From the NCBI GenBank assembly GCA_033065855.1, contig JAVXUO010000113.1, forward strand, positions 1 to 64,000: a stretch of 64,000 nt of DNA, given 5' to 3'. How positions within the stretch are numbered: position 1 is the stretch's first letter; each line of letters opens with the position of its first letter. The notes beneath the pieces are model-generated. The model made no database searches and was not told the origin of the DNA. It saw only the letters and a program-made list of their open reading frames with translations. Shown piece after piece: positions 1-64,000 of the stretch. The DNA is from Escallonia rubra (taxonomy: Eukaryota; Streptophyta; Magnoliopsida; Escalloniales; Escalloniaceae). Both the position numbers and the translations under genes were made by a program.

Positions 1-671
1 CCTTGAAGCTCCTTTTCCAATCTTTCTGTTCTTTCCTCTGTCTATCTGCCTCTCTCTCTCCCTCTCTCTCAGATTTCTTGTTCCTCTTACTTCGGTTCCT
101 GCTGCTGTTATATGTTCTGCCATCTTTCTTTTCTGTTTCTTTTCTTCCTTTCCCGAAATGGAAAGGTTCTTCTCTTCTTTTCTTATTTGCATTTTTGCCC
201 CCTACGAATTGTTCTTTCCATTTTATTCTATGCTTCATTATCTATTCCATTATTAAATATTTTAATTTAGCTTAGTCATCAACCTAATAGGAGGTGGCAA
301 CATTTTAAGATATGGTTTTCCCCAAATTGTAAATTAGCCATAATTACAAAATGACCCTAAACTTTTGTATAATTACATCAAAGCCCCAAATCTTATTCCA
401 ACCTCCATTAATTTAATCAAATGTCCCTAAAACATATATTGTCACTCATTTTATTATTTTTCATCACATAGACATTAATTTACAGTTATGCCCCCCATAA
501 TTTTTTTTCAAAATTATGAAAATGCCCCCAGAATTTCAAAATTTACATTTTTGTCCAAATTTCTTTTAAGCTTCGATACACTACTAATACTCAAGCATTG
601 CTCAAATTTAACGCCTGTTTATCGGAGCCCAGATGGTTATTTTAACCGGGTCCCGAAGTTCGGGATATTAG
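1..671 (-). mobile_element. Ty3-type LTR fragment (minus strand), cut by window edge
   Basis: Read on the minus strand, a purine-rich tract (complement of 674-686) is followed by a sequence beginning TAATATCCCGAACTTCGGG. That is the usual layout of a polypurine tract followed by the start of the 3' LTR in Tekay/Del-like Ty3 elements. The LTR would run leftward out of the window. It contains the AT-rich 'gggcattttgtaattat'-type stretches typical of such LTRs. No target duplication can be seen because one end is missing. It is an old fossil copy. Confidence 0.4.
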
Positions 672-2058
672 ATTATTCCCTCCTTATAAAAATTTTGTTC
701 TCGAAATTTACTCGCGGATATCCCATCATTTATAACGTCTATGTACTACGCTTTCGCTGCACCACTCTGATAATTGTCGCACTGTAGCCATGCTACACCA
801 AATATTCGTGCCCATGTTCGCTTCTATGAACATCCGAGCGCAACAATTATATTCTAATCGTAATGCTAACTCGGTCCGATCAGGTTATCACTCGTGCTCT
901 AACCGTTCCAATATTTCACAACAATGACTTGCTAATACGAAACTCACTAAGCTAAACCTACAACACTCCGAATTCAACGCATGTCCAACGGATTAATCAA
1001 ACTCTATTACAATAAGCTCCCACTGCATTACATTGCATTATACTAATCCTATACCCAAAACTCTATGAGTTGCACAACTTATTCCACGATGGAAAGTTTA
1101 ATTTCGAGTTTAATGTGTACTGTAAACCAAACGGTGACCATACATAACTTACATGCTACCGAAGCTAACGTGGATATGATAATCGATTTCTATAAGCATT
1201 TGCACCTCGGAATCACTAACAACGATAATCAACCAAGAACAGAAGCCGTAACTACCCAACTTGCATTGTACACTCAAATACCTCAAACAACGAGTTCGAA
1301 TTATTGCCCAATTCATCACTGAGAGGCGTGTTATTTTAACATAGCCATTATTGCGAACTTACGGTTCTGCGTACACTTCACAGAACAACATAAACTATTG
1401 CCACTATGGTTTCGCTGCACACTCTGGTGCCTTATCTCAACGAGCCCATGCTGTTACCGAATTCGTCACTTTGAGACGTGTTCTATTAACATAGCGCAAC
1501 ACATAATTCCGGATACCTATATATTCATTTTCAATAGAGTGTAAGGCTCTATGTCATCAAATCATTTCTGATTTACAGTCACATTATTTACAAAAGTCTC
1601 ATAGCCTTATCCTTCAATCATCTGTTTCGGTTAAACGTTTAAACTTCTTCAATTCTACAAGCAAGTAACATATGGTCTATCATCATGTGTTTAATCAAGA
1701 TCTCAATCTTATATCGAATCATCGAATAGCTTACCCAAACCTTACCCATGTTCTCGGAATCTACTCTCGCTCACAGATTATCTGAGGCTTAGGAATCTAC
1801 CTAATCTCATATCCAGGTAGGGGAAACTATGTAAATAAGGATAATAATAATCATAATCAGACAATCAAAACACATAAATCTTTACAAAAATCATACTCAT
1901 TTGTTTTCCGCAATGCAAGGGTACGATATTCCAGAAAACAACGAATACAGAAACATTGACGTAGGTCTGACGAAGCAAAGTCAACCCAACGACTCGAAGC
2001 AATAAAAAATGAGCCCGCTAGGATGAAAATCCTGCAAAGGGCGGCCTAGACAAAAGTT
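672..2058 (-). other. Decayed interior next to the LTR fragment, no gene recognised
   Basis: About 1.4 kb of AT-rich sequence with no sustained reading frame. It lies on the side where the body of the adjacent Ty3 element would be, but I can recognise no domain in it. It may equally be unrelated repeat sequence. Confidence 0.25.
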
Positions 2059-3312
2059 AGGGCAAAAGAAAAACTTGGTGAATCCCAAAACTTTACCTCA
2101 AGTACAGCTTTAGTATCCAACTTTGAAGGTGCGCCAAAGAAGTACTTAACTTTGAAAAAACGTACCAAATCAGTACGTCGACTGACAGACGACGAATGCT
2201 GTTAAAAAGTCTGAGGGGTAGGACTATCAATAATGAAAAAGTAAATCTTAAAAACACGTGGCACTACCACAGCCGTTCAATTTTTCTCTTCCTTAATTCA
2301 ATCCTTCCAAAACAAAAAAAAAAACTCTCTCTCATTCTTTCTAAAAAAAATATTCTCTCTCTAAAAAAAATCTTATCTATCTCTCTCTAAAAAAACTCTT
2401 CTCATTAAAAAATGTTCTCTCTCTCCTCCTCCTCCGTCGTCACCACATTCCCCACGACTTCTCCGGCAGCTCCTCTGACTCCCTCCTCCTATCCGACTTA
2501 TCCCGCGCTCCTCCACTACCCAACGAAGACCACCTCACACCCCTAAAAAAGAACCCTATCAAGAAACCCCCAAAGTACTTCTCCAATATGAGGTATGCGA
2601 GGTTGAGGAGCTGTGTGTCGAGCTGCTAGTGGTCAATGAGGTCCTCCCCGAGCCACTCGGGCATTCTCGGCTGGAAGGACGGGGTTGTGGTGTCCAGGAG
2701 GGAGGTGGTTGGCAGTGGCGACAACACAGCGTCAATGGAGGAGCTACAGAGCACAGTCAGGGTGCGATTGCTCACCGCAAGAACTCCATGGTTCAATGTA
2801 CTACTAGTTTGAACAGAACGCCTCCTGCGATGGGCCGTCAAATTTCTTCCTGCCACGGGTGCAGTGTACTTATTAGTCCAGAAACTCCATCATTTTCTTG
2901 CTGTTGCAAGTGTGGCCTCGTTTTGTGTTTTGAGAAGGTGTGAGATGTGAATGGGCGTGGAAAGAAATATATAAAGAATGAGGGACTTTGTGTGTGTGTG
3001 TGTGTGTGTGTGTTTGTTTGTTTCTGTGTATGTGAATTAGAGAAGAGAAAGAGAGAGAGAAGAGAGAAAGAGAAAGAAAAGAGTAAGACTGAAAAAGACG
3101 GACCACGTGCACAGGTTTTATGGAAATTTTTTCATAATGACGGTTGGACTTTTTAACAGCATCCATGGTCCGTTAGCCGATGTACTGATTTGAGACCTTT
3201 TTTTAAACTTAGGTACTTCTTTGGCGCACTTTCAAAGTTGGGTACTAAAGCTGTATTGGGGATAAAGTTGAGGGTACACTTTTGGGATTTGCACAAAAAA
3301 CTTTTAGGTCCT
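2059..3312. mobile_element. Non-autonomous TIR transposon, MULE-like, about 1.25 kb
   Basis: The two ends are long inverted repeats of about 140-150 bp. The left arm (about 2059-2210) reads AATCCCAAAACTTTACCTCA and then CAGCTTTAGTATCCAACTTT. The complement of the right arm (about 3130-3312) reads AATCCCAAAAGTGTACCCTC and then CAGCTTTAGTACCCAACTTT. The arms share CGCCAAAGAAGTAC and end in GCTGTTAAAAAGTC. Long diverged TIRs suggest a Mutator-like element, but a clear 9-bp target duplication was not found. The interior is rich in CT and serine-codon-like stretches and could be a captured gene piece; no protein family is recognised. Confidence 0.7.
2989..3014. repeat. (TG)n microsatellite
   Basis: An uninterrupted run of alternating T and G near 2990-3013, followed by GTTT and then GA-rich sequence, inside the TIR element. 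Confidence 0.85.
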
Positions 3313-6300
3313 ATCTGCATCATCAGAGTAATCAGGAATCATATACCTTTCTTCTTCCTCGAGGGAGGAAAATCATCTTCATCTTGAAATATGATGGACC
3401 AGAACTTCTGCATGTCTTTTTTATAAGTCAGCCTCTACGACATTGCCATTACATCTTCTAGAACTTCTGCCTCTATTCTTGGACCCCGGCCCACTTTCTC
3501 GATCTTTGTGCCCTTCACTTACTTTTGATCAAAATAGCCCGCAACATAAGCATCTATTCCATATTCAATTTCTGGATCAACTTGATGGCAAATGGCTTCT
3601 TTTGATGTCTCTTCTTAGCCGGCAAGGAACTACTCATCCAAGGTTCATCAATATGCAGAGACCGTATCGGATTCCCGTTTACATTAAACTTGTCTTCAAG
3701 CATCTGGGAATCGATCAAGGACTGCAGAATCCATTTGACCTGAACTTCTTCCTCTGCCTGGGGCCGACAGAAACTTTGAACTATACTCTGGGAGGATCTA
3801 CTAGAGTTAGGCAACTCAGCCCCCAAGCCTATTGTAACACAAGCTTCCTCTTTAACTCGTTCTAGATATTTGATCTCATAGGCCTCTAAAAATCCCAGTT
3901 CAGTTATGTATTCCGTTCTCCAAAGTTAGCAACTTCTCCTTGACACGAGGCGAAAGGAAACTGATGTAATCTTTAGACAACAATGGAGCAATCTAGTCCA
4001 TACCATCGAAGAATGCTTTACCCCCTAGGAAACTTTTGAAATAAGGAAGAGGACCCCAACCCTAAGAAATAGCTATAATCACTGAGGCACGAAGGTCTCT
4101 CACCATAGTAGCAAAGTTATTGTAAAAGTTCAGAACTATTTTTTCGTAATTGAACTGCCTAAGAATGTGGAAAGCAAAGTAGAATGATGTAGAACGAGTG
4201 ATACTCAACAATTCTCAGAGTAGGTCCATGAGGTTCCTACCAATCACAGCAACAAAGGATATCATTGGAGTCCCATGCAAAGAAAAAGCGAGTCCAATCA
4301 TCTATGCTAAAATGACCCTAAAAAGCAAACGCTGAGCATAGAACAAATAAGGGCGATACATGACCTCAGCAATTATAGCTATCAGCTGGATGTGATCCAA
4401 AAGCCATATGTACAGAAGCAAGGGCTACCCCTAAATGTAGAACTTGGATTCCCCATGCACCTCGGTACTACTATTGATGGTTTCAGCTACCACTACTGGA
4501 ATTAGGGTTTTCCCTTTCGAAGACACTTGGACTTATAACTCAGTCAATCTCTAATCAGCAACACCAGGGCCCACAACAGCAAGATATTTGACAACCAGGC
4601 ACAACCTCAGAGCCGCACAACCAGGCACAACCTCAGAGCCGCCACACGATCACATGCATACTGCCGACCATGGTCATCCGGTTTCGAAGAAAAATATTCG
4701 AGATCCTAGAATTTGCATGCAGCCTGACAAATGTGTTCATGAACAACCACCATCCGCTTAATTCATGACTGGCTTCAGATAAAAGCACCCATCCAGATGA
4801 ATAAGGTCCACCAAAGGAATTAGCAAAAGCTCATAACTGGAGCTCAAAGATCATGGGATTATCTTCGGAGGCCATTGGGAGTTATTAGATTGAAATTCCA
4901 ATGCCCCCTTTAAAGTATGAGTCCCGAAAATATAATAAGAGAGCCCTAAGTCCCAAATATATAATGACTCAAAGTTTTAAAATTCAAAAGAACTTATCGG
5001 ACAAACAAGACAGTTTTTGACAAACCAACCGATTTTTCTTTTTGTTTTAAATATTTGTGAAAAGCTAATCTCTTGGAGCAACTGCTCGGTTTTACCAGAA
5101 AAATTGTTTTTTCTTTTGATCAACCATTTGATTTTACCATAAAAAATAAATTTTGTTTTGGTCAACCTTCCGGTTTTACCAAAAAAATTAATTTTGTTTC
5201 TGATCAACTGTCTGGTTTTACCAGTGTTTGTGAAATGTCAGCATGCATCAAAATTAAATTAACATATAAATTGCTAATAAAAATCTCAACTAAAAAAATA
5301 AAAGAAGTAATTGTGCATTACATTGGAGTTTGCATGATAAAAGTTCTAATTGGACTATAAATCATATTCTAAACTAATCAGCCATCCGAGCATAAACTCC
5401 TTTGGGTCTTTTTGGGGTTAAGCTCCCCCTTGCCGGATCTCAAAGACTCGTCCTCTCGCTCATACTCCTCTTCCTAAGGGATTGGGGCATGACTCCACTA
5501 CCATGTGCTCGGTCGGTCCAGGTTTCATGTAGGTCCTGTAGAATACAGTCGCAACACTAGAAGATCGACGTCTCAATTTCCTCAGGGCGTAGGCTGGGGC
5601 TTTTCCCTTGCTTCTACTAGCACCCTCTTTCTCTTGTGGTAGTGCAGACTCTAGTTGGCGAACCGGCCTTAGGAGAACTCTGATGGTCTCCGTTGTCTTC
5701 CTTCGACCTCTCGTCTAAAGTACTGGAGCCCCTCCCGTAGGGGTCTAAGTGGCAGCAATAGGAGTAACGGGTTTCGAAGAACTCAGTCCTCTACTTGATC
5801 CACCTCGCGAATGTGGCATCGATGGAGTGGGAGTAGGTGCCTTCGTTGTCTCAGCAGATGGCCCATACACCTCCAGCAGGTTCTAAAGTGGATACCATGT
5901 CTTTGAGACTGCGTTTCATCTAACATGCATCCTTTAACATTGAGCTCAGGATCTACCAAAAGAGATCATAAGGTTAAAGTTAAGCATAAAAGGACATATT
6001 GAGCACAATTGAGATTGAAGGTTACTGTCTTGACCTGAGCGAGCTCATTGATCCCTAACACCTCCATCTTTTTTTGACCGGCGGATCGGCTCTTTCTCTT
6101 CACCTTTGCCCCTCAGAAATATCTACACTGACAAATGAGGGAATGCAATATCCTTTACAGCCTCCGCCTCCTTCTTCCTCTTGCGTTTCTAGTCCCGGGC
6201 CGCCTTAGCCCGCTGAATCCTCTTCAGGCACTCCAAAGTCAACGGAGGACCCAAGTTGTATCACCTTGCCTTGCCTTTCCAGTCTCAGCCCGCTTAATCC

Positions 6301-6336
6301 TCCTCGGCCACTCTATAGTCAACGGAGGACCCAAGT
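3313..6336 (-). other. Coding-like relic region, minus strand, no gene named
   Basis: Three kilobases with patches that look coding on the minus strand, for example 3554-3826 and about 3900-4200, but with no continuous frame and no family I can name. Small direct duplications occur: a 26-bp unit at 4591-4616 is repeated at 4617-4642, and an 80-bp offset repeat starts at 6207 and 6287. The appearance is of an old transposon-borne or host gene copy that has decayed. The solo LTR at 6337-9050 interrupts it, and similar sequence character resumes at 9056. Confidence 0.3.
5076..5224. repeat. Four-copy 42-bp tandem repeat
   Basis: Units start at 5076, 5118, 5160 and 5202, an exact 42-bp period, with a fifth degenerate match just upstream near 5017. 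Each has a core like GATCAACTGTCTGGTTTTAC followed by an A/T-rich spacer. 42 is a multiple of three, so on the minus strand it reads as an open 14-residue repeat (K-x-x-F-x-G-K-x-x-x-L-x-x), but nothing supports expression. Related cores recur at about 10810-10930. Confidence 0.75.
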
Positions 6337-8018
6337 CGTAACCCCTGAAACTTTTTGTTTTATCGAAAAATTATTTTACCTTAATCTAATTTATTCGTCG
6401 TCTTTTTTGTAAGATTAAAAAGTGTGGGTAAAATTGGGAAGAGATAACCAAAATGTTGGGGCTGGGGGTTTAAGAAATTTTCTTTTTTTGGGTTAATTTA
6501 TATAAGGTTAGCTTAGGCATCAGCCGTCAAAATTTTGGTCTCTTTTTGTTATTTTTTTACATGAAACTTGGAGAAAGAGAGGGAGGGAGAGAGGGGAAGA
6601 AGGTAGTGTTAAATTGCCCAGGTATGATCTCTATTCTTTTCTCCCTAATTTTAACCATTAATTGGATGTATAAAGTATGGTTTTATGTGTGTTTTATAGG
6701 GGTGTTGATGTGTTGATTGCTAGGATTTTGTTTGTGTTTCAAAAGGTTGAGATATTGGTGTGTTTGGGAAGAAGGCTGCTGTAGAGCAGCATAAGAGTGG
6801 GTTATGATTTTTGTCAATATCTTTACATTACTAATCCGATTGATGTGTTTTTTACACTTTCTAAAAACATTGCTGTGTCCAAATCAACTTTTCAGTTTGA
6901 AGTTTTCTCAAAATCTCACGCTTGCATATAAAAAAATGAACTTAAAGTTAATACACCGTAAAAGTCCAGAATTTTTCAGTTTCTGGCAGTCACTTCGATT
7001 TGCTATAGAGAATTCATTATTCATTGGTTTTTGTGATTCTTATATTTATAGAAACCTCATAAAGTATACTTTAACTTTGTAGCTTTGAGTTTTTTGAGAT
7101 TCATTATTTCTACTTTAAAATAACCATTGAACAAAACTGGTCCGCCCAGAGATGTGTTGTTTCTATCAGCCACTTCTATTTGCTATAGAATATTCATTAT
7201 TCTTTTATTTTTAGAGATTCTTATCTTTTTGAAAACCTTAGCAAGTCTATTTCAACATTATATTTTTGAGTTTTTAGAGTTTCTTCATAATTCGGTTTCA
7301 AAATGGTCAATGTACAAAACTAGTTTTTGCTGAAAAATGATATTTCTAGAATTACATATCAGCCCTTTGTCCAATTCTTTTAAGCTAATTTTGAGCATAT
7401 ATGGGCCAAGTCAAAACTAAAATCTCTCTTATTTGTACGAAACCTACATCGTGGAAATTTCTGGGATTTTTCCGGGTATGCGAAGGGCATTAGATGATTT
7501 TATTTCAAAAAGGGATTTTGAATTGTTTGATATAGCAAATGAGCTTATTTTTAGCCGAAAAAGTATTTAGTAACCTTGTTTTACTGAGAGGCTTGAGTGC
7601 CTAAAATTTTGTGGCTTTTCGGTGTCAATTGCTATGCTTGTGAAATATGGCAAATTAGCGCTCAATTAAAGGAGTGGATTAGGATTTTGAGCGAAAAATC
7701 TCTCGAGTGATTTTTTAGTGCAAAAAACCTAGGTAGTCATTTTAAAAGGTGCTTTGTGGTGCTTTTTGCTGGTACATTAGGCGTCGGACGTATTTTGCTA
7801 ATTTTACACAAGCCCGTGGGATTTTTGGTAATTTTACTTACTTAGGGGCGAATTTAGCAGTCAGACATAATTGAATGTCATAAATTTCTATCCTTGCTAT
7901 TTATCGATTTATGTTCTAATAATCGAGGGGAAGACCAAGTCATGACCTAGGGTTAATACTGGTTATCGAGTCAAGTAAGTATTCCTGCTATTTTCCGGCT
8001 TATACCCTATTTTCGATG

Positions 8019-8057
<39 letters not shown>

Positions 8058-9050
8058 CATATACATACTTATATACTGATACGTACCAACTGGAGGTTTT
8101 AAAGTCTTTTGCAATGCAACTACTTTCATTTAAAGTTGTTTGATGAGAAAAAAATGAGTTGCCATGGAATGTATTACATCTGGTTATTATGAACCTTGTT
8201 TTGAATCATGATATTGGTGTTGTTTTTGGTTGCTGTGCTTCACATCTAAAGGGGAAAAGTTAGGTTTCAGGTCCTAGTCAACGGGACTATACATTGACGC
8301 ATAGTATTGTTGTGCGTGGTTCGTCCATGCATCCATAATAATGATTATCTCGGAGGTGGGTGTGGGATTTCGAGTCCAAGTCAGTGATACCATACGTTGT
8401 CCGCAGCTTACCATGAAAAGAGTTTGAATAGTATTCGATGATTTACATACTGTTATTCTATCGTTCTGGAAGAGTTTTCTGCAAACATGATTTTGCTATC
8501 ATAAAGTATATGTATAGTATCTCTTGTGAAATTGTTTACTAGATTTAAATCAAAAGACCTATGACATGTTTTGAAAATCAAAAAATTACTTTGGAACATA
8601 GTATGAGCACTTAATGGGCCCTTAGCTCACTCTTTCAAAATTTTCAGGTGATTACTTAGCGGGACCCGATTTTCCTAAGAGCCACGAAGACGCGGTCGCA
8701 TGAGAGGATTACTAGAGGAGTTGAAGTCTTCTTAGAAAGTTTAAAGATTTTCAGGTTGACATTTTTGTATTTCAAACTATTTTGCAAATTGTTCGGAGCA
8801 TAGATCTCCACATGATTTTTAATGATCTGTGTTAGTTGATTTATGAAGGATGTCATTAAAGACATATTTGAGAAATTTGTAAGTATAATTCCTAGCAGCC
8901 TTATTAATGGGTTAATTTTTAAATGCTCGGTTATAGATTCTAGCGTACATGTTGTAGTAAGGCCTGGCAGAGCCCTTGTGGAGGCTTAGTGGGTCTGTGG
9001 CCGTTCACGAACCTAGCTTATGGGCTCACTTGTGGGTTCAGGTCGTGACA
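6337..9050 (+). mobile_element. Ty3-type solo LTR, 2.7 kb
   Basis: The block is flanked by the direct 5-bp repeat CAAGT (6332-6336 and 9051-9055), as expected for an integrated LTR element. The right end reads GGTTCAGGTCGTGACA and its complement resembles the left end. About 430 bp before the right end is a GCTCACTC...TTCAGG segment that also occurs near the 3' ends of the other Tekay-like LTRs here, which sets the orientation. No internal region lies between the ends, so it is a solo LTR left by LTR-LTR recombination. Confidence 0.7.
8022..8053. repeat. (AC)n microsatellite
   Basis: About 16 AC dinucleotides inside the solo LTR, followed by a short ATAC-rich run. Confidence 0.9.
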
Positions 9051-9055
9051 CAAGT

Positions 9056-11135
9056 CCTCTCTCACAAACGCCTTGTAGGTACAAGGATCGTTTGGCCACC
9101 TCAGGGAGGATACGCCAATCCCCTATTCAGGCTCTGCCTCAACCCCCAGTCTAGGGTCCCTGACTGATACATCTTAAAGGGAGAGGTTGCCGGGATGCGA
9201 GCCTCAACGTCCATGTGGTGCTGGAAGAGCACTTGCACTCCCAGGTAAAACTTTTCCTTGGAGTATCCCACCTACAGCATTTGGCACCGGGTGAACGCCA
9301 ACTCCTCAGGGTAAGACTCAGGTATTTCCCACTTGAACAAGAAAAATTGGAAGAAAAAAAGAACGAATTGTGAATATTAATGGATTTACCTTAATTAAAA
9401 TTCAAAAACTCAAATGAATGACTCACCGAGCGCTGAGCCAACCCGTTGAAGCTCTCCCTGTAGGCCTCCACTGTGGCCCAAACCCGCTCATCCCAAAAGT
9501 TCCAACAGAACATTGCATGCTAAGTCTCATCAGTGTGCCCCTCCCCCAATCGCGGGCAAGTGATCTCAAAACCTCGAAAGCCAAAACATGTAAGTAAAAA
9601 TAACATGTGAGCAAAATGTATGAATGCATGCATGAGAATGATCAAAGAGGTTAAATATAATTGGCATACCTCCCATACGTTGTAGTACTCCATAAAGCTG
9701 GAGGATTGCCATCAGGAAACCGAGCACATCGAATGATAGCGATGAGCCATGGCAGGAGTGCCTCAGTTGTACTCCTCCATCTCTCCAACATCCTCCAGAT
9801 CCCTTAGGCACCACAACTGCACCGAGTCGTCCTCATTGCTGAAAATTGTCTTCCCTAAGTCGTACAAACAAGACCCCTTGGACGTACTAGTTTACGGATG
9901 CCCCATCGACAACCTCCAGGGTCATACCCTCATAGTGGGAATGGAGAGTACCGAGCAACTGGACACGAGGTCTCGGTCCTTGTCGAGATCATAGGCTCAA
10001 GGAAAAAGCCTTCCTCGAACGCGAAGTAATATTCGCAAAATCATATAGGGGTAAGCGTGGTCTCCTTGAATGGTAGGTGGAACGTGTTGGTGGAATCCCC
10101 CTAATGCTTCGTGAAGCACAAGCGATGCTTTTTACTAAGGGTGAACGCATGTAACCCGTTTAAAAAAAATATCAAAATCGGTCTCGACCACCCTATTATC
10201 TGTAGACTCGGGTACTTTCCCCTATCATTACCTTACCAATTTTGGGGATACCCTACAAAGTATGTTTGAGGGGACAGGCTGCACAAAACCAAAAGAAAAT
10301 GGAGAAAATCTCAAGAGCCATTCAGGTTATGCATGGAGTGCATGAAAAACAAGTGCATGACCTACTTTGCATGGGGATGACTTGTGTGTGAAAAAGGCAT
10401 GAAATAATGTGTGTTATTGAATGGTAATCGCTAGAAAACATACCTCGTCCGTAAAAAAATGTTTGGCTATGACGTGCTTTTTGATCCGTGAGTCAAGAGA
10501 GTGATCATCCGTCCAATTCTTCACCCGGAATCGCGATACACGACTAATTTGAGGCTGACCCTCGTGCCCTCTTCTAGTATGTATCCATGATTTTCTAAAC
10601 AATTAGGGAAGAATGTTGGGGCATTATAGGATTTTAAAGGCAAAAAGTGTAACTGGAGTTGGATTTGATGATAAAAGACCTCTCGGAGAGGAATTTGATA
10701 GAGAGAATGATTGAATTGTATTTGAAGTGAATAAAAAAAACCTAAATATAGGGCCCAAATCTGAAAGGATAAACTGGTCCATTTGCTGTTTATATTAGGC
10801 AAACCTGCTGACTAATCGTCCGGTTTTTGACACTTTAATTGGCCAAAATTCAAACTCTCTGACTAACTGGACGGTTTTTGATTCAATATTTTGAGTTTTC
10901 CTATCTTCTGACCAACCGACTGGTTTTCGACCTTAAGAAAAAATAAAAAAAAATTTGCACACCCATTTGTGTTAGCGTGCTTGCGTGCCTTACATGTTTG
11001 CGTGATTGTTCTTTTTCATAAACTTGGTGTGTTTTTCATGCTCATACATGTTGCATTACACTCATCATTTCACCTAAGGTGATTTTTATCTAATATTTGT
11101 GTGCTTGCATGATTGCCTGTGCATGTCTACTATCT
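9056..11135 (-). other. Exon-like minus-strand relics, no gene named
   Basis: Sequence continuing from the left side of the solo LTR. Several short minus-strand segments (about 9160-9350, 9419-9620, 9660-9830 and 10440-10600) have coding-like composition, and two end at GT dinucleotides that could be old splice sites. They do not join into a recognisable protein. Near 10800-10930 are three copies of a motif like GACCAACCGACTGGTTTTCG, related to the 42-bp repeats at 5.1 kb. Confidence 0.3.
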
Positions 11136-11732
11136 TATCTTCTAGGGGTGAGCACGGTTCGGTTGGTTCGGTTTGGAGGCTGAATACCAAACTGAACCGA
11201 CCAACCTCGGTTTGAGAAAAAAAAAATCGAACCGTAGTTGAACAATTCGGTTTCTGCGGGTTGAACGGATTGAACGGTTCGGTTTGGACTGTTTAATCGG
11301 TTTGGGCCAAACTCAAATTTGGGCAAGTTTAGACCCAAAAATAACTTATAAATACTAATAAGCTCCAAAAAACTGAATTTTTTAATCATAATTAATAACA
11401 CTTAGCGAGATGTAGGCGGCGAGTGAAAAATGTGTGTTACGTTAAGGGATTTAGAGTTTATCCCATTTTATATGAGTGGTTAGATAACTATGGTTAGTAA
11501 AAAATAACTAAGATTAGGTAAAAATATAGATATGTTATATTATATACGGTTGGTTCGGTTTATGCGGTTTCAAAAAAATCCAAACCGAACCGACCGAACC
11601 GAATGTACGGTTTGGGAAAAAAAAAACCAAACCGATTGATTTTTTTGATGAGTTTAGAAATAGACGGATTGGTTAGTTCGGTTTTCACGGTTTGATCGGT
11701 TTCAACAGTTTTAATGCTTACCCCTATCTTCT
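11136..11732. repeat. 8-bp target duplication TATCTTCT bracketing a hAT MITE
   Basis: TATCTTCT occurs at 11136-11143 and again at 11725-11732, directly outside the element termini. Both copies are identical. 8 bp is the hallmark length for hAT insertions. Confidence 0.9.
11144..11724. mobile_element. hAT-superfamily MITE, 581 bp
   Basis: Termini are AGGGGTGAGC on the left and GCTTACCCC on the right, i.e. short hAT-like TIRs. They are followed inward by the GGTTCGGTTTGG-rich subterminal repeats typical of this MITE group in many plants. The 8-bp target duplication is perfect, which suggests a fairly recent insertion. The element has no transposase and would have moved using one supplied elsewhere. 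Open frames across it are products of the repeated CGGTT motif. Confidence 0.9.
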
Positions 11733-11869
11733 GATTATTTTTCAATCCGATTACTCCAATCTGTTGCTCAGTTCAGTGATTCATGTACAGTGCCAGCAAG
11801 GCAGTGAAGATCCCACGTTTGTTGACATAAGCAACATTTTTTCTCATATCAAGTAAATTGATATGTTCG

Positions 11870-12550
11870 ACACTCTGAGACCAGCTGTCTTTGTGACAGT
11901 GTTGGCTTTGGCTTTCAGTGGTGTTTCTGAAACTTTCATATGTTCAAGTGACCAACTGTTTCAACATATCTGGCTCAGGATCTTGGACATGTGCCGATAT
12001 TCCTAAGAAACCAACCGTTTCGACACATTGTTGGCTCCGCTTCTTAGGTTCACCTTTTTCCTTATATCTAAGTGACCAACCATTTTGACACTTTATTGGC
12101 TCTGGCTCTTAGATATAAGTCCAGTGTGCTTAAGCGACCAACTTTTGACACATTGTCGGCTCTGGCTCTTAGGTTCACCCCCTTTTATACATCCAAGCGA
12201 CCAACTATTTCGACACGTTGTTGGCTTCTGCTCTTGGATGTACTCCTATATTCCTAACCGACCAATCGTTTCGACACGTTGTTGGCTCCGGCTCTTAGGA
12301 TCATCCTTTCTTTATGCCTAAGCGACCAACTGTTTCAACACCTTATTTGCTTTGGCTATGAGATATAAGTTCTTATGGCTAAGCGAGAAGCCGCTTAAGG
12401 GCATTGTTGGCTTTGGCTCTTAGACATAATTTTTTTAGTATCCTTAGAAGATCAATCCCTTCGACACGTTGTTAGCTCTGGCTACTAAGGATACACCCCT
12501 TGCCTGACAACCAACCGTTCTGACACATTTTTGGCTCCGGCTCCAGACAA
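11870..12550. repeat. Tandem array of about eleven 62-bp hairpin units
   Basis: Units of 58-65 bp share a core like GCGACCAACTGTTTCGACAC followed by GTTGTTGGCTCCGGCTCTTAG. In each unit the core is flanked by two arms that are complementary to each other but differ between units. Examples are 12061-12072 with 12108-12119 (12 of 12 bp), 12187-12197 with 12233-12243 (10 of 11), 12438-12447 with 12485-12494 (10 of 10), and 11937-11948 with 11982-11993 (10 of 12, the rest wobble pairs). Inside, CCAAC and GTTGG can also pair. Two or three units have poor arms. The array lies upstream of a Copia-like LTR end and may be part of its U3. Confidence 0.85.
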
Positions 12551-12823
12551 TGTTCAATTCCAATTTTCTTTGTAATTGTTGACTTTATAAGTCAAGATTC
12601 ATTATTTTGATAATTCCAAGACTACTGCTCTAACATTAATCTAACAATGTTTTTAAGTATGATTTCAGGACCACCAATCATAGCATGGAATATTCTCTGG
12701 TCAAAGACTTTGGACTTGGACTTAGTTTATTTTTCTTTCTTTGTAATAAATCTAAAGCTAAGTCTTCTTAAAGATCTACCAGAAAATCAAAAAGGACAAA
12801 CCAAGAAGTCTTCATCTTGAAAA

Positions 12824-13110
12824 GATTTTCATTCGGAGGAAAAGATTTTCATTCGATTGAATTCTTCAGTCCTCGATTGTCTGATTTTTAAACTTGATTT
12901 TCATTCGAAGGAAAATACTTTCATTCGACTAAATCCTTCAGTCCTCAATTGTCTCATTTTATACTTAGTTTTCATTCGAAGGAAAAGTCTTTTATTGGAC
13001 TGAATCCTTCAGTCCTCGTTTGTTTGATATTAAACATGGTTTTCATTCGAAGAATTTTTTTTCATTCGAAGTCTTTGCTTTTCATTTGACTAAATGTTTC
13101 AGTGGCACCA
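12824..13110. repeat. 72-bp tandem repeat in LTR U3
   Basis: Units begin at 12824, 12896, 12968 and about 13039 with (G)TTTTCATTCGAAGGAAAA and continue to a CTTCAGTCCTC block; the last unit is partial. The first 18 bp of each unit is nearly palindromic. The array sits about 150 bp upstream of a TATA box, the place where LTR enhancer repeats usually lie. Confidence 0.8.
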
Positions 13111-13258
13111 AAATATCTCTGTTCTTCAAATTGCTTCGAACAAATCTTGGATTCATTCGACCGAATTCTTCAGAGATCATTTAACTGAAAATTCCTTTGA
13201 ATGATTTTATTTATTCATTCAACCTTTATCTACTTTTCAATGGTCATATTCCTTCAAG

Positions 13259-13265
13259 TATAAAA
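13259..13265 (+). promoter_or_regulatory. TATA box of the Copia-like LTR
   Basis: TATAAAA within AAGTATAAAAGGGACTC, followed by a CT-rich leader. This is the expected spacing for an LTR U3/R boundary. Confidence 0.45.
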
Positions 13266-14595
13266 GGGACTCTTACAGAGTTTATTACGAACTTTTCTAA
13301 TCTCTAAAAAATCTCTCTCATTCTTCTCAAAAAGACTCTCTCAACTTATTCATACATCTCTATACTATTCCTTGAGTGAGTTCCTTGTTTGAGATATTAA
13401 ATAGCAAGCTTCTTGGTTAAGTTCTTTAAGGTTTCAGATCTTCCCACCTAAGAAAGCTTAGCTCATTTGTTTTTCATTGTAATATCTACTCATTGAGGAG
13501 TGTAAATTATATTTCAATTGTATTCTTCATTTTACTTATAATCGTTGAAAACCTTGAACAAGTTTCAGATCTGTACTGTGGTTTGAGATAGCACCCGAAG
13601 CTAGCTGATTAGTGAAAGGCTCGAGTAGGTTTCCCTTGTGTGGAGTGCTCGGGGACTGGATGTAGGCAGGTAGAGCCGAACCAATATAAATTTATGTGTC
13701 GATCTGTGATTGATGTTATCTTGTTAGCTAAAATTTTAAATTTCTGATTAGAGATATAAACACCTATTCACCCCCCAGTGTGTTTAGGGACCTACAATAA
13801 TATTGTTCAACGATCAATTGTTATTACTGTAGGCTCTAACTTTGAACAATATTAGTATCTTGACGAACTGCGTTGGTCCGACCTCATATCAGCTGGGTCA
13901 TGGTCCGCGTTTAGAGTCTTGTGGTCTTTTCTGCATTTTACTACAAAAATGTGTTGTTTTTCGGTGTCGTTCATTCGCACGCGAGTTCTCTTACCGTGGA
14001 GCTCTGTAGACACCCCATTTTTGTAGTTATTATTAATTACATAATAATTGATTTCATTTCTAATTAGACTGTATTATTAAGGGTCGGGCCTTATAATATA
14101 AATTTATTAATTTAATTTGGTCCAATTGTCAAACCTAGTTATTTAGTCCAGTTGTCTAATCCAAATGTCCCGTCCATTTGCTCGGTCCAATTGTTTAGTC
14201 CAGTTGTCAAGTCCACTTTAGTTTAGCAGTCCAAGTGTTCAGTCCAGCCAATTATGTCAATCTGGTCTATGTCTAGATAATGTTTTGCCTAGATGATTTA
14301 GGGAAAATTTTGTGAATTATCCTTGAGGCAACAGATTAGATCGATGATTTATATGATTTAGGAAGATAAATGCAAAATCTGGTACATCCCGTTTAGAAAA
14401 TCAGAGATAAATACCGAATAATGTCTCAAAATTTGAGAAAAAATATTATAATATTAGAGGCTGAACATGTCGATTTTCGACAAACTGGCCAATTAGTTCA
14501 CTTTTGTCAATTTATAATTTTTATTGAATATTTTGACTTATTTCCAAATTGCGGTTGACATAGTCATCTTTATCATTTTTTGGGCCCTATAGCAG

Positions 14596-14603
14596 TATAA
14601 ATA
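14596..14603 (+). promoter_or_regulatory. TATA box of the outer LTR
   Basis: TATAAATA in the context AGCAGTATAAATAGGCC, about 590 bp into the LTR, followed by a TTCATTTTCAGGGGTCTCAG leader. Confidence 0.45.
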
Positions 14604-15960
14604 GGCCTTCATTTTCAGGGGTCTCAGTTTAATCTCAACTCTTTTTCCCTTGAGATTTTATACCATTTCTTTTCGAAGTGGTATATCATCTCTTCGAAGG
14701 AAATAGCTCCTCATATTCACTTAAAAAGTTTCTTAATCTCCAGCATTGTGGATCCTTCAGAGAGCATTCTCCAGTCGTCCATACAAGCATATTCGCGAGG
14801 TAAATTTTGTAGCTTTCTAGTCTAGTTCATTAGTCTAGAATTATCTCCTATTTCCCGCGGTCACATTTTATTTCAAAATCATAAAAAAATCATTTTCGCT
14901 TCTTAATACAAGTCTAAGATCAAAGTGTAGGTCACCTCTCGTAAGACCAGAGCCGAGTTATGATGGTTTTGATTCCAGTTTTGTAACAACCCCAAAATCT
15001 GAGGCTGGAGTTATGGTAAAAAATCCCAACTAATCATTTATTGGACCTTTAGTGACAAATTGGTGAGCATTATACACTATGATCCTTAGCGAAATTTTTT
15101 TTGGGAACCATAAGTTATAACTTAGCAGTAGCTAGAATAAGTGACATTTATTGAGATCTTTAGTGATGATTAGAGTAAACGACATTTTTGGAAAATAATT
15201 TAGCGACATATAAGTAATTATTTCGGTCTATAGTGATGATTGACGTGAGCAAAAATAAATATATATTAGCAACCTTTAGCAACAAATTTTTGAAAAAAAA
15301 AACCTAGACTATGTTATTTAATGATAGTAGCTATAGGCTATGTTAATTATGGTCTTTAGTAACGATTAGTGTGAGGATATTTTTTTTCAAGCTTAAGCGA
15401 CATTTTTATCAAACGACCATAATTGTAAATAAAACTGGGTGCAAAGGTTAATTAATGAAAATGAAGGGGCCAACTTAGGAAAACAAAATTTCGGCTGGTG
15501 TTATTACATAAAAGGAAATTCCAATGATTATCTGTTTCCTTTAATTGGTTACGACATCTATACTATACATATGCATAAATTATATACTTAGAAGGTCAAT
15601 AGAGAGAGGGAGCAGAGGAGAGAAATTTGGGGGCATTTTGGTTTCCCCATTTTCGGTTACTGCCAAAGAAATATAGAGAGAACAGAGAGTTACGTTTATA
15701 TAGAGAGAAAGAGACACAATTTTCGGTTACCGTTACAAACAGAGAGAGAGAGAGAGAGAGGGATCTGAACGAGAGGAACTGGGTGCCGGAATCCGGAGAT
15801 TTTGGATTTTGATCTCGGTAAGCTTCAATCCCATTTTTCTGCCTTTTAATTTTATGTTTTAGTGTAGAGTGTTGGTAATGTGTGTAAAATGGGAAAGGGG
15901 AAAGGAAAAGGGTATCATGAATGTTGGTGCGTAACAGTGTATAGCGGTGAATTGTGTAAA

Positions 15961-16204
15961 TATAGACAACCATGGCACATGGAACAATGGAGGAAAAAGG
16001 TTTATAAGTATCAGGTTACAAAGGGGAGTCTTGCAACAAGGGTAGTTGATAGGAAACAAGTGCATAGGACAATATATAAAGAAGAGATGCTACATCTCTT
16101 TGACCTTGGTGAAGATGGAAACCCAGATGCATTCACTGAACTGGGCCAAGAGAATAGAGAAAATATGACTGGTGGAGTTGGGAATTGTACAAAGCAGTGT
16201 AGTG
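15961..16204 (+). pseudogene. ATRX / CHR20-type SNF2 remodeller fragment
   Basis: About 80 codons are open in one frame. The translated core includes WRKKVYKYQVTKGSLATRVV, then D-R-K-Q-V-H-R-T-I, then K-E-E-M-L-H-L-F. This matches the segment just after the helicase C-terminal domain of ATRX proteins (human: YDRQVTKQSLSFRVVDQQQV), in its plant CHR20 form. ATRX family proteins are ATP-dependent remodellers acting on H3.3 chromatin. The rest of the gene, including both helicase lobes, is absent; upstream codons are glycine/lysine-rich and unrelated, and downstream codons run into TG-rich sequence before a stop. It lies inside the solo LTR, so it is probably a captured or inserted fragment, not a working gene. 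Confidence 0.75.
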
Positions 16205-16313
16205 TGTATATGAATTGTGTCTTAATGTGTGTGACTAGGTGTGTGCATCAGTGTATATGTGTGTGGGTTTGAGTGTGTAATGCAGAGGGAAGCAACTGCA
16301 AAACAGCCATGAG

Positions 16314-18804
16314 CAGTGGCGGAGCCAGGATAATTATTCAAGGTGGGCACAAGAGAAAAATTATCACAAAAATTAATTGTACATTAAACTTGAATCATAA
16401 AATTTTACAATTGACCACGACGAGGTCGCATCTTCTGAAAGCGATTAATGATTACATCATTTTGAATATCATCAAACAATTTTTTTTCAACATAAGTAAT
16501 CATACAATCATTCATAAACTCATCTCTGATTGAATTGCGCAATCGGGTCTTCACGATACTCATAGCGGAAAATGCCCTTTCCACAGTTGCGGTAGCGACA
16601 GGCAAAATTAAAGCCAAAGTTATAAGCTTATAAACTAATGGATACAAAATATTTTTTTTCTTTTCAACCATTTTCTCCGCAAGACCCGTGATACTATGAG
16701 TAGAAGTAGGAACATCGCTAACTTCCAAAGCACTTAACTCCGATCGTTTCGGAGAGATGCTTGAATTAACCTCTGGCATATTTTCAATCGGATTTTCATC
16801 CGTTGAAATAGCTCCCATTCTAGAATAGCTCCCATTCTAGAATTCTTCAAAGGAGGTTGCCCGTCAACATTTTCACCACTTTGATGATTAACGGATGATT
16901 CAATTGGACCCGGAACTACTTGAAAATATCTTTTCATGATTCAATACTTACAAAAAACCTATAACAATTATAAAAGAAACAGATAAGTGATGATTCAATA
17001 TATACACTATAATAGTCACACTAATACATAAGGAAGAATCAAATATTGAGTTTATATTAGTATATATTACAGTCATATACACTGCAATATCAGTTTACAC
17101 ACTCTTTATATATATGACTATATAACACACTGCCATTATAATTAATCACTAATCAGGACCTTGCAAAAATTAAAGATACACTGCCATATATATGGAGATT
17201 TAGAAGTACACTTCCAAAATTTAGAGATACACTGCCAAAAATTACAGCAACTGCCAAAAATTACAGCAACTACCATGAACTTGTCAATACACTGAGAGAT
17301 TGAAATTGAAAAACTCAAAAACATACATGCACTAGAATTCTAGAAATATTAAATCTAACTATCCAAATACAATTTATACTAGATAGATCAAATTAGATAC
17401 ACTCTATTCAGTCTATTGAGTTCGAATGGTGTAAATGAGAGTTCCAAATTTGCAGTATTCTCCAGGCTGTTGAGCTTGAGCATATTCCAAATTTGCAAAA
17501 TTTCTCCAGGTTCCAGGTTCACAGTTGACAATTCCCAATTCGAGCAGTATAATCCAAGTTCCATGTCCATTCCAATGATTCCACAATCCTCCCAATCCCA
17601 ACTGCAATTGTCAATTGCCAATTCCTAATTCTCTATTGCCACCACGAGCAGCACATGCCGCTTTATTGATCTGAAATTAAAAATATCAAGTAAAAATCTC
17701 AATCTCAATTTATATACATCCCACCACCACCGCAACGATTACGAACAGGCAGCAATTGCCACAAATCCAACTAGAAAACCTAATCTAAATATTCTAAGCT
17801 ATAAATTCCACGAGGCAATATTTGCCAAATGCTTAAACGTCAAATTTGAAATTGAAATAAAATCATAATCTAGTAGAGAATTGAGAAAATGAAACTGTTC
17901 AAACTTCAAAGAAATAAAAAAAATGCAAAGAAAATCTATGACGGTATGACCGGTGGACGATTTTACCTTTCTTTCTTTGATGTCAAAGTTGCTGCCGATT
18001 AGTGATGGTCGTTGTGCCGTGAGGCGTGACTGCGTGACCGATCGACCGGAACCGGAGAATGGCCCGTGATTCGTGAAGCCGGTGAAGAATGTGAAGTGGT
18101 GAACTGGTAAAGCCGTGAAATCCGTGAAGGGATCGAGGCCGATTTCCACAGATTATTGCTTAGGCCACTTGGAGCCTTCAGCCTTGGAACTTGCCGGACT
18201 TGGATAGTGAGAACTGAGAACTGAGAGGCAGAGACGGTGAGTCGGTGAGAGTTTGAGAGAGAGAGAGACTGTGAGAGAAAAATCAGATTTTTTGGGTACT
18301 TTCGTGGGTAGTGGGTGGCTTCTTGTTCTTCTTGGCAATCTTGGGAATGGTAATAGAAAGACTTTTTTATTGTGTTATTAGTTAATGGCTGCCTTGGGAG
18401 AGTCTCAAAGGAAGAGAATGATCAAAAAGTCTTGGGCAGCCGTAATTGAACTTGGAAATGTGTGTGAGAGAGAGACTTTTTTATTGTTTAAATGACATTG
18501 GGAAATGAAAACAAGGAAACATTTATCTTTATGTATCTGTTTTATATCTTAACATTATTTATTTGGTGTTGGGTTTTAACACATTTGTGTGTAAATTTTA
18601 CATTAAAATTGACTAAAAAGATAGTTTTTACATAATTTTTTTAAAATTTTGAATATTCTAACACATAAAATGATTAATAAGATATCTCTTTAAACTATTT
18701 TTAAAACTTTTAGGTGGACACTTTTATCATTAATGTCAAAATACACTATGTAAAAAAAATTTCTCCTGGAATGGCACCTGTGCCCCCCGTCAGCTCCGCT
18801 TCTG
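16314..18804 (-). mobile_element. hAT transposon, internally deleted, 2.49 kb
   Basis: The left end is CAGTGGCGGAGCCAGG, and the complement of the right end is CAGAAGCGGAGCTGACGG. These are the CAGTGGCGGAGCCAG termini of a widespread plant hAT group. The perfect 8-bp duplication fixes both boundaries. The transposase is encoded on the minus strand with only its first and last parts left, so the element cannot move on its own. Its last 120 bp before the right TIR are shared with the two smaller MITEs at 34359-35198 and 52753-53654, which places all three in one family. Confidence 0.93.
16405..16937 (-). pseudogene. hAT transposase remnant (TTF/ZMYM1-like), N-terminus plus dimerisation domain
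   Basis: The frame starting at 16937 begins MKRYFQVVPGPIESSVN and continues to QPPLKNSR, matching the N-terminus of plant TTF-type/ZMYM1-like hAT transposases. From about 16670 to 16405 the frame has YPLVYKLITLALILPVATAT, then VERAFSAMSIVKTRLRN, ending RPRRGQL. That is the hAT C-terminal dimerisation domain. The TTF zinc finger and the whole catalytic core, some hundreds of residues in a full-length enzyme, are missing. A 17-bp tandem duplication (16811-16827 repeated at 16828-16844) separates the two parts into different frames. It catalyses nothing; the dimerisation part alone could still be read if transcribed. Confidence 0.9.
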
Positions 18805-19998
18805 GCCATGAGTGGACCTGTCTGTATGTGTGAGCGTGAGCTTCTGGTCTGTGGGCAGAGAATGGAAAGGAAGAAGAAGAAAAAGTGGGTAAGTGGGTTG
18901 TGAAGTGGAGTGGTACACTGTGCTTACACAGTTGTACCACGTGGCTGTTGGGTATTGTCGGATTGTTGAAAACTTCTGAAACTTTACATAAAAGTTTTTA
19001 AGGGGGTATAAGAATTACTGTTAAAATTTCAGATTTTTCTAATATCGTTTGATATTTTTAATATTTTTTGAAACTTCAGTTTCTGTAAAATTAGTTTGGA
19101 GCCTTTAAAATTCTTAATAAATTTTGGGAAAATTACTGTAATGATTTTATGATACAAATAAGTTTCAGTTAAATTTTCATAATTTTTAGAGTTTATTTGT
19201 TACTAAATCTATATCATATTTGCTTTAGCAAAACATATGATTTTAAAATGGTTTCGGTACTTTTTAAATCCTAATTTCAGTTTTAGTATTTTTCCTATAT
19301 ATTATGATACTGTCATGAAAATTATGGGAATTTGATTTGAGCTAGAAGTATTAATTGTTATTTTGGGCTTTTTCTTGTATTTAAGAAAATTGTTTTTAAT
19401 TCGAAAATATTCAAAAATTCAGAAAATTTATATTGTAACTTGTTATGCTGTTTTAAGGTATAAAATTATTTTATAAACATTTATTTTATGAATTTTAGAG
19501 TATCTTAAAGCGTTATAGAGTGTGCAGGGTTATTAGTTAGGTTTAGCCGTTCGATGGATCCGATTTGTTTTCGTATATGTTAAGAGTGTCAGAGTGAGTA
19601 ACGATTATGAATTAGCATTAGATTAATTGTTTTGTGAGGTTAGGTTGTATTCTAATAATTAATCTGCCAATTTATGTTAATTCGAGGTTTGTACAAGGTT
19701 GAATAGCAGTGAGCGCATTTCATGGATTGAGGTAAGAGATTTCTTCCAAAACCCTATTTCATCTAGTTGACATCGTAAATATTCTTTCTAAATTTTTATT
19801 GATACTTCCATTGGACTCAGTTATAATTGTGATGAAATTGCATCGATTGCCATTAATATCCTATTTTGAGCCTTATGTTTTATTGAAATTCATATTCGAT
19901 GTTACGTATTTATTTCTCGTTGTGCATCGAATAAATCATTGCATCATCAATTATTGCACTCTGCATATTGACATGAGTTAGTGTATTGTTGGAGTTAT

Positions 19999-20230
19999 AA
20001 GGATGGTCTGTATCGGATGTGATATAAGGATGGTCTGTATCGGGGGTGATATAAGGATGGTCTGTTATTGTCAGGAGATGCTAGTACCTTAAGGGTCTAG
20101 CTAGTGTTCATATGCATATGTAGCTACAGTGTTATTGAGCATCGCCTTTATGGCTTTGCTAAGTGATTACCCTGCACTGCCTGTGTGGCTTTGCTAAGTG
20201 TTTCCTTGCACTGCCTGTGTGGCTTTACAA
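19999..20230. repeat. Two short tandem repeats inside the LTR
   Basis: A unit of about 29 bp, ATAAGGATGGTCTGTATCGG plus a short tail, occurs three times at 19999-20070. A unit of about 37 bp ending TGTGGCTTTGCTAAG occurs about 2.5 times at 20139-20230. Both lie in the 3' part of the Tekay-like LTR. Confidence 0.7.
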
Positions 20231-21097
20231 ATTTACTCATGTTCAATATCATCTGCATCGTTTCAGTGTAATTGAAATTGTTGCTAATTGTATCTGGTTT
20301 GATTCAGGGGATTGAGTTGAATCGCTTCCCTATCATTTGAAGTGATATGTTGATAATTATTGTATTCACATTCCCTCTTATGGATTTTGAGCGACCTTAC
20401 TGAGCTCTCGAAAGCTCACTCTCCTTTTATGTTCTCTTCTGCAGGTATTAATTAACCATCAGTAGAAATTGGATTGGTTAGAGCTGGATGATGGAATTAG
20501 ATTAGATCTTTTTTTTTCTATTTACGTAAGCCCTACGAGGGAATCAGTGTGTAATCTATCTAATTGAATTCATTAATTTAGTTTTGCATTTAAACACGGT
20601 TAGTGAAGACTTTTAGAGTTCTGATATGAATATTATTGGGGTTTTCTTAGTGAAATTGAGATGATTGAATAAGTAAGCATTGATCGATTGAGTGCCTAAC
20701 GCTCCGGAAAATTTCGGGGTGTTACAAGTTTGTCCGATCAGATGCGTAGGCCGTTCGACCCCCGATGTCGAGTTCAATGCACTAATCTAAAAATAAACTT
20801 AGGGTTTATGTTATTGCATTTTTATATGTTATGTGTTTTAAAAGGCCAAAAATCAATGAAAATAAAGTAGAGACCAAAAGTGTATGGCAGATGCGTAACA
20901 CCCTCTCGTCATATTTAGTCCCCGAATCCATTTCTCTGTTTTCAATAAATTAATATTATTTTGGACACTTTTAAAGTCATTTCTAGGCATTTCTTATTTT
21001 CTTATTTTTGATTAAATAAAATGGCGACTCTTTAAAACCTTCCTTTCGAAGGGAATTTTTCCGAGGCAATTCGCTACACCTTGGTTTGGGGCTTACA

Positions 21098-21513
21098 ATG
21101 CTGTTACACATTTCGTGTGCGCATGTGCGCACAAAGAAAAAAACACACACACAATTTTAGTAATTGAATACTTTATTGGGTATATACAGCTTGCATGAAG
21201 TTTTTAATTTGACATAATTTTTGTTCATGCTTGTAACGAACTAGTCCACTGCCCCACCACAGGGTAATGCTCCCTAAAAAAGGCTAGCAAAGTAGGTACT
21301 TATAAAATCATAGGTACTCGCTAAGGTTTTATCACACATAGCCATAACCGTCCTCTTTGGAAAATATGTGGTATACCTAACTTACCCTTCATTGCCCCAA
21401 GCATTCTTTTGATGTGGGATATACCGAGGCTTGCCTTCGTTTCTCCTAATCATCGACAATCCAACTGGATAATCCAGTCCGAGCTTTTGAGTGTTAACTC
21501 TGATACCATCATT
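21098..21513 (-). other. Leader and primer-binding site of a Ty3-like element (minus strand)
   Basis: On the minus strand, TGGTATCAGAGTTAACAC (complement of 21492-21509) is a good match to the primer site complementary to initiator tRNA-Met. It sits 5 bases from the LTR end at 21514, as usual. The remaining 390 bp would be the untranslated leader. No coding sequence follows before the outer LTR boundary at 21097. Confidence 0.5.
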
Positions 21514-23060
21514 TGTCATGCCCCCGACCGGTAGGCGGACCTTCACATACTATTTCAAGATATTCCCGCTTATGAGAATATAACACCCAAAATATTTCAC
21601 AAAACTAAAATCTTAAAAGAGGTACTCAGAGCTCTAAAACATACCCGAAATCAAAACAGTCACATTACGCATCAATGTCTAACGATTACAACAAAAATCT
21701 GATAACAATAAGTACTTCCGAAGAATTGGGGTTCAAATAGCACGATAAATATTCTTGTTTGGGAATGTTAACCAAACAAAAACCAAATCAAAGTCAAAAC
21801 ACATGCTTGAATAATTAAACTAATTAGTAAATACGATACAATCACATAAAACGCGAGTGTAAAGCACGTTGACCTAAGGCATGCGAAGATTCTAAGTTCA
21901 AAGTTCGTATACGGGTAGCAATTGTCATATCATATCATGAAATCACGTTAATCTAAGTATGTGAAAGTTCTAAATCTTATTTCAATTTTAAAGGGGGTCA
22001 AATGGACATTAAAGTATTTCAAAGGCATCAGAGTCACAAAGCATCAAAGCTTTGCATTAAAAAATGAATAACACAATGATATCAGAAACTACTAGATTAT
22101 GAGCTCAAATAGAAGAGAGAGTTCAATGAAAGTGGAATTGACTGAATTTGAGTTAGTATGAGCTTGGTAATGCGAGAATTAAAGTATTATTATTATAGGC
22201 AAAAAGATTTACAAACTTTGTGAACCATTAGTTACTTGACATGTGGCAAGCCACCTCTGTCATTGCGCGGAAACTTCTCCTAAAAGGACTTGAAAATTAC
22301 TCGAAGAAATTGATTGGCAATGATCTGTAGTTGTTACTGGGCAACGCTAGCGTACAGAGAAGAAAGAAAAATAAGAATCGCAGTGCTACAGCCAATTGGC
22401 CAAACAGTAAAACGGCAAATGAACCATTATTAGCAGTGTAAAACGGAAAATATGCATAGCAAACGAGGCAAGAAAAGTTGTATGAAGGGTGTCAGAAGTC
22501 GATACAAAAAATAATATAAAGTAATGATAACAATTTTAACGAAAGATAAATATTATCAGTGAAATGAAAATCAGAGTAACTCAACTAATCAAAGGACATA
22601 ATGATATTGAAGTGGATGCGTACATGAAAGTCTTACCTCAATTCACACAATAATCTTCACAACGTTCTGTAAACTTCAAAAAAATAAAAAATAAATAAAA
22701 CCTAAATAACTGAACCAACCCACTTATATTAAAGTCTTCAAAAACACAATTATAATTTGATTACAATCCTCCTTATATTTGGGTTAGGATTACTTTCCAA
22801 TTATGGGTAGAAATTACAATCATCAAACCCTAGGTTTCCTATTCTCCTATTCCCTGTACGCCAAAACTGAAAGTATCGACAAAACTGAAATTTGACTAGC
22901 CCTTAAATCTCTAAGCCTAATAAATAACCAAAAGATCCTTAGAGATATATCACTAATTCAAAATACCCTAAAATAACTAAATTTGCGAAGGTAACCTAAA
23001 ACATAAAAATCAGTTATAACAAACTATTTGGGGTCTTAAAATGCAACTACTCACCCCCTC
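21514..23060 (-). mobile_element. Ty3-type LTR, minus strand
   Basis: The boundary TGTCATGCCCCCGACCGG next to the primer site marks the 3' end of a 5' LTR read on the minus strand. The LTR extends rightward to somewhere near 23060, where GGTGCATTGC may mark the other end. No target duplication is visible. It appears to be a lone 5' LTR plus leader of an old, broken copy. Confidence 0.4.
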
Positions 23061-23555
23061 TAGGTGCATTGCTGGGTTAACATGTACCAGATGCTCATTA
23101 TTATTATATAATAATTGAACTTACAATGCGAGCAAACTCAGTACAAATTAGAAGCAATAATCAATATTTACTGATTATCGAAACCGGAGTTACACCTACA
23201 TTAAAAATTATAATACTATCAAACGTAAAGGAGTAGGCTCCCATTGTTTGTTATATATGCAAGGCTCGTCAAGTTCCGCATAAATTTGTAACGTCATATT
23301 GCATCCTCAAACCCCATGTTTCAACTTCAAGAAACTTGCTCGAGTCTAAAAGAAATCTTCCCAAGTTATACACTTTGTGACTTTATGCTTGGACACAAAG
23401 CCTTTTTTCTTCTAAACACAAAAAGCTCCATGAATTGTTCCTTGTGGACATTGCTTGCTTATAAGTTTCACATATCAATTCGTTGGAACAAATAGAGTCC
23501 ATCTCAGCTTCCACGACAACTCCCTGCTTTTTATAATCAACGTCTAACTTCCCAT
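23061..23555. other. No feature seen
   Basis: AT-rich sequence between the Ty3 LTR and the LINE target duplication. I see no coding, RNA or repeat signal. Confidence 0.4.
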
Positions 23556-23579
23556 CCTTGTAGAGTCCAACTTCCTATC

Positions 23580-25361
23580 TTTTTTTTGGTACAAAGGAAA
23601 AAAAAGAAATGAAAGACATACTACTTGGAGGGCCTCACATGAGCCACTCCACACAGATCAGCCAAAATAAGGCTAGACAATTCGCTAGGTGCTTCACTAA
23701 TACATACATACTTCTCGTTTTGTCCAACACCTAGGTTTGCCAAATAGTCCGCACATTGGTTTCCTTCACGCATTGTGTGCATTAGAACGCTTCCCATTTG
23801 CTTGATGATGTTTCGGCAGTCCTCCACCAGTGCTCTGAGTGGGTGGTTCTGAGTGTTTTGTTCCAAAATCAGTTGGAGGACAGAGGTAGAATCTGTCTCG
23901 AGTGTAGCTTTCCCCCAGTTTCTTTCTCTTATGGTCATGAGGCCTCTGTGAACTCCCCATAATTCAGCATTGAGGCTGTTACTTTGTCCGATATTCCCAT
24001 AGAAACCTTCTATCCATTTTCCTTGGTCATTTCTGGCTATCCCTCCATATCCGCTTTGGCCTGGGTTGCCTTTAGCCGCTCCATCTGTATTGACTTTCAT
24101 GAATCCTGCATCTGGGAATTTCCAACTAATCAGTTTGGTTGTGTTATTAACATTTTTCTTTATAGAAACTTTGAAAGCTTCATTAACTTCCCTTGCAAAC
24201 TGGTGGCTGGAATATAGGGCTTCCGAAGGGCTGATGTGTTTGTTGTCAAAGACACTTTTGTTCCTGCATTTCCAGTTAGTCCACATAATAGATATAAAAA
24301 GAGTTTTCCAAGGAGGACTAAGGTTGTGGTTATCAAATAAGAGGACCCCTTTCCAAAACCAAGGAATTATCTGTAGATTTTGAAGTTGTTGTAACTGCCT
24401 ATGGTCAATGGTTTTATTCCAGATGTTCATGGCATGGGAACAATTCCACAGAACATGTAACGTGGTTTCCTCAAATCTGTTACATCTAGGGCATAAGCTA
24501 GAATCAGTCATTCCTCTAGTCTTTCTAAGGGAATTAGTAGGAAGTTTTTCATGAAGCACAATCCAGAGAAAACCTTTGAGCTTTTGCGGTAATTCCATGC
24601 TCCAGAGAGTATGCCAACTGGTGGTTTCAGCAGGTTGAATGCTAGGATAGTGGGTGGAGATCAGGTCAAAGGCACCTTTGGTGGAGAAAATACCATTTCC
24701 AGCGAGGCCCCAGCAGGGAGTGTCATGTAAAGTGCTGTATTTAGCAATGAGAGTGTTAGTTATCTCACATTTCTCAGTATTTGAGAGTTTACTTTCAATG
24801 GCATTAATGTTCCAATCCTTATTATCTAAAATAGTGATAACCTTAGTTTCATTATCTCCTCTCACCTCATTTTAGTTTAGAGGTTTGGCACCACACCACC
24901 AATCTTCCCACAAGGATATTTTGGAACCATCTCCAACAATCCATTTGGTTCCTTTCACAAGAATTTCCTTGGTGCTTAGGATTCCTTTCCATATGCATGA
25001 AGCTCTCTTTTTCTTTTCCCAAACTCTAGGGTTGTTAGTGAGCTTGTATTTATCTTTCATAACCTCAATCCACATTTTTTTCTCGCCTTTAATGATTTTC
25101 CAACCAAGTTTGGACAGCATAGCAACATTGTTATCTTTAGTCTTGCGAAGGCCTAAACCACCTTGTTTTTTAGGGGTACAAACAGTGGTCCAATTGACAA
25201 GGTGGATTTTTTTTGAACTTATAGTATCACCCCAAAGGAAGTTTCTGTTAAGTTTGTCAAGCATATTGCAAGTGTTCATGGGTAAAGGAAGGGTTTGCAT
25301 GGTGTAGGTGGGGAGGGCAGCCGTAGTATTTAGGAACATATGTATAATGACTTCTTATTCA
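23580..25361 (-). mobile_element. L1-type LINE, 5'-truncated
   Basis: The element is read on the minus strand. It ends in a poly(A) tail (T run at 23580-23588) just after the coding part. It is flanked by an imperfect 24-bp duplication, CCTTGTAG..TCCAACTTCCTA.C, at 23556-23579 and 25362-25385 with three differences. Those features are the signature of target-primed LINE insertion. Only the last 1.7 kb of the second reading frame is present; ORF1, the endonuclease and the reverse transcriptase core are missing. Confidence 0.93.
23621..25339 (-). pseudogene. LINE ORF2 C-terminal part: thumb, zf-RVT and RNase H
   Basis: The first section (25339-24872) contains the post-reverse-transcriptase region with DKLNRNFLWGD and KKQGGLGLRKTKDNN. 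The same frame continues after one in-frame stop at 24872-24874 with a further 414 codons (24865-23621). These contain a zf-RVT domain (C-x-x-C with CPRCN and H-x-x-x-x-C, about residues 85-155). An RNase H domain follows, with acidic residues at about D260 (NTDGAAKGNPG), E300 (NAELWG) and D324 (ETDS), and a late Asp near 379 (NQCADYLANLG). All four RNase H residues are intact. Length and domain order are normal for the tail of plant L1-type elements. A non-working copy because of truncation and the stop. Confidence 0.92.
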
Positions 25362-25385
25362 CCTTGTAGCATCCAACTTCCTACC

Positions 25386-26476
25386 ATGCTCTAGTTGATT
25401 AAAAGTGTACCATCTACCGTTTACTGATTCTTCTAGCTATATATTGTTGACAAGTGTTTCATAAAGTCGGCTTTCAAGATTTATTTTTACTACCGATAGT
25501 ACCTCTTTAAATGAATTGTTTAACAATAACGTCGCGCTTTATTTTCTTATCAAGTACCTTCCACGTTTATAAGAAAATATTTGACATGTTACACATTCCA
25601 CTAGAAGTAAACTGTGTGTGTGGAAACGTTCAATCTACTTCGGTTGATAAGGGCGAGTTCGAGTCGACCTTAAGAATAAACAGTCATGAGCCCTTGTTTG
25701 GGCCAAATATTGCCTAATTTCCGATACCCCAAACAAGAAAACAGCTTGAATGGGCTTTGGGCTTGCTCATATAAATTGCTTAGTCTTACTCAAAATAGCT
25801 TCTTGTTTACTGTGCAAAGCCACAGAATTTAGTCTCATGAAGGGTGGGAGGATCAGAGAAGAAAGATTCCAGTAAAATATGTAAATGCTCGTTCTAGATA
25901 ATGCTACAATGCTATGAGGTTCAGACTGTAATTAGAATGAGTTTCCATAAAGCAAATGAAACAACAATATCTCCTTAACCAGAACAACAGTATAATTCTT
26001 TTTCAGAATTTGGTGGGTCATCAACACTTGAGAAAAGGGTTGACACTCTCATTTAATTGCTAAACTCATGGATGATAAACAACGATATTCAATGGATGAA
26101 TTACTACACTGTGTACCGAAATCAGATTGAATGAATTTCTGACGAAAGTAAAATTTGAGCATGTATCCAATAGAATTGGCAATGGATCGGATTTGGTCAA
26201 ACAACCACGAAACTTAATATAAATCCAAAATAGATTCAATCCATTTTGATCCAATTGTAAGAGTATTTGATCTAAATCAATACCTATAATGGTTACATAT
26301 TTAACCCTATCTCTATTAACTTACAAAGCTACCCTACTTAAATTTGAAAACTTGTAGTTATATCTCTGCCAATAGATATTAACTTGAAAATTGGCGTAAG
26401 TTTCTCATCAAATGGTATATTAGATGTTTTTCATGTAACCTTGGAAAGCTAATTTGGTCAAAGAAAGATCGTGAAG
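25386..26476. other. No feature seen
   Basis: About 1.1 kb of AT-rich unique-looking sequence between the LINE and the next Ty3 element. No convincing reading frame, RNA gene or terminal repeats. Confidence 0.4.
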
Positions 26477-27119
26477 AAAGTTGTTCCCAACCTACTTTGG
26501 TCGCACCCAAGGACCCATTGGGCGACACGTCGATACAGTCAACGAGTCAAAATAAACATGCTCAAATCACGTGCGTTTTCCCCCCTTTTTTATGATTTTG
26601 GAACTAAAATTTTATTTTGCGTGACTCACGGAAACGCGCTCGTCGCGGCCACAAACCCCTCTTTTCCTGATAAACCATCGTCTGTCGGTGCGCCTTGGCA
26701 CTTGTCTAAGGGGTTTGGCCTCGGCCTTCGCCCAAAGGCTGGTTTGCCTTCTCACAGTACTTGCTCTCCACCTTGACTTTGCGCCATCGAAAACACCCGC
26801 CAGCACCCTCGCGTCGTCTCCGGGACGACGGTCGCCCGCGGCCGCGCGTGGTCTTTGCGATGCCCACCCTCTCCCGTGCGCCGACTTCGCAACACCTGTT
26901 GCCTGCGGCCGTGTGCCGTTGCCCGTGGCCGCATGTCGTCTCTGTGATGCTCGTCGTCACCCGAGGCCGTTCCCCGTCGTCAGGGCGCCAACTCTATGGA
27001 ACCCGTCGCCCTCAGCCACGTGCCGTCAGGGCGATGCCCGTCATCGCCCGCGCGCCGACTCTGAGGCACCCATCGCCCGCCGGTGTGCGAGCGACGGAAC
27101 ACCTTGCACCCAATAAAGA

Positions 27120-27380
27120 AGCATCATGAACAGCTCACAAAAACCTACGGGAAGTCAGTCAAACCACAGTCGTTTATCGAAGGCAACCTTGTCCTTCAAA
27201 CCGCCAAGCATATTTGCGCCAACATGTCAGCCCCCAAGTTCACCCCAGCTTGGGAAGGTCCCTTCCAAGTGCATGCAGCTAGAGACAACGGCTCCTACCT
27301 CCTGCTCAACCTCTATGATGGAAAGATGACGGCCTCTATCAACGGCCGATACTTGAAGAAGTATTATGCAGAGTCAGTTG
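27120..27380 (+). pseudogene. Ty3 integrase C-terminal fragment
   Basis: The translated segment has the pattern GNLVLQ, MSAPKFTPAWEGPFQV, DGKMTASINGRYLKKYYA. This is the GPY/F-like tail of Ty3 integrase (usual form: D-L-V-L, P-x-W-E-G-P-Y, N-x-x-x-L-K-K-Y-Y). It fixes the element as Ty3 and its orientation as plus. Only this tail remains; it is a fossil. Confidence 0.8.
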
Positions 27381-27649
27381 CGGATTGTTCATCCCCACCC
27401 CTGCCCACCCAAAGCTTAGAACACTTAACAAAATAGCACTTTTTGTACATGCATACCTTGTCTATAGACTTGTAACTTTTGTTGATTATTACAAGTTCTC
27501 ACTTCACTCATGTAATGGCATTTTGGGCTCAACACTATCAATGCAATATCATTGTTTTGCCTCACACTTTTTGTATACACTTGCACAATTTTATTTCCAC
27601 CACCTGTCAACTCAGTATCCTGCTACGGGCGGAGGGGGGGATGACCATT

Positions 27650-28010
27650 GGAAGCTAAAATGCGTACCATGACAAGAACATGGCTAGGAATGCCACTAAC
27701 TCATATCTCTCGTCCCTAGAATACGGACCCATGTGAAAATATGCAGTCGTCCCCAACTTCTACCCCGGTCGTGCTACCGCGGTGCCGAAGAAATGCCTAA
27801 TCCACCCCCCATATGTGCCCTTCCGGCTGCTCTTCATCTCAGTCAGAATACCATGCATCGCCTTGAACACCACCCAGTCCTGTACAGTCAGCCGCAGTGC
27901 ATACGCATACGTAACCCAATTAGCATTATCATATCCAGCAACATCGGCCTTATCTCCCCAAACTCGTTAATTAAAGTGTGCTTTGAAAACTCTACCTAGA
28001 TAGCAGCAAC
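27650..28010 (-). pseudogene. Antisense relic between pol and 3' LTR, plant-mobile-domain-like
   Basis: On the strand opposite to integrase, a coding-like stretch includes NWVTYAYALRLTVQDWVVFK and, further on, YSRDERYELVAFLAMFLSWY. The style (W-V-x-Y, D-W-V-V-F-K-A-M, then a hydrophobic ELV-F-L segment) recalls the plant mobile domain/aminotransferase-like proteins. Additional antisense frames at this position are known from Tat/Ogre-like Ty3 elements. The copy is broken. Family assignment is by eye and moderate. Confidence 0.5.
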
Positions 28011-28439
28011 GTCAGGCCACTCATATCCCTGACAAACTCTACCACCCCCTGGTAGTCACCTCTATAGCCGAACCGGCCCCAGTGCCTTCAACGTCTATGA
28101 CCAGACTGAGCCCTCCAACATGTAACTGCACCAAAAATCCCACCCCAAAAAAATCCTTTACCTAGCCTTTGCACTTCTTGGGTACTTCTTAGTCTCACCA
28201 TGGCAACCTTCAAGTCTTTCGGCCTCTTCTTCTCTCTTTTCTTTCCTCCCTCTGCTCTCTTTTCTCTTTCTTCTTTATTTCCCAAATTCTTGAAAGACTC
28301 AAGTGAAAGACCTCCTACCTAACCTCCTACCTAACCCCCTACTTTTATGTGCCCAAGATTGAGTTAATCTTAGCCACCCATTCAAAATTCAAAAAGCAAA
28401 TTCTTGAACCCCCCCTCCCCTTCCCAAATTTTAATAAAT

Positions 28440-30280
28440 ACTTTTAGCGCACAACCCAATTTTCGCAACCGACATTTTTTTGCTCTACTGATTATTTGTG
28501 ATAGCGTCATCTTTTTCGCTATCAATATTTTCACCATCAATTTTTTTTTCACTAACCATATTTTTGCTACCCTAACTTTCGTTAATGTCTTTTTGTCGCT
28601 ACCATTATTTTCATGAAGACGCTTATGCGTGCGGCGCCCGCTTGGGTCGCCCCTTTGCGTACACCACACACAGAGCCTTATGTTCCCAACCTATTTTGGT
28701 CGCACCCAAGGGCCCACATGAGGTCCAGTTTTGCGTGACACATCGATACAGTCAATGATAAATTTTTTAAAGCTCTCAAATGCTTGGTTTTTTTTTTTTT
28801 TTACGATTTTGGTGCTAAAAATTTATTTTGCGCGACTTGCAGAAACGTGCTCGTCGCGCCTTGGCCACCAAACCCTTATTTTCCTAATAAACCATCGGCC
28901 GTCGACGCGCCTTGGAGCTTGCCTAAGGGGGTTGGCCTTGGCCTTCCCTTGGGGGTCGGCCTCGGCCACCCTTCAAGGGTCGGCCTCGGCCTCGACTTTG
29001 CCCAAAAGGTCTGCCTCGACCTTCCCTTAAGGGTTGGCCTTGGCCTCCATCCAAAGGCTGGTTTGCCTTCTCCCAATACTTTCTATTCACCTTGACCTTG
29101 CATCATTCGCGACGTCTGCTGGCATCCGCACGTCGTCTTCGGGACGTCTGTCGCCCGCAGCCGCTGGCCATCTTCGCGACGCCTGCCGTCGCCTGCGCGC
29201 GTGCTCTGCGGCACACGTCGCCCGTGGCCGTATGCTGTCGCCCTCGGGCAGACTCAACAACACCTGTCTCCCGCAGCTGTGCACCGTCTCCGCTACGCCC
29301 ACTGGCTCCGCCTTGCCCCCATGCACCGTCTTCCGCGGCAATATTTTTGCTACCCAATTTTAACAAGCCTTTTTACCGCATAACTCAATTTTGCAACTGA
29401 CATTTTTTTCGCTCCCAATTATTAGATCTAATGTCATATTTTTTGCTATCAATATTTTCACCATCAATTTTTTTTCGCTAACAATATTTTTGCTATCGTA
29501 ACTTTCGCTAATGTCTTTTTGTCGTTACCATTATTTTCGTGATGACGCTTATGCATGCGGCGTCTGCTCGGGTCTCCCCTCCGCATGCACCACATGCAGG
29601 GGGCTTATGTTCGCAACCTTATTTGGTCATACCCAAGAGCCCACTAGGGATCCCGTTTTGCACGACACGTCAATACAGTTAATGGTTAATTTTTTAACGC
29701 TCTCAACCAGTAATGCACATGCCCAAACCACGTGCATTTTTCGCATTTCTTTTACAATTTTGGCGCTATAAAATTATTTTGCGCTACACATGAAACGGGT
29801 CCGTCGCGCTTCGGCCACCAAACCCTTTTTTCCTGATAAAACATCGCCCGTCAGGGTGCCTTGGTGCTTTCCGAAAGGGTTGGTCTTGGCCTTCCCTTGG
29901 GGGTCGGTCTCGGCCTTTCTTTGGGGTTCGGCCTCGGCCTCCCTTTGGGGTTCGGCCTCGGCCACCCTTCAAGGGTCGGCCTCAGCCTTCCCCTAGGGGT
30001 TAGCCTTTGCCTCCCCCGTAAGGGTTAGCCTTTGCCTCATCCTAAGGGTTAGCCTTGGCCTTCCCCCAAAGGCTGGTTTCCCTTCTCCCAATACTTGGCC
30101 TCCACCTTAACCTTGCGCCGTCCAAGACACCCGTTGGCGCCCGCGCGTCGTCTCTGCGACACCTGCCGTTGCTCGTGTGCTTGCTCAGTAACACCTGTCG
30201 CCCACTGTTGTGCACCAACTTTGCGGCATCCATCGCTGGCAGCTGCGCGCCGTCTCTATAACTGTCGTCGCCAGGGTGCC
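28440..30280. repeat. 928-bp direct duplication inside the Ty3 element
   Basis: The stretch beginning TTTTAGCGCACAACCCAATT near 28440 and running through the LTR-like start at 28681 is repeated about 928 bp later (from about 29368 through 29609). It includes the shared TTCGCTATCAATATTTTCAC and GACGCTTATGC blocks. The copies differ at many positions, so the duplication is old. Confidence 0.8.
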
Positions 30281-31766
30281 GACTCCATGATACCTGTCAC
30301 CCGCAGTCATGCGCCATCTCTGCCACGCGCGTCGTCTCTATGACGCCCACCATCGCCCTACTCACGAACTACGCGACACTTGTCACCCACAACCGCGCGC
30401 CGTCTCTGCGACGCCTGTCGTCACTCGCAGGCCCCGGCTCCGCAATGTCTTTCGCAACGTTAGTTGCCTGTGCCCGTACAATGTTTACTCGTCACATACC
30501 CAAGCAAGGCAAAGTAGGATATCCCCAGACTAACTCCCGCCTTTGGGACGACGCATGCTTCTCTGACAGTCATCGCCCACGCTCTTGCGCCACTTTCATA
30601 ATATGTGCCCCTGACACCAGGTATTGTCTCGCGATAGACATCGTTGCTCCCTGTGCGCCACTCTCATGTCTCATGGCCTTGGCACCGCGCCCGTGTGCCA
30701 TTCTTATGTCTCGTGCCGCTGGTACCACGCCCGCGCGCCACTCTTATGTCTCGTGCCGCTGGCACCATGTCTATGCCCCACTCTCATATTATGTGCCCCC
30801 GGGCACCACACTTATTCACCATACCATGCGCCCCCATCGTGTAGAACATGCTTCGACCCACTCTCCGAAGTGTGCAGCATTCCGAGGAGCTCTGCTGGTA
30901 GTGCTCCGGCATGAGGTCCCTTTGCAACGGGATAGGCTCTCCACCACATAAGCTATATCTTTCTAGGGCGGCTTGCGTGACACTAGGCACGCCTGAGCCG
31001 TGACCACATCACATTCACTTCACCTGTGATCGTTGGTGCCACCAGGACGATGACCCCCGGGTCACTCCAAGACGGGAGCAGATCTTCGAAGGGCATCACG
31101 CCTAGTCCACCTGGTAGTCTGTTGCAGGGACCCTCCCTCACCACTGTCAGGTTCTCTCTATGTCTCTCGAAGCACCTTTGTGGGATTTATTAAGAGCTTT
31201 GGACCGGTGGCTAGGACAAGGGCTTACTCTGATCATGCCGACGATATGTAGTCAGTCTATTCAGACAGGTAGAGCAAAGTTGTGTGGGGCAGGCAGCGCA
31301 AATATGGGAACCGACAGTTCAAAAGAGCACAGGTATTTTTGGATCCCCTGGTGACATGTCATTCCCAGGGAATGACATGTCGTGATGACACATGCATACT
31401 TTTGCCTATAGATAGAGGACCCTGGACTTCATTTTTCAGAGAAGAATTTTCTCATTTAATACAGAGAACTTTCTCACTCTAGAATCTAGAGCTACTGAAT
31501 TCTAGATAGAGAAACACAATTGGACATAATCTTGGACACAACATTAGACTGTGACATTGGACCCTAGCTTGGACTGTCGACTGTCGACCATGTTCGTCTC
31601 AGTCTCATCTCCACAGCACTGTCACTGCTCACGGCCTGCCTTGGAAGTCTCGCTCTCTGCCCTTACTCCACTCTCACCCACTTTGTACATCTAGTAGTTA
31701 ACTTGGATTATATCCTTTGTGACACCTCCATGTAGCTACGAACCCACTTTTCTTGACATCAAAAAT

Positions 31767-32102
31767 AGTCATAACTTTGTTAACATTTGATTTTGAAAGA
31801 GTGACTCTAATTATGGGATAACGAGAGAGAGAGAGAGAGGTGTGCCTCTGTGGACTTTTGTATGTGCTTGAGATAATATTTGTGTCTGTGTGAGTGAAGG
31901 TTTGGATCATCTTTGATAAATGATTAAGATCCAATCCAATCTAGTTCAGATTTTATGAGATTGGATCGAATGTTCCAATAATCTAGTCAAATGGTCTAGC
32001 CTAATCCAATGCGTTGACATGCCTATATCCATATAACGTACAGATCAAAAGCTCAACCTTTGATGAACGTGTAGCCTTTCATTTGTAGTACATTTTTCTC
32101 AA
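31767..32102. other. Short spacer with (GA)n
   Basis: AT-rich spacer with a GA microsatellite near 31825-31840. Nothing else seen. Confidence 0.5.
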
Positions 32103-33080
32103 GGATAAATTGTTCCTAGCCCCCAAGGTTTATACCATTTTCTCACTTGAAATTCGATGGTTTGAATTATATCACATAACAACCTAACTTTTGAAATTGG
32201 TTCCAATTGGACACAAATTCGAATCTGAGTTTCAAAAAAAAAATGTGGATTTCCATCCACCTTAAGGGCGAACATGTCTTTGTGACACAGACACGCACAC
32301 AAGCACACAATAAAGTCACCAGCGCTGCCACCACCCACTCGTTTGCCCCCACCACCCACATACACACAATTTGCCCCCCCTCTCAATCCCCATACCCGTA
32401 ATCGAACCACCACACAACACCACGGGCCCCCCCCAACCCCCATCACCCACCACAGTGTGTCATTTCGCCCGCCTCCATCCCCCATCAACCACCACTATTG
32501 CTAGCTAGCACTGCCCTCATAGCCACTAATTACCGACGACGACATCTAGTGGTTGCACTGATAAGCTATCATCATGGTGATTAAACTTGCGGCTATTAAC
32601 CGTTGGTGGTGATTGGTTGCTACGACGTTGGTGGTTGTAATGATGGGTCTAGTGGTAACAGAGTACAGAATGAAGAGGTCAACGAGGGAATCGTGGTGGA
32701 TGATTGAGGAACTCTAGGGAAATTGCAGTGGCTGATTTGGGTGCCGGTGGTATTGCTCTGAGGGCATGGGTATTTGGTGATTTGGTGGTGATAATGTAGT
32801 TGTGGTTGTGATGCGGCGGCGGTGGGGATCATACTGTCTGTGTGCAAGGTGTGGGGGGTGCTAGAGTTTTGCTAGATATCTGTGTTTTCTGCTATTTATC
32901 TTGGAAAGACATGTTTGTTCCTTTATGTGAATGACCATCCACCTTTTTTTAACGGAGATATGATATTGAATTCAATTAGAACCAATTTCAGACTTTAGAA
33001 TGTAATGTGATACGATTAAAACTATAAAGATCTAAATGAGAGAACAATATAAAACCTTAGAGAATAAAGTACAATTTACC
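32103..33080. mobile_element. TIR transposon, non-autonomous, about 0.98 kb
   Basis: Left arm GGATAAATTGTTCCTAG... and the complement of the right end, GGGTAAATTGTACTTTATTC..., stay alignable for about 120 bp, through TATCACAT(A/T)ACA and GAAATTGGTTC(C/T)AATTG. The immediate 9-bp flanks (TTTTCTCAA and CTTTCTTCA) match at only 6 of 9 positions, so a MULE-type duplication is possible but decayed. The middle is CCACCA-rich and has no recognisable gene. Confidence 0.65.
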
Positions 33081-34350
33081 CTTTCTTCACAGATTTGAGG
33101 ACTAAAAAACAAAAAGATTGAATGGTGTTGGAGGCCCCGACTATTTATTTTTTCTTACAAGAAGATGATAAAGGCCTGACCAGTTAAAATATAGTATTTA
33201 AGTGCCGCTTAACGAGGTGGATACTTGGTAGAGGGTTAAGACTGTGCGCGTGCAAGTCTCACACAGAGAGAGAGTCCTAGTCTCCTAGGGTGAAGAATAG
33301 AAAAGGAAAAGAAAAAGAGAGCGAGACAGAGACAGAGAGTGGTCCAGTTATAGTGTGAGATTCCCTACTTCCCACCAGCTATCATGATAACACTCTCCTC
33401 TTTCTGCTCACGCCATTACTTTCTCCACCATCCACAAACAATATTCCTCGATCATCATCAAAAGGACCCCCTGCGACTGCTAGGCGACTGCCCTCCCCTC
33501 CCTCCCCTTCTACATGCAAGCACACACATTAGATAATTAACCCGGCCTTCTGCACATCTCTAGGAATAAACTTTTATGAGGAAAGTGACATGGTATTCTT
33601 CTAAGAGTTAGAAAACAAAAACTCTAACAACGACAGATTAATCTGCTGTAATTCTCTCATCTTGTTTATTGGTGGTCCGTCGTGCCGTGTTATATTAGAA
33701 AACAATTTGCCAACCGAGTAGCGAGACAACAAAACATACCGATCCTGAATGAGCTCGATCCCTAGCTCTACACAATGCTAAGCCCCACATTAGTCTCTCT
33801 CTCTCTGCATGTGATCCTAAGCGCATTTGCCTTCAGTTTCTCCCTGTCCCCAGACAATGACCAGATGGTTACCTTTTTTGAAGGCCTACGTTACCTTGAT
33901 CAGATGCACATGAACCCCACTCTAAGATCTAAGTTGGTAGGATCCAAGGGTTTGATAGCAGCTCCCTTTTTGTACTTTGACTTCACTTGCCAAAGGAAAC
34001 TAGGACAAGTATCACATGATTAAAGAACAGCTACGTGTAACCAATTTTTCCTATTGATGCATGGACAAAGTCACAAAACGGAGAAGAACCTGTCCTTTTA
34101 AGGGTAACTTACAACTAACCGCGACAAATTCTTTCACTAATCAGGTTCCTTGTTGTAGAAAATGGCATTCATTTACACGCGGAGAGAAGCAACATTGTCT
34201 TATAACCTGAAAAGAAGAATTAAGTCAACAATGATATATAACCTGGTCTACTAACATGCTCAAGTCAAGTATTATTCTGGCTATGGCTAATTCGCTAAAC
34301 TAATATTAAAGGAGAGAAGCAACATTTTTTTAACGAGACTTAAAACCCTA

Positions 34351-35206
34351 CTTCTATGCAATGGCGGAGCCAGAATTTTTTTTTAAGGTGGGTACCAGAA
34401 TCTCAATCTGAAATTAACAATCCCACTAATAGCAATTTCCAAATTCTATCAATTCCTAATTGTAAATTGCAAGTTCCAAAACCCAATTGTCACATCCTAA
34501 ATTGATACAAAAAATGAAGGGTTCCGAGAAGTAGAAAATTTAAGAATCAATCACTGGATCTTCCCTTACTTTTACGGACTGCGGCGACCATTAGTGTCGT
34601 CGTCGAGAAATTGACCTGACGACTGTCGCCCGTGAGTGCTGTTGCCGGTAGCCTGTGAATCGGCCCTGCAGCCTGCCTGAGCACGTGAGGCCATGACGTT
34701 TGGGCTTTGGGTGCCGTGACTTGTAAGCCCGTGACCTGCCAGAGCTGGACCGGCAAGTGGAGGCAGTGGCGTTGGCCGTTGAGGGCGTGCCGTCGTGAGG
34801 TAAGGCTGGTGTGCGGTGAGGGAACTGAGCAGGAGGCAGTATTCTCCTGTCCGCATATGTTCTTTTAAGCCTTTGAAAGTATTTGAGGCTTTGAAAACCG
34901 TAGAGAGTGAGAACAAAAATAATTTATTTGTGCTGACTTTATGCTTAAACTAAGTCTTTTATTTGTGTAAGTTTAGCATTTTAAATGATTAAAATGATAT
35001 CTTTTTTAACCATCCTTGAAATTTTTAGATACATTAACATGTAAAATGACCACAAATACATCTCCTTTAAGTATTTTTTAAATTTTTAGGTGGACACTTT
35101 TACCATTGAAGATAAAATATAACAAATAAAAGGAAAAAAAATTCTGGAGAAGCAGGTGGGCACCGGCCCACCGGTGCCCCCCACTCCCTCCGCCACTGCT
35201 TCTATG
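34351..35206. repeat. 8-bp target duplication CTTCTATG
   Basis: CTTCTATG at 34351-34358 and 35199-35206, identical, abutting the termini of the hAT MITE. Confidence 0.95.
34359..35198. mobile_element. hAT MITE, CAGTGGCGGAGCCAG family, 840 bp
   Basis: Left end CAATGGCGGAGCCAGAATTT; complement of the right end CAGTGGCGGAGGGAGTGGGG. Subterminal sequence (TTTTTAGGTGGACACTTTTA near 35085, GTGGGCACCGG near the end) is shared with the elements at 16314-18804 and 52753-53654. No transposase sequence. The corresponding place in MIR160 copy 2 (about 43785) lacks it, so it inserted after the duplication. Confidence 0.93.
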
Positions 35207-35914
35207 AATGACTAAATTCAGAGTTACGATCTGAATAATGAAACATTTGCGCTTACCAATTTAAGCGACCTTCAATGAAATAAAAAATATTAATTTCTAT
35301 ACGCTATCATCTACATCGGATGACCTGAGAAAAGGACATCAAATTCCAAAGGGTGAACATTGATGGTCACCGTTAATTCGATATGACCGGTTGGATAAAA
35401 TGACTCCTGCAGAGCCTAGTTGTGCATTTGTGAGTGCGTGCTTGGTCAATAAAGACCGTGACAAGACATTCCCGCACAGCGCGACTAGTGGTAAGACATG
35501 CGTGTAACAAACTGAGTGGCTAATGCAAAGGTTGCAATTATCAAAGAGAAAAATGCACAGGTTGTAACTTTGATGTTGTCATACGTATGTAGTTTCGATG
35601 TTTCATGGGAATATAAGGTAACAGATTGCTCAGCTTCCTGGGTAGACGTGTGTTGGTATGACGCGAGTCTCGCAGAAGGAATATGATAATTCTGGGTGGT
35701 GGAAACATTCCCCAGAAGCATGCTAGTATAACACTCCTCTTTGTGTGTGTGTGTGTGTGTGGGCGGGGATAAAGATAACATTCCATCATGAGAAGAAGTG
35801 CAACCCTAGAAACCATAAGAAGATAGTTGCCTGGTTAATGGAAATTCCCATACTGCCCTTCGATGCACCAAGTATAATATTACTGCATAGTTCCACCAAA
35901 TCCACAAGAAGGGA

Positions 35915-36006
35915 TTAATATGCTTGGCTCCTCATACGCCATCCGCAGAGGCCATCGATTTTCCGGTAGGCTCTGCAAATGGCATACAGGGAGCCAGGCA
36001 TATAAG
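35915..36006 (-). ncRNA. MIR160: MIR160 precursor, copy 1
   Basis: Read on the minus strand, the 5' arm carries mature miR160 (complement of 35980-36000, 21 nt, beginning TGCCTGGCTCCCTG). The 3' arm carries the star strand (complement of 35919-35939, GCGTATGAGGAGCCAAGCAT plus one base). The arms pair along their whole length, with further pairing between CAGAG and CTCTG next to a short loop. This is the arrangement of canonical plant MIR160. miR160 guides cleavage of ARF10/16/17-type auxin response factor mRNAs, affecting root cap, leaf and floral development. Transcription would start on the minus strand from the TATA-like box about 630 bp upstream. A second copy lies 9269 bp to the right. 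Confidence 0.96.
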
Positions 36007-36274
36007 TATATCTCAGTGCATGTGTTGTGTGTAATGCGTGCCTCATGGCTACAAGTTCAACCAAGATTGTTGGAAAAAGCCAAAACTTTTTTGTTCCTAT
36101 GAACAGTCGAAAATCAACTAAATCGTGACTACAACTATCAGAGCTTTTCTCTAAACAACCCTCGACGCGAAACTTTCATTCATGGCGTGTGCGCAAGTAA
36201 AAATGCTTGCCAATTTGAGATGTGCACTAAATAGCGCATACATACAGGTTGTACTTTTGCTGCAAAGGGACTAG

Positions 36275-36340
36275 TTAAGCTAAGGAGTGGAGGGAGAATG
36301 AAATGGGGGGAACCGCATGGGGAGAGATTGAGAGAAACAT
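36275..36340 (-). CDS. Small leader ORF of MIR160 copy 1, 21 codons (candidate miPEP)
   Basis: A 21-residue frame (MFLSISPHAVPPISFS...) lies between the TATA-like box and the MIR160 hairpin, about 270-330 nt upstream of the stem. Copy 2 has a homologous frame (MGSLISPHALPPISFS...). Over the shared SPHA[V/L]PPISFS segment most base differences fall at synonymous positions. The downstream parts diverge and copy 2 is much longer. Small peptides encoded in pri-miRNAs are known in plants, but nothing here proves translation. Confidence 0.3.
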   Translation of the reverse strand: MFLSISPHAVPPISFSLHSLA

Positions 36341-36636
36341 AGAGTTGCACACACACACACACACATATATACACACAGAGAAAAATGAGATAGAGAAAGG
36401 AAAAAAGCAAGAACGGGAGAGATTTGGAGGATCAAATTGGGTCCTAATCAAAGGGGTATTTAAGCCCCACAAAGAACAGCTCTTACTTTTTTGTTTGAAA
36501 AGAAACGAAAACCCTTTTGAATTGGCATAAAACAAGCTTGGCCGGAGAGGAAGAGATGGAGTCTGGCTAATTTCTGGTGGGGTTTGTGAGGGAAAGGAGG
36601 AGAGTGTGGGGTTGGAGGTGCAGCCCACTGTGCCAC

Positions 36637-36644
36637 TAAATATA
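36637..36644 (-). promoter_or_regulatory. TATA-like box of MIR160 copy 1
   Basis: On the minus strand the context is TGTGTCTATATTTAGTGGC. The same box and context occur at the same relative place in copy 2. It is about 630 bp upstream of the hairpin, a usual leader length for plant MIR genes. The next 200 bp upstream (36650-36860) is the best conserved stretch between the copies, with TAGTAACCACGCAAGTTCCT and GTCGTAAAGCAAAGG. Confidence 0.55.
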
Positions 36645-37658
36645 GACACAAAGAAGGGTCTTTGTGGTGGGGAGGGGGTGGTGGTGGTGATTAGTAACCA
36701 CGCAAGTTCCTAAGCTCGCTCTCTCTAATGGTGGTGTGGGTTTGAAATCTCTCCTTTTGGGTCGTAAAGCAAAGGCTGCTTTTCTCTTCTGAACCTACTT
36801 TGTCTGCAAGTGTTTGGAGGACATGGATTCCTCGTCTCTCTCCTCTAACTTTCTTTTTTTATTTTGTTTATTTAAATACTAAGCAAAAAGTTGACAAAGA
36901 AAAATAGCAAACTCCGATCCATAATTATTTTTATCTTCTTTTTCTTTTTCCTCCGTCACTTCTTCTCTATCTTTAATTCATTTCTTTTGTGCTGGTCCTG
37001 TTGGACATAAGCCTTTGAAAATATGTGATTACAAAACAAAGGTTACCATCAATCCACCTTTTTGTTTAGACCTAATTCACTTTTATTGGTCTAGCTCCCA
37101 TTACCATCGTACGTGCAAAAAATAGTATATCTTTAATTTGTTTTGTAAGTTATTACATGCTTCACTAGCATGTTTTGCATGTACGCAATCTAAAAAAATA
37201 CTTAGCTTTCAATTCAAAAATAAGTTTAAGGGAGGAATACACAAAATATAAGAACTAAATGCAAACTCCATGTATGAAGGAAATAGAAGTTATTCTGACA
37301 CTCACTGTCTCGCGAAACATGAATTGTAGTAAGATGCTTTTCAGAATTACTCTAATATCCACCTTGATGCAAAGTGTGGATATACAATATGATGGCATGA
37401 GATGAGACTAATATGGATCTTAGAAAGGACCTGATATCATTTTAAGTAATCATCTGCTCTGGAAGCGTGTTTGTTGCCCGGGGCGACAAGATCAAGTTGG
37501 TAAGGATTAAAATATCCCTTGATTTCTATGATCGATGATCATAGAAGACCCCTTTACCATTCTGTATAAATGGATTATTCTATTTGTACAGATATGGTAG
37601 AGGGGCACATTCAATTTCAATCCCTCTTTGTCTATTAGTTTTCAGTTCTTTTCTTCAG

Positions 37659-37718
37659 CGCGGGGTAGAGCAGTTTGGTAGCTCGCAAGGCTCATAACCT
37701 TGAGGTCACGGGTTCAAA
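37659..37718 (+). pseudogene. trnfM: Plastid-type trnfM(CAU) fragment
   Basis: CGCGGGGTAGAGCAGTTTGG, then AGCTCGCAAGGCTCATAACC and TGAGGTCACGGGTTCAAA, match the chloroplast initiator tRNA-Met from its first base through the T-loop. The CAU anticodon is at 37693-37695. The 3' part of the T-arm and the acceptor strand are replaced by unrelated sequence, so it cannot form a mature tRNA. The 200 bp upstream (about 37450-37658) may belong to the same plastid-derived insert. It is absent from MIR160 copy 2. Confidence 0.8.
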
Positions 37719-38290
37719 CGTATGTTATTACCAGTCGCGGAAAGTAACATTAGATGTATGTAGGAATCTAGCCGCATAAAAATGTAGCTGATCTTATAAA
37801 TTGGTTGTGCTCATTGCGATATTGAGCAATTTTTTAGACATACTTTTTGTTTTCGGATTCTCTAATTCTGCTCAATGGTATGGTACCCGGTATAGTTTTG
37901 GCAATTATAATGTAATTTTCACGAAGAAAACTTGTTGCAGACTTTGTCATTAGCAGTCTCTGAACACCAAAAATAGTTTGGTCACACTGTAGATGATCCG
38001 TGTCCGCAGGAGTACAGAGAGATGTATGAAGATGTATGACTATACTTCTACCACTAGCACGGTCACAGTTGCCCCATATGTTCATGGCCCGGTATAAAGA
38101 AGTTTTGCAGTAATACCTCCAACCTTATAGTATGTTTTTTCTACGAATAGTCAAGATCTTGTGAGAATCTTTTGCTGTTCATACACGGTCACCAGTAGAA
38201 TATTAGGGTTGATACCAATACACCAATAAAACAAGGCAGTCAGGGTTTTCTGAAAATATTCTTGTCTACCCTATCTTTACCTTAGCTCTT

Positions 38291-38885
38291 GATCTTGTGC
38301 CTCAGCAACCAGATTGCTTCTGATATTCAAAATTTGGTTATAGGCCAATGAACATATGGAGAAGAATAACACGAGATTGGAGGAATTAATGTGATCTTCT
38401 GCATGTAAACTTTGTCACTTGATGTCTCTTGTTGTCGCCAAAAACGACGATTGGTGGCTGAAAAAACGACGAAATATGCTCGCGCGCAGGAGTGTCAATA
38501 ATGCAGACATAGCAGGCATTTACCCAGACATAACAGCAGTCAAGAGGATTTGTGGGTGAGTTCCGTTTCATAGAGAACACTACTGCCGGGACTTCTGCCG
38601 CGCGCTGACCGATTTGCAACTTCTGCTGGTGCAGCCGATGAAGATGACCTGTATAGTTAGGTTATCTGCTGCGACTAAGTGTATGTTTTCATGACAAGAT
38701 CACCTTAATGTATGTATGACGGGGATAAAAGGTTCCATATGGTATTAACCGTGGGCTCGAAACCATAGTTTTTAGAACTGGACATCGAATCGGTGAAAGC
38801 ACTACTTCAAGCTAGATTCGTTGACGTACGTACCTACATACATACATACATCTCTCTCTCCCTCTCTCTCTCTCTCTATCTATAG

Positions 38886-38916
<31 letters not shown>

Positions 38917-39030
38917 GTTTGTGCTATTAGATACTCCTTCTAGCAAAAAAAATAATCATATTTTCTTTTTGGATTGTTCCAAAAAAAATTGATCACTTTT
39001 CAAATTAAGAAAGATTCTCTAGATGCTTTT
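38291..39030. other. Spacer with microsatellites, no gene
   Basis: Holds a compound microsatellite at 38836-38914: (CATA)n, then CT-rich sequence, then (AC)n. The rest is AT-rich and featureless; it may include the 3' end of the LINE relic whose main part lies beyond the solo LTR. Confidence 0.5.
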
Positions 39031-39288
39031 ACATGTGTTCCTAACCTATTCTGGTCGCACCCAAAGGCCCACTGGGGTCCCATTTTGCATGACACGTCCG
39101 CACAAGTAACAATCAACATTCAACGCTCACAACTGGTCAAAGCATGCACGCTCAAGTCACGTGCACTTTTTACTTCTTCTACATGACTTCGTCACCAAGA
39201 AAATCATCCTTGCGCGACTGCTCATCACGCTTCGACCGTCGCACTTCGCATGTCGCCAATCGGCACACCATGGCACTTGCCCAAGGAA

Positions 39289-39460
39289 GTTGGCCTTGGC
39301 CTTCCCCTTGGGGTCGGTCTCGGCCTTGGCCTTCCTCTTAGGGTCGGCCTCGGCCTTGGCCTTCCCCTTGGGGTCGGCCTCGGCCTCGGCCTCCCCATGG
39401 GGGTCGGCCTCGGCCTCCCCCTTGGGGTTGGCCTTCGCCTTCCCCTATGGGTTGGCCTTT
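39289..39460. repeat. GC-rich CCTTGGGGTCGGCCTCGG minisatellite
   Basis: About six imperfect units of 24-36 bp built from TTGGCCTTCCCCTTGGGGTC and GGCCTCGG. Related units occur at 28930-29060 and 29880-30070 in the other copies of this LTR family. Long open frames over this stretch on both strands are caused by its composition. Confidence 0.85.
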
Positions 39461-39499
39461 GGTCTCCATACTTAGCATTTTTACTACTCTTCAAGAGGC

Positions 39500-39700
39500 C
39501 TTACATCGTCCGTGACCCTCGTCGTCCGTCGCCCGGACATCACTCTGTGACCCCGTCGCTCGGACATAATTCCGTGACCCCGTCGCTCGGACATAACTCC
39601 GCGACCCCGTCTCCCGGACGTCACTCCGCGACCCCGTCGCCTGGATGTCACTCCGCGACCCCGTCGCCCGAACGTCGTCTCCGCGACCCCCGTCGCCGGC
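39500..39700. repeat. CCCCGTCGCCCGGACGTCACTC minisatellite
   Basis: About 29-31-bp units (CGCGACCCCGTCGCCCGGAC with variants) repeated some six times. Rich in CpG-type changes (CGCG/TGTG). Confidence 0.8.
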
Positions 39701-39940
39701 GTCCAGGCGCCGCACTCCAAAACTCCGTCGCGCCCGTGCGCCGCGCCGCTGATACAGCCATGCCCCCGGGCTCTCTGTCACACTACCGTGCCCCCGACAC
39801 CATACTCACTTCATCGCACCCATGTGCCACAATCATGTTACATGCCCCCCGGGCACCACACTCATTCACCACACCATGCGCACATTGCCTTGGTCGTGGA
39901 ACATGCTTCGACCCACTCTCTGGAGTGTACATCACCCGCG

Positions 39941-40616
39941 GGGATAGGTGACTCCTCCGGGACACTATCTCTGCCAGAGAGCTCTTCAACTCCCCTTCTG
40001 CCAGGTAGACAGCTCCTCCGGGATGCTACCTCGGCCAGTCGGGTAGACGGATCCTCCGGTATGCTACCTTGACGTGCTCTGAGTGCTCCGGCACAAGGAC
40101 TTACCCGCGGAGATAGGCAACTCCTCCGAGACACTATCTCTGCCAGGGAGATCTTCAACTCCCCTTCCGCGAGGTAGACGGCTCCTCCGGGATGCTACCT
40201 CGGCCAGACGGGTAGACGGCTCCTCTGGGATGCTACCTTGACGTGCTCTGAGTGCTCCGGCACAAGGACTCACCCGTGGGGATAGGCGACTCCTCCGGGA
40301 CACTATCTCCGCCAGTGAGCTCTTCAACTCTCCTTCCGCCAGGTAGACGGCTCCTCCGGGATACTACCTTGGCCAGTCGGGTAAACGGATCCTCTGGGAT
40401 GCTACCTTGACGCGCTCCGAGTGCTCCGGCACAAGGACTCACCCCCGGGGATAGGCGACTCCTCTGGGACACTATCTTTGCCAGGAAGCTCCAAGTGCTC
40501 CGGCACGAAGACTCCCCTTCTGCCAGGTAGACGGCTCATCCGGGATGCTACCTTGGCCGGCCAGGTAGACGGCTCCTCCAGGACACTCTCTCCGTCAGGG
40601 TGCCTGTGTGACTGGC
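39941..40616. repeat. Satellite-like 169-bp tandem repeat inside the LTR
   Basis: The landmark GGGATAGGCGACTCCTCCGG recurs at 39941, 40110, 40279 and 40448, an exact 169-bp step. Each unit also has one or two CAGGTAGACGGCTCCTCCGG blocks and a TGCTCCGGCACAAGGACTCA junction. Units are about 90% alike by eye. Confidence 0.92.
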
Positions 40617-40993
40617 CTATGTGCTCCGGTACTGGGGGCTTGCGTCAAGACCCCTAGGGACTATGACCCCCGGGTCACTCCGAGACGAAAGCAGGTCTTC
40701 GGAGGGCATCGCGCCTATTTCACCTAGCAGTTGGGCATCGAGTCTTCCCCACCGCTGCCAGGCCTGTGGGACTCTGCAAGGGCTTGGATTGGAGGCTAGA
40801 TCAAAGGGTTCATTGGCCACACCGACGCTGTGGGAGGCAGTCTTTCCAGACAGACAGAGCGACGTTGTGCGGGCAGGCCGGGTGAATATGCAATCCGACA
40901 GTCCGTGGAGCACCGACACCCGTGGACCCCCCGGTGACGTGTCACTCCCGGGGAACCCCACGTGTCGGTTAATGGCATCATCATCTCAATCTC

Positions 40994-41001
40994 TATAAAT
41001 A
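40994..41001 (+). promoter_or_regulatory. TATA box of the solo LTR
   Basis: TATAAATA in CTCTATAAATAGAGGTC, about 325 bp before the LTR end. The related element has the corresponding GCCTATAGATAGAGG near 31402. Confidence 0.5.
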
Positions 41002-41325
41002 GAGGTCTTGAGAATTCATTCAGAGGTTGGATATTTTCGGGACTCTCACATTTTTACTTTCTCACTCTAGAATCCTAGAGAGAGAAACATACAGGACCTT
41101 GACTCTGGAGCTAAGCATCGGACTGTGACTGTCGTTGTGTATTCATCCTCCGCTATCGCCTTCGCAGCACTGCCACCCTCAAGCTCTGTCTGGGAAGCCC
41201 TTGGTCTCTGCCTTTGTTCCACCATTGATGTGTCCTACATCAGTACATTTGGAATCTGACTCAGACTGTATTCCTTGTGGTACCTCCACGTCGACTGCGA
41301 ACCCACTTTCCTCGGCATCAACATG

Positions 41326-42180
41326 TTTACTCTTTTTTACACTTTAACCTGCAATTTCTTCATGATTAGCTTCCATAGCTCAGTAGCGAAAGAACACTAC
41401 AAGAACAGGTGATCTTCAGTTTCAGACTATTTAGTGCATGATACACGTGTCTTCTTGTATAATGTTTCAAGATTGCAGCTTTGATTTTGTTCTCATCGGT
41501 CCATTATATAGTAGCCACGCCATCATTGAACATCTTGGAATGTGCCCTGGGAACCATAGTAATTTCCACCAAGGAACATTTGCAGCTTTAGTTCTAATAC
41601 CTTCTCAAGCAGTCCTGATAGTAATTTTCCCACTAGAGTGCAATGTCCATATGACTTCATCTTGATCTTGGGAATTAGGTCCAGGAGTTGCTTCTAATAC
41701 AGAGTTTAGATCCGTAAGAGCTTGGGATCTAAGAACGGGTAGCCTCCATGTATTGTTATGTATGATATCCCTAACTTTAGTACTTACATTCATGCCAGAG
41801 TCATAAACAATCTTTGTCCAAATACCTTAATTAATGCACCGTTAGGCAACCATCTATCCAACCACCGCCAAGTTGTGTTCCTATTGCCCACTTTGTACTT
41901 AAAGAACTGGTAAAATTGAGCACTGATTTTCGGTATCTTGCACTGGGTCCATGACAATGTGACAGGGGGTTTGAAAATCCAGATATGCCTATCTTTAATG
42001 ACAAATATATGACACCATTTAGCCCATACGGAGTCTTTTTTATGGTCCAAATCCCATAAGTGCTTGCAAATTGCAGCCTTGTTCCACTCTTCCATTCTTT
42101 TGATTCTCAGTCCACCTCTAGATAGATATGCATGTAATACAAAAAGTGTTCTTACACCCAAAACCAAAAAAAAACACTAT
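41326..42180 (-). pseudogene. L1-type LINE fragment (thumb and zf-RVT region), decayed
   Basis: On the minus strand, 42167-41790 encodes GGLRIKRMEEWNKAAICKHL, then SVWAKWCHIF, then GNRNTTWRWLDRWLPNGALI. This is the segment after the reverse transcriptase in plant L1-type elements. Continuing left after a stop are VRDIIHNNTWRLP and DEVIWTLHSSGKITIRTA, and then a zf-RVT-like part (VPWWKLLWFPGHIP near 41570). At least three in-frame stops interrupt it. A different, older copy from the LINE at 23.6-25.4 kb. The Ty3 solo LTR inserted at its left edge. Confidence 0.85.
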
Positions 42181-44034
42181 TTCCATAGATAAATAATGTA
42201 ATTACGTGCTAGAGTCTCTGACTTTGCCTCTGTGTGTGATCCATCCATTTGATTTCAGGAGATCTTGAAGGTGGCCCTCCTAGCTTTGCCAGAAGCAGTG
42301 TCCTTGTTTTTTCACCTGCATTGACCGTATAATGTACGCCCTAGTCACCACTCAGGGAGGGACGGCCTTAGAGTACTGAAGAATAAGGAAAAAAAAAAGG
42401 TGAGAGTGAGACAGAAGAGGGAGAGTGGTCCAGTCCAGTTTTTGTAGTGTGAGATTCCCTATGATAACACTCTCCTCTTTCTGCTCACACACCATGACTT
42501 TCCCCGGCATCCATAATATTACTCATCATCAAAAACACCCCTTGCCCTGCACTCCTACACACTAAAATTGCAAATGCACACACATTTCATCTACAAGGAG
42601 GGACACATTACATAATATCCCGGCCGCTACACATTTCCGTGAATAAATTTTCATTACGGAACGATGATAACAATGTGATAGAAGGTTTAAAGATTCAAAC
42701 AAAGAAAAAAAATTAATCAAACAATATGGGGTCAAGCTATAGCAGGTCATGTCCATAGCTAAAGCTTCTTGAACTCGTGTACAAGGTAAAACACGAAATT
42801 AATTTTACGAGTAAACGTAAACTTGACATGATAATGTTCATAAGCAAGCATAAAGCGCAAAAAAAAAAAAAAATGTCGAACTCACACTTTCAACTGTTTG
42901 CCCACACCATCTTCGTCCTTGAAATGTTAATATTTTCTCCAACTCAACTTTATGTAACAAAATACATAAAAAAGCATTAAAAAGTGTAAAAATAGACATT
43001 TTTTCCTCTAATATTTTTAGTGAGAAAAATTTCAGACTAGAAGTTCTCACAAACAGTGATGATCTAGAAAACCTGAATTGCCAACCGAGTAAAAGGACAA
43101 CAAAATTAACCCTATCCTAATGAGCTCTCTAGCTCTACACACGTGTTGAGCCCCACACTAGTCTCTCTGCAGATGATCCTAAACACATTTGGCTTCGGGT
43201 TCTCCCGGTCCATAGACAATGACCAGATGGTTATAACACATTTGCCTTTGGTTTCTCCCTGTCCTTAGACAATGACCAGATGGTAACCTATTTTGAAAGC
43301 CTACGTTACATAGCTTAATCAGATGCACATGAACCCCACTCTAAGCTCTACGTTGGCAGGATCCAAGGGTTTGATGACAGCTCCCTTTTTGTACTTTGGA
43401 AACTAGGACAGGTATCACATGGTTAAAGTAGAACAGCTACATATAACCTATTTTTCCTGTTGATGCATGGGAAAAAGGCACATGACTACAAGGGTTTAGA
43501 GTAATAAAACAGTTGGGATCGTACTAAAAAGAAACAAGACAACTTCTTTAATTAATTAATTAATTAGATTCCAAGAGGTAAACAGTACAAAGCAAGACAG
43601 TGATAACAAGAACAAAAATGGCATTAACTTGATCTATGAACCTGAAACGAAGAATTAAGTTAACAACGACCCAAGTAAAATAGCATTCTGGCTAAATTGC
43701 TGATTTCCTTTAAGCCATATACCAACTTCGTTAAGTTAAATCGAGAGAAGTAACATTGTTTCAAAGAGACTTGCAACCGTAATTTTTCAAGTGTGCATGT
43801 TAGAGAGCTTGCTGTGCTTTTCGCTTGTTTTGCAAAAGCAAAAGAAAGGCGTATGCACGATAAATTAATTATATTTCTTCAAGTGACATCCGATGAATCA
43901 AACATCCATGAACGCCACCAACCAGGACATAGGGACATAGGATTCAAATGAAAGAAATATTGCAAAGGAAAATACTAAGTCCTTGATACGAGACTAACTT
44001 ACTAGTCACTCTCAATACTAATCAAAGCCCTCCA

Positions 44035-44576
44035 GCCCTTCGATTCCAAAGAATTGGTTCCAAGTCAACTTTGACGCAGCTATCAGAATGGATAAAACCA
44101 TCCAAGCGGCGATCATCAGAAACCATGATGGATTGATTGTAGCTGCCCAAGCTCAAGCGTCCCCTCCAATGAATGCGGAAATGGTAGAAGCAACAGCAGC
44201 TCTCCTTGCGATCAAACTGGCTACAAGGATGAAGTGCTTGAATGTGGTGTTTGAAGGCGATGCTTCAGTGATTGTGGAGTGGATGAATAATTGCGATTCA
44301 ACACCAAGTTGGTCTTGCTTTGCAGTGGTGGAGGAATCCAAGGACATGCTCAAAAGATTCAATTGTTGGACGTTCTTAAAAGTTAGTAGATTTGCTAATA
44401 GGTTAGCGCATAATCTAGCCAGATGGGCTGCTGTAAACGAGTTTTTTGGCCTAGTTCCCACCTCATCCATCTTCCCCCTTTTGTTAATGGATGAAGATGG
44501 GAACTAGTTTTCTTCTCCCTGTACTTTTTTTTGAAGTTCTGTTATCATAAGTCTTGCTTAGAAAAAAAAAAAAAAA
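44035..44576 (+). mobile_element. LINE 3' tail with RNase H, 542 bp
   Basis: A 14-bp direct repeat ATCAAAGCCCTCCA flanks it (44021-44034 and 44577-44590), and a run of about 15 A ends it: a 5'-truncated LINE insertion. A frame open from 44088 to 44507 encodes an RNase H domain of the RVT_3 type: MVEATAALLAIKLA with its Glu, VVFEGDASVIVEWM with its Asp, and SRFANRLAHNLARWA, where the expected last Asp is replaced by Asn. The perfect target duplication and intact poly(A) suggest recent insertion, after the MIR160 duplication. Confidence 0.92.
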
Positions 44577-45183
44577 ATCAAAGCCCTCCAATAATCGAGG
44601 GTATTCATAAACCCCAGGAGAAGTACTGTACCGCACAATGTATAAATAGTTGCACAGTTCGCTTTCATGAGTGTATAATTGGTCAATAAAGAGACCATGA
44701 CAAGACATTTGCAGCCATTGTGACAATTATAATGGTCAAGATGTAAAACCATTTTGAAAAGACATGCGTGCAACAAACTGGGTGGCTGTGGCTAATGCAC
44801 AGGTTCAGGTTGTAACTTTGATGTTGTCATACGTGTGTAGTTTCGATGTTTCATGGGATGATAACGTGACAGATTGCTCAACTTCCTTGGTACACGTGTC
44901 TTGATATGATGCAAGTCTCACAGAAGGAATCTGATAATTCTGGGTGGTGGAGACAAGCATGCTAGTATATCATTGTCCCCTCCCTCTCCCTCTATCTGTG
45001 TGCAGAGATAACATCACATCATGAAAAGAAGCAGAACCCTAGAAACCATAAGAAGAACAAGATTGTTACCTGGTTCGTACAGAAAACTTTGACTTGTATC
45101 TTTGAATAAAATTTCCATACTGCCCTTCCATGCACAAGCTATATTAACAATAATACATATTTATACCATAAAACAACATGAGA

Positions 45184-45275
45184 TTAATATGCTTGGCTCC
45201 TCATACGCCATCCGCGGAGGCCATCGATTTGCCGGTAGGCTCTACAAATGGCATACAGGGAGCCAGGCATATAAG
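45184..45275 (-). ncRNA. MIR160: MIR160 precursor, copy 2
   Basis: On the minus strand, mature miR160 is the complement of 45249-45269, identical to copy 1 over all 21 nt. The star strand is the complement of 45188-45208, also identical to copy 1. Differences fall in the loop-proximal stem and loop: copy 2 has CCGCGG and CTCTAC where copy 1 has CCGCAG and CTCTGC, which turns two pairs into a wobble and a mismatch. The miRNA duplex itself is unaffected. Same target class (ARF10/16/17) is expected. Full conservation of the duplex, with drift elsewhere, argues that both genes have stayed under selection. Confidence 0.96.
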
Positions 45276-45370
45276 TATAGTTAATGTGCTGCTTATGTCT
45301 CATGAATTAAAGCTTCAAATAAAATTGTTCGAAAGTTCAAAACGAATTTGTTTCTGTAAACAGTCGAAAA

Positions 45371-45589
45371 TCAACTAAACACATGACCGAAACAAGCAGA
45401 AAATTTCCAAGAAATTCTTCGAAACGAAATTTTCGATCCATGGCACGTGTGCCGATTTAGGCTGTTTAGTAGTGAGTAGTGCATAGAGGAGGTATTTTTG
45501 GTCCAAAGTGACCAGCTAAGCACCAAAACTAAGTTGGGGATAGAGAAGGAAATGGGAGGCAATGCATGGGGAGAGATGAGAGAGCCCAT
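45371..45589 (-). CDS. Small leader ORF of MIR160 copy 2, 72 codons (candidate miPEP)
   Basis: Homologous in position and first part to the 21-codon frame of copy 1 (MGSLISPHALPPISFS here). The frame runs on much further and ends shortly upstream of the hairpin. The tail has no similarity to known proteins that I can see. Translation is unproven. Confidence 0.25.
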   Translation of the reverse strand: MGSLISPHALPPISFSIPNLVLVLSWSLWTKNTSSMHYSLLNSLNRHTCHGSKISFRRISWKFSACFGHVFS

Positions 45590-45857
45590 AGAGTTGCATA
45601 TATATACAGAGAAGAAACAAAGCAAGATAGGGAGAGATTTGGAGGATCAAATTGGGTCCTAATCAAAGGCGTATTTAAGCCCCACAAAAGCTCTTTTCGT
45701 TGTTTGAAAAGAAACGAAAACTCCTTTTGGATTGGCATAAAACAAGCATGGCTGGAGATGGAGAAGGTCTGGCTAATTTATGGTGGGGTTTGTATGGTTG
45801 GTTTTTGTGAGGGAAAGGAGGAGAATGTGGGGTTGGAGTTGCACCCCAGTTTGCCAC

Positions 45858-45865
45858 TAAATATA
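45858..45865 (-). promoter_or_regulatory. TATA-like box of MIR160 copy 2
   Basis: Same TGTGTCTATATTTAGTGGC context as copy 1, about 580 bp upstream of the hairpin. Followed upstream (45870-46085) by the block shared with copy 1 almost base for base. Confidence 0.55.
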
Positions 45866-46126
45866 GACACAAAGAAGGGTCTTTGTGGTGGTGGGGAGGG
45901 GGTGGCGGTGTTGGTTAGTAACCACGCAAGTTCCTAAGCTCGCTCTCTCTAATGGTGGCGTGGGTTTGAAATCTCTCCTTTTGGGTCGTAAAGCAAAGGT
46001 TGCTTTTCTCTTCTGAACCTGCTTTGTCTGCGAGTGTTTGGAGGACATGGATTCCTCATCTCTCTCCTCTAACTTTCTTGTTTTGTTTATTTTGAATTGT
46101 ATACCGATTACCGGGCAAAAAGTAAA

Positions 46127-47073
46127 GGCTAATTTGTAATAAGCCCTTAAGATTTGTCACTTTTGGTAAATAATGTTGTGACCTTTTATTTTAGACATTT
46201 AGGACCCTATTATTTTAGATTTGAGCAATTGTACCAAAATTAGTCATTTGGCTAAATAAAATGGATGGCTGTCTGTTCGTGTTATCCACAAGAATTAAGT
46301 AAAATAAATAATTGGCACATACAATAGAGATTAAGACATTGTTTTTGTGTCGAAAGATGATTGGGTCGCTTGCAAAATCTTACTTTTTCTTTTTTTCTTC
46401 TTCCTTTACTAATAATAACCACCGGCACCACAAAAACTGAACCAATAAACCACCACCACCCTTCCCTCCCTCCATCCAACGAACAATAAAACATCACTAC
46501 CACTGAAATGCCACCATCAATGAACCACCACCAGCACTAAACCCCACCCCCCTTACTATCCGCCTACCAACGATGTTGCAAATGATCGCTCATCCTCGAT
46601 AAGATATGTGACCCAAACCAGCTCCCATCTAACAGGGATGGTGGTACCTCCGCCATGAGAAAACAATATGACAGTGGGTCCTCTACTCAGCTGGCAGGTT
46701 GGTGATGCGTGACCTGTATGTTTATAAGTGAATTTAGGATCAGGGTTTGTGTGGGTTGAGTTTGGGTTTAATTCGTAGGAGTTATCATGATTTGGTGAAG
46801 GAAGAAGGAAGAAAAAAATTGGAAAAATATTTAAATATTTTAGACGAGGCCCTATTTTGTTTTTTACGAATAGTTAATATTTACTTAAATACCCTTTTGA
46901 GATAGTCACGTGGAGACCACATGCAGACGCCTGCCCATTAAATTTAGACGCTTGACCTATTTTGGGTCCACTGTTGAAAATCTAGAACGCAAGTGTCTTC
47001 GTTGCCTAAAATGAAAGGTCGTGATCTAGTTTGCCAAAAGTAAAATACGCTAGGGGGTCATTACAATTTAGCC
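46127..47073. mobile_element. MULE-like non-autonomous element, 947 bp
   Basis: Left end GGCTAATTTGTAATAAGCCC; complement of the right end GGCTAAATTGTAATGACCCC. A perfect 9-bp direct repeat AAAAGTAAA flanks it (46118-46126 and 47074-47082), the length made by Mutator-type transposases. No coding sequence; the interior is CCACCA/GGTGG-rich. Present only in MIR160 copy 2. Confidence 0.9.
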
Positions 47074-48080
47074 AAAAGTAAAAGAGGAAGAGCAAACCAA
47101 TTATTATATTTAATCTTCTTTTTCCTTTTCTTCCATGACTTCCTCTTTATCTTTATCTTCTTGTGTTGAACATATATAATTACTCTTTTGCTTAACAAGC
47201 AAAGGCTACAATCGTTAGACCTAATAATTCTCTTTTACTCCTATGCATTGGTCTAGCTCCATTTCAATTATAGGTCCTAATATCACACGAGTTATACTCT
47301 TTCCACCCATGTTTTGTATGTACACAACTATCACAGCAAATAATTAACTCCTAAATTTAATGTCAGATAACACTAAAGGGGCATGTAGGTTCTTGTCATT
47401 GGCAACGAGGTTTATGTAATTTTTTGTCGATCGTTTGTGGTCGTCTCGTTTAGCAAATTTTAGACAAAAACTTTTTGTTTTAAATTCTCTTTGGTAAACC
47501 AAATTGCTCAAGGTTATGCGGGTCATGGATGTAACATGACAAGCATAGTCATGATCTATTATGTATAGCCGACATGGCTGATTAAGTAACCATTATAATT
47601 TCAATGCAGTTCTCCTTCTACAAAAAAAAAAAAGGTTAAGCGGTGTATTTTTGGCAATTATAATGTAATTTTCACGAAGATAACTCGTTGCAGATCGAAT
47701 TTGTCATTAGATATCTCTTAACACCATAAATAGTTTGGCCACACTGTAGAGGATCCCGTGTCCTGAGAGACAGGAATAGAGAGAGAGATGTATGAAGATG
47801 GATGACTGTACTTCTCTTCCCACTAGCTAGCAGCATGGTCACGTACAGTTGCCCCATATATATGTTCTTGGCCCTGGATCAAAAAGTTTGCAATATATAA
47901 TACCTTCAACAACCTTATATGTTTTTCCTACGAATAGTCAAGATCTTGTGAGAATCTTTTGCTGTGCATACAAGGTCATCATCAGTACGTAGAATATTAG
48001 GGTTGACACCGATACAACAATAAAACAAGGCAGTCAGGGTTTTCTGAATTATTCTTGTCTACCCCATTTTTTGCCTTAGC

Positions 48081-49352
48081 TCCTGAAATATTCCGGTTTT
48101 GGGTTTTTAATGGACATATGCAGGATTTGGGAAATGTTTAGTTTTATATTCTCTGGATAAGCCAAGCCATTAACCAAAAAAGAAAAAAAAGGTTCCGTAC
48201 TCTTTATTGAGTGCATTAAGTACATGCCTCTGGATGATTATATTTGTATCAATAGAGAACTTAATTGCTATAGAAAGTTGCTTATACGATGCGCTTTCTT
48301 CTCTCGCTCTTTCTTGGAGCGGTGGGAAGACATGCAAGAGGTAAAAGACCTTACGATCACTCAAAATTTTATATGACGACAGGTCATCGAATTTTTCTGG
48401 CAGAAGCACAGTGATAATACAAGCAATATATAATGTTTCCCGATTATGCATCATGCGCCAACAACACTGAAATGATCTTTGTAGAGCCAATAATATCAAA
48501 TTTCATTCTGCGTAGGGTACAAACTATATTCCATGTCTGATGAAATGATCTTTGTAGAGCCAAGTAAGTATATTCAAAACTAGCTAGGCACTGTATTCTT
48601 GTTGGACTTGTACGGATTTCCTAATCATAGTCTTTTGCTTTTTAAAAAGAATGAACTCATGAATGAACGTTAAGATGGCATTACACGAAGCATTCCAAAT
48701 AGAATCTAGTCTTTAAGTCTTCACCATGATTGCGTTTAACATGCAAAAGAAAAGATAAAGCAACGAAGGGGAAATAATTAGTGATAGAGGTGGTTGACAC
48801 TTGACATTCCTTTTTCACACCGACCTCTTTTATAGACTATAATGAACCTAACAAACAAAAAAAAAGCAAAAGGTTTCCTACAAAAAGCTATCTGAACTGA
48901 AAGTGGGGCTCAGACGAGCAAAGTTTGATTTGAACTGTCCACCAAAGAATTCAAGCACAAAGTTTGGATTGGATTCGTGGTAGGTTTGTCAATTGTGAAC
49001 ATTCAGTCAAAACTCAACAAGACTTTTACGTAAAGGAAACTACTTTTTACTTTCTCTACTTTCTTTCTATAAGACCCTAGATCGACACTACCCTTGCCCG
49101 TCTCTCTCTCTCTCTTGCTCTCATCCTTTCTCATACTCCATTCGAAGATAGTAGCCTTAAATCTACTATCTTCGCTGTTGTTCGGCAGTGCTGTGTTCTC
49201 CCCTGATTGGAGCTTTTTGTTCTTTCAAGTTATTGCTTCTGTAGCCGTGAGGATTGGTTTGTTAATGAAAGATATATAGCTATTCTTCCAACGGTTGTAT
49301 TTGCTCCTAGCTATTCCAGCGAGCGAGACTAGAGTTTGATTTGACAAAGACT
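48081..49352. other. No gene seen
   Basis: AT-rich sequence. A 21-bp block GAAATGATCTTTGTAGAGCC plus one base occurs twice about 70 bp apart (near 48470 and 48540). A CT-rich run and a short open frame near 49090-49280 have no similarity I recognise. Confidence 0.4.
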
Positions 49353-49355
49353 ATT

Positions 49356-49726
49356 TAGGCCCCGTTTGACGGAGCTTTTTTTTTTCAGTTTTGAAAACTA
49401 AAAAAGAAAGTCGCGTTTGGTAATCATTTTTTTTTTCTTCTTCAGTTTAAAAAACCAGTTTTTAAACTGAGGAAGAAAAAAAAAACTCCAAAAATGAGTT
49501 TTTTTTTTTTTTAGACCACCACCCTCCCACCGTCGACAGCCACCACCGTCGCCCACCAGCCACCGCCATGCCCTACCACCACCACCGCAAACCACCACAA
49601 AATAAAATTTCAAAATAAAAACTGGGTTATCAAACACACAAAAAAAAATCAAAATAAAAATAGGGTTATCAATTGTTTTTTTCCCAAAAACTGAAAACCA
49701 AAAAAAAAGTTTTGTTAAACAGAGCC
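49356..49726. mobile_element. PIF/Harbinger (Tourist-like) MITE, 371 bp
   Basis: Left end GGCCCCGTTTGACGGAGC, complement of the right end GGCTCTGTTTAACAAAAC, flanked by TTA on both sides (49353-49355 and 49727-49729). GGSCYYGTTTG termini with a TTA target duplication are diagnostic for Tourist-like MITEs. The whole element is nearly an inverted repeat with a CCACC-rich centre. Confidence 0.88.
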
Positions 49727-49729
49727 TTA

Positions 49730-52306
49730 GTTAATGGAAAATATTGTTGAACTATTTTGTTAGATTGTGGAGAGGATATCTTCATGTATGGTATCCTAAT
49801 ATATTATTGTTTAGCCAAAAGAAAAGGTTAGACTTTCTAGCAACCACAAGTTGACACTATATATGGCTGTAGCTCGCCATAAATTTTTCTCAATTTAATT
49901 AGTATGGCGAGAAAGGTCGCATTTCAAATTAAGGTAGCAGGCTGTTTTTCATGGTACCCTTTATTATAGTTTTATGAGTTCAGTAACATATGCTTTGAGA
50001 ATGATTCTAGATGCATGAAATCTAACATCTTTCTCTAATATGCTGAACTGAGGGAAGTGTTGTCCGGTGATAGACATGAACAAATACTTGTTGATTTTAG
50101 GCACCAAACAACGGGGACGTCGGGGTCAACGCTCTCTCTCTCTTAACAATTTGAATCAAACAAAATAAAAAGAGGATTTCTCTCCGAAGTCACCACCTAA
50201 AAAAAGCCCTCGAGTCGACATCAGTTCAAGCAAAACATGATCAGACATAGTATCCAAAGATAGATTTTGCAATCCGAAAAGCAGTAAGATAAATTCAGAA
50301 AAAAAGGGAAAGTACTTAAAGCCGAGAATATTATGCTAACTTTTGAGAAAGTCAAAAAAAAAGGGGAAAAGGGAAAAGAGACAAAGGCATTTTCCTCAAT
50401 TAAACCAAACCATCTTCAGGCTAACATGCAAAGACAAATTGAACCAATGACAATGATTAATGAGTTAGAAATGTTTCATCGGATCAAAAAGGGGTCGCAT
50501 GCACTATTCATATTCTTTTTCAACACTTCTTTGTTGATTGGACATAAAAGTGCACGTAAACTGTCAAGTATTTGTGCTCATAACACAAATAAAGTCTCTT
50601 TTTTACCTTCACATTTAGATAGATAGCTAGATAACTTAGTTTTTAGCATTTTACATTCAACTTTAATCTTGCACTTAAACCTTTTGAACTTGTGATAGAC
50701 ACCTTTAAAAAAAGAAAGAAAGAAAGAAAGAAAGTAAAACTTGAAACATCAGTTTGAAATACGCAGAATTGTTAGGCATTACGAAGTTGTTTAATATGGA
50801 CTTCATAAAAATAGTTAGCTACCAAATCAAGACAAATTGGCCATGATTAAGAAATAAGCATTTATGAATGAAAGTTATTCCATGAGAAGCATCAAAAGAG
50901 TTGGCAAATATTTGTGCTTAAGAAAAAACCCTGTTCATGTTATCATATTCTCGCATTTTAGAAATATTTTTACAATTGTATTTGAAAACCTTCTACATTC
51001 CAATAATATTAAAGGAATAAATCGTTGGTTACAAACGGATAGATCGAGGAAAGTTTGTGACTTTTTATAACAATGAGCTTTCGACTCTTCCGACAAGGCA
51101 CCTTTATTAGACTGTCATGAATGTGCGAACTGTGACACGAAAACATTAACGAGCCTCGTCGCCAAAGTAGACAATACCTCTTTAATTTTGCGCAATCGCA
51201 CATTGACAGATCATACAAAATTTGCAGTTTTTATAAAGTCTAGAGCTCCACTCTCCTCACGAGACGCATTTTTTGCGACGACAACATGAATTGGCCAAGA
51301 GGAACAATATTCCGTTTGCGATATAAGCAATTTTTAAATTTGTCAAAGCATTTCGTACGTAAATACATAACACCCATCACTTACTGGGTCCTGAACGATG
51401 TCGCTAGTAAGATATGATTTGGTAGATGACTTTAGCTACAAATTTAATTTTAGAGACACACTCCAACTATGAAGAATTTTGGAGGTTCCACAAAAGTTTG
51501 CTCAAACTAGAAAGATGAGCAATGTTTAACTTTCCCTACTTGTGATCCACCAATCCACCATAGCCCCACTCAGAGCAGATTCCCACTCGATTAGATTAAA
51601 TCAATCCGATTGGAAAAATATTGAGAGGGAAACAGCCAGATGGTGCTAGCTAGGAACAGTCAATTTACATGTTTCTTCTGTCCAAAAGACCAGCACAAAA
51701 GTTAAAAAAACTCTTCAGAGATATTTTAAGCCAGTACTACTTGACATTGGGGAACGTAATACAGAGAACAGACATCCTTGAGCAAAAGCATGCAGCAGGC
51801 TGTGGTGATACTTTTAATATTTGAACTTCAATTCGGGTGCATGTGCAATTCCCTTTGGGCTTATGGATATTTTTTAATGGCTTGAGTTATGTTATCGGGG
51901 ACAAAAGTTTGCGTGGTAAAACTCCTGGACATTTAGCGGCAGTTGAGTTTCATGATCATTTTGGTGACTAAAGTTCAGACAGTCGGAGGTAAATCTTGGA
52001 TGTGACTTGGGACTATGAGGTATAAGAAATGTATGATGAAGTGGGTGAGTGAAGTATCACTGATTAGTTTAATCGTGAGTGATGATTTAAATGGTAGTTA
52101 ATATGATGAGTAAAAGAAGGAGTATGAAGAAACAGAAGAAATCAAGTGTTGGAGTTAAGAAGATGTGGGCAAGAGGGGAATTTGAAGTGGCAAATGGGAA
52201 TACAGGTAGAGCTGCATGCGTGAACCGGCTGGAAGAGGAAGGAATCAGCCAGTCAGGCTACCATGACCAATTTGAGCGTATCTGTTTGGTCATATGTGTA
52301 TTGTAA
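49730..52306. other. No gene seen
   Basis: About 2.6 kb of AT-rich sequence. An (AAAG)n run lies at 50706-50734. A region near 51070-51260 has somewhat higher GC and a short minus-strand frame without recognisable domain. No terminal repeats found. Confidence 0.4.
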
Positions 52307-54098
52307 GGCTTAATTGCACCCTAAACCCATGGTTTGTCATATTTTGCATTCAAAGGTTCGGTGTAAGGAAATCTGTTAGGAATAAAGGGCATTTTTGTCT
52401 TTTCAATACCCTTTTAACAAAACCCCATCTTCTTCCCCTTCCCACTTCCATTTTCAGCTTCTTCCACCACCTCTACCACAATTTTCAGTTTGCTCCATGT
52501 TCAGTCAACACACACACACCCGTGAGCCACCCACCCCCCCGTCACCCACCACCAACCTCCACTAAACGCCACTGCCACCATATCCTCCACAAACAAACCC
52601 ACCACCCCCCTCTTCCGCCCTCCTCGGTTACCCACCACCATCCTCCATCAGCCGCCACTACCAATGTCATACAAACAAACCCACCATACACAAGCCCATA
52701 ACCATCTTCAATACACAAAAACACCACCCTCTCGCCCGTGCTCCCCCATTATCAGTGGCGGAGCCAGAAACGCTGAGCGGGGTGGGCACTTGTTTTTTTT
52801 TTTTTAAGATTCAGCGAGAAAAATGTTCCCAAAACTCATGCCCCAATATGCTTGTCCATGCTTTTACATCAACAAAAGTTAAATTTTCATGGAATTAAGT
52901 CCACTTTCAAACTAATAGAATGGTGAAATTCGAATTCTCTTGATTCTGTCTAGATGGCTCAAGTAGATGCTCAACATAGAATTATTTGGGTGTTTAAGGC
53001 CCAATTTGTACTACAGTTAAACATGCAAATTATAAGTTCCAAACACGGATCTCACCTTGAAAATTACTGCCATGATGTTCGGGTGTCAAAATAATAACAA
53101 GGAGTGCATCGTGAAATTGCCACAAGCCAACAACCAGCACTTCAGCTTGATTCATGCATCTGAAAAACAAGATAGAAAATCTCATTCCGTCACAATACGA
53201 ATCAAGGGAAGCAATTTTTACCCCAAAGCCACCAGACAAGGCTCGACTTTATTGGATCTTACGCAACTTGTAGACCGGCCGGAGGAGGGAGAAGAAAACA
53301 AGGCTAGAGGCAGAGAATGCGGTGTAGTCTGCCTTGTAAAGTCTAAACTGTGAGGTTAAATGCGTTTACTTTATGTGTTTACTTATTCGGAGTTTGAACT
53401 TTATTTTTTTTGTGTTTATTTGTATAAGTTTAGCTTTTTAAATGACTAAAAGGACATTTCTTTTAACTTTCGCTAAAATTTTTAGATACTTTAACATATC
53501 AAATGATTAAAACAAATATTTCATTTAAGTAATTTTAGAATTTTTAGGTGGACACTTTCATCATTGCGGGTAAAACATACCACATAAGACGGAAAAAATT
53601 TGAAGGAGCAGCTGGGCACCGGTCCACCGGCGCCACCCATTGGCTCCGCCACTGCCCATTACCCACCACTAACCTCCGAACACGAACCCACCACACGAAG
53701 CAACTGCGTGATTTGAGTTTTTTTGGTAGGGCGTGGTCATTGGTGAAGGAGAGTAGAAGCGAGCGGCAACAGGGGAACAGCCGAATGCTGGCGGCATGTG
53801 CGGCCATTAGGAAGGAAAAGAAAGAGAAGACATGGATATTTTTTTTTTGTTGAAGAAAATGATACGTGGTTCCATCCACTCCGTCAAAATTATTGAAAAA
53901 AAATTGATTGATGAAAAAATATAAAAAAACCCAAAAATACAAAAAGTAGCCCTATTTACTAAGAGGCGTACCGACTCTCATTTATAAAATCATTCAGTTG
54001 TAACACATGACAAACGTCGTTGTTGTTGCTGCTTATTTAAAATCTTCAAGTTCTAGCTGCAATTTTTGGCAACTTAGGGTTGGGGGTGCAATTAAGCC
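52307..54098. mobile_element. TIR element with a nested hAT MITE
   Basis: Left end GGCTTAATTGCACCCTAAAC; complement of the right end GGCTTAATTGCACCCCCAAC; similarity weakens after about 20 bp. Without the nested hAT MITE the element is about 0.89 kb. The 9-bp flanks do not match, so the superfamily (MULE-like by its termini) is an inference. The interior is CCACCACC-rich. Confidence 0.7.
52753..53654. mobile_element. hAT MITE, CAGTGGCGGAGCCAG family, 902 bp
   Basis: Left end CAGTGGCGGAGCCAGAAAC; complement of the right end CAGTGGCGGAGCCAATGGG. Flanked by CCCATTAT (52745-52752) and CCCATTAC (53655-53662), an 8-bp duplication with one change. Shares TTTTTAGGTGGACACTTTC and the GGGCACCGG block with its two relatives in this window. 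Nested in the TIR element at 52307-54098 and therefore younger. Confidence 0.92.
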
Positions 54099-54109
54099 TA
54101 CATAAAAGG

Positions 54110-54799
54110 AGCGTAAGAACATTAAGGGTGAGCTTGATTCACAAGTTAATGAAGAGATTCAATATACAAAAAATATTTTAAATTCCCTTATTGATTGTAT
54201 AGTAATTATTCTATGGTTTATATACAAGTACAACCTAACAAAAGAACTACATATCCCTGATTTTCCAACTTAAATCTGCCTCGTCTTCGCACCACATGGA
54301 AGGTGTCAATTCCCACGATCTTAGCACCATGTGCAAAATGTTGAGTTACATGATTTTAGCACCATGCGAATGGTGTTGGATTATCAGCTTGGTACGCCCC
54401 CACAAGCTGAAAGATCAGCTCTTGATAGAACGTTCAGCTTGTCCCTTACTTTCTGGAAGCAAGTAGAGGTGAGACCTTTAGTCATATAAATGTCTGCAAA
54501 TTGATTAGTGGTCGTTGTGTAACGAACTTGCAATTGTTTTTGTCCAATTCTATCCCGAACAAAGTGGAACGCAATTTCCACTTGCTTAGTTCTTCCATGT
54601 AGGTCGCCCCAATGTTGTCACACCACAAGGTTCGTGAATGTTTGAGGGAAATACCAAGCTCCAAAAGAAGAGAATGTAGCCATGAAATATTCTCGTGGAT
54701 GACCGTGCAACTGTCCTCTCCTTGCGAGCACTCCGTGACACAAGATTGGAACCCAAAAAAAATCTCATAACTGCCAATAGATTTCTTATCATCAATCGA
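54110..54799 (-). mobile_element. Copia relic: RNase H end and 3' LTR remnant
   Basis: On the minus strand, 54800-54400 holds the RNase H part of a Copia polyprotein (SARKERTVARSST, ELGISLKHSRTLWCDN, FHFVRDRIGQKQLQVR). It is followed by a G-rich tract (complement of about 54390-54405) and an AT-rich LTR-like stretch to about 54110. The rest of the element is absent. It is a fossil broken in several places, cut on its upstream side by the Ty3 LTR. Confidence 0.8.
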
Positions 54800-57320
54800 T
54801 GTAACGACCCGAAAATTTGGAATTCCGTCGTCCCGAACTCCCGGAACAGTAGCCTACCACATCGTATCAAATCAGATCACGTTCTGATACAAACTCTAAA
54901 GCTTCTAAATAAGGATTAATTTTACGTTACACCTCATACTTAGGGCTCAATTGCACCTAGCATCCCATGGTTCTAAAATTGGCACCCGACACCAACAATT
55001 TAAAAAATCTTGGTATATCAAGCACTAATTGACGGTCAAAATGGCATTTGACTAGATGATTGTTAAATTTTTAAGGGCAAATTGGTCTTTCCACCGTTGA
55101 AATCCTAGTCAGTTTCAACCCTTTAACCACGTAATTTCTCTCTCTTCCCCATTGTCTCTCTCACTCTCTGACTGCCTCTCTCTCCTCTGTTTCGTCGCCT
55201 TGCCCGTCCCACTATCTCCACTCCCACAATACACCAAAAAACCTTTTACTTGGAGAGAGAAAGCAAGATAGAGAGTCAGTCAAACCCCATTTTCCATTTC
55301 TGCTTCCCATCCCAGCTCACTAGTCAACATTGTTTAATCTCCAAAACAAGAAGAAGAAGAAGAAGAAGAAATGAAACACCCATTTCAAAATATGCCTTCA
55401 TTTGGCACAAAGGAATTGTCGTCCATGAGGATGAAAAAATAAATATTTTTCGAAATGAATCTCTGAGGCTTTTGAACTGGGTGTTATAGTTTTTTGGGTC
55501 AGATCTCTTTCGCTCTTGATTGGTTCAGCAAAGCGGCCTTCTTCATCTAACGGCCATCACGTGCTCTGCAATTTTTGTTGCTAGATCTAGTGAGGCAAGT
55601 ATAACTGCAGAATCTGGTCACGTATTCGCCATTAAGTCCTGCCCAACTTTCTATCTTCTAGACGGAGAGGATTATAATCCGAGAATCTGGTATTTTACAA
55701 TATGGACTTGGATGATTTTTGTATTACCTTGTCCAACTCACGAGTGGATGTTTGGTCGATGATTAAGGCGATTTCAATGGCTGTGGTGGATTACGGCGAC
55801 GAGCTCAAGGATCGGAGGGACAGGATCGTTGAACGGCTCTACTCGTCCACTGTCGTCACTGTTCCGTGACGAATCGTCAGATCGGAACCACAATCGTCAG
55901 GCCAAAATCGAGAGGGAAGCTCTGTCGGAACCGGCTGTTAAAGCATGAGGCTCGACATTGACTCCGCTGTCAATTCAGAGGGAGGATAAGGAGGAAGATG
56001 AGGAGTTGGATCCATTTGGTGGGCTATTTGATGAAGAACAGACAACGATTCTTAGGATTAAAGAACACGGGCATGTGGTGATGGGGAGAGTGGTGGCACG
56101 CCGGGCAATGTCTTCGGTCGGAGGCAGTGGCCCGTCGGTCGGGGCAGGCCGTGTGTTGGGAAGACCGAAGATGATTAGTTAGGGAGAGAAAAATGTGCGA
56201 GGAAATGACGTGGAGGGCTTAATGTTAATTATTAGTGTCATTTAGAACTGATGTGGACGAAAGGTGGATAGAACAAGTAAAAAGACTATTTTGCCCCTTA
56301 AAAAGTAACAGACATATGGTCAAAAGCCAATTTGACCGTCATATGGTGTTGGATACCAAGATTTTAAATATTTTGGTGCTGGGTGTCAATATTAGAACTG
56401 CGGGGTGCTGGGTGCAACTGACTCCTAAGTGTGGGGTGTAACGTAAAATTAATCCTCTAAATAGACATCAATTCAAATCCTCCAAAATACATAATCTAAA
56501 TTTTTTTTTAACTTAAACAAGTTTTACAACTTAAACTTCCAAAACTCTAACTTAGCTTATTTACAAGAAAACTAATAGTACCGACCCACGCAGGGTCCTA
56601 TTATTCAACATGGTGGGCACTCCAGAATCTAACAAAGTCTCTAAATCCATTCCCGAACATTCTACAGTTTATCATTACCTACATAAGGGAATCAAATTAA
56701 GGGTGAGCTTTTGAGAACTCAGTAAGATCGTTCAAGGAACAACGAAAGGATTTACAAAAAGATTTAAGAGTCCATCCGATGATAATTTTTCAAAATATTT
56801 CAAACAATTATAAACAGTTTGATGATTTTCAAAACGATCATAATTAATCATGAACAGATACCAAAACGATCATAAAAATTCACAAATAGATATTAAAACA
56901 AATATTAACAATCATAAACGGATACTAAAACGATCATTTGAGATCATTTTCAAATATTCCAAAACGATCATTTGAATATAATTTTCAAAACCATCATTTT
57001 CAAATATAATGACAATCTTGCAGAACGATAATAAACAATCATAAACAGACACCAAAACGATCATTTGAAGATCATTTTCAAAGTCATCATTTTGTATACA
57101 ATATAATGATGATTTTTCAAAGAATTTCAAAACGAACACAAATACTTCAATGACAATATGGGAAATAGTTTGATCACAATATGAGGAAGAGTTTCCACTC
57201 AATCCCTTTCTATAAGGTATCAACATATTCATTTCTAATCATTTTCAAAACAATCATTGTATGATACGTACAATGTAAACAAATTCAGAAGATATTGACT
57301 ATAGGTAGAGACAATGCCAC
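54800..57320 (-). mobile_element. Ty3-type (Tekay-like) LTR, minus strand, interrupted
   Basis: The end TGTAACGACCCGAAAATTTG at 54800 is the complement of a typical Tekay LTR 3' end. GATCTTACTGAGTTCTCAAA, then AGCTCACCC, in the complement near 56700-56730 gives the same internal landmark as the LTR at 14982-20726. A MULE-like MITE (54913-56455) sits inside. The other LTR end is not reached before a CACTA terminus at 57321. The stretch 56800-57250 is built from repeats of CAAAACGATCAT. Confidence 0.6.
54913..56455. mobile_element. MULE-like MITE, 1543 bp (TTAATTTTACG family)
   Basis: Long TIRs of about 170 bp: left GGATTAATTTTACGTTACAC, with the same start on the complement of the right end. 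Both continue through CTTAGG, CAGTTGCACCCAGCACC-like and TTGACCATATG-like blocks. 9-bp flanks TCTAAATAA and TCTAAATAG (54904-54912 and 56456-56464) match at 8 of 9. The interior (55250-56200) has coding-like stretches but no recognisable domain; it may hold captured host sequence. Same family as 58783-60020. Confidence 0.9.
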
Positions 57321-58782
57321 CACTACAAGAAAATCACTTTTTAGCGACGGAATGAAATATGTCGCTAAAAGTAGCTTTTAGTAAATGTTCGTCGCTGAAG
57401 ATCTTTGCCGACAGAATTTTTTTTCGGTAAAGATCTTTAGCAACGGACTTTTACCGACGGGATATTAGCGATGGAAAATCCGTCGCTAAATATTATTTTG
57501 AAAATTTTCCCATTTGTTTCGAGTTTTTTTTCCTCAAGAAAGGTCTTTAGCTACGGATTTTTACATCCGCCGGTAAAAATCTCTGTCTTTATAATTTTTC
57601 AATGAACTTTAGGGAAGGATTTTAGCGACGGCTAAAAATCCGTTGCTAAAGATGATTAAAACCAAGGAAACCCTACTTTCTCTTTCTATTTCTCATTCTC
57701 CAGCCACTTGCTTTCCTCCTCTTCTCTCTCTTCCCCCCCCCCTCCCCTCTCTCACGCACAATAACTTACGCCACCCACCTTCACCGCGGCCTCCCACACA
57801 ATTTCGGCCCCAACTCGCTTCCCCCATCCTGATGTCTCCATTCTCGCATCTATCTCTCTTTCTCCAGACTCCACCGACTCCTTCATTCTCTCACTACAAG
57901 AAAAACTATTTTTTCCGATGGACTTTAGCGACGGAAGGGATTCCGTCGCTAAAAAACCTTTCAGCGACGGAATATACTGTTTGTAAAAGTCCATTGGCAA
58001 AAACCTTTACCCACGGAATATATCGTCATTAATAGTTTTTGCCGACGGACTTTTACTAACATAATATTAGCGACAGTATGACCGTCGCCAAAAAGTTTTT
58101 AGAAAATATCTAATATTCGAGGAGTTTTTAAAAAAAATTAGCGACGGAAAACAACCGTCGCTAAAACTTCCGTCGGTGAAACTGTTTAAAATGGACTTCT
58201 TCGCACGGACTTTTAGCGACGGAAATTCCGTCGCTAAAAGCCCTTACATAAAAGATGTTCGTCTTTTTTCACTCTCCCCGTTTCTCTCTCTCTCTCTCTC
58301 ACTCTCACCCACTCACCGGTGATATTTTTACCGACGTTATCCCCTTCCGGCGACCCACCTCTAGCAACATCATCCACCCCCCCCCCCCCCCCCGACGTCG
58401 TGCCCCTCCATATCTGTGTGCCATCAATGCCGCGCCACCAATTCCCTCCATTGCCGTGCCACCAAGGCTCTCCATTGCCGCCGTGCCACCAACACCGCCG
58501 CCGCCACACCACCTCTTTGTATGTCCATTTGCCCTAATTTGCTTTAATGCATGTTTAAGCGTGATTTGCCCTAATTTTCTTCAGCTCTGATTTATGTCCA
58601 TTTGCCCTAATTGGAACTTGCTCTAATTTGTTTATGGAATTATGATATGTTTCTTATAATTTCAATTATTTTTAATTACTGATGGAATTGATTTTGTAAC
58701 TGATGGAATTAGTTTATTTAATTGCTGATGGAATTGATGCCCATATTTGTATATTACTATTACTAGAAAGTATGGAGAATTG
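57321..58782 (+). mobile_element. CACTA (En/Spm) left ends, two stacked
   Basis: CACTACAAGAAAA at 57321 and again at 57892, in the same orientation. Each is followed by subterminal repeats TTTAGCGACGGAA and their complements (CCGTCGCTAAA), at least ten copies in 57335-57650 and 57920-58245. These are the terminus and transposase-binding repeats of plant CACTA elements. Each end is followed by a CT-rich leader (57665-57890 and 58260-58590). The second appears to have inserted into the leader of the first. No right end (TTCTTGTAGTG) was seen. Confidence 0.8.
58378..58393. repeat. Poly(C) run
   Basis: About 16 C in a row. A similar run of about 14 C lies near 59007. Confidence 0.9.
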
Positions 58783-60029
58783 GGGTTAATTTTACGCTAC
58801 ACCCTGTACTTAGGGGTCAGTTGCACCCAGCACCCTAGGGTTTTAAAATTGGCACCCAACACCAAATGACGGTCAAAATGACCTTTGACCAGATGTCTGT
58901 TAATTTTTTGAGGGCAAAATGGTCTGTTCACCCGTGGAATCCACCTGCCATCCTAGTCAGCAACTATACACACCACGTTATCATTTTCCCTCAACAGCCA
59001 TAACTCCCCCCCCCCCCCCCTCTCACGTTCACTGATTAACCCATTTTCCCAATTTATCACCATAGCCAACCACTGCATCCCATCACCACCTGTTACATCC
59101 GCAAACCACCACCAATCTCTGCCCTCCCCCTTCACCCCCTAGCATAACCAACCACCATCTCCCCTCTTCCCACCACTGCCACCCACTACAAATTGGCCCA
59201 CCAAGTGCCGACCTAGATTTGCAGATCCCCACCAATCCGCTGCAAATCCTGCAGTAGCAATCAACTCCTTTGATCACCAAATCTGTTGCCGAAGACCACG
59301 AGCTAGCATGCTAACCAAGGTCAGCCCCTGAAGAGCCCCATTGGCCTTCGCTGCCATCATCATGTGCCAGTCGTTGACCCATCGTGGTCGCCATCATCGA
59401 TTAATCACCGGATGAAGACTTTTTTTCTTACAGGCGTGGATTTCCGACACCGGTAGAGAGACCCGGCAGTTGAGTGGCGGCAGATCATGGATCGTCGATC
59501 TGGTAGCGGCAAGGCAGTGTCGAGGTGGTTGACCGGTGAAGAGAAGAAGAGAGACCCAGCATTGGTTACTCAGCTGATGGCCAGTGGTCCATGGATCTGG
59601 CGACAGATGGCGTAGGAGAGGAAAATGTCGTTGCAGGCATCGGAGGCCAAGGCCGGAGCCTGGGCCGCTGTCGCGTTCTGGGCCTTCGTGTTTTGCTCGT
59701 TAAACTTGAGTTCTTCTTCCTTCTAATGACAGCTACGGTCTGAGTCTGTATGTGTGTAGGTGTGCGTGAGGAGGGAAATGACGTGGAGTGCCAATTGGGA
59801 CATGTAAAGCTGACTGTGGTGACATGTAAGCTTTGGTTGGTTGATAAGACCTTTTTGCCCTTAAAAAACTAACAGTTGTTTGGTCAACATATATTTTGAC
59901 CGTCATTTGGTGATTGAAGTCAAGATTTTTGAATTATTTGGTGTTGGGTGCCAATTTTAAAACCCTGGGGTGCTGGGTGCAACTGACCCCTAAGTACAGG
60001 GTGTAGCGTAAAATTAACCCGGAGAATTG
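58774..60029. repeat. 9-bp target duplication GGAGAATTG
   Basis: Identical GGAGAATTG at 58774-58782 and 60021-60029, directly outside the TIRs of the MULE-like MITE. Confidence 0.95.
58783..60020. mobile_element. MULE-like MITE, 1238 bp (TTAATTTTACG family)
   Basis: Left end GGGTTAATTTTACGCTACAC and the complement of the right end are the same. The TIRs stay alignable for about 170 bp (GGTCAGTTGCACCCAGCACC, TTGGCACCCAACACCA). The perfect 9-bp duplication supports a recent Mutator-type insertion. The interior is CCACCATC-rich on one side and GTGGCGG-rich on the other, without transposase. Confidence 0.93.
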
Positions 60030-60219
60030 AGATTGTTGACGGAGGATAGGACCCAATTGAATTCCGATATCGGATATGTGATTTAGTTGAATGGTGGGTT
60101 AAAATTAGGTTAGTATAATTAGGTTAACGCGATAATAATTTAGTTGAAACATGTCATTTAAAACCCCCACTGTCGTGAGGCAGCGTGTTCCAAAGGCAAT
60201 CTGTTGAGAGAAAACGTAG

Positions 60220-60510
60220 GTGTGTGCTTTAGTGTGTGTGCTCTCTGTGTGGGTGTGTTAGAGTGAGTTGTGTGTGCGCGTTAATGTGTGAGCTACATGA
60301 GTGCATGAGCGTTGTGATGTGTGCGTGCGTAAGTGTATGCGGTGTAGGTGCGTCGCGTGTATTTGTGTGAGTGCAAGGAGCTGTGGAGGCAGCTATGTGT
60401 GTGTGAGTTATGTGTTCGGTTGTGTGTGTACAATGAATGGTATATTGGTGTGAGGTGTTGTGTTGTATTGAGTGTGTAAGTGGGATTGAATGTGCTTGCT
60501 TATGTGTGTC
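60220..60510. repeat. TGTG-rich degenerate simple repeat
   Basis: Irregular GTGTGTG/GTGAGTG/GTGTGCG sequence; the complementary open frame rich in His and Thr is a by-product. Confidence 0.7.
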
Positions 60511-61429
60511 TATAAGAGGAGAGGGACTGCTGAAGTAATTAGAGGGTGGTAGTGAATAATTGTGATCATGCGTGTGTATACAAATTAGCGTAGTGAAAGG
60601 CGAGAGCATTTGGGTAGCATACTTTCGTCATTAACTTGTGAAATTTTACAGTAAGATACCTTGGATTACGTTAGAATTTTTAGTAAAAGTTTACAATTTT
60701 CTGAAATAGTATGTATTTTTAATATTTTCCGCAAATTCAGATTTGCAAAATCATTTGGAATCCTTAATACTCATGAAATAGTTCTGGGAAATTTAGAGTA
60801 ATATTTTATTGGTACAAATAAGTCCCAAATTAAGTTTGGTGATTTTTAGAGCTGATTTGCCATCAATTCCATATCACATTGATTTTAGCAAAATAAAAAA
60901 GTGAAAAACTTTAATGCCTTTTAAATTCTGGTTTTAATTTCAAAAATTGTTATTTTAAAGTTGTTACAAAAATTTTGGAACTTTATTTTCAATTAAAAAC
61001 AATTTTGGTTATTTGTGGGTTTTTCTTGCATTTAAAGGAGTTATTTTAAATTCAAAAATAATTGAAATTTAGATAAAATTCATATTTTTACTTATTAAGC
61101 TTTTTTAAGCAATAAAAACATTCTTCAAGGACTTACTATAAAATTCGGGGTATCTCAATGAATTACAGACCGTGCGGGAATAAATTAGTAATTTTACACA
61201 AGTTTAGGGGTGTTCTGAAAATTTCACTTACTTGAGTGAACTTAACATCTACGCATGCTCAAGCAACAATAGGTAGCACCTGCGTGTTTTGATTATTTAG
61301 GATTCGATAGACAGAAGCTAGGACTGATTTCTGACCAAGTAGAAGGACCAGTCGTTGAGGAATGTAAGTGCCCTGTCATATTCCGCATGTGTCGGATATA
61401 AGTTCTGAAAGATACAATCATAAAGAAGT

Positions 61430-62480
61430 GTGATACTGATTTGCTTTATACTTGTGGACGCTTCTTCAAGAGTTGTCTGACACTTCTTCAAGAGATGTCC
61501 GACACTTCGTCGAGAGGTGTCTGACACGGTGTTTGATAATTAAAAATTAAATCAATATCTATGGACACCGCTGAGAGGTGTCGGACACGTGTCCGGATGT
61601 GTCGGTGAGGTGTCGATAGGTCACGGACATCGCGTCCGATCGACACCAAAATGTCACATTTTGGCTTTATACTTGTGGACACCTCTTCAAGAGGTGTCCG
61701 GCACCTCTTGAAAGGGTGATCGACACGGTGTCCGGCAATTAAAAAATAAATCAATATCTTCGGACACCGCTGAGAGGTGTCGGACACGTGTCGGTAGGTG
61801 TCAGACAAGTGTCCGGAGGTGTCGGTAGGTGTCGGACACCATACTGACACCCTATATGAGGTGTCGATGCTTTCTAGGATATAAGTGATTTAGTTGTAAT
61901 TGTTAGACTTCTTTACATCAATTTTCATTCTTTATATAATTTTGTTAACTGTGCATTGAGCATTTGAAATTTTGAGAATTGAGATTGTTGACTGTGCATT
62001 GAGAATTGAGATTGTTGACGGAGGATGTGACCCAATTGGATTGAGATATCTGTTTGGTAGCACGGACACTGAGACCGCATTCGATCGACACAGACACCGA
62101 TTTGCTTATACTTGTGGACGCTTCTTCAAGAGTTATCGGACACTTCTTCGAGAGGTGTCCGACACGATGTCTGGTAATTAGAAATTAAATCAATATCTAT
62201 GGACACCGCTGAGAGGTGTCGGACACGTGTCCGGGTGTGTTGGTGAGGTGTCGAGCTGTCGGTAGGTCACGGACACCGCGTCCGATCGACACCGACACCG
62301 AAATGTCACATTTTGGCTTTATACTTGTCGACACCTCTTCAAGAGGTGTCCGACACCTCTTGAAGCGGTGTCCGACACGGTGTCTGGAAATTAAAAAATA
62401 AATCAATGTCTTCGGACACCGCTGAAAGGTGTCGGACACCATATCGACACCCTATATGAGGTGTCGGTGCTTTCTATCAA
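61430..62480. repeat. GTGTCGGACAC-rich repeat block, duplicated
   Basis: Four units of about 160-225 bp start with TTTATACTTGTGGACNCNTC-type sequence at about 61439, 61670, 62105 and 62321. They contain many GTGTCCGACAC/GTGTCGGACAC palindromes and a shared TTAAATCAATATCT. Units 1-2 (61439-61879) and 3-4 (62100-62477) are a higher-order duplication. No coding meaning is apparent. Confidence 0.85.
61976..62070. repeat. Dispersed segment GAGAATTGAGATTGTTGAC, three copies
   Basis: The same segment, continuing to GACCCAATTGGATTGAGATATC, occurs at 61976-62050, at about 62600-62680, and at 60022-60080. The last was split by the MULE-like MITE. The copies flank the GTGTCGGACAC block. Confidence 0.75.
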
Positions 62481-62490
62481 TTTTCATTCT

Positions 62491-62580
62491 TTATATAATT
62501 TTGGTAACTGTGCATTGAGCATTTATAATTTTGGTAACTGTGCATTGAGCATTTATAATTTTGGTAACTGTGCATTGAGC
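62491..62580. repeat. 30-bp tandem repeat, three exact-period copies
   Basis: TTGGTAACTGTGCATTGAGC recurs at 62501, 62531 and 62561 with an ATTTATAATT spacer. Copies 2 and 3 are identical. Confidence 0.95.
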
Positions 62581-62721
62581 ATGTGAGAATTGGGAATTGA
62601 GATTGTTGACTGTGTATTGAGAATTTGAGAATTGAGATTGTTGACCGATGATGGGACCCAATTGGATTGAGATATCTGTGAATTAGTTAAATGGTTGGTT
62701 GTTGAATTTAGGTTAACGCGA

Positions 62722-62763
62722 TATTTTAGCACCCCCTGGAATCTCATCGTGGCTCCACCACTG
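62722..62763. mobile_element. Possible right end of a hAT element
   Basis: AGCACCCCCTGGAATCTCAT and then CGTGGCTCCACCACTG resembles the right terminus of the CAGTGGCGGAGCCAG family. No left end or target duplication identified. Confidence 0.3.
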
Positions 62764-63430
62764 GCTATAATTAGCCCTAATTAGTCCTGATTAACGCTAA
62801 TGAACCCAATTAACCCTAATTAGCTATAATTAGCCTAATTAGTTTTAATTAACCCTAAGAATCCATGCCAATGAACCCTAATTAGCTGTAATTACCCCAA
62901 ATTAGTCCTAATTTACACTAATCAGCCTAAATTAAACCCTAATTAGCCCTAATTACTCATATCTTAGTAACCCGTAATTAGATTAATTAAACCCTAAAAC
63001 CTAACTAAACTCTGATTAGCTCTAATGAACCCAATTACACGCATATTGATTATAATTAGCCTAATTAGTCGTAATTAACCCTAACAACTCAATTAAGCCT
63101 AATTAGTCCTAATTAGGACTAATCAACACTACTCCGCACAATTAAACCCTAATTAGCTCTAAATAATCCTAATTAGCTATAATTAGTCCGAGGTACTCCT
63201 CATTAACAGTAATTAGCCCTAACATATCTTAATAAACCCTAATTAGATTAATTAAACCTTAAACCCTGACAATCGTAATTAATCCTAATAACCCAGTTAA
63301 CCCTAATTAGCCCTAATCACGACTAATCAACAATAATCTGCACAATTAAACCCTAATTAGCTCTAATTAGCCTTTATTAGTACTAATCAACCCTAATTAG
63401 TTATAATTAGCCCAAAGTACTCCTAACTAA
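62764..63430. repeat. CCCTAATTAG-type degenerate minisatellite, about 670 bp
   Basis: Dense runs of TAATTAGCCCTAATTAG, CCTAATTAGTCC, AACCCTAATTAG and CTCTAATTAG with a 9-12-bp rhythm and no fixed longer period. It superficially recalls plant telomere repeat (CCCTAAA) but the unit is different and palindromic around TTAATTA. It lies inside the interrupted Ty3 LTR. Confidence 0.9.
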
Positions 63431-64000
63431 CACTGCATTCTTTATATTCGTTGTTGTTTTGCGAAATCCATTGGCAACGAGATAGTTCAACTTGTTGCCA
63501 ACGAATTCTATTTAAAGTGGAATTGGTAACATATGTAACGATATTTCTGCAATTTTGATATTTCGGAAAGATTCTTGCATATGTTACCAATTTCTGAACG
63601 CATGCATGCATAAAAACCCTTAGTTCCCATTCAAATGTACTTAACATATGGTTAAGGGTATTTTAGTGGTTGTATCCACAGGAAGACAGTTTTAGTAATT
63701 TAAGATCGAGGGGTGCTTTTGGTAATTTTACACCTAAAGGGCATTTTGGCAATTTTACATATCCGGTAAGGGGATCGTTCCTGAAATGTGTGTAAGTCAG
63801 TAGTGAGTTTATAATACAATAATTTAAACTGTATTCTAATCATTGGATTGTTCCGTTTAGGTTAGAGCGAAAGATTATTCGGTTAGGATATCTTAGTTGT
63901 GGACCCAGGTAAGGGTTTCTATCCAAACCTTAAGTCATCGGTTTGTATTCAAAATTATTCTCGTTTTGCTTATGGCCGTTATTCAACTCTAAAGTATGCA

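Follow-up and report, generated by a model that had tools for sequence, protein, structure and literature searches.

Tat elements are known to carry tandem repeats between pol and the 3' LTR (Vondrak et al., PMC7004042; Vicient, PMC11963269). As described in these two papers, the repeats are hypervariable or family-specific; the word "hairpin" is missing from the main text of both. Ogre/Retand elements are reported to have the domain order RT, RT-RNase H, second RNase H, integrase, and 57% of Ogre elements to carry a plant mobile domain (PMD) (PMC6317226). Grande, Retand, and RIRE2 are described as having an antisense ORF between pol and the 3' LTR, transcribed in Grande from a promoter upstream of the gene (PMC7264820).

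The window analysed here, a 64,000-nucleotide stretch of the Escallonia rubra genome (contig JAVXUO010000113.1), contains an array that resembles the Tat 3' repeats in lineage, place, and short monomers, as these features are presented in PMC7004042 and PMC11963269. The host of the array likewise has an antisense ORF between pol and the 3' LTR, although this ORF carries a plant mobile domain, a difference from the Grande, Retand, and RIRE2 ORFs as PMC7264820 presents them. Unlike the described repeats, the array consists of hairpins with covarying stems and a shared core, in an order largely conserved in 40 arrays. Searches of openly licensed papers turned up no account of Tat 3' repeats made of ordered hairpins whose stems covary.

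Two other systems invite comparison. RNA viruses carry multiple packaging-signal hairpins that have a common loop motif and differing stems; the hairpins described here, by contrast, are tandem, regularly spaced, located in a retrotransposon, and known from sequence alone. Plant fold-back and hairpin DNA transposons contain repeated palindromes, whereas the palindromes here are internal to an LTR retrotransposon rather than at element termini.

An array with covarying stems offers a concrete, testable reason for Tat 3' repeats, which could act as a structural signal in several copies or else preserve the traces of arm copying in reverse transcription. It also opens the way to ask whether other Tat arrays share the feature. 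On the fullest reading of the array, given below, signals of this kind might also survive in decayed form as some of the 3' tandem repeats found elsewhere in the Tat lineage.

Array architecture

The array (11867-12554) comprises eleven units of 57-59 bp each, in which a core of about 35-36 bp lies between two arms of 11-12 bp. Core starts are 59-65 bp apart within the array, except that the first two are separated by 70 bp; a repeat finder gives the same unit spacings of 59-65 bp, and the periods that TRF assigns to 12010-12370 are 65 and 125 bp. An inner core stem, CCAAC/GTTGG, is nearly invariant. The earlier note had counted about eleven units, and a core profile does detect eleven; the count nevertheless falls one short, as aligning the window with its relatives reveals a twelfth unit (type H, 13800-13852; arms 13800-13810 and 13842-13852), split from the array by an inserted LTR.

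All twelve units lie on the plus strand. Unit 1 (11867-11925) is assigned to type 0 by position, and has a short and imperfect stem and a core match score below 10. It is followed by unit 2 (type 2, 11937-11993; arms 11937-11948 and 11982-11993); the partly paired unit 3 (11996-12054; arms 11996-12007 and 12043-12054); unit 4 (type C, 12061-12119; arms 12061-12072 and 12108-12119), with a perfect stem of 12 bp; unit 5 (type A, 12123-12179; arms 12123-12134 and 12168-12179); and unit 6 (type B, 12186-12244; arms 12186-12197 and 12233-12244). Unit 7 (12247-12305; arms 12247-12258 and 12294-12305) is partly paired and unit 8 (12311-12369; arms 12311-12322 and 12358-12369) poorly paired. Unit 9 (12372-12430; arms 12372-12383 and 12419-12430) is type G by its arms, with a core score below 10. 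Units 10 (type E, 12438-12494; arms 12438-12450 and 12482-12494) and 11 (type F, 12496-12554; arms 12496-12507 and 12543-12554) complete the array proper. The four arm pairs singled out in the earlier note are all present: unit 4 pairs at 12 of 12 positions; unit 6 over its first 10 bp; unit 10 at 12 of 13 positions; and unit 2 through 10 Watson-Crick and two G.T pairs of 12.

About ten stem types can be distinguished. Judged by eye across the 40 arrays, their largely conserved order is 0, 2, then the A/B/C units, then G, E, F, and H; cores stay alike across types. Types E, F, H, and 0 have little arm sequence in common with the others, whereas types B, 2, C, D, and G seem, again by eye, to be linked by single paired changes.

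Host element and nested LTR

Searches of the 566-Mb assembly found at least 48 distinct array loci, the window and its near copy included, from two DNA searches that returned at least 40 each. A 34-base core pattern allowing three mismatches has 121 matches, and the reversed pattern none. Among the matches listed, identity to the window array is 67-82%, except for a 98% copy in contig C1386; because of this divergence the sampled insertions, that copy aside, are old. Window positions 8001-13372 recur as a 96% copy, part of the nested LTR included, at the end of C1386 (locus L009), explicable as a segmental duplication or as a haplotig.

The window was aligned with 20 relatives fetched together with their flanks (L009-L028), each as far as it reaches. 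They match the window in three blocks: about 9050-11140; 11723 to about 12580, which takes in the array; and about 13798 to 14980. The leftmost block (9046-11140, minus strand) corresponds to the antisense-ORF region of the host element; its frame is broken here, the PMD is seen in relatives, and homology starts at 9046-9054 in eight of them. A PMD match (PF10536) lies at 2495-2857 on the minus strand of L011 (2e-6), and an antisense PMD piece occurs in L022 (0.01), both below the Pfam curated cutoff. The rightmost block contains the host 3' LTR (14005-14980, plus strand; 3' end truncated here), which starts with TGTAGACACCCC behind a purine-rich tract; LTR start and purine tract are present in the window and in 12 of the 20 relatives. 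Between the first two blocks, an insertion at about 11141-11722 is missing from the relatives, whose BLAST matches stop near 11140 and resume near 11723. (This insertion, of about 582 bp, has imperfect inverted ends, TAGGGGTGAGCA..., and looks like a non-autonomous hAT-type element.)

Evidence for pol upstream of the array comes from one copy, L022. The stretch upstream of it on the same strand, L030, carries predicted pol domains: RVT_1 (PF00078) at 4799-5086 (2e-11); RT_RNaseH (PF17917) at 5491-5796 (7.6e-6); a second RNase H, RVT_3 (PF13456), at 5800-6201 (1.6e-12); and an integrase-like stretch at 6575-7027, which has weak PDB matches (best 0.0016) and no Pfam match. No comparable pol domain order was traced in L029, upstream of L011. 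L030 thus presents, as far as these matches indicate, the Tat order of RT, RNase H, a second RNase H (candidate archaeal-type), and integrase. The extra ORF between pol and the 3' LTR is represented by the antisense PMD pieces below cutoff, and the array itself lies between pol and the 3' LTR in fixed orientation. These predicted features mark the host as a decayed Ty3/gypsy element of the Tat lineage (Ogre/Retand-type). One departure from the Tat 3' repeats is that monomers are not hypervariable: within this repeat family the core is conserved, the type order largely so, and the arms are paired.

The earlier note had suggested that the array, lying upstream of an LTR TATA box, is U3 structure. 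An LTR does adjoin the array in this window, and it includes the TATA-box stretch (near 13260) along with 71-bp repeats. However, this LTR is not part of the hairpin element. It is a solo LTR of a foreign retrotransposon (12577-13796, plus strand; 1220 bp, TG...CA), nine copies of which elsewhere in the genome match over exactly 1-1220. It starts after the eleven units, sits in the twelfth hairpin, and is bounded by a target-site duplication (12572-12576 and 13797-13801; four of five letters alike) at a site where relatives are intact. The LTR is missing from 19 of the 20 relatives and shared only by L009, the 96% duplicate of the window. In 15 of the 20, the array is followed after about 200 bp by the 3' LTR that belongs to the element itself. 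Five do not show this succession: L009, whose contig ends; L010, which matches only just before the LTR; L027, which is interrupted; and L018 and L019, where other repeats follow the array. The foreign LTR begins at 12577, after eleven of the units, and the element's own LTR at 14005, after all of them, so the array is outside both LTRs, and there is next to no prospect that it is U3 structure of its neighbour. Rather, it is a built-in part of the element, located between the antisense PMD ORF and the polypurine tract with the 3' LTR. The 3' UTR is reported to be the favoured target of insertions that nest in other elements (PMC6911290), a preference that a solo LTR within the hairpin element fits. 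A copy of the same foreign LTR is also inserted in a second array, L042 (C1143:38500-39100), after one of its units, in the other orientation and at a different place than in the window.

Covariation of the arms

Units were located by core alone, using a profile made from seven window cores, and the duplex energy of their arms was then measured. The profile gave 233 core matches overall; a first set comprised the 181 units whose core scored 10 or more, in 21 arrays that include the window and its near copy L009. For the null model, arms were re-paired among units of one array in 5000 permutations. In the window, where nine units reach that score, the mean arm duplex is -9.57 kcal/mol within units and -4.37 kcal/mol between units; six of the nine pair best with their own partner. 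Across the first set the corresponding means are -7.77 and, between units of the same array, -4.44 kcal/mol (permutation z -15 with RNA energies and -14 with DNA energies).

A second set was drawn from 20 stretches fetched afterwards, 19 of which had at least three units (151 of 153 units used). Here the means are -7.25 and -4.53 kcal/mol (z -12), and 61 of the 151 units pair best with their own partner, against an expectation of 19. Arms that face each other across adjacent units in this set show no advantage over other arms (-3.97 for 114 pairs). In both sets there is a Watson-Crick excess at every stem position from 1 to 11 and little or none at positions 12-14: stem length is 11 bp, with a sharp limit. 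The claim that arms change between units yet pair within the unit therefore holds in 21 arrays, and again in 19 new ones.

The earlier note had also argued that this is no plainly decaying tandem repeat, and the permutations bear it out. Chance pairing in such a repeat could appeal to the overall decay, to the modest folding scores described below, and to an empty RNAalifold result; against this, none of the 5000 permutations reaches the observed sum in either locus set, which rules the explanation out for practical purposes.

For an alignment, 72 of the 109 units of ten arrays were selected by core (score of at least 17) rather than by pairing. The innermost stem bases, AAG/CTT, are almost constant in it. 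Paired cells amount to 81.0%, compared with 74.5% after shuffling and at most 44.0% after sliding; cells with both sides changed number 165 versus 79.1 shuffled, a value reached in none of 500 shuffles. Both-sided changes thus exceed the controls in three tests, the exception being the count of pairs with any such change (16 versus 14.0 shuffled, reached by 62 of 500). In a further test, a single arm served to define the stem types, and their majority arms were then paired with each other: with five types, for which the smallest attainable chance is 1 in 120, self-pairing is best in three settings. A fourth setting, where three types remain (3304 of 20000), says little.

When did the paired changes arise? 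Among 325 units, both arms were assignable to a type in 172 (matched in 123, mixed in 49), and 153 could not be typed; matched units average 8.5 Watson-Crick pairs of 11, mixed units 6.1, and untyped units 6.5. This comparison illustrates rather than tests, because the labels were picked from observed units and column majorities. Unsupervised grouping into types of at least eight units covers 258 of the 325. Within uniform types so defined, arms pair just as independent columns would (0.835 versus 0.832, and 0.747 versus 0.750); a third, mixed type, evaluated over six pairs, gives 0.769 versus 0.771. Both-sided changes in the three larger types number 33 versus 15.1, 12 versus 6.6, and 19 versus 15.7 (the last showing little excess), and are put down to subtypes. 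The earlier note's alternative, an inverted-repair process that copies one arm to the other, accordingly finds no support as an event in place: uniform stem types bear no sign of gene conversion or inverted repair after insertion. Since arms in these types decay independently, the paired changes most likely occurred in the active lineage, not in resting copies, which in the uniform types have decayed since without sign of constraint on pairing. All of the covariation derives from just a few stem types, so independent events are few.

Folding and strand

RNAalifold, named in the earlier note as a check, proposed no pairs on the 72-unit alignment. Single units (325) show a modest gain in folding over dinucleotide shuffles (mean z of -1.0 for the sense and -1.4 for the antisense strand), and z for whole 620-nt arrays ranges from -0.06 to -4.4 at six loci. 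Antisense units fold slightly better than sense units (-12.8 versus -11.9 kcal/mol; units are not independent). The density of inverted 9-mers is no higher at the array than in other bins: eight exact inverted pairs occur in the 12-kb bin, versus 18, 12, and 13 at 49, 62, and 63 kb.

Mismatches at stem positions 1-11 were examined for wobble. G.T outnumbers A.C by 166 to 146 (172 units) and by 170 to 126 (151 units), a combined ratio of 1.24; re-paired arms give 1.19. Neither a clear wobble signature nor a strand preference emerges from this comparison in the two sets, so nothing points to sense RNA in particular. The comparison is a weak one, its power limited by post-insertion decay, because most mismatches probably arose after insertion. 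From these counts we infer that G.U pairs made up at most a few percent in the source.

Models for the hairpin array

These results suggest that folding, not stem sequence, mattered while the element was active. We put at about an even chance the reading in which the hairpins were selected for structure in an active Tat element, pairing being kept rather than stem sequence. As the sequence pattern shows, the active element bore some twelve hairpins in a row; every one had a different 11-bp stem, enclosing a shared core of about 35 nt with a second short stem. Selection would have kept the pairing because the hairpins served as repeated recognition sites on a single strand. That strand would most likely be the genomic RNA, in its 3' part, and the reader could be an element protein, for example Gag or the antisense-encoded protein, acting at export, packaging, or reverse transcription. 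The active element would then have needed the hairpins. The full version of this model, an ordered set of about twelve structure-selected hairpins with one recognition core, serving as a multi-site 3' RNA or ssDNA signal whose stems diversified by compensatory change, is more tentative, and we consider it less likely than not. What favours selection for folding is that stem length is fixed, the core is common to the units, their order is conserved, and matched units outnumber mixed ones.

A serious rival, though on balance an unlikely one, dispenses with selection: arms would be copied during reverse transcription, by template switching or quasi-palindrome correction, and units would multiply by strand transfer. 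A nascent strand that folded at the conserved inner bases could copy one arm from the other, yielding perfect arms of arbitrary sequence. The near-constant innermost AAG/CTT could prime such copying; types E, F, H, and 0, which share little arm sequence with others, are in keeping with it; and the lack of a clear G.U excess agrees with it. Yet single paired changes seem, by eye, to connect types B, 2, C, D, and G, as in stepwise compensation, which speaks against arm copying as the sole process, and the 49 mixed units among the 172 typed persist uncorrected, even if some may be decayed arms mistyped. Uniform types also lack post-insertion compensation, an observation that bears on the chromosome rather than on reverse transcription. 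More doubtful still is a role for pairing on the antisense strand or in duplex DNA, where the array would be the leader or promoter of the antisense PMD gene and act through RNA hairpins or protein-bound cruciforms. The array does lie upstream of the antisense ORF, about 1.2 kb from the domain in L011; antisense folding is slightly better; mismatches have no clear strand preference; and the Grande antisense gene is described as having its own promoter (PMC7264820). The strand difference, however, is less than 1 kcal/mol per unit, among units that are not independent.

Other features of the window

At gathering score, Rfam finds only MIR160 in the window, and has no match at the array. The two MIR160 precursors (35918-36003 and 45187-45272, minus strand), which together with the transposon types mark the sequence as that of a plant, both lie within a tandem duplication (about 9.3 kb; copies at 33.7-38.3 and 43.1-48.1 kb), the matching pieces of which are 78-90% alike. 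A 169-bp tandem repeat occupies 39932-40491; its motif GGCGACTCCTCC was also seen by eye after the L018 and L019 arrays, and the repeat may be a second type of 3' repeat. A minus-strand open frame of 416 codons (23624-24871) contains zf-RVT and RNase H domains and is LINE-like. Repeated 22-bp near-palindromes are found at 61457-62439, and resemble CACTA subterminal repeats.
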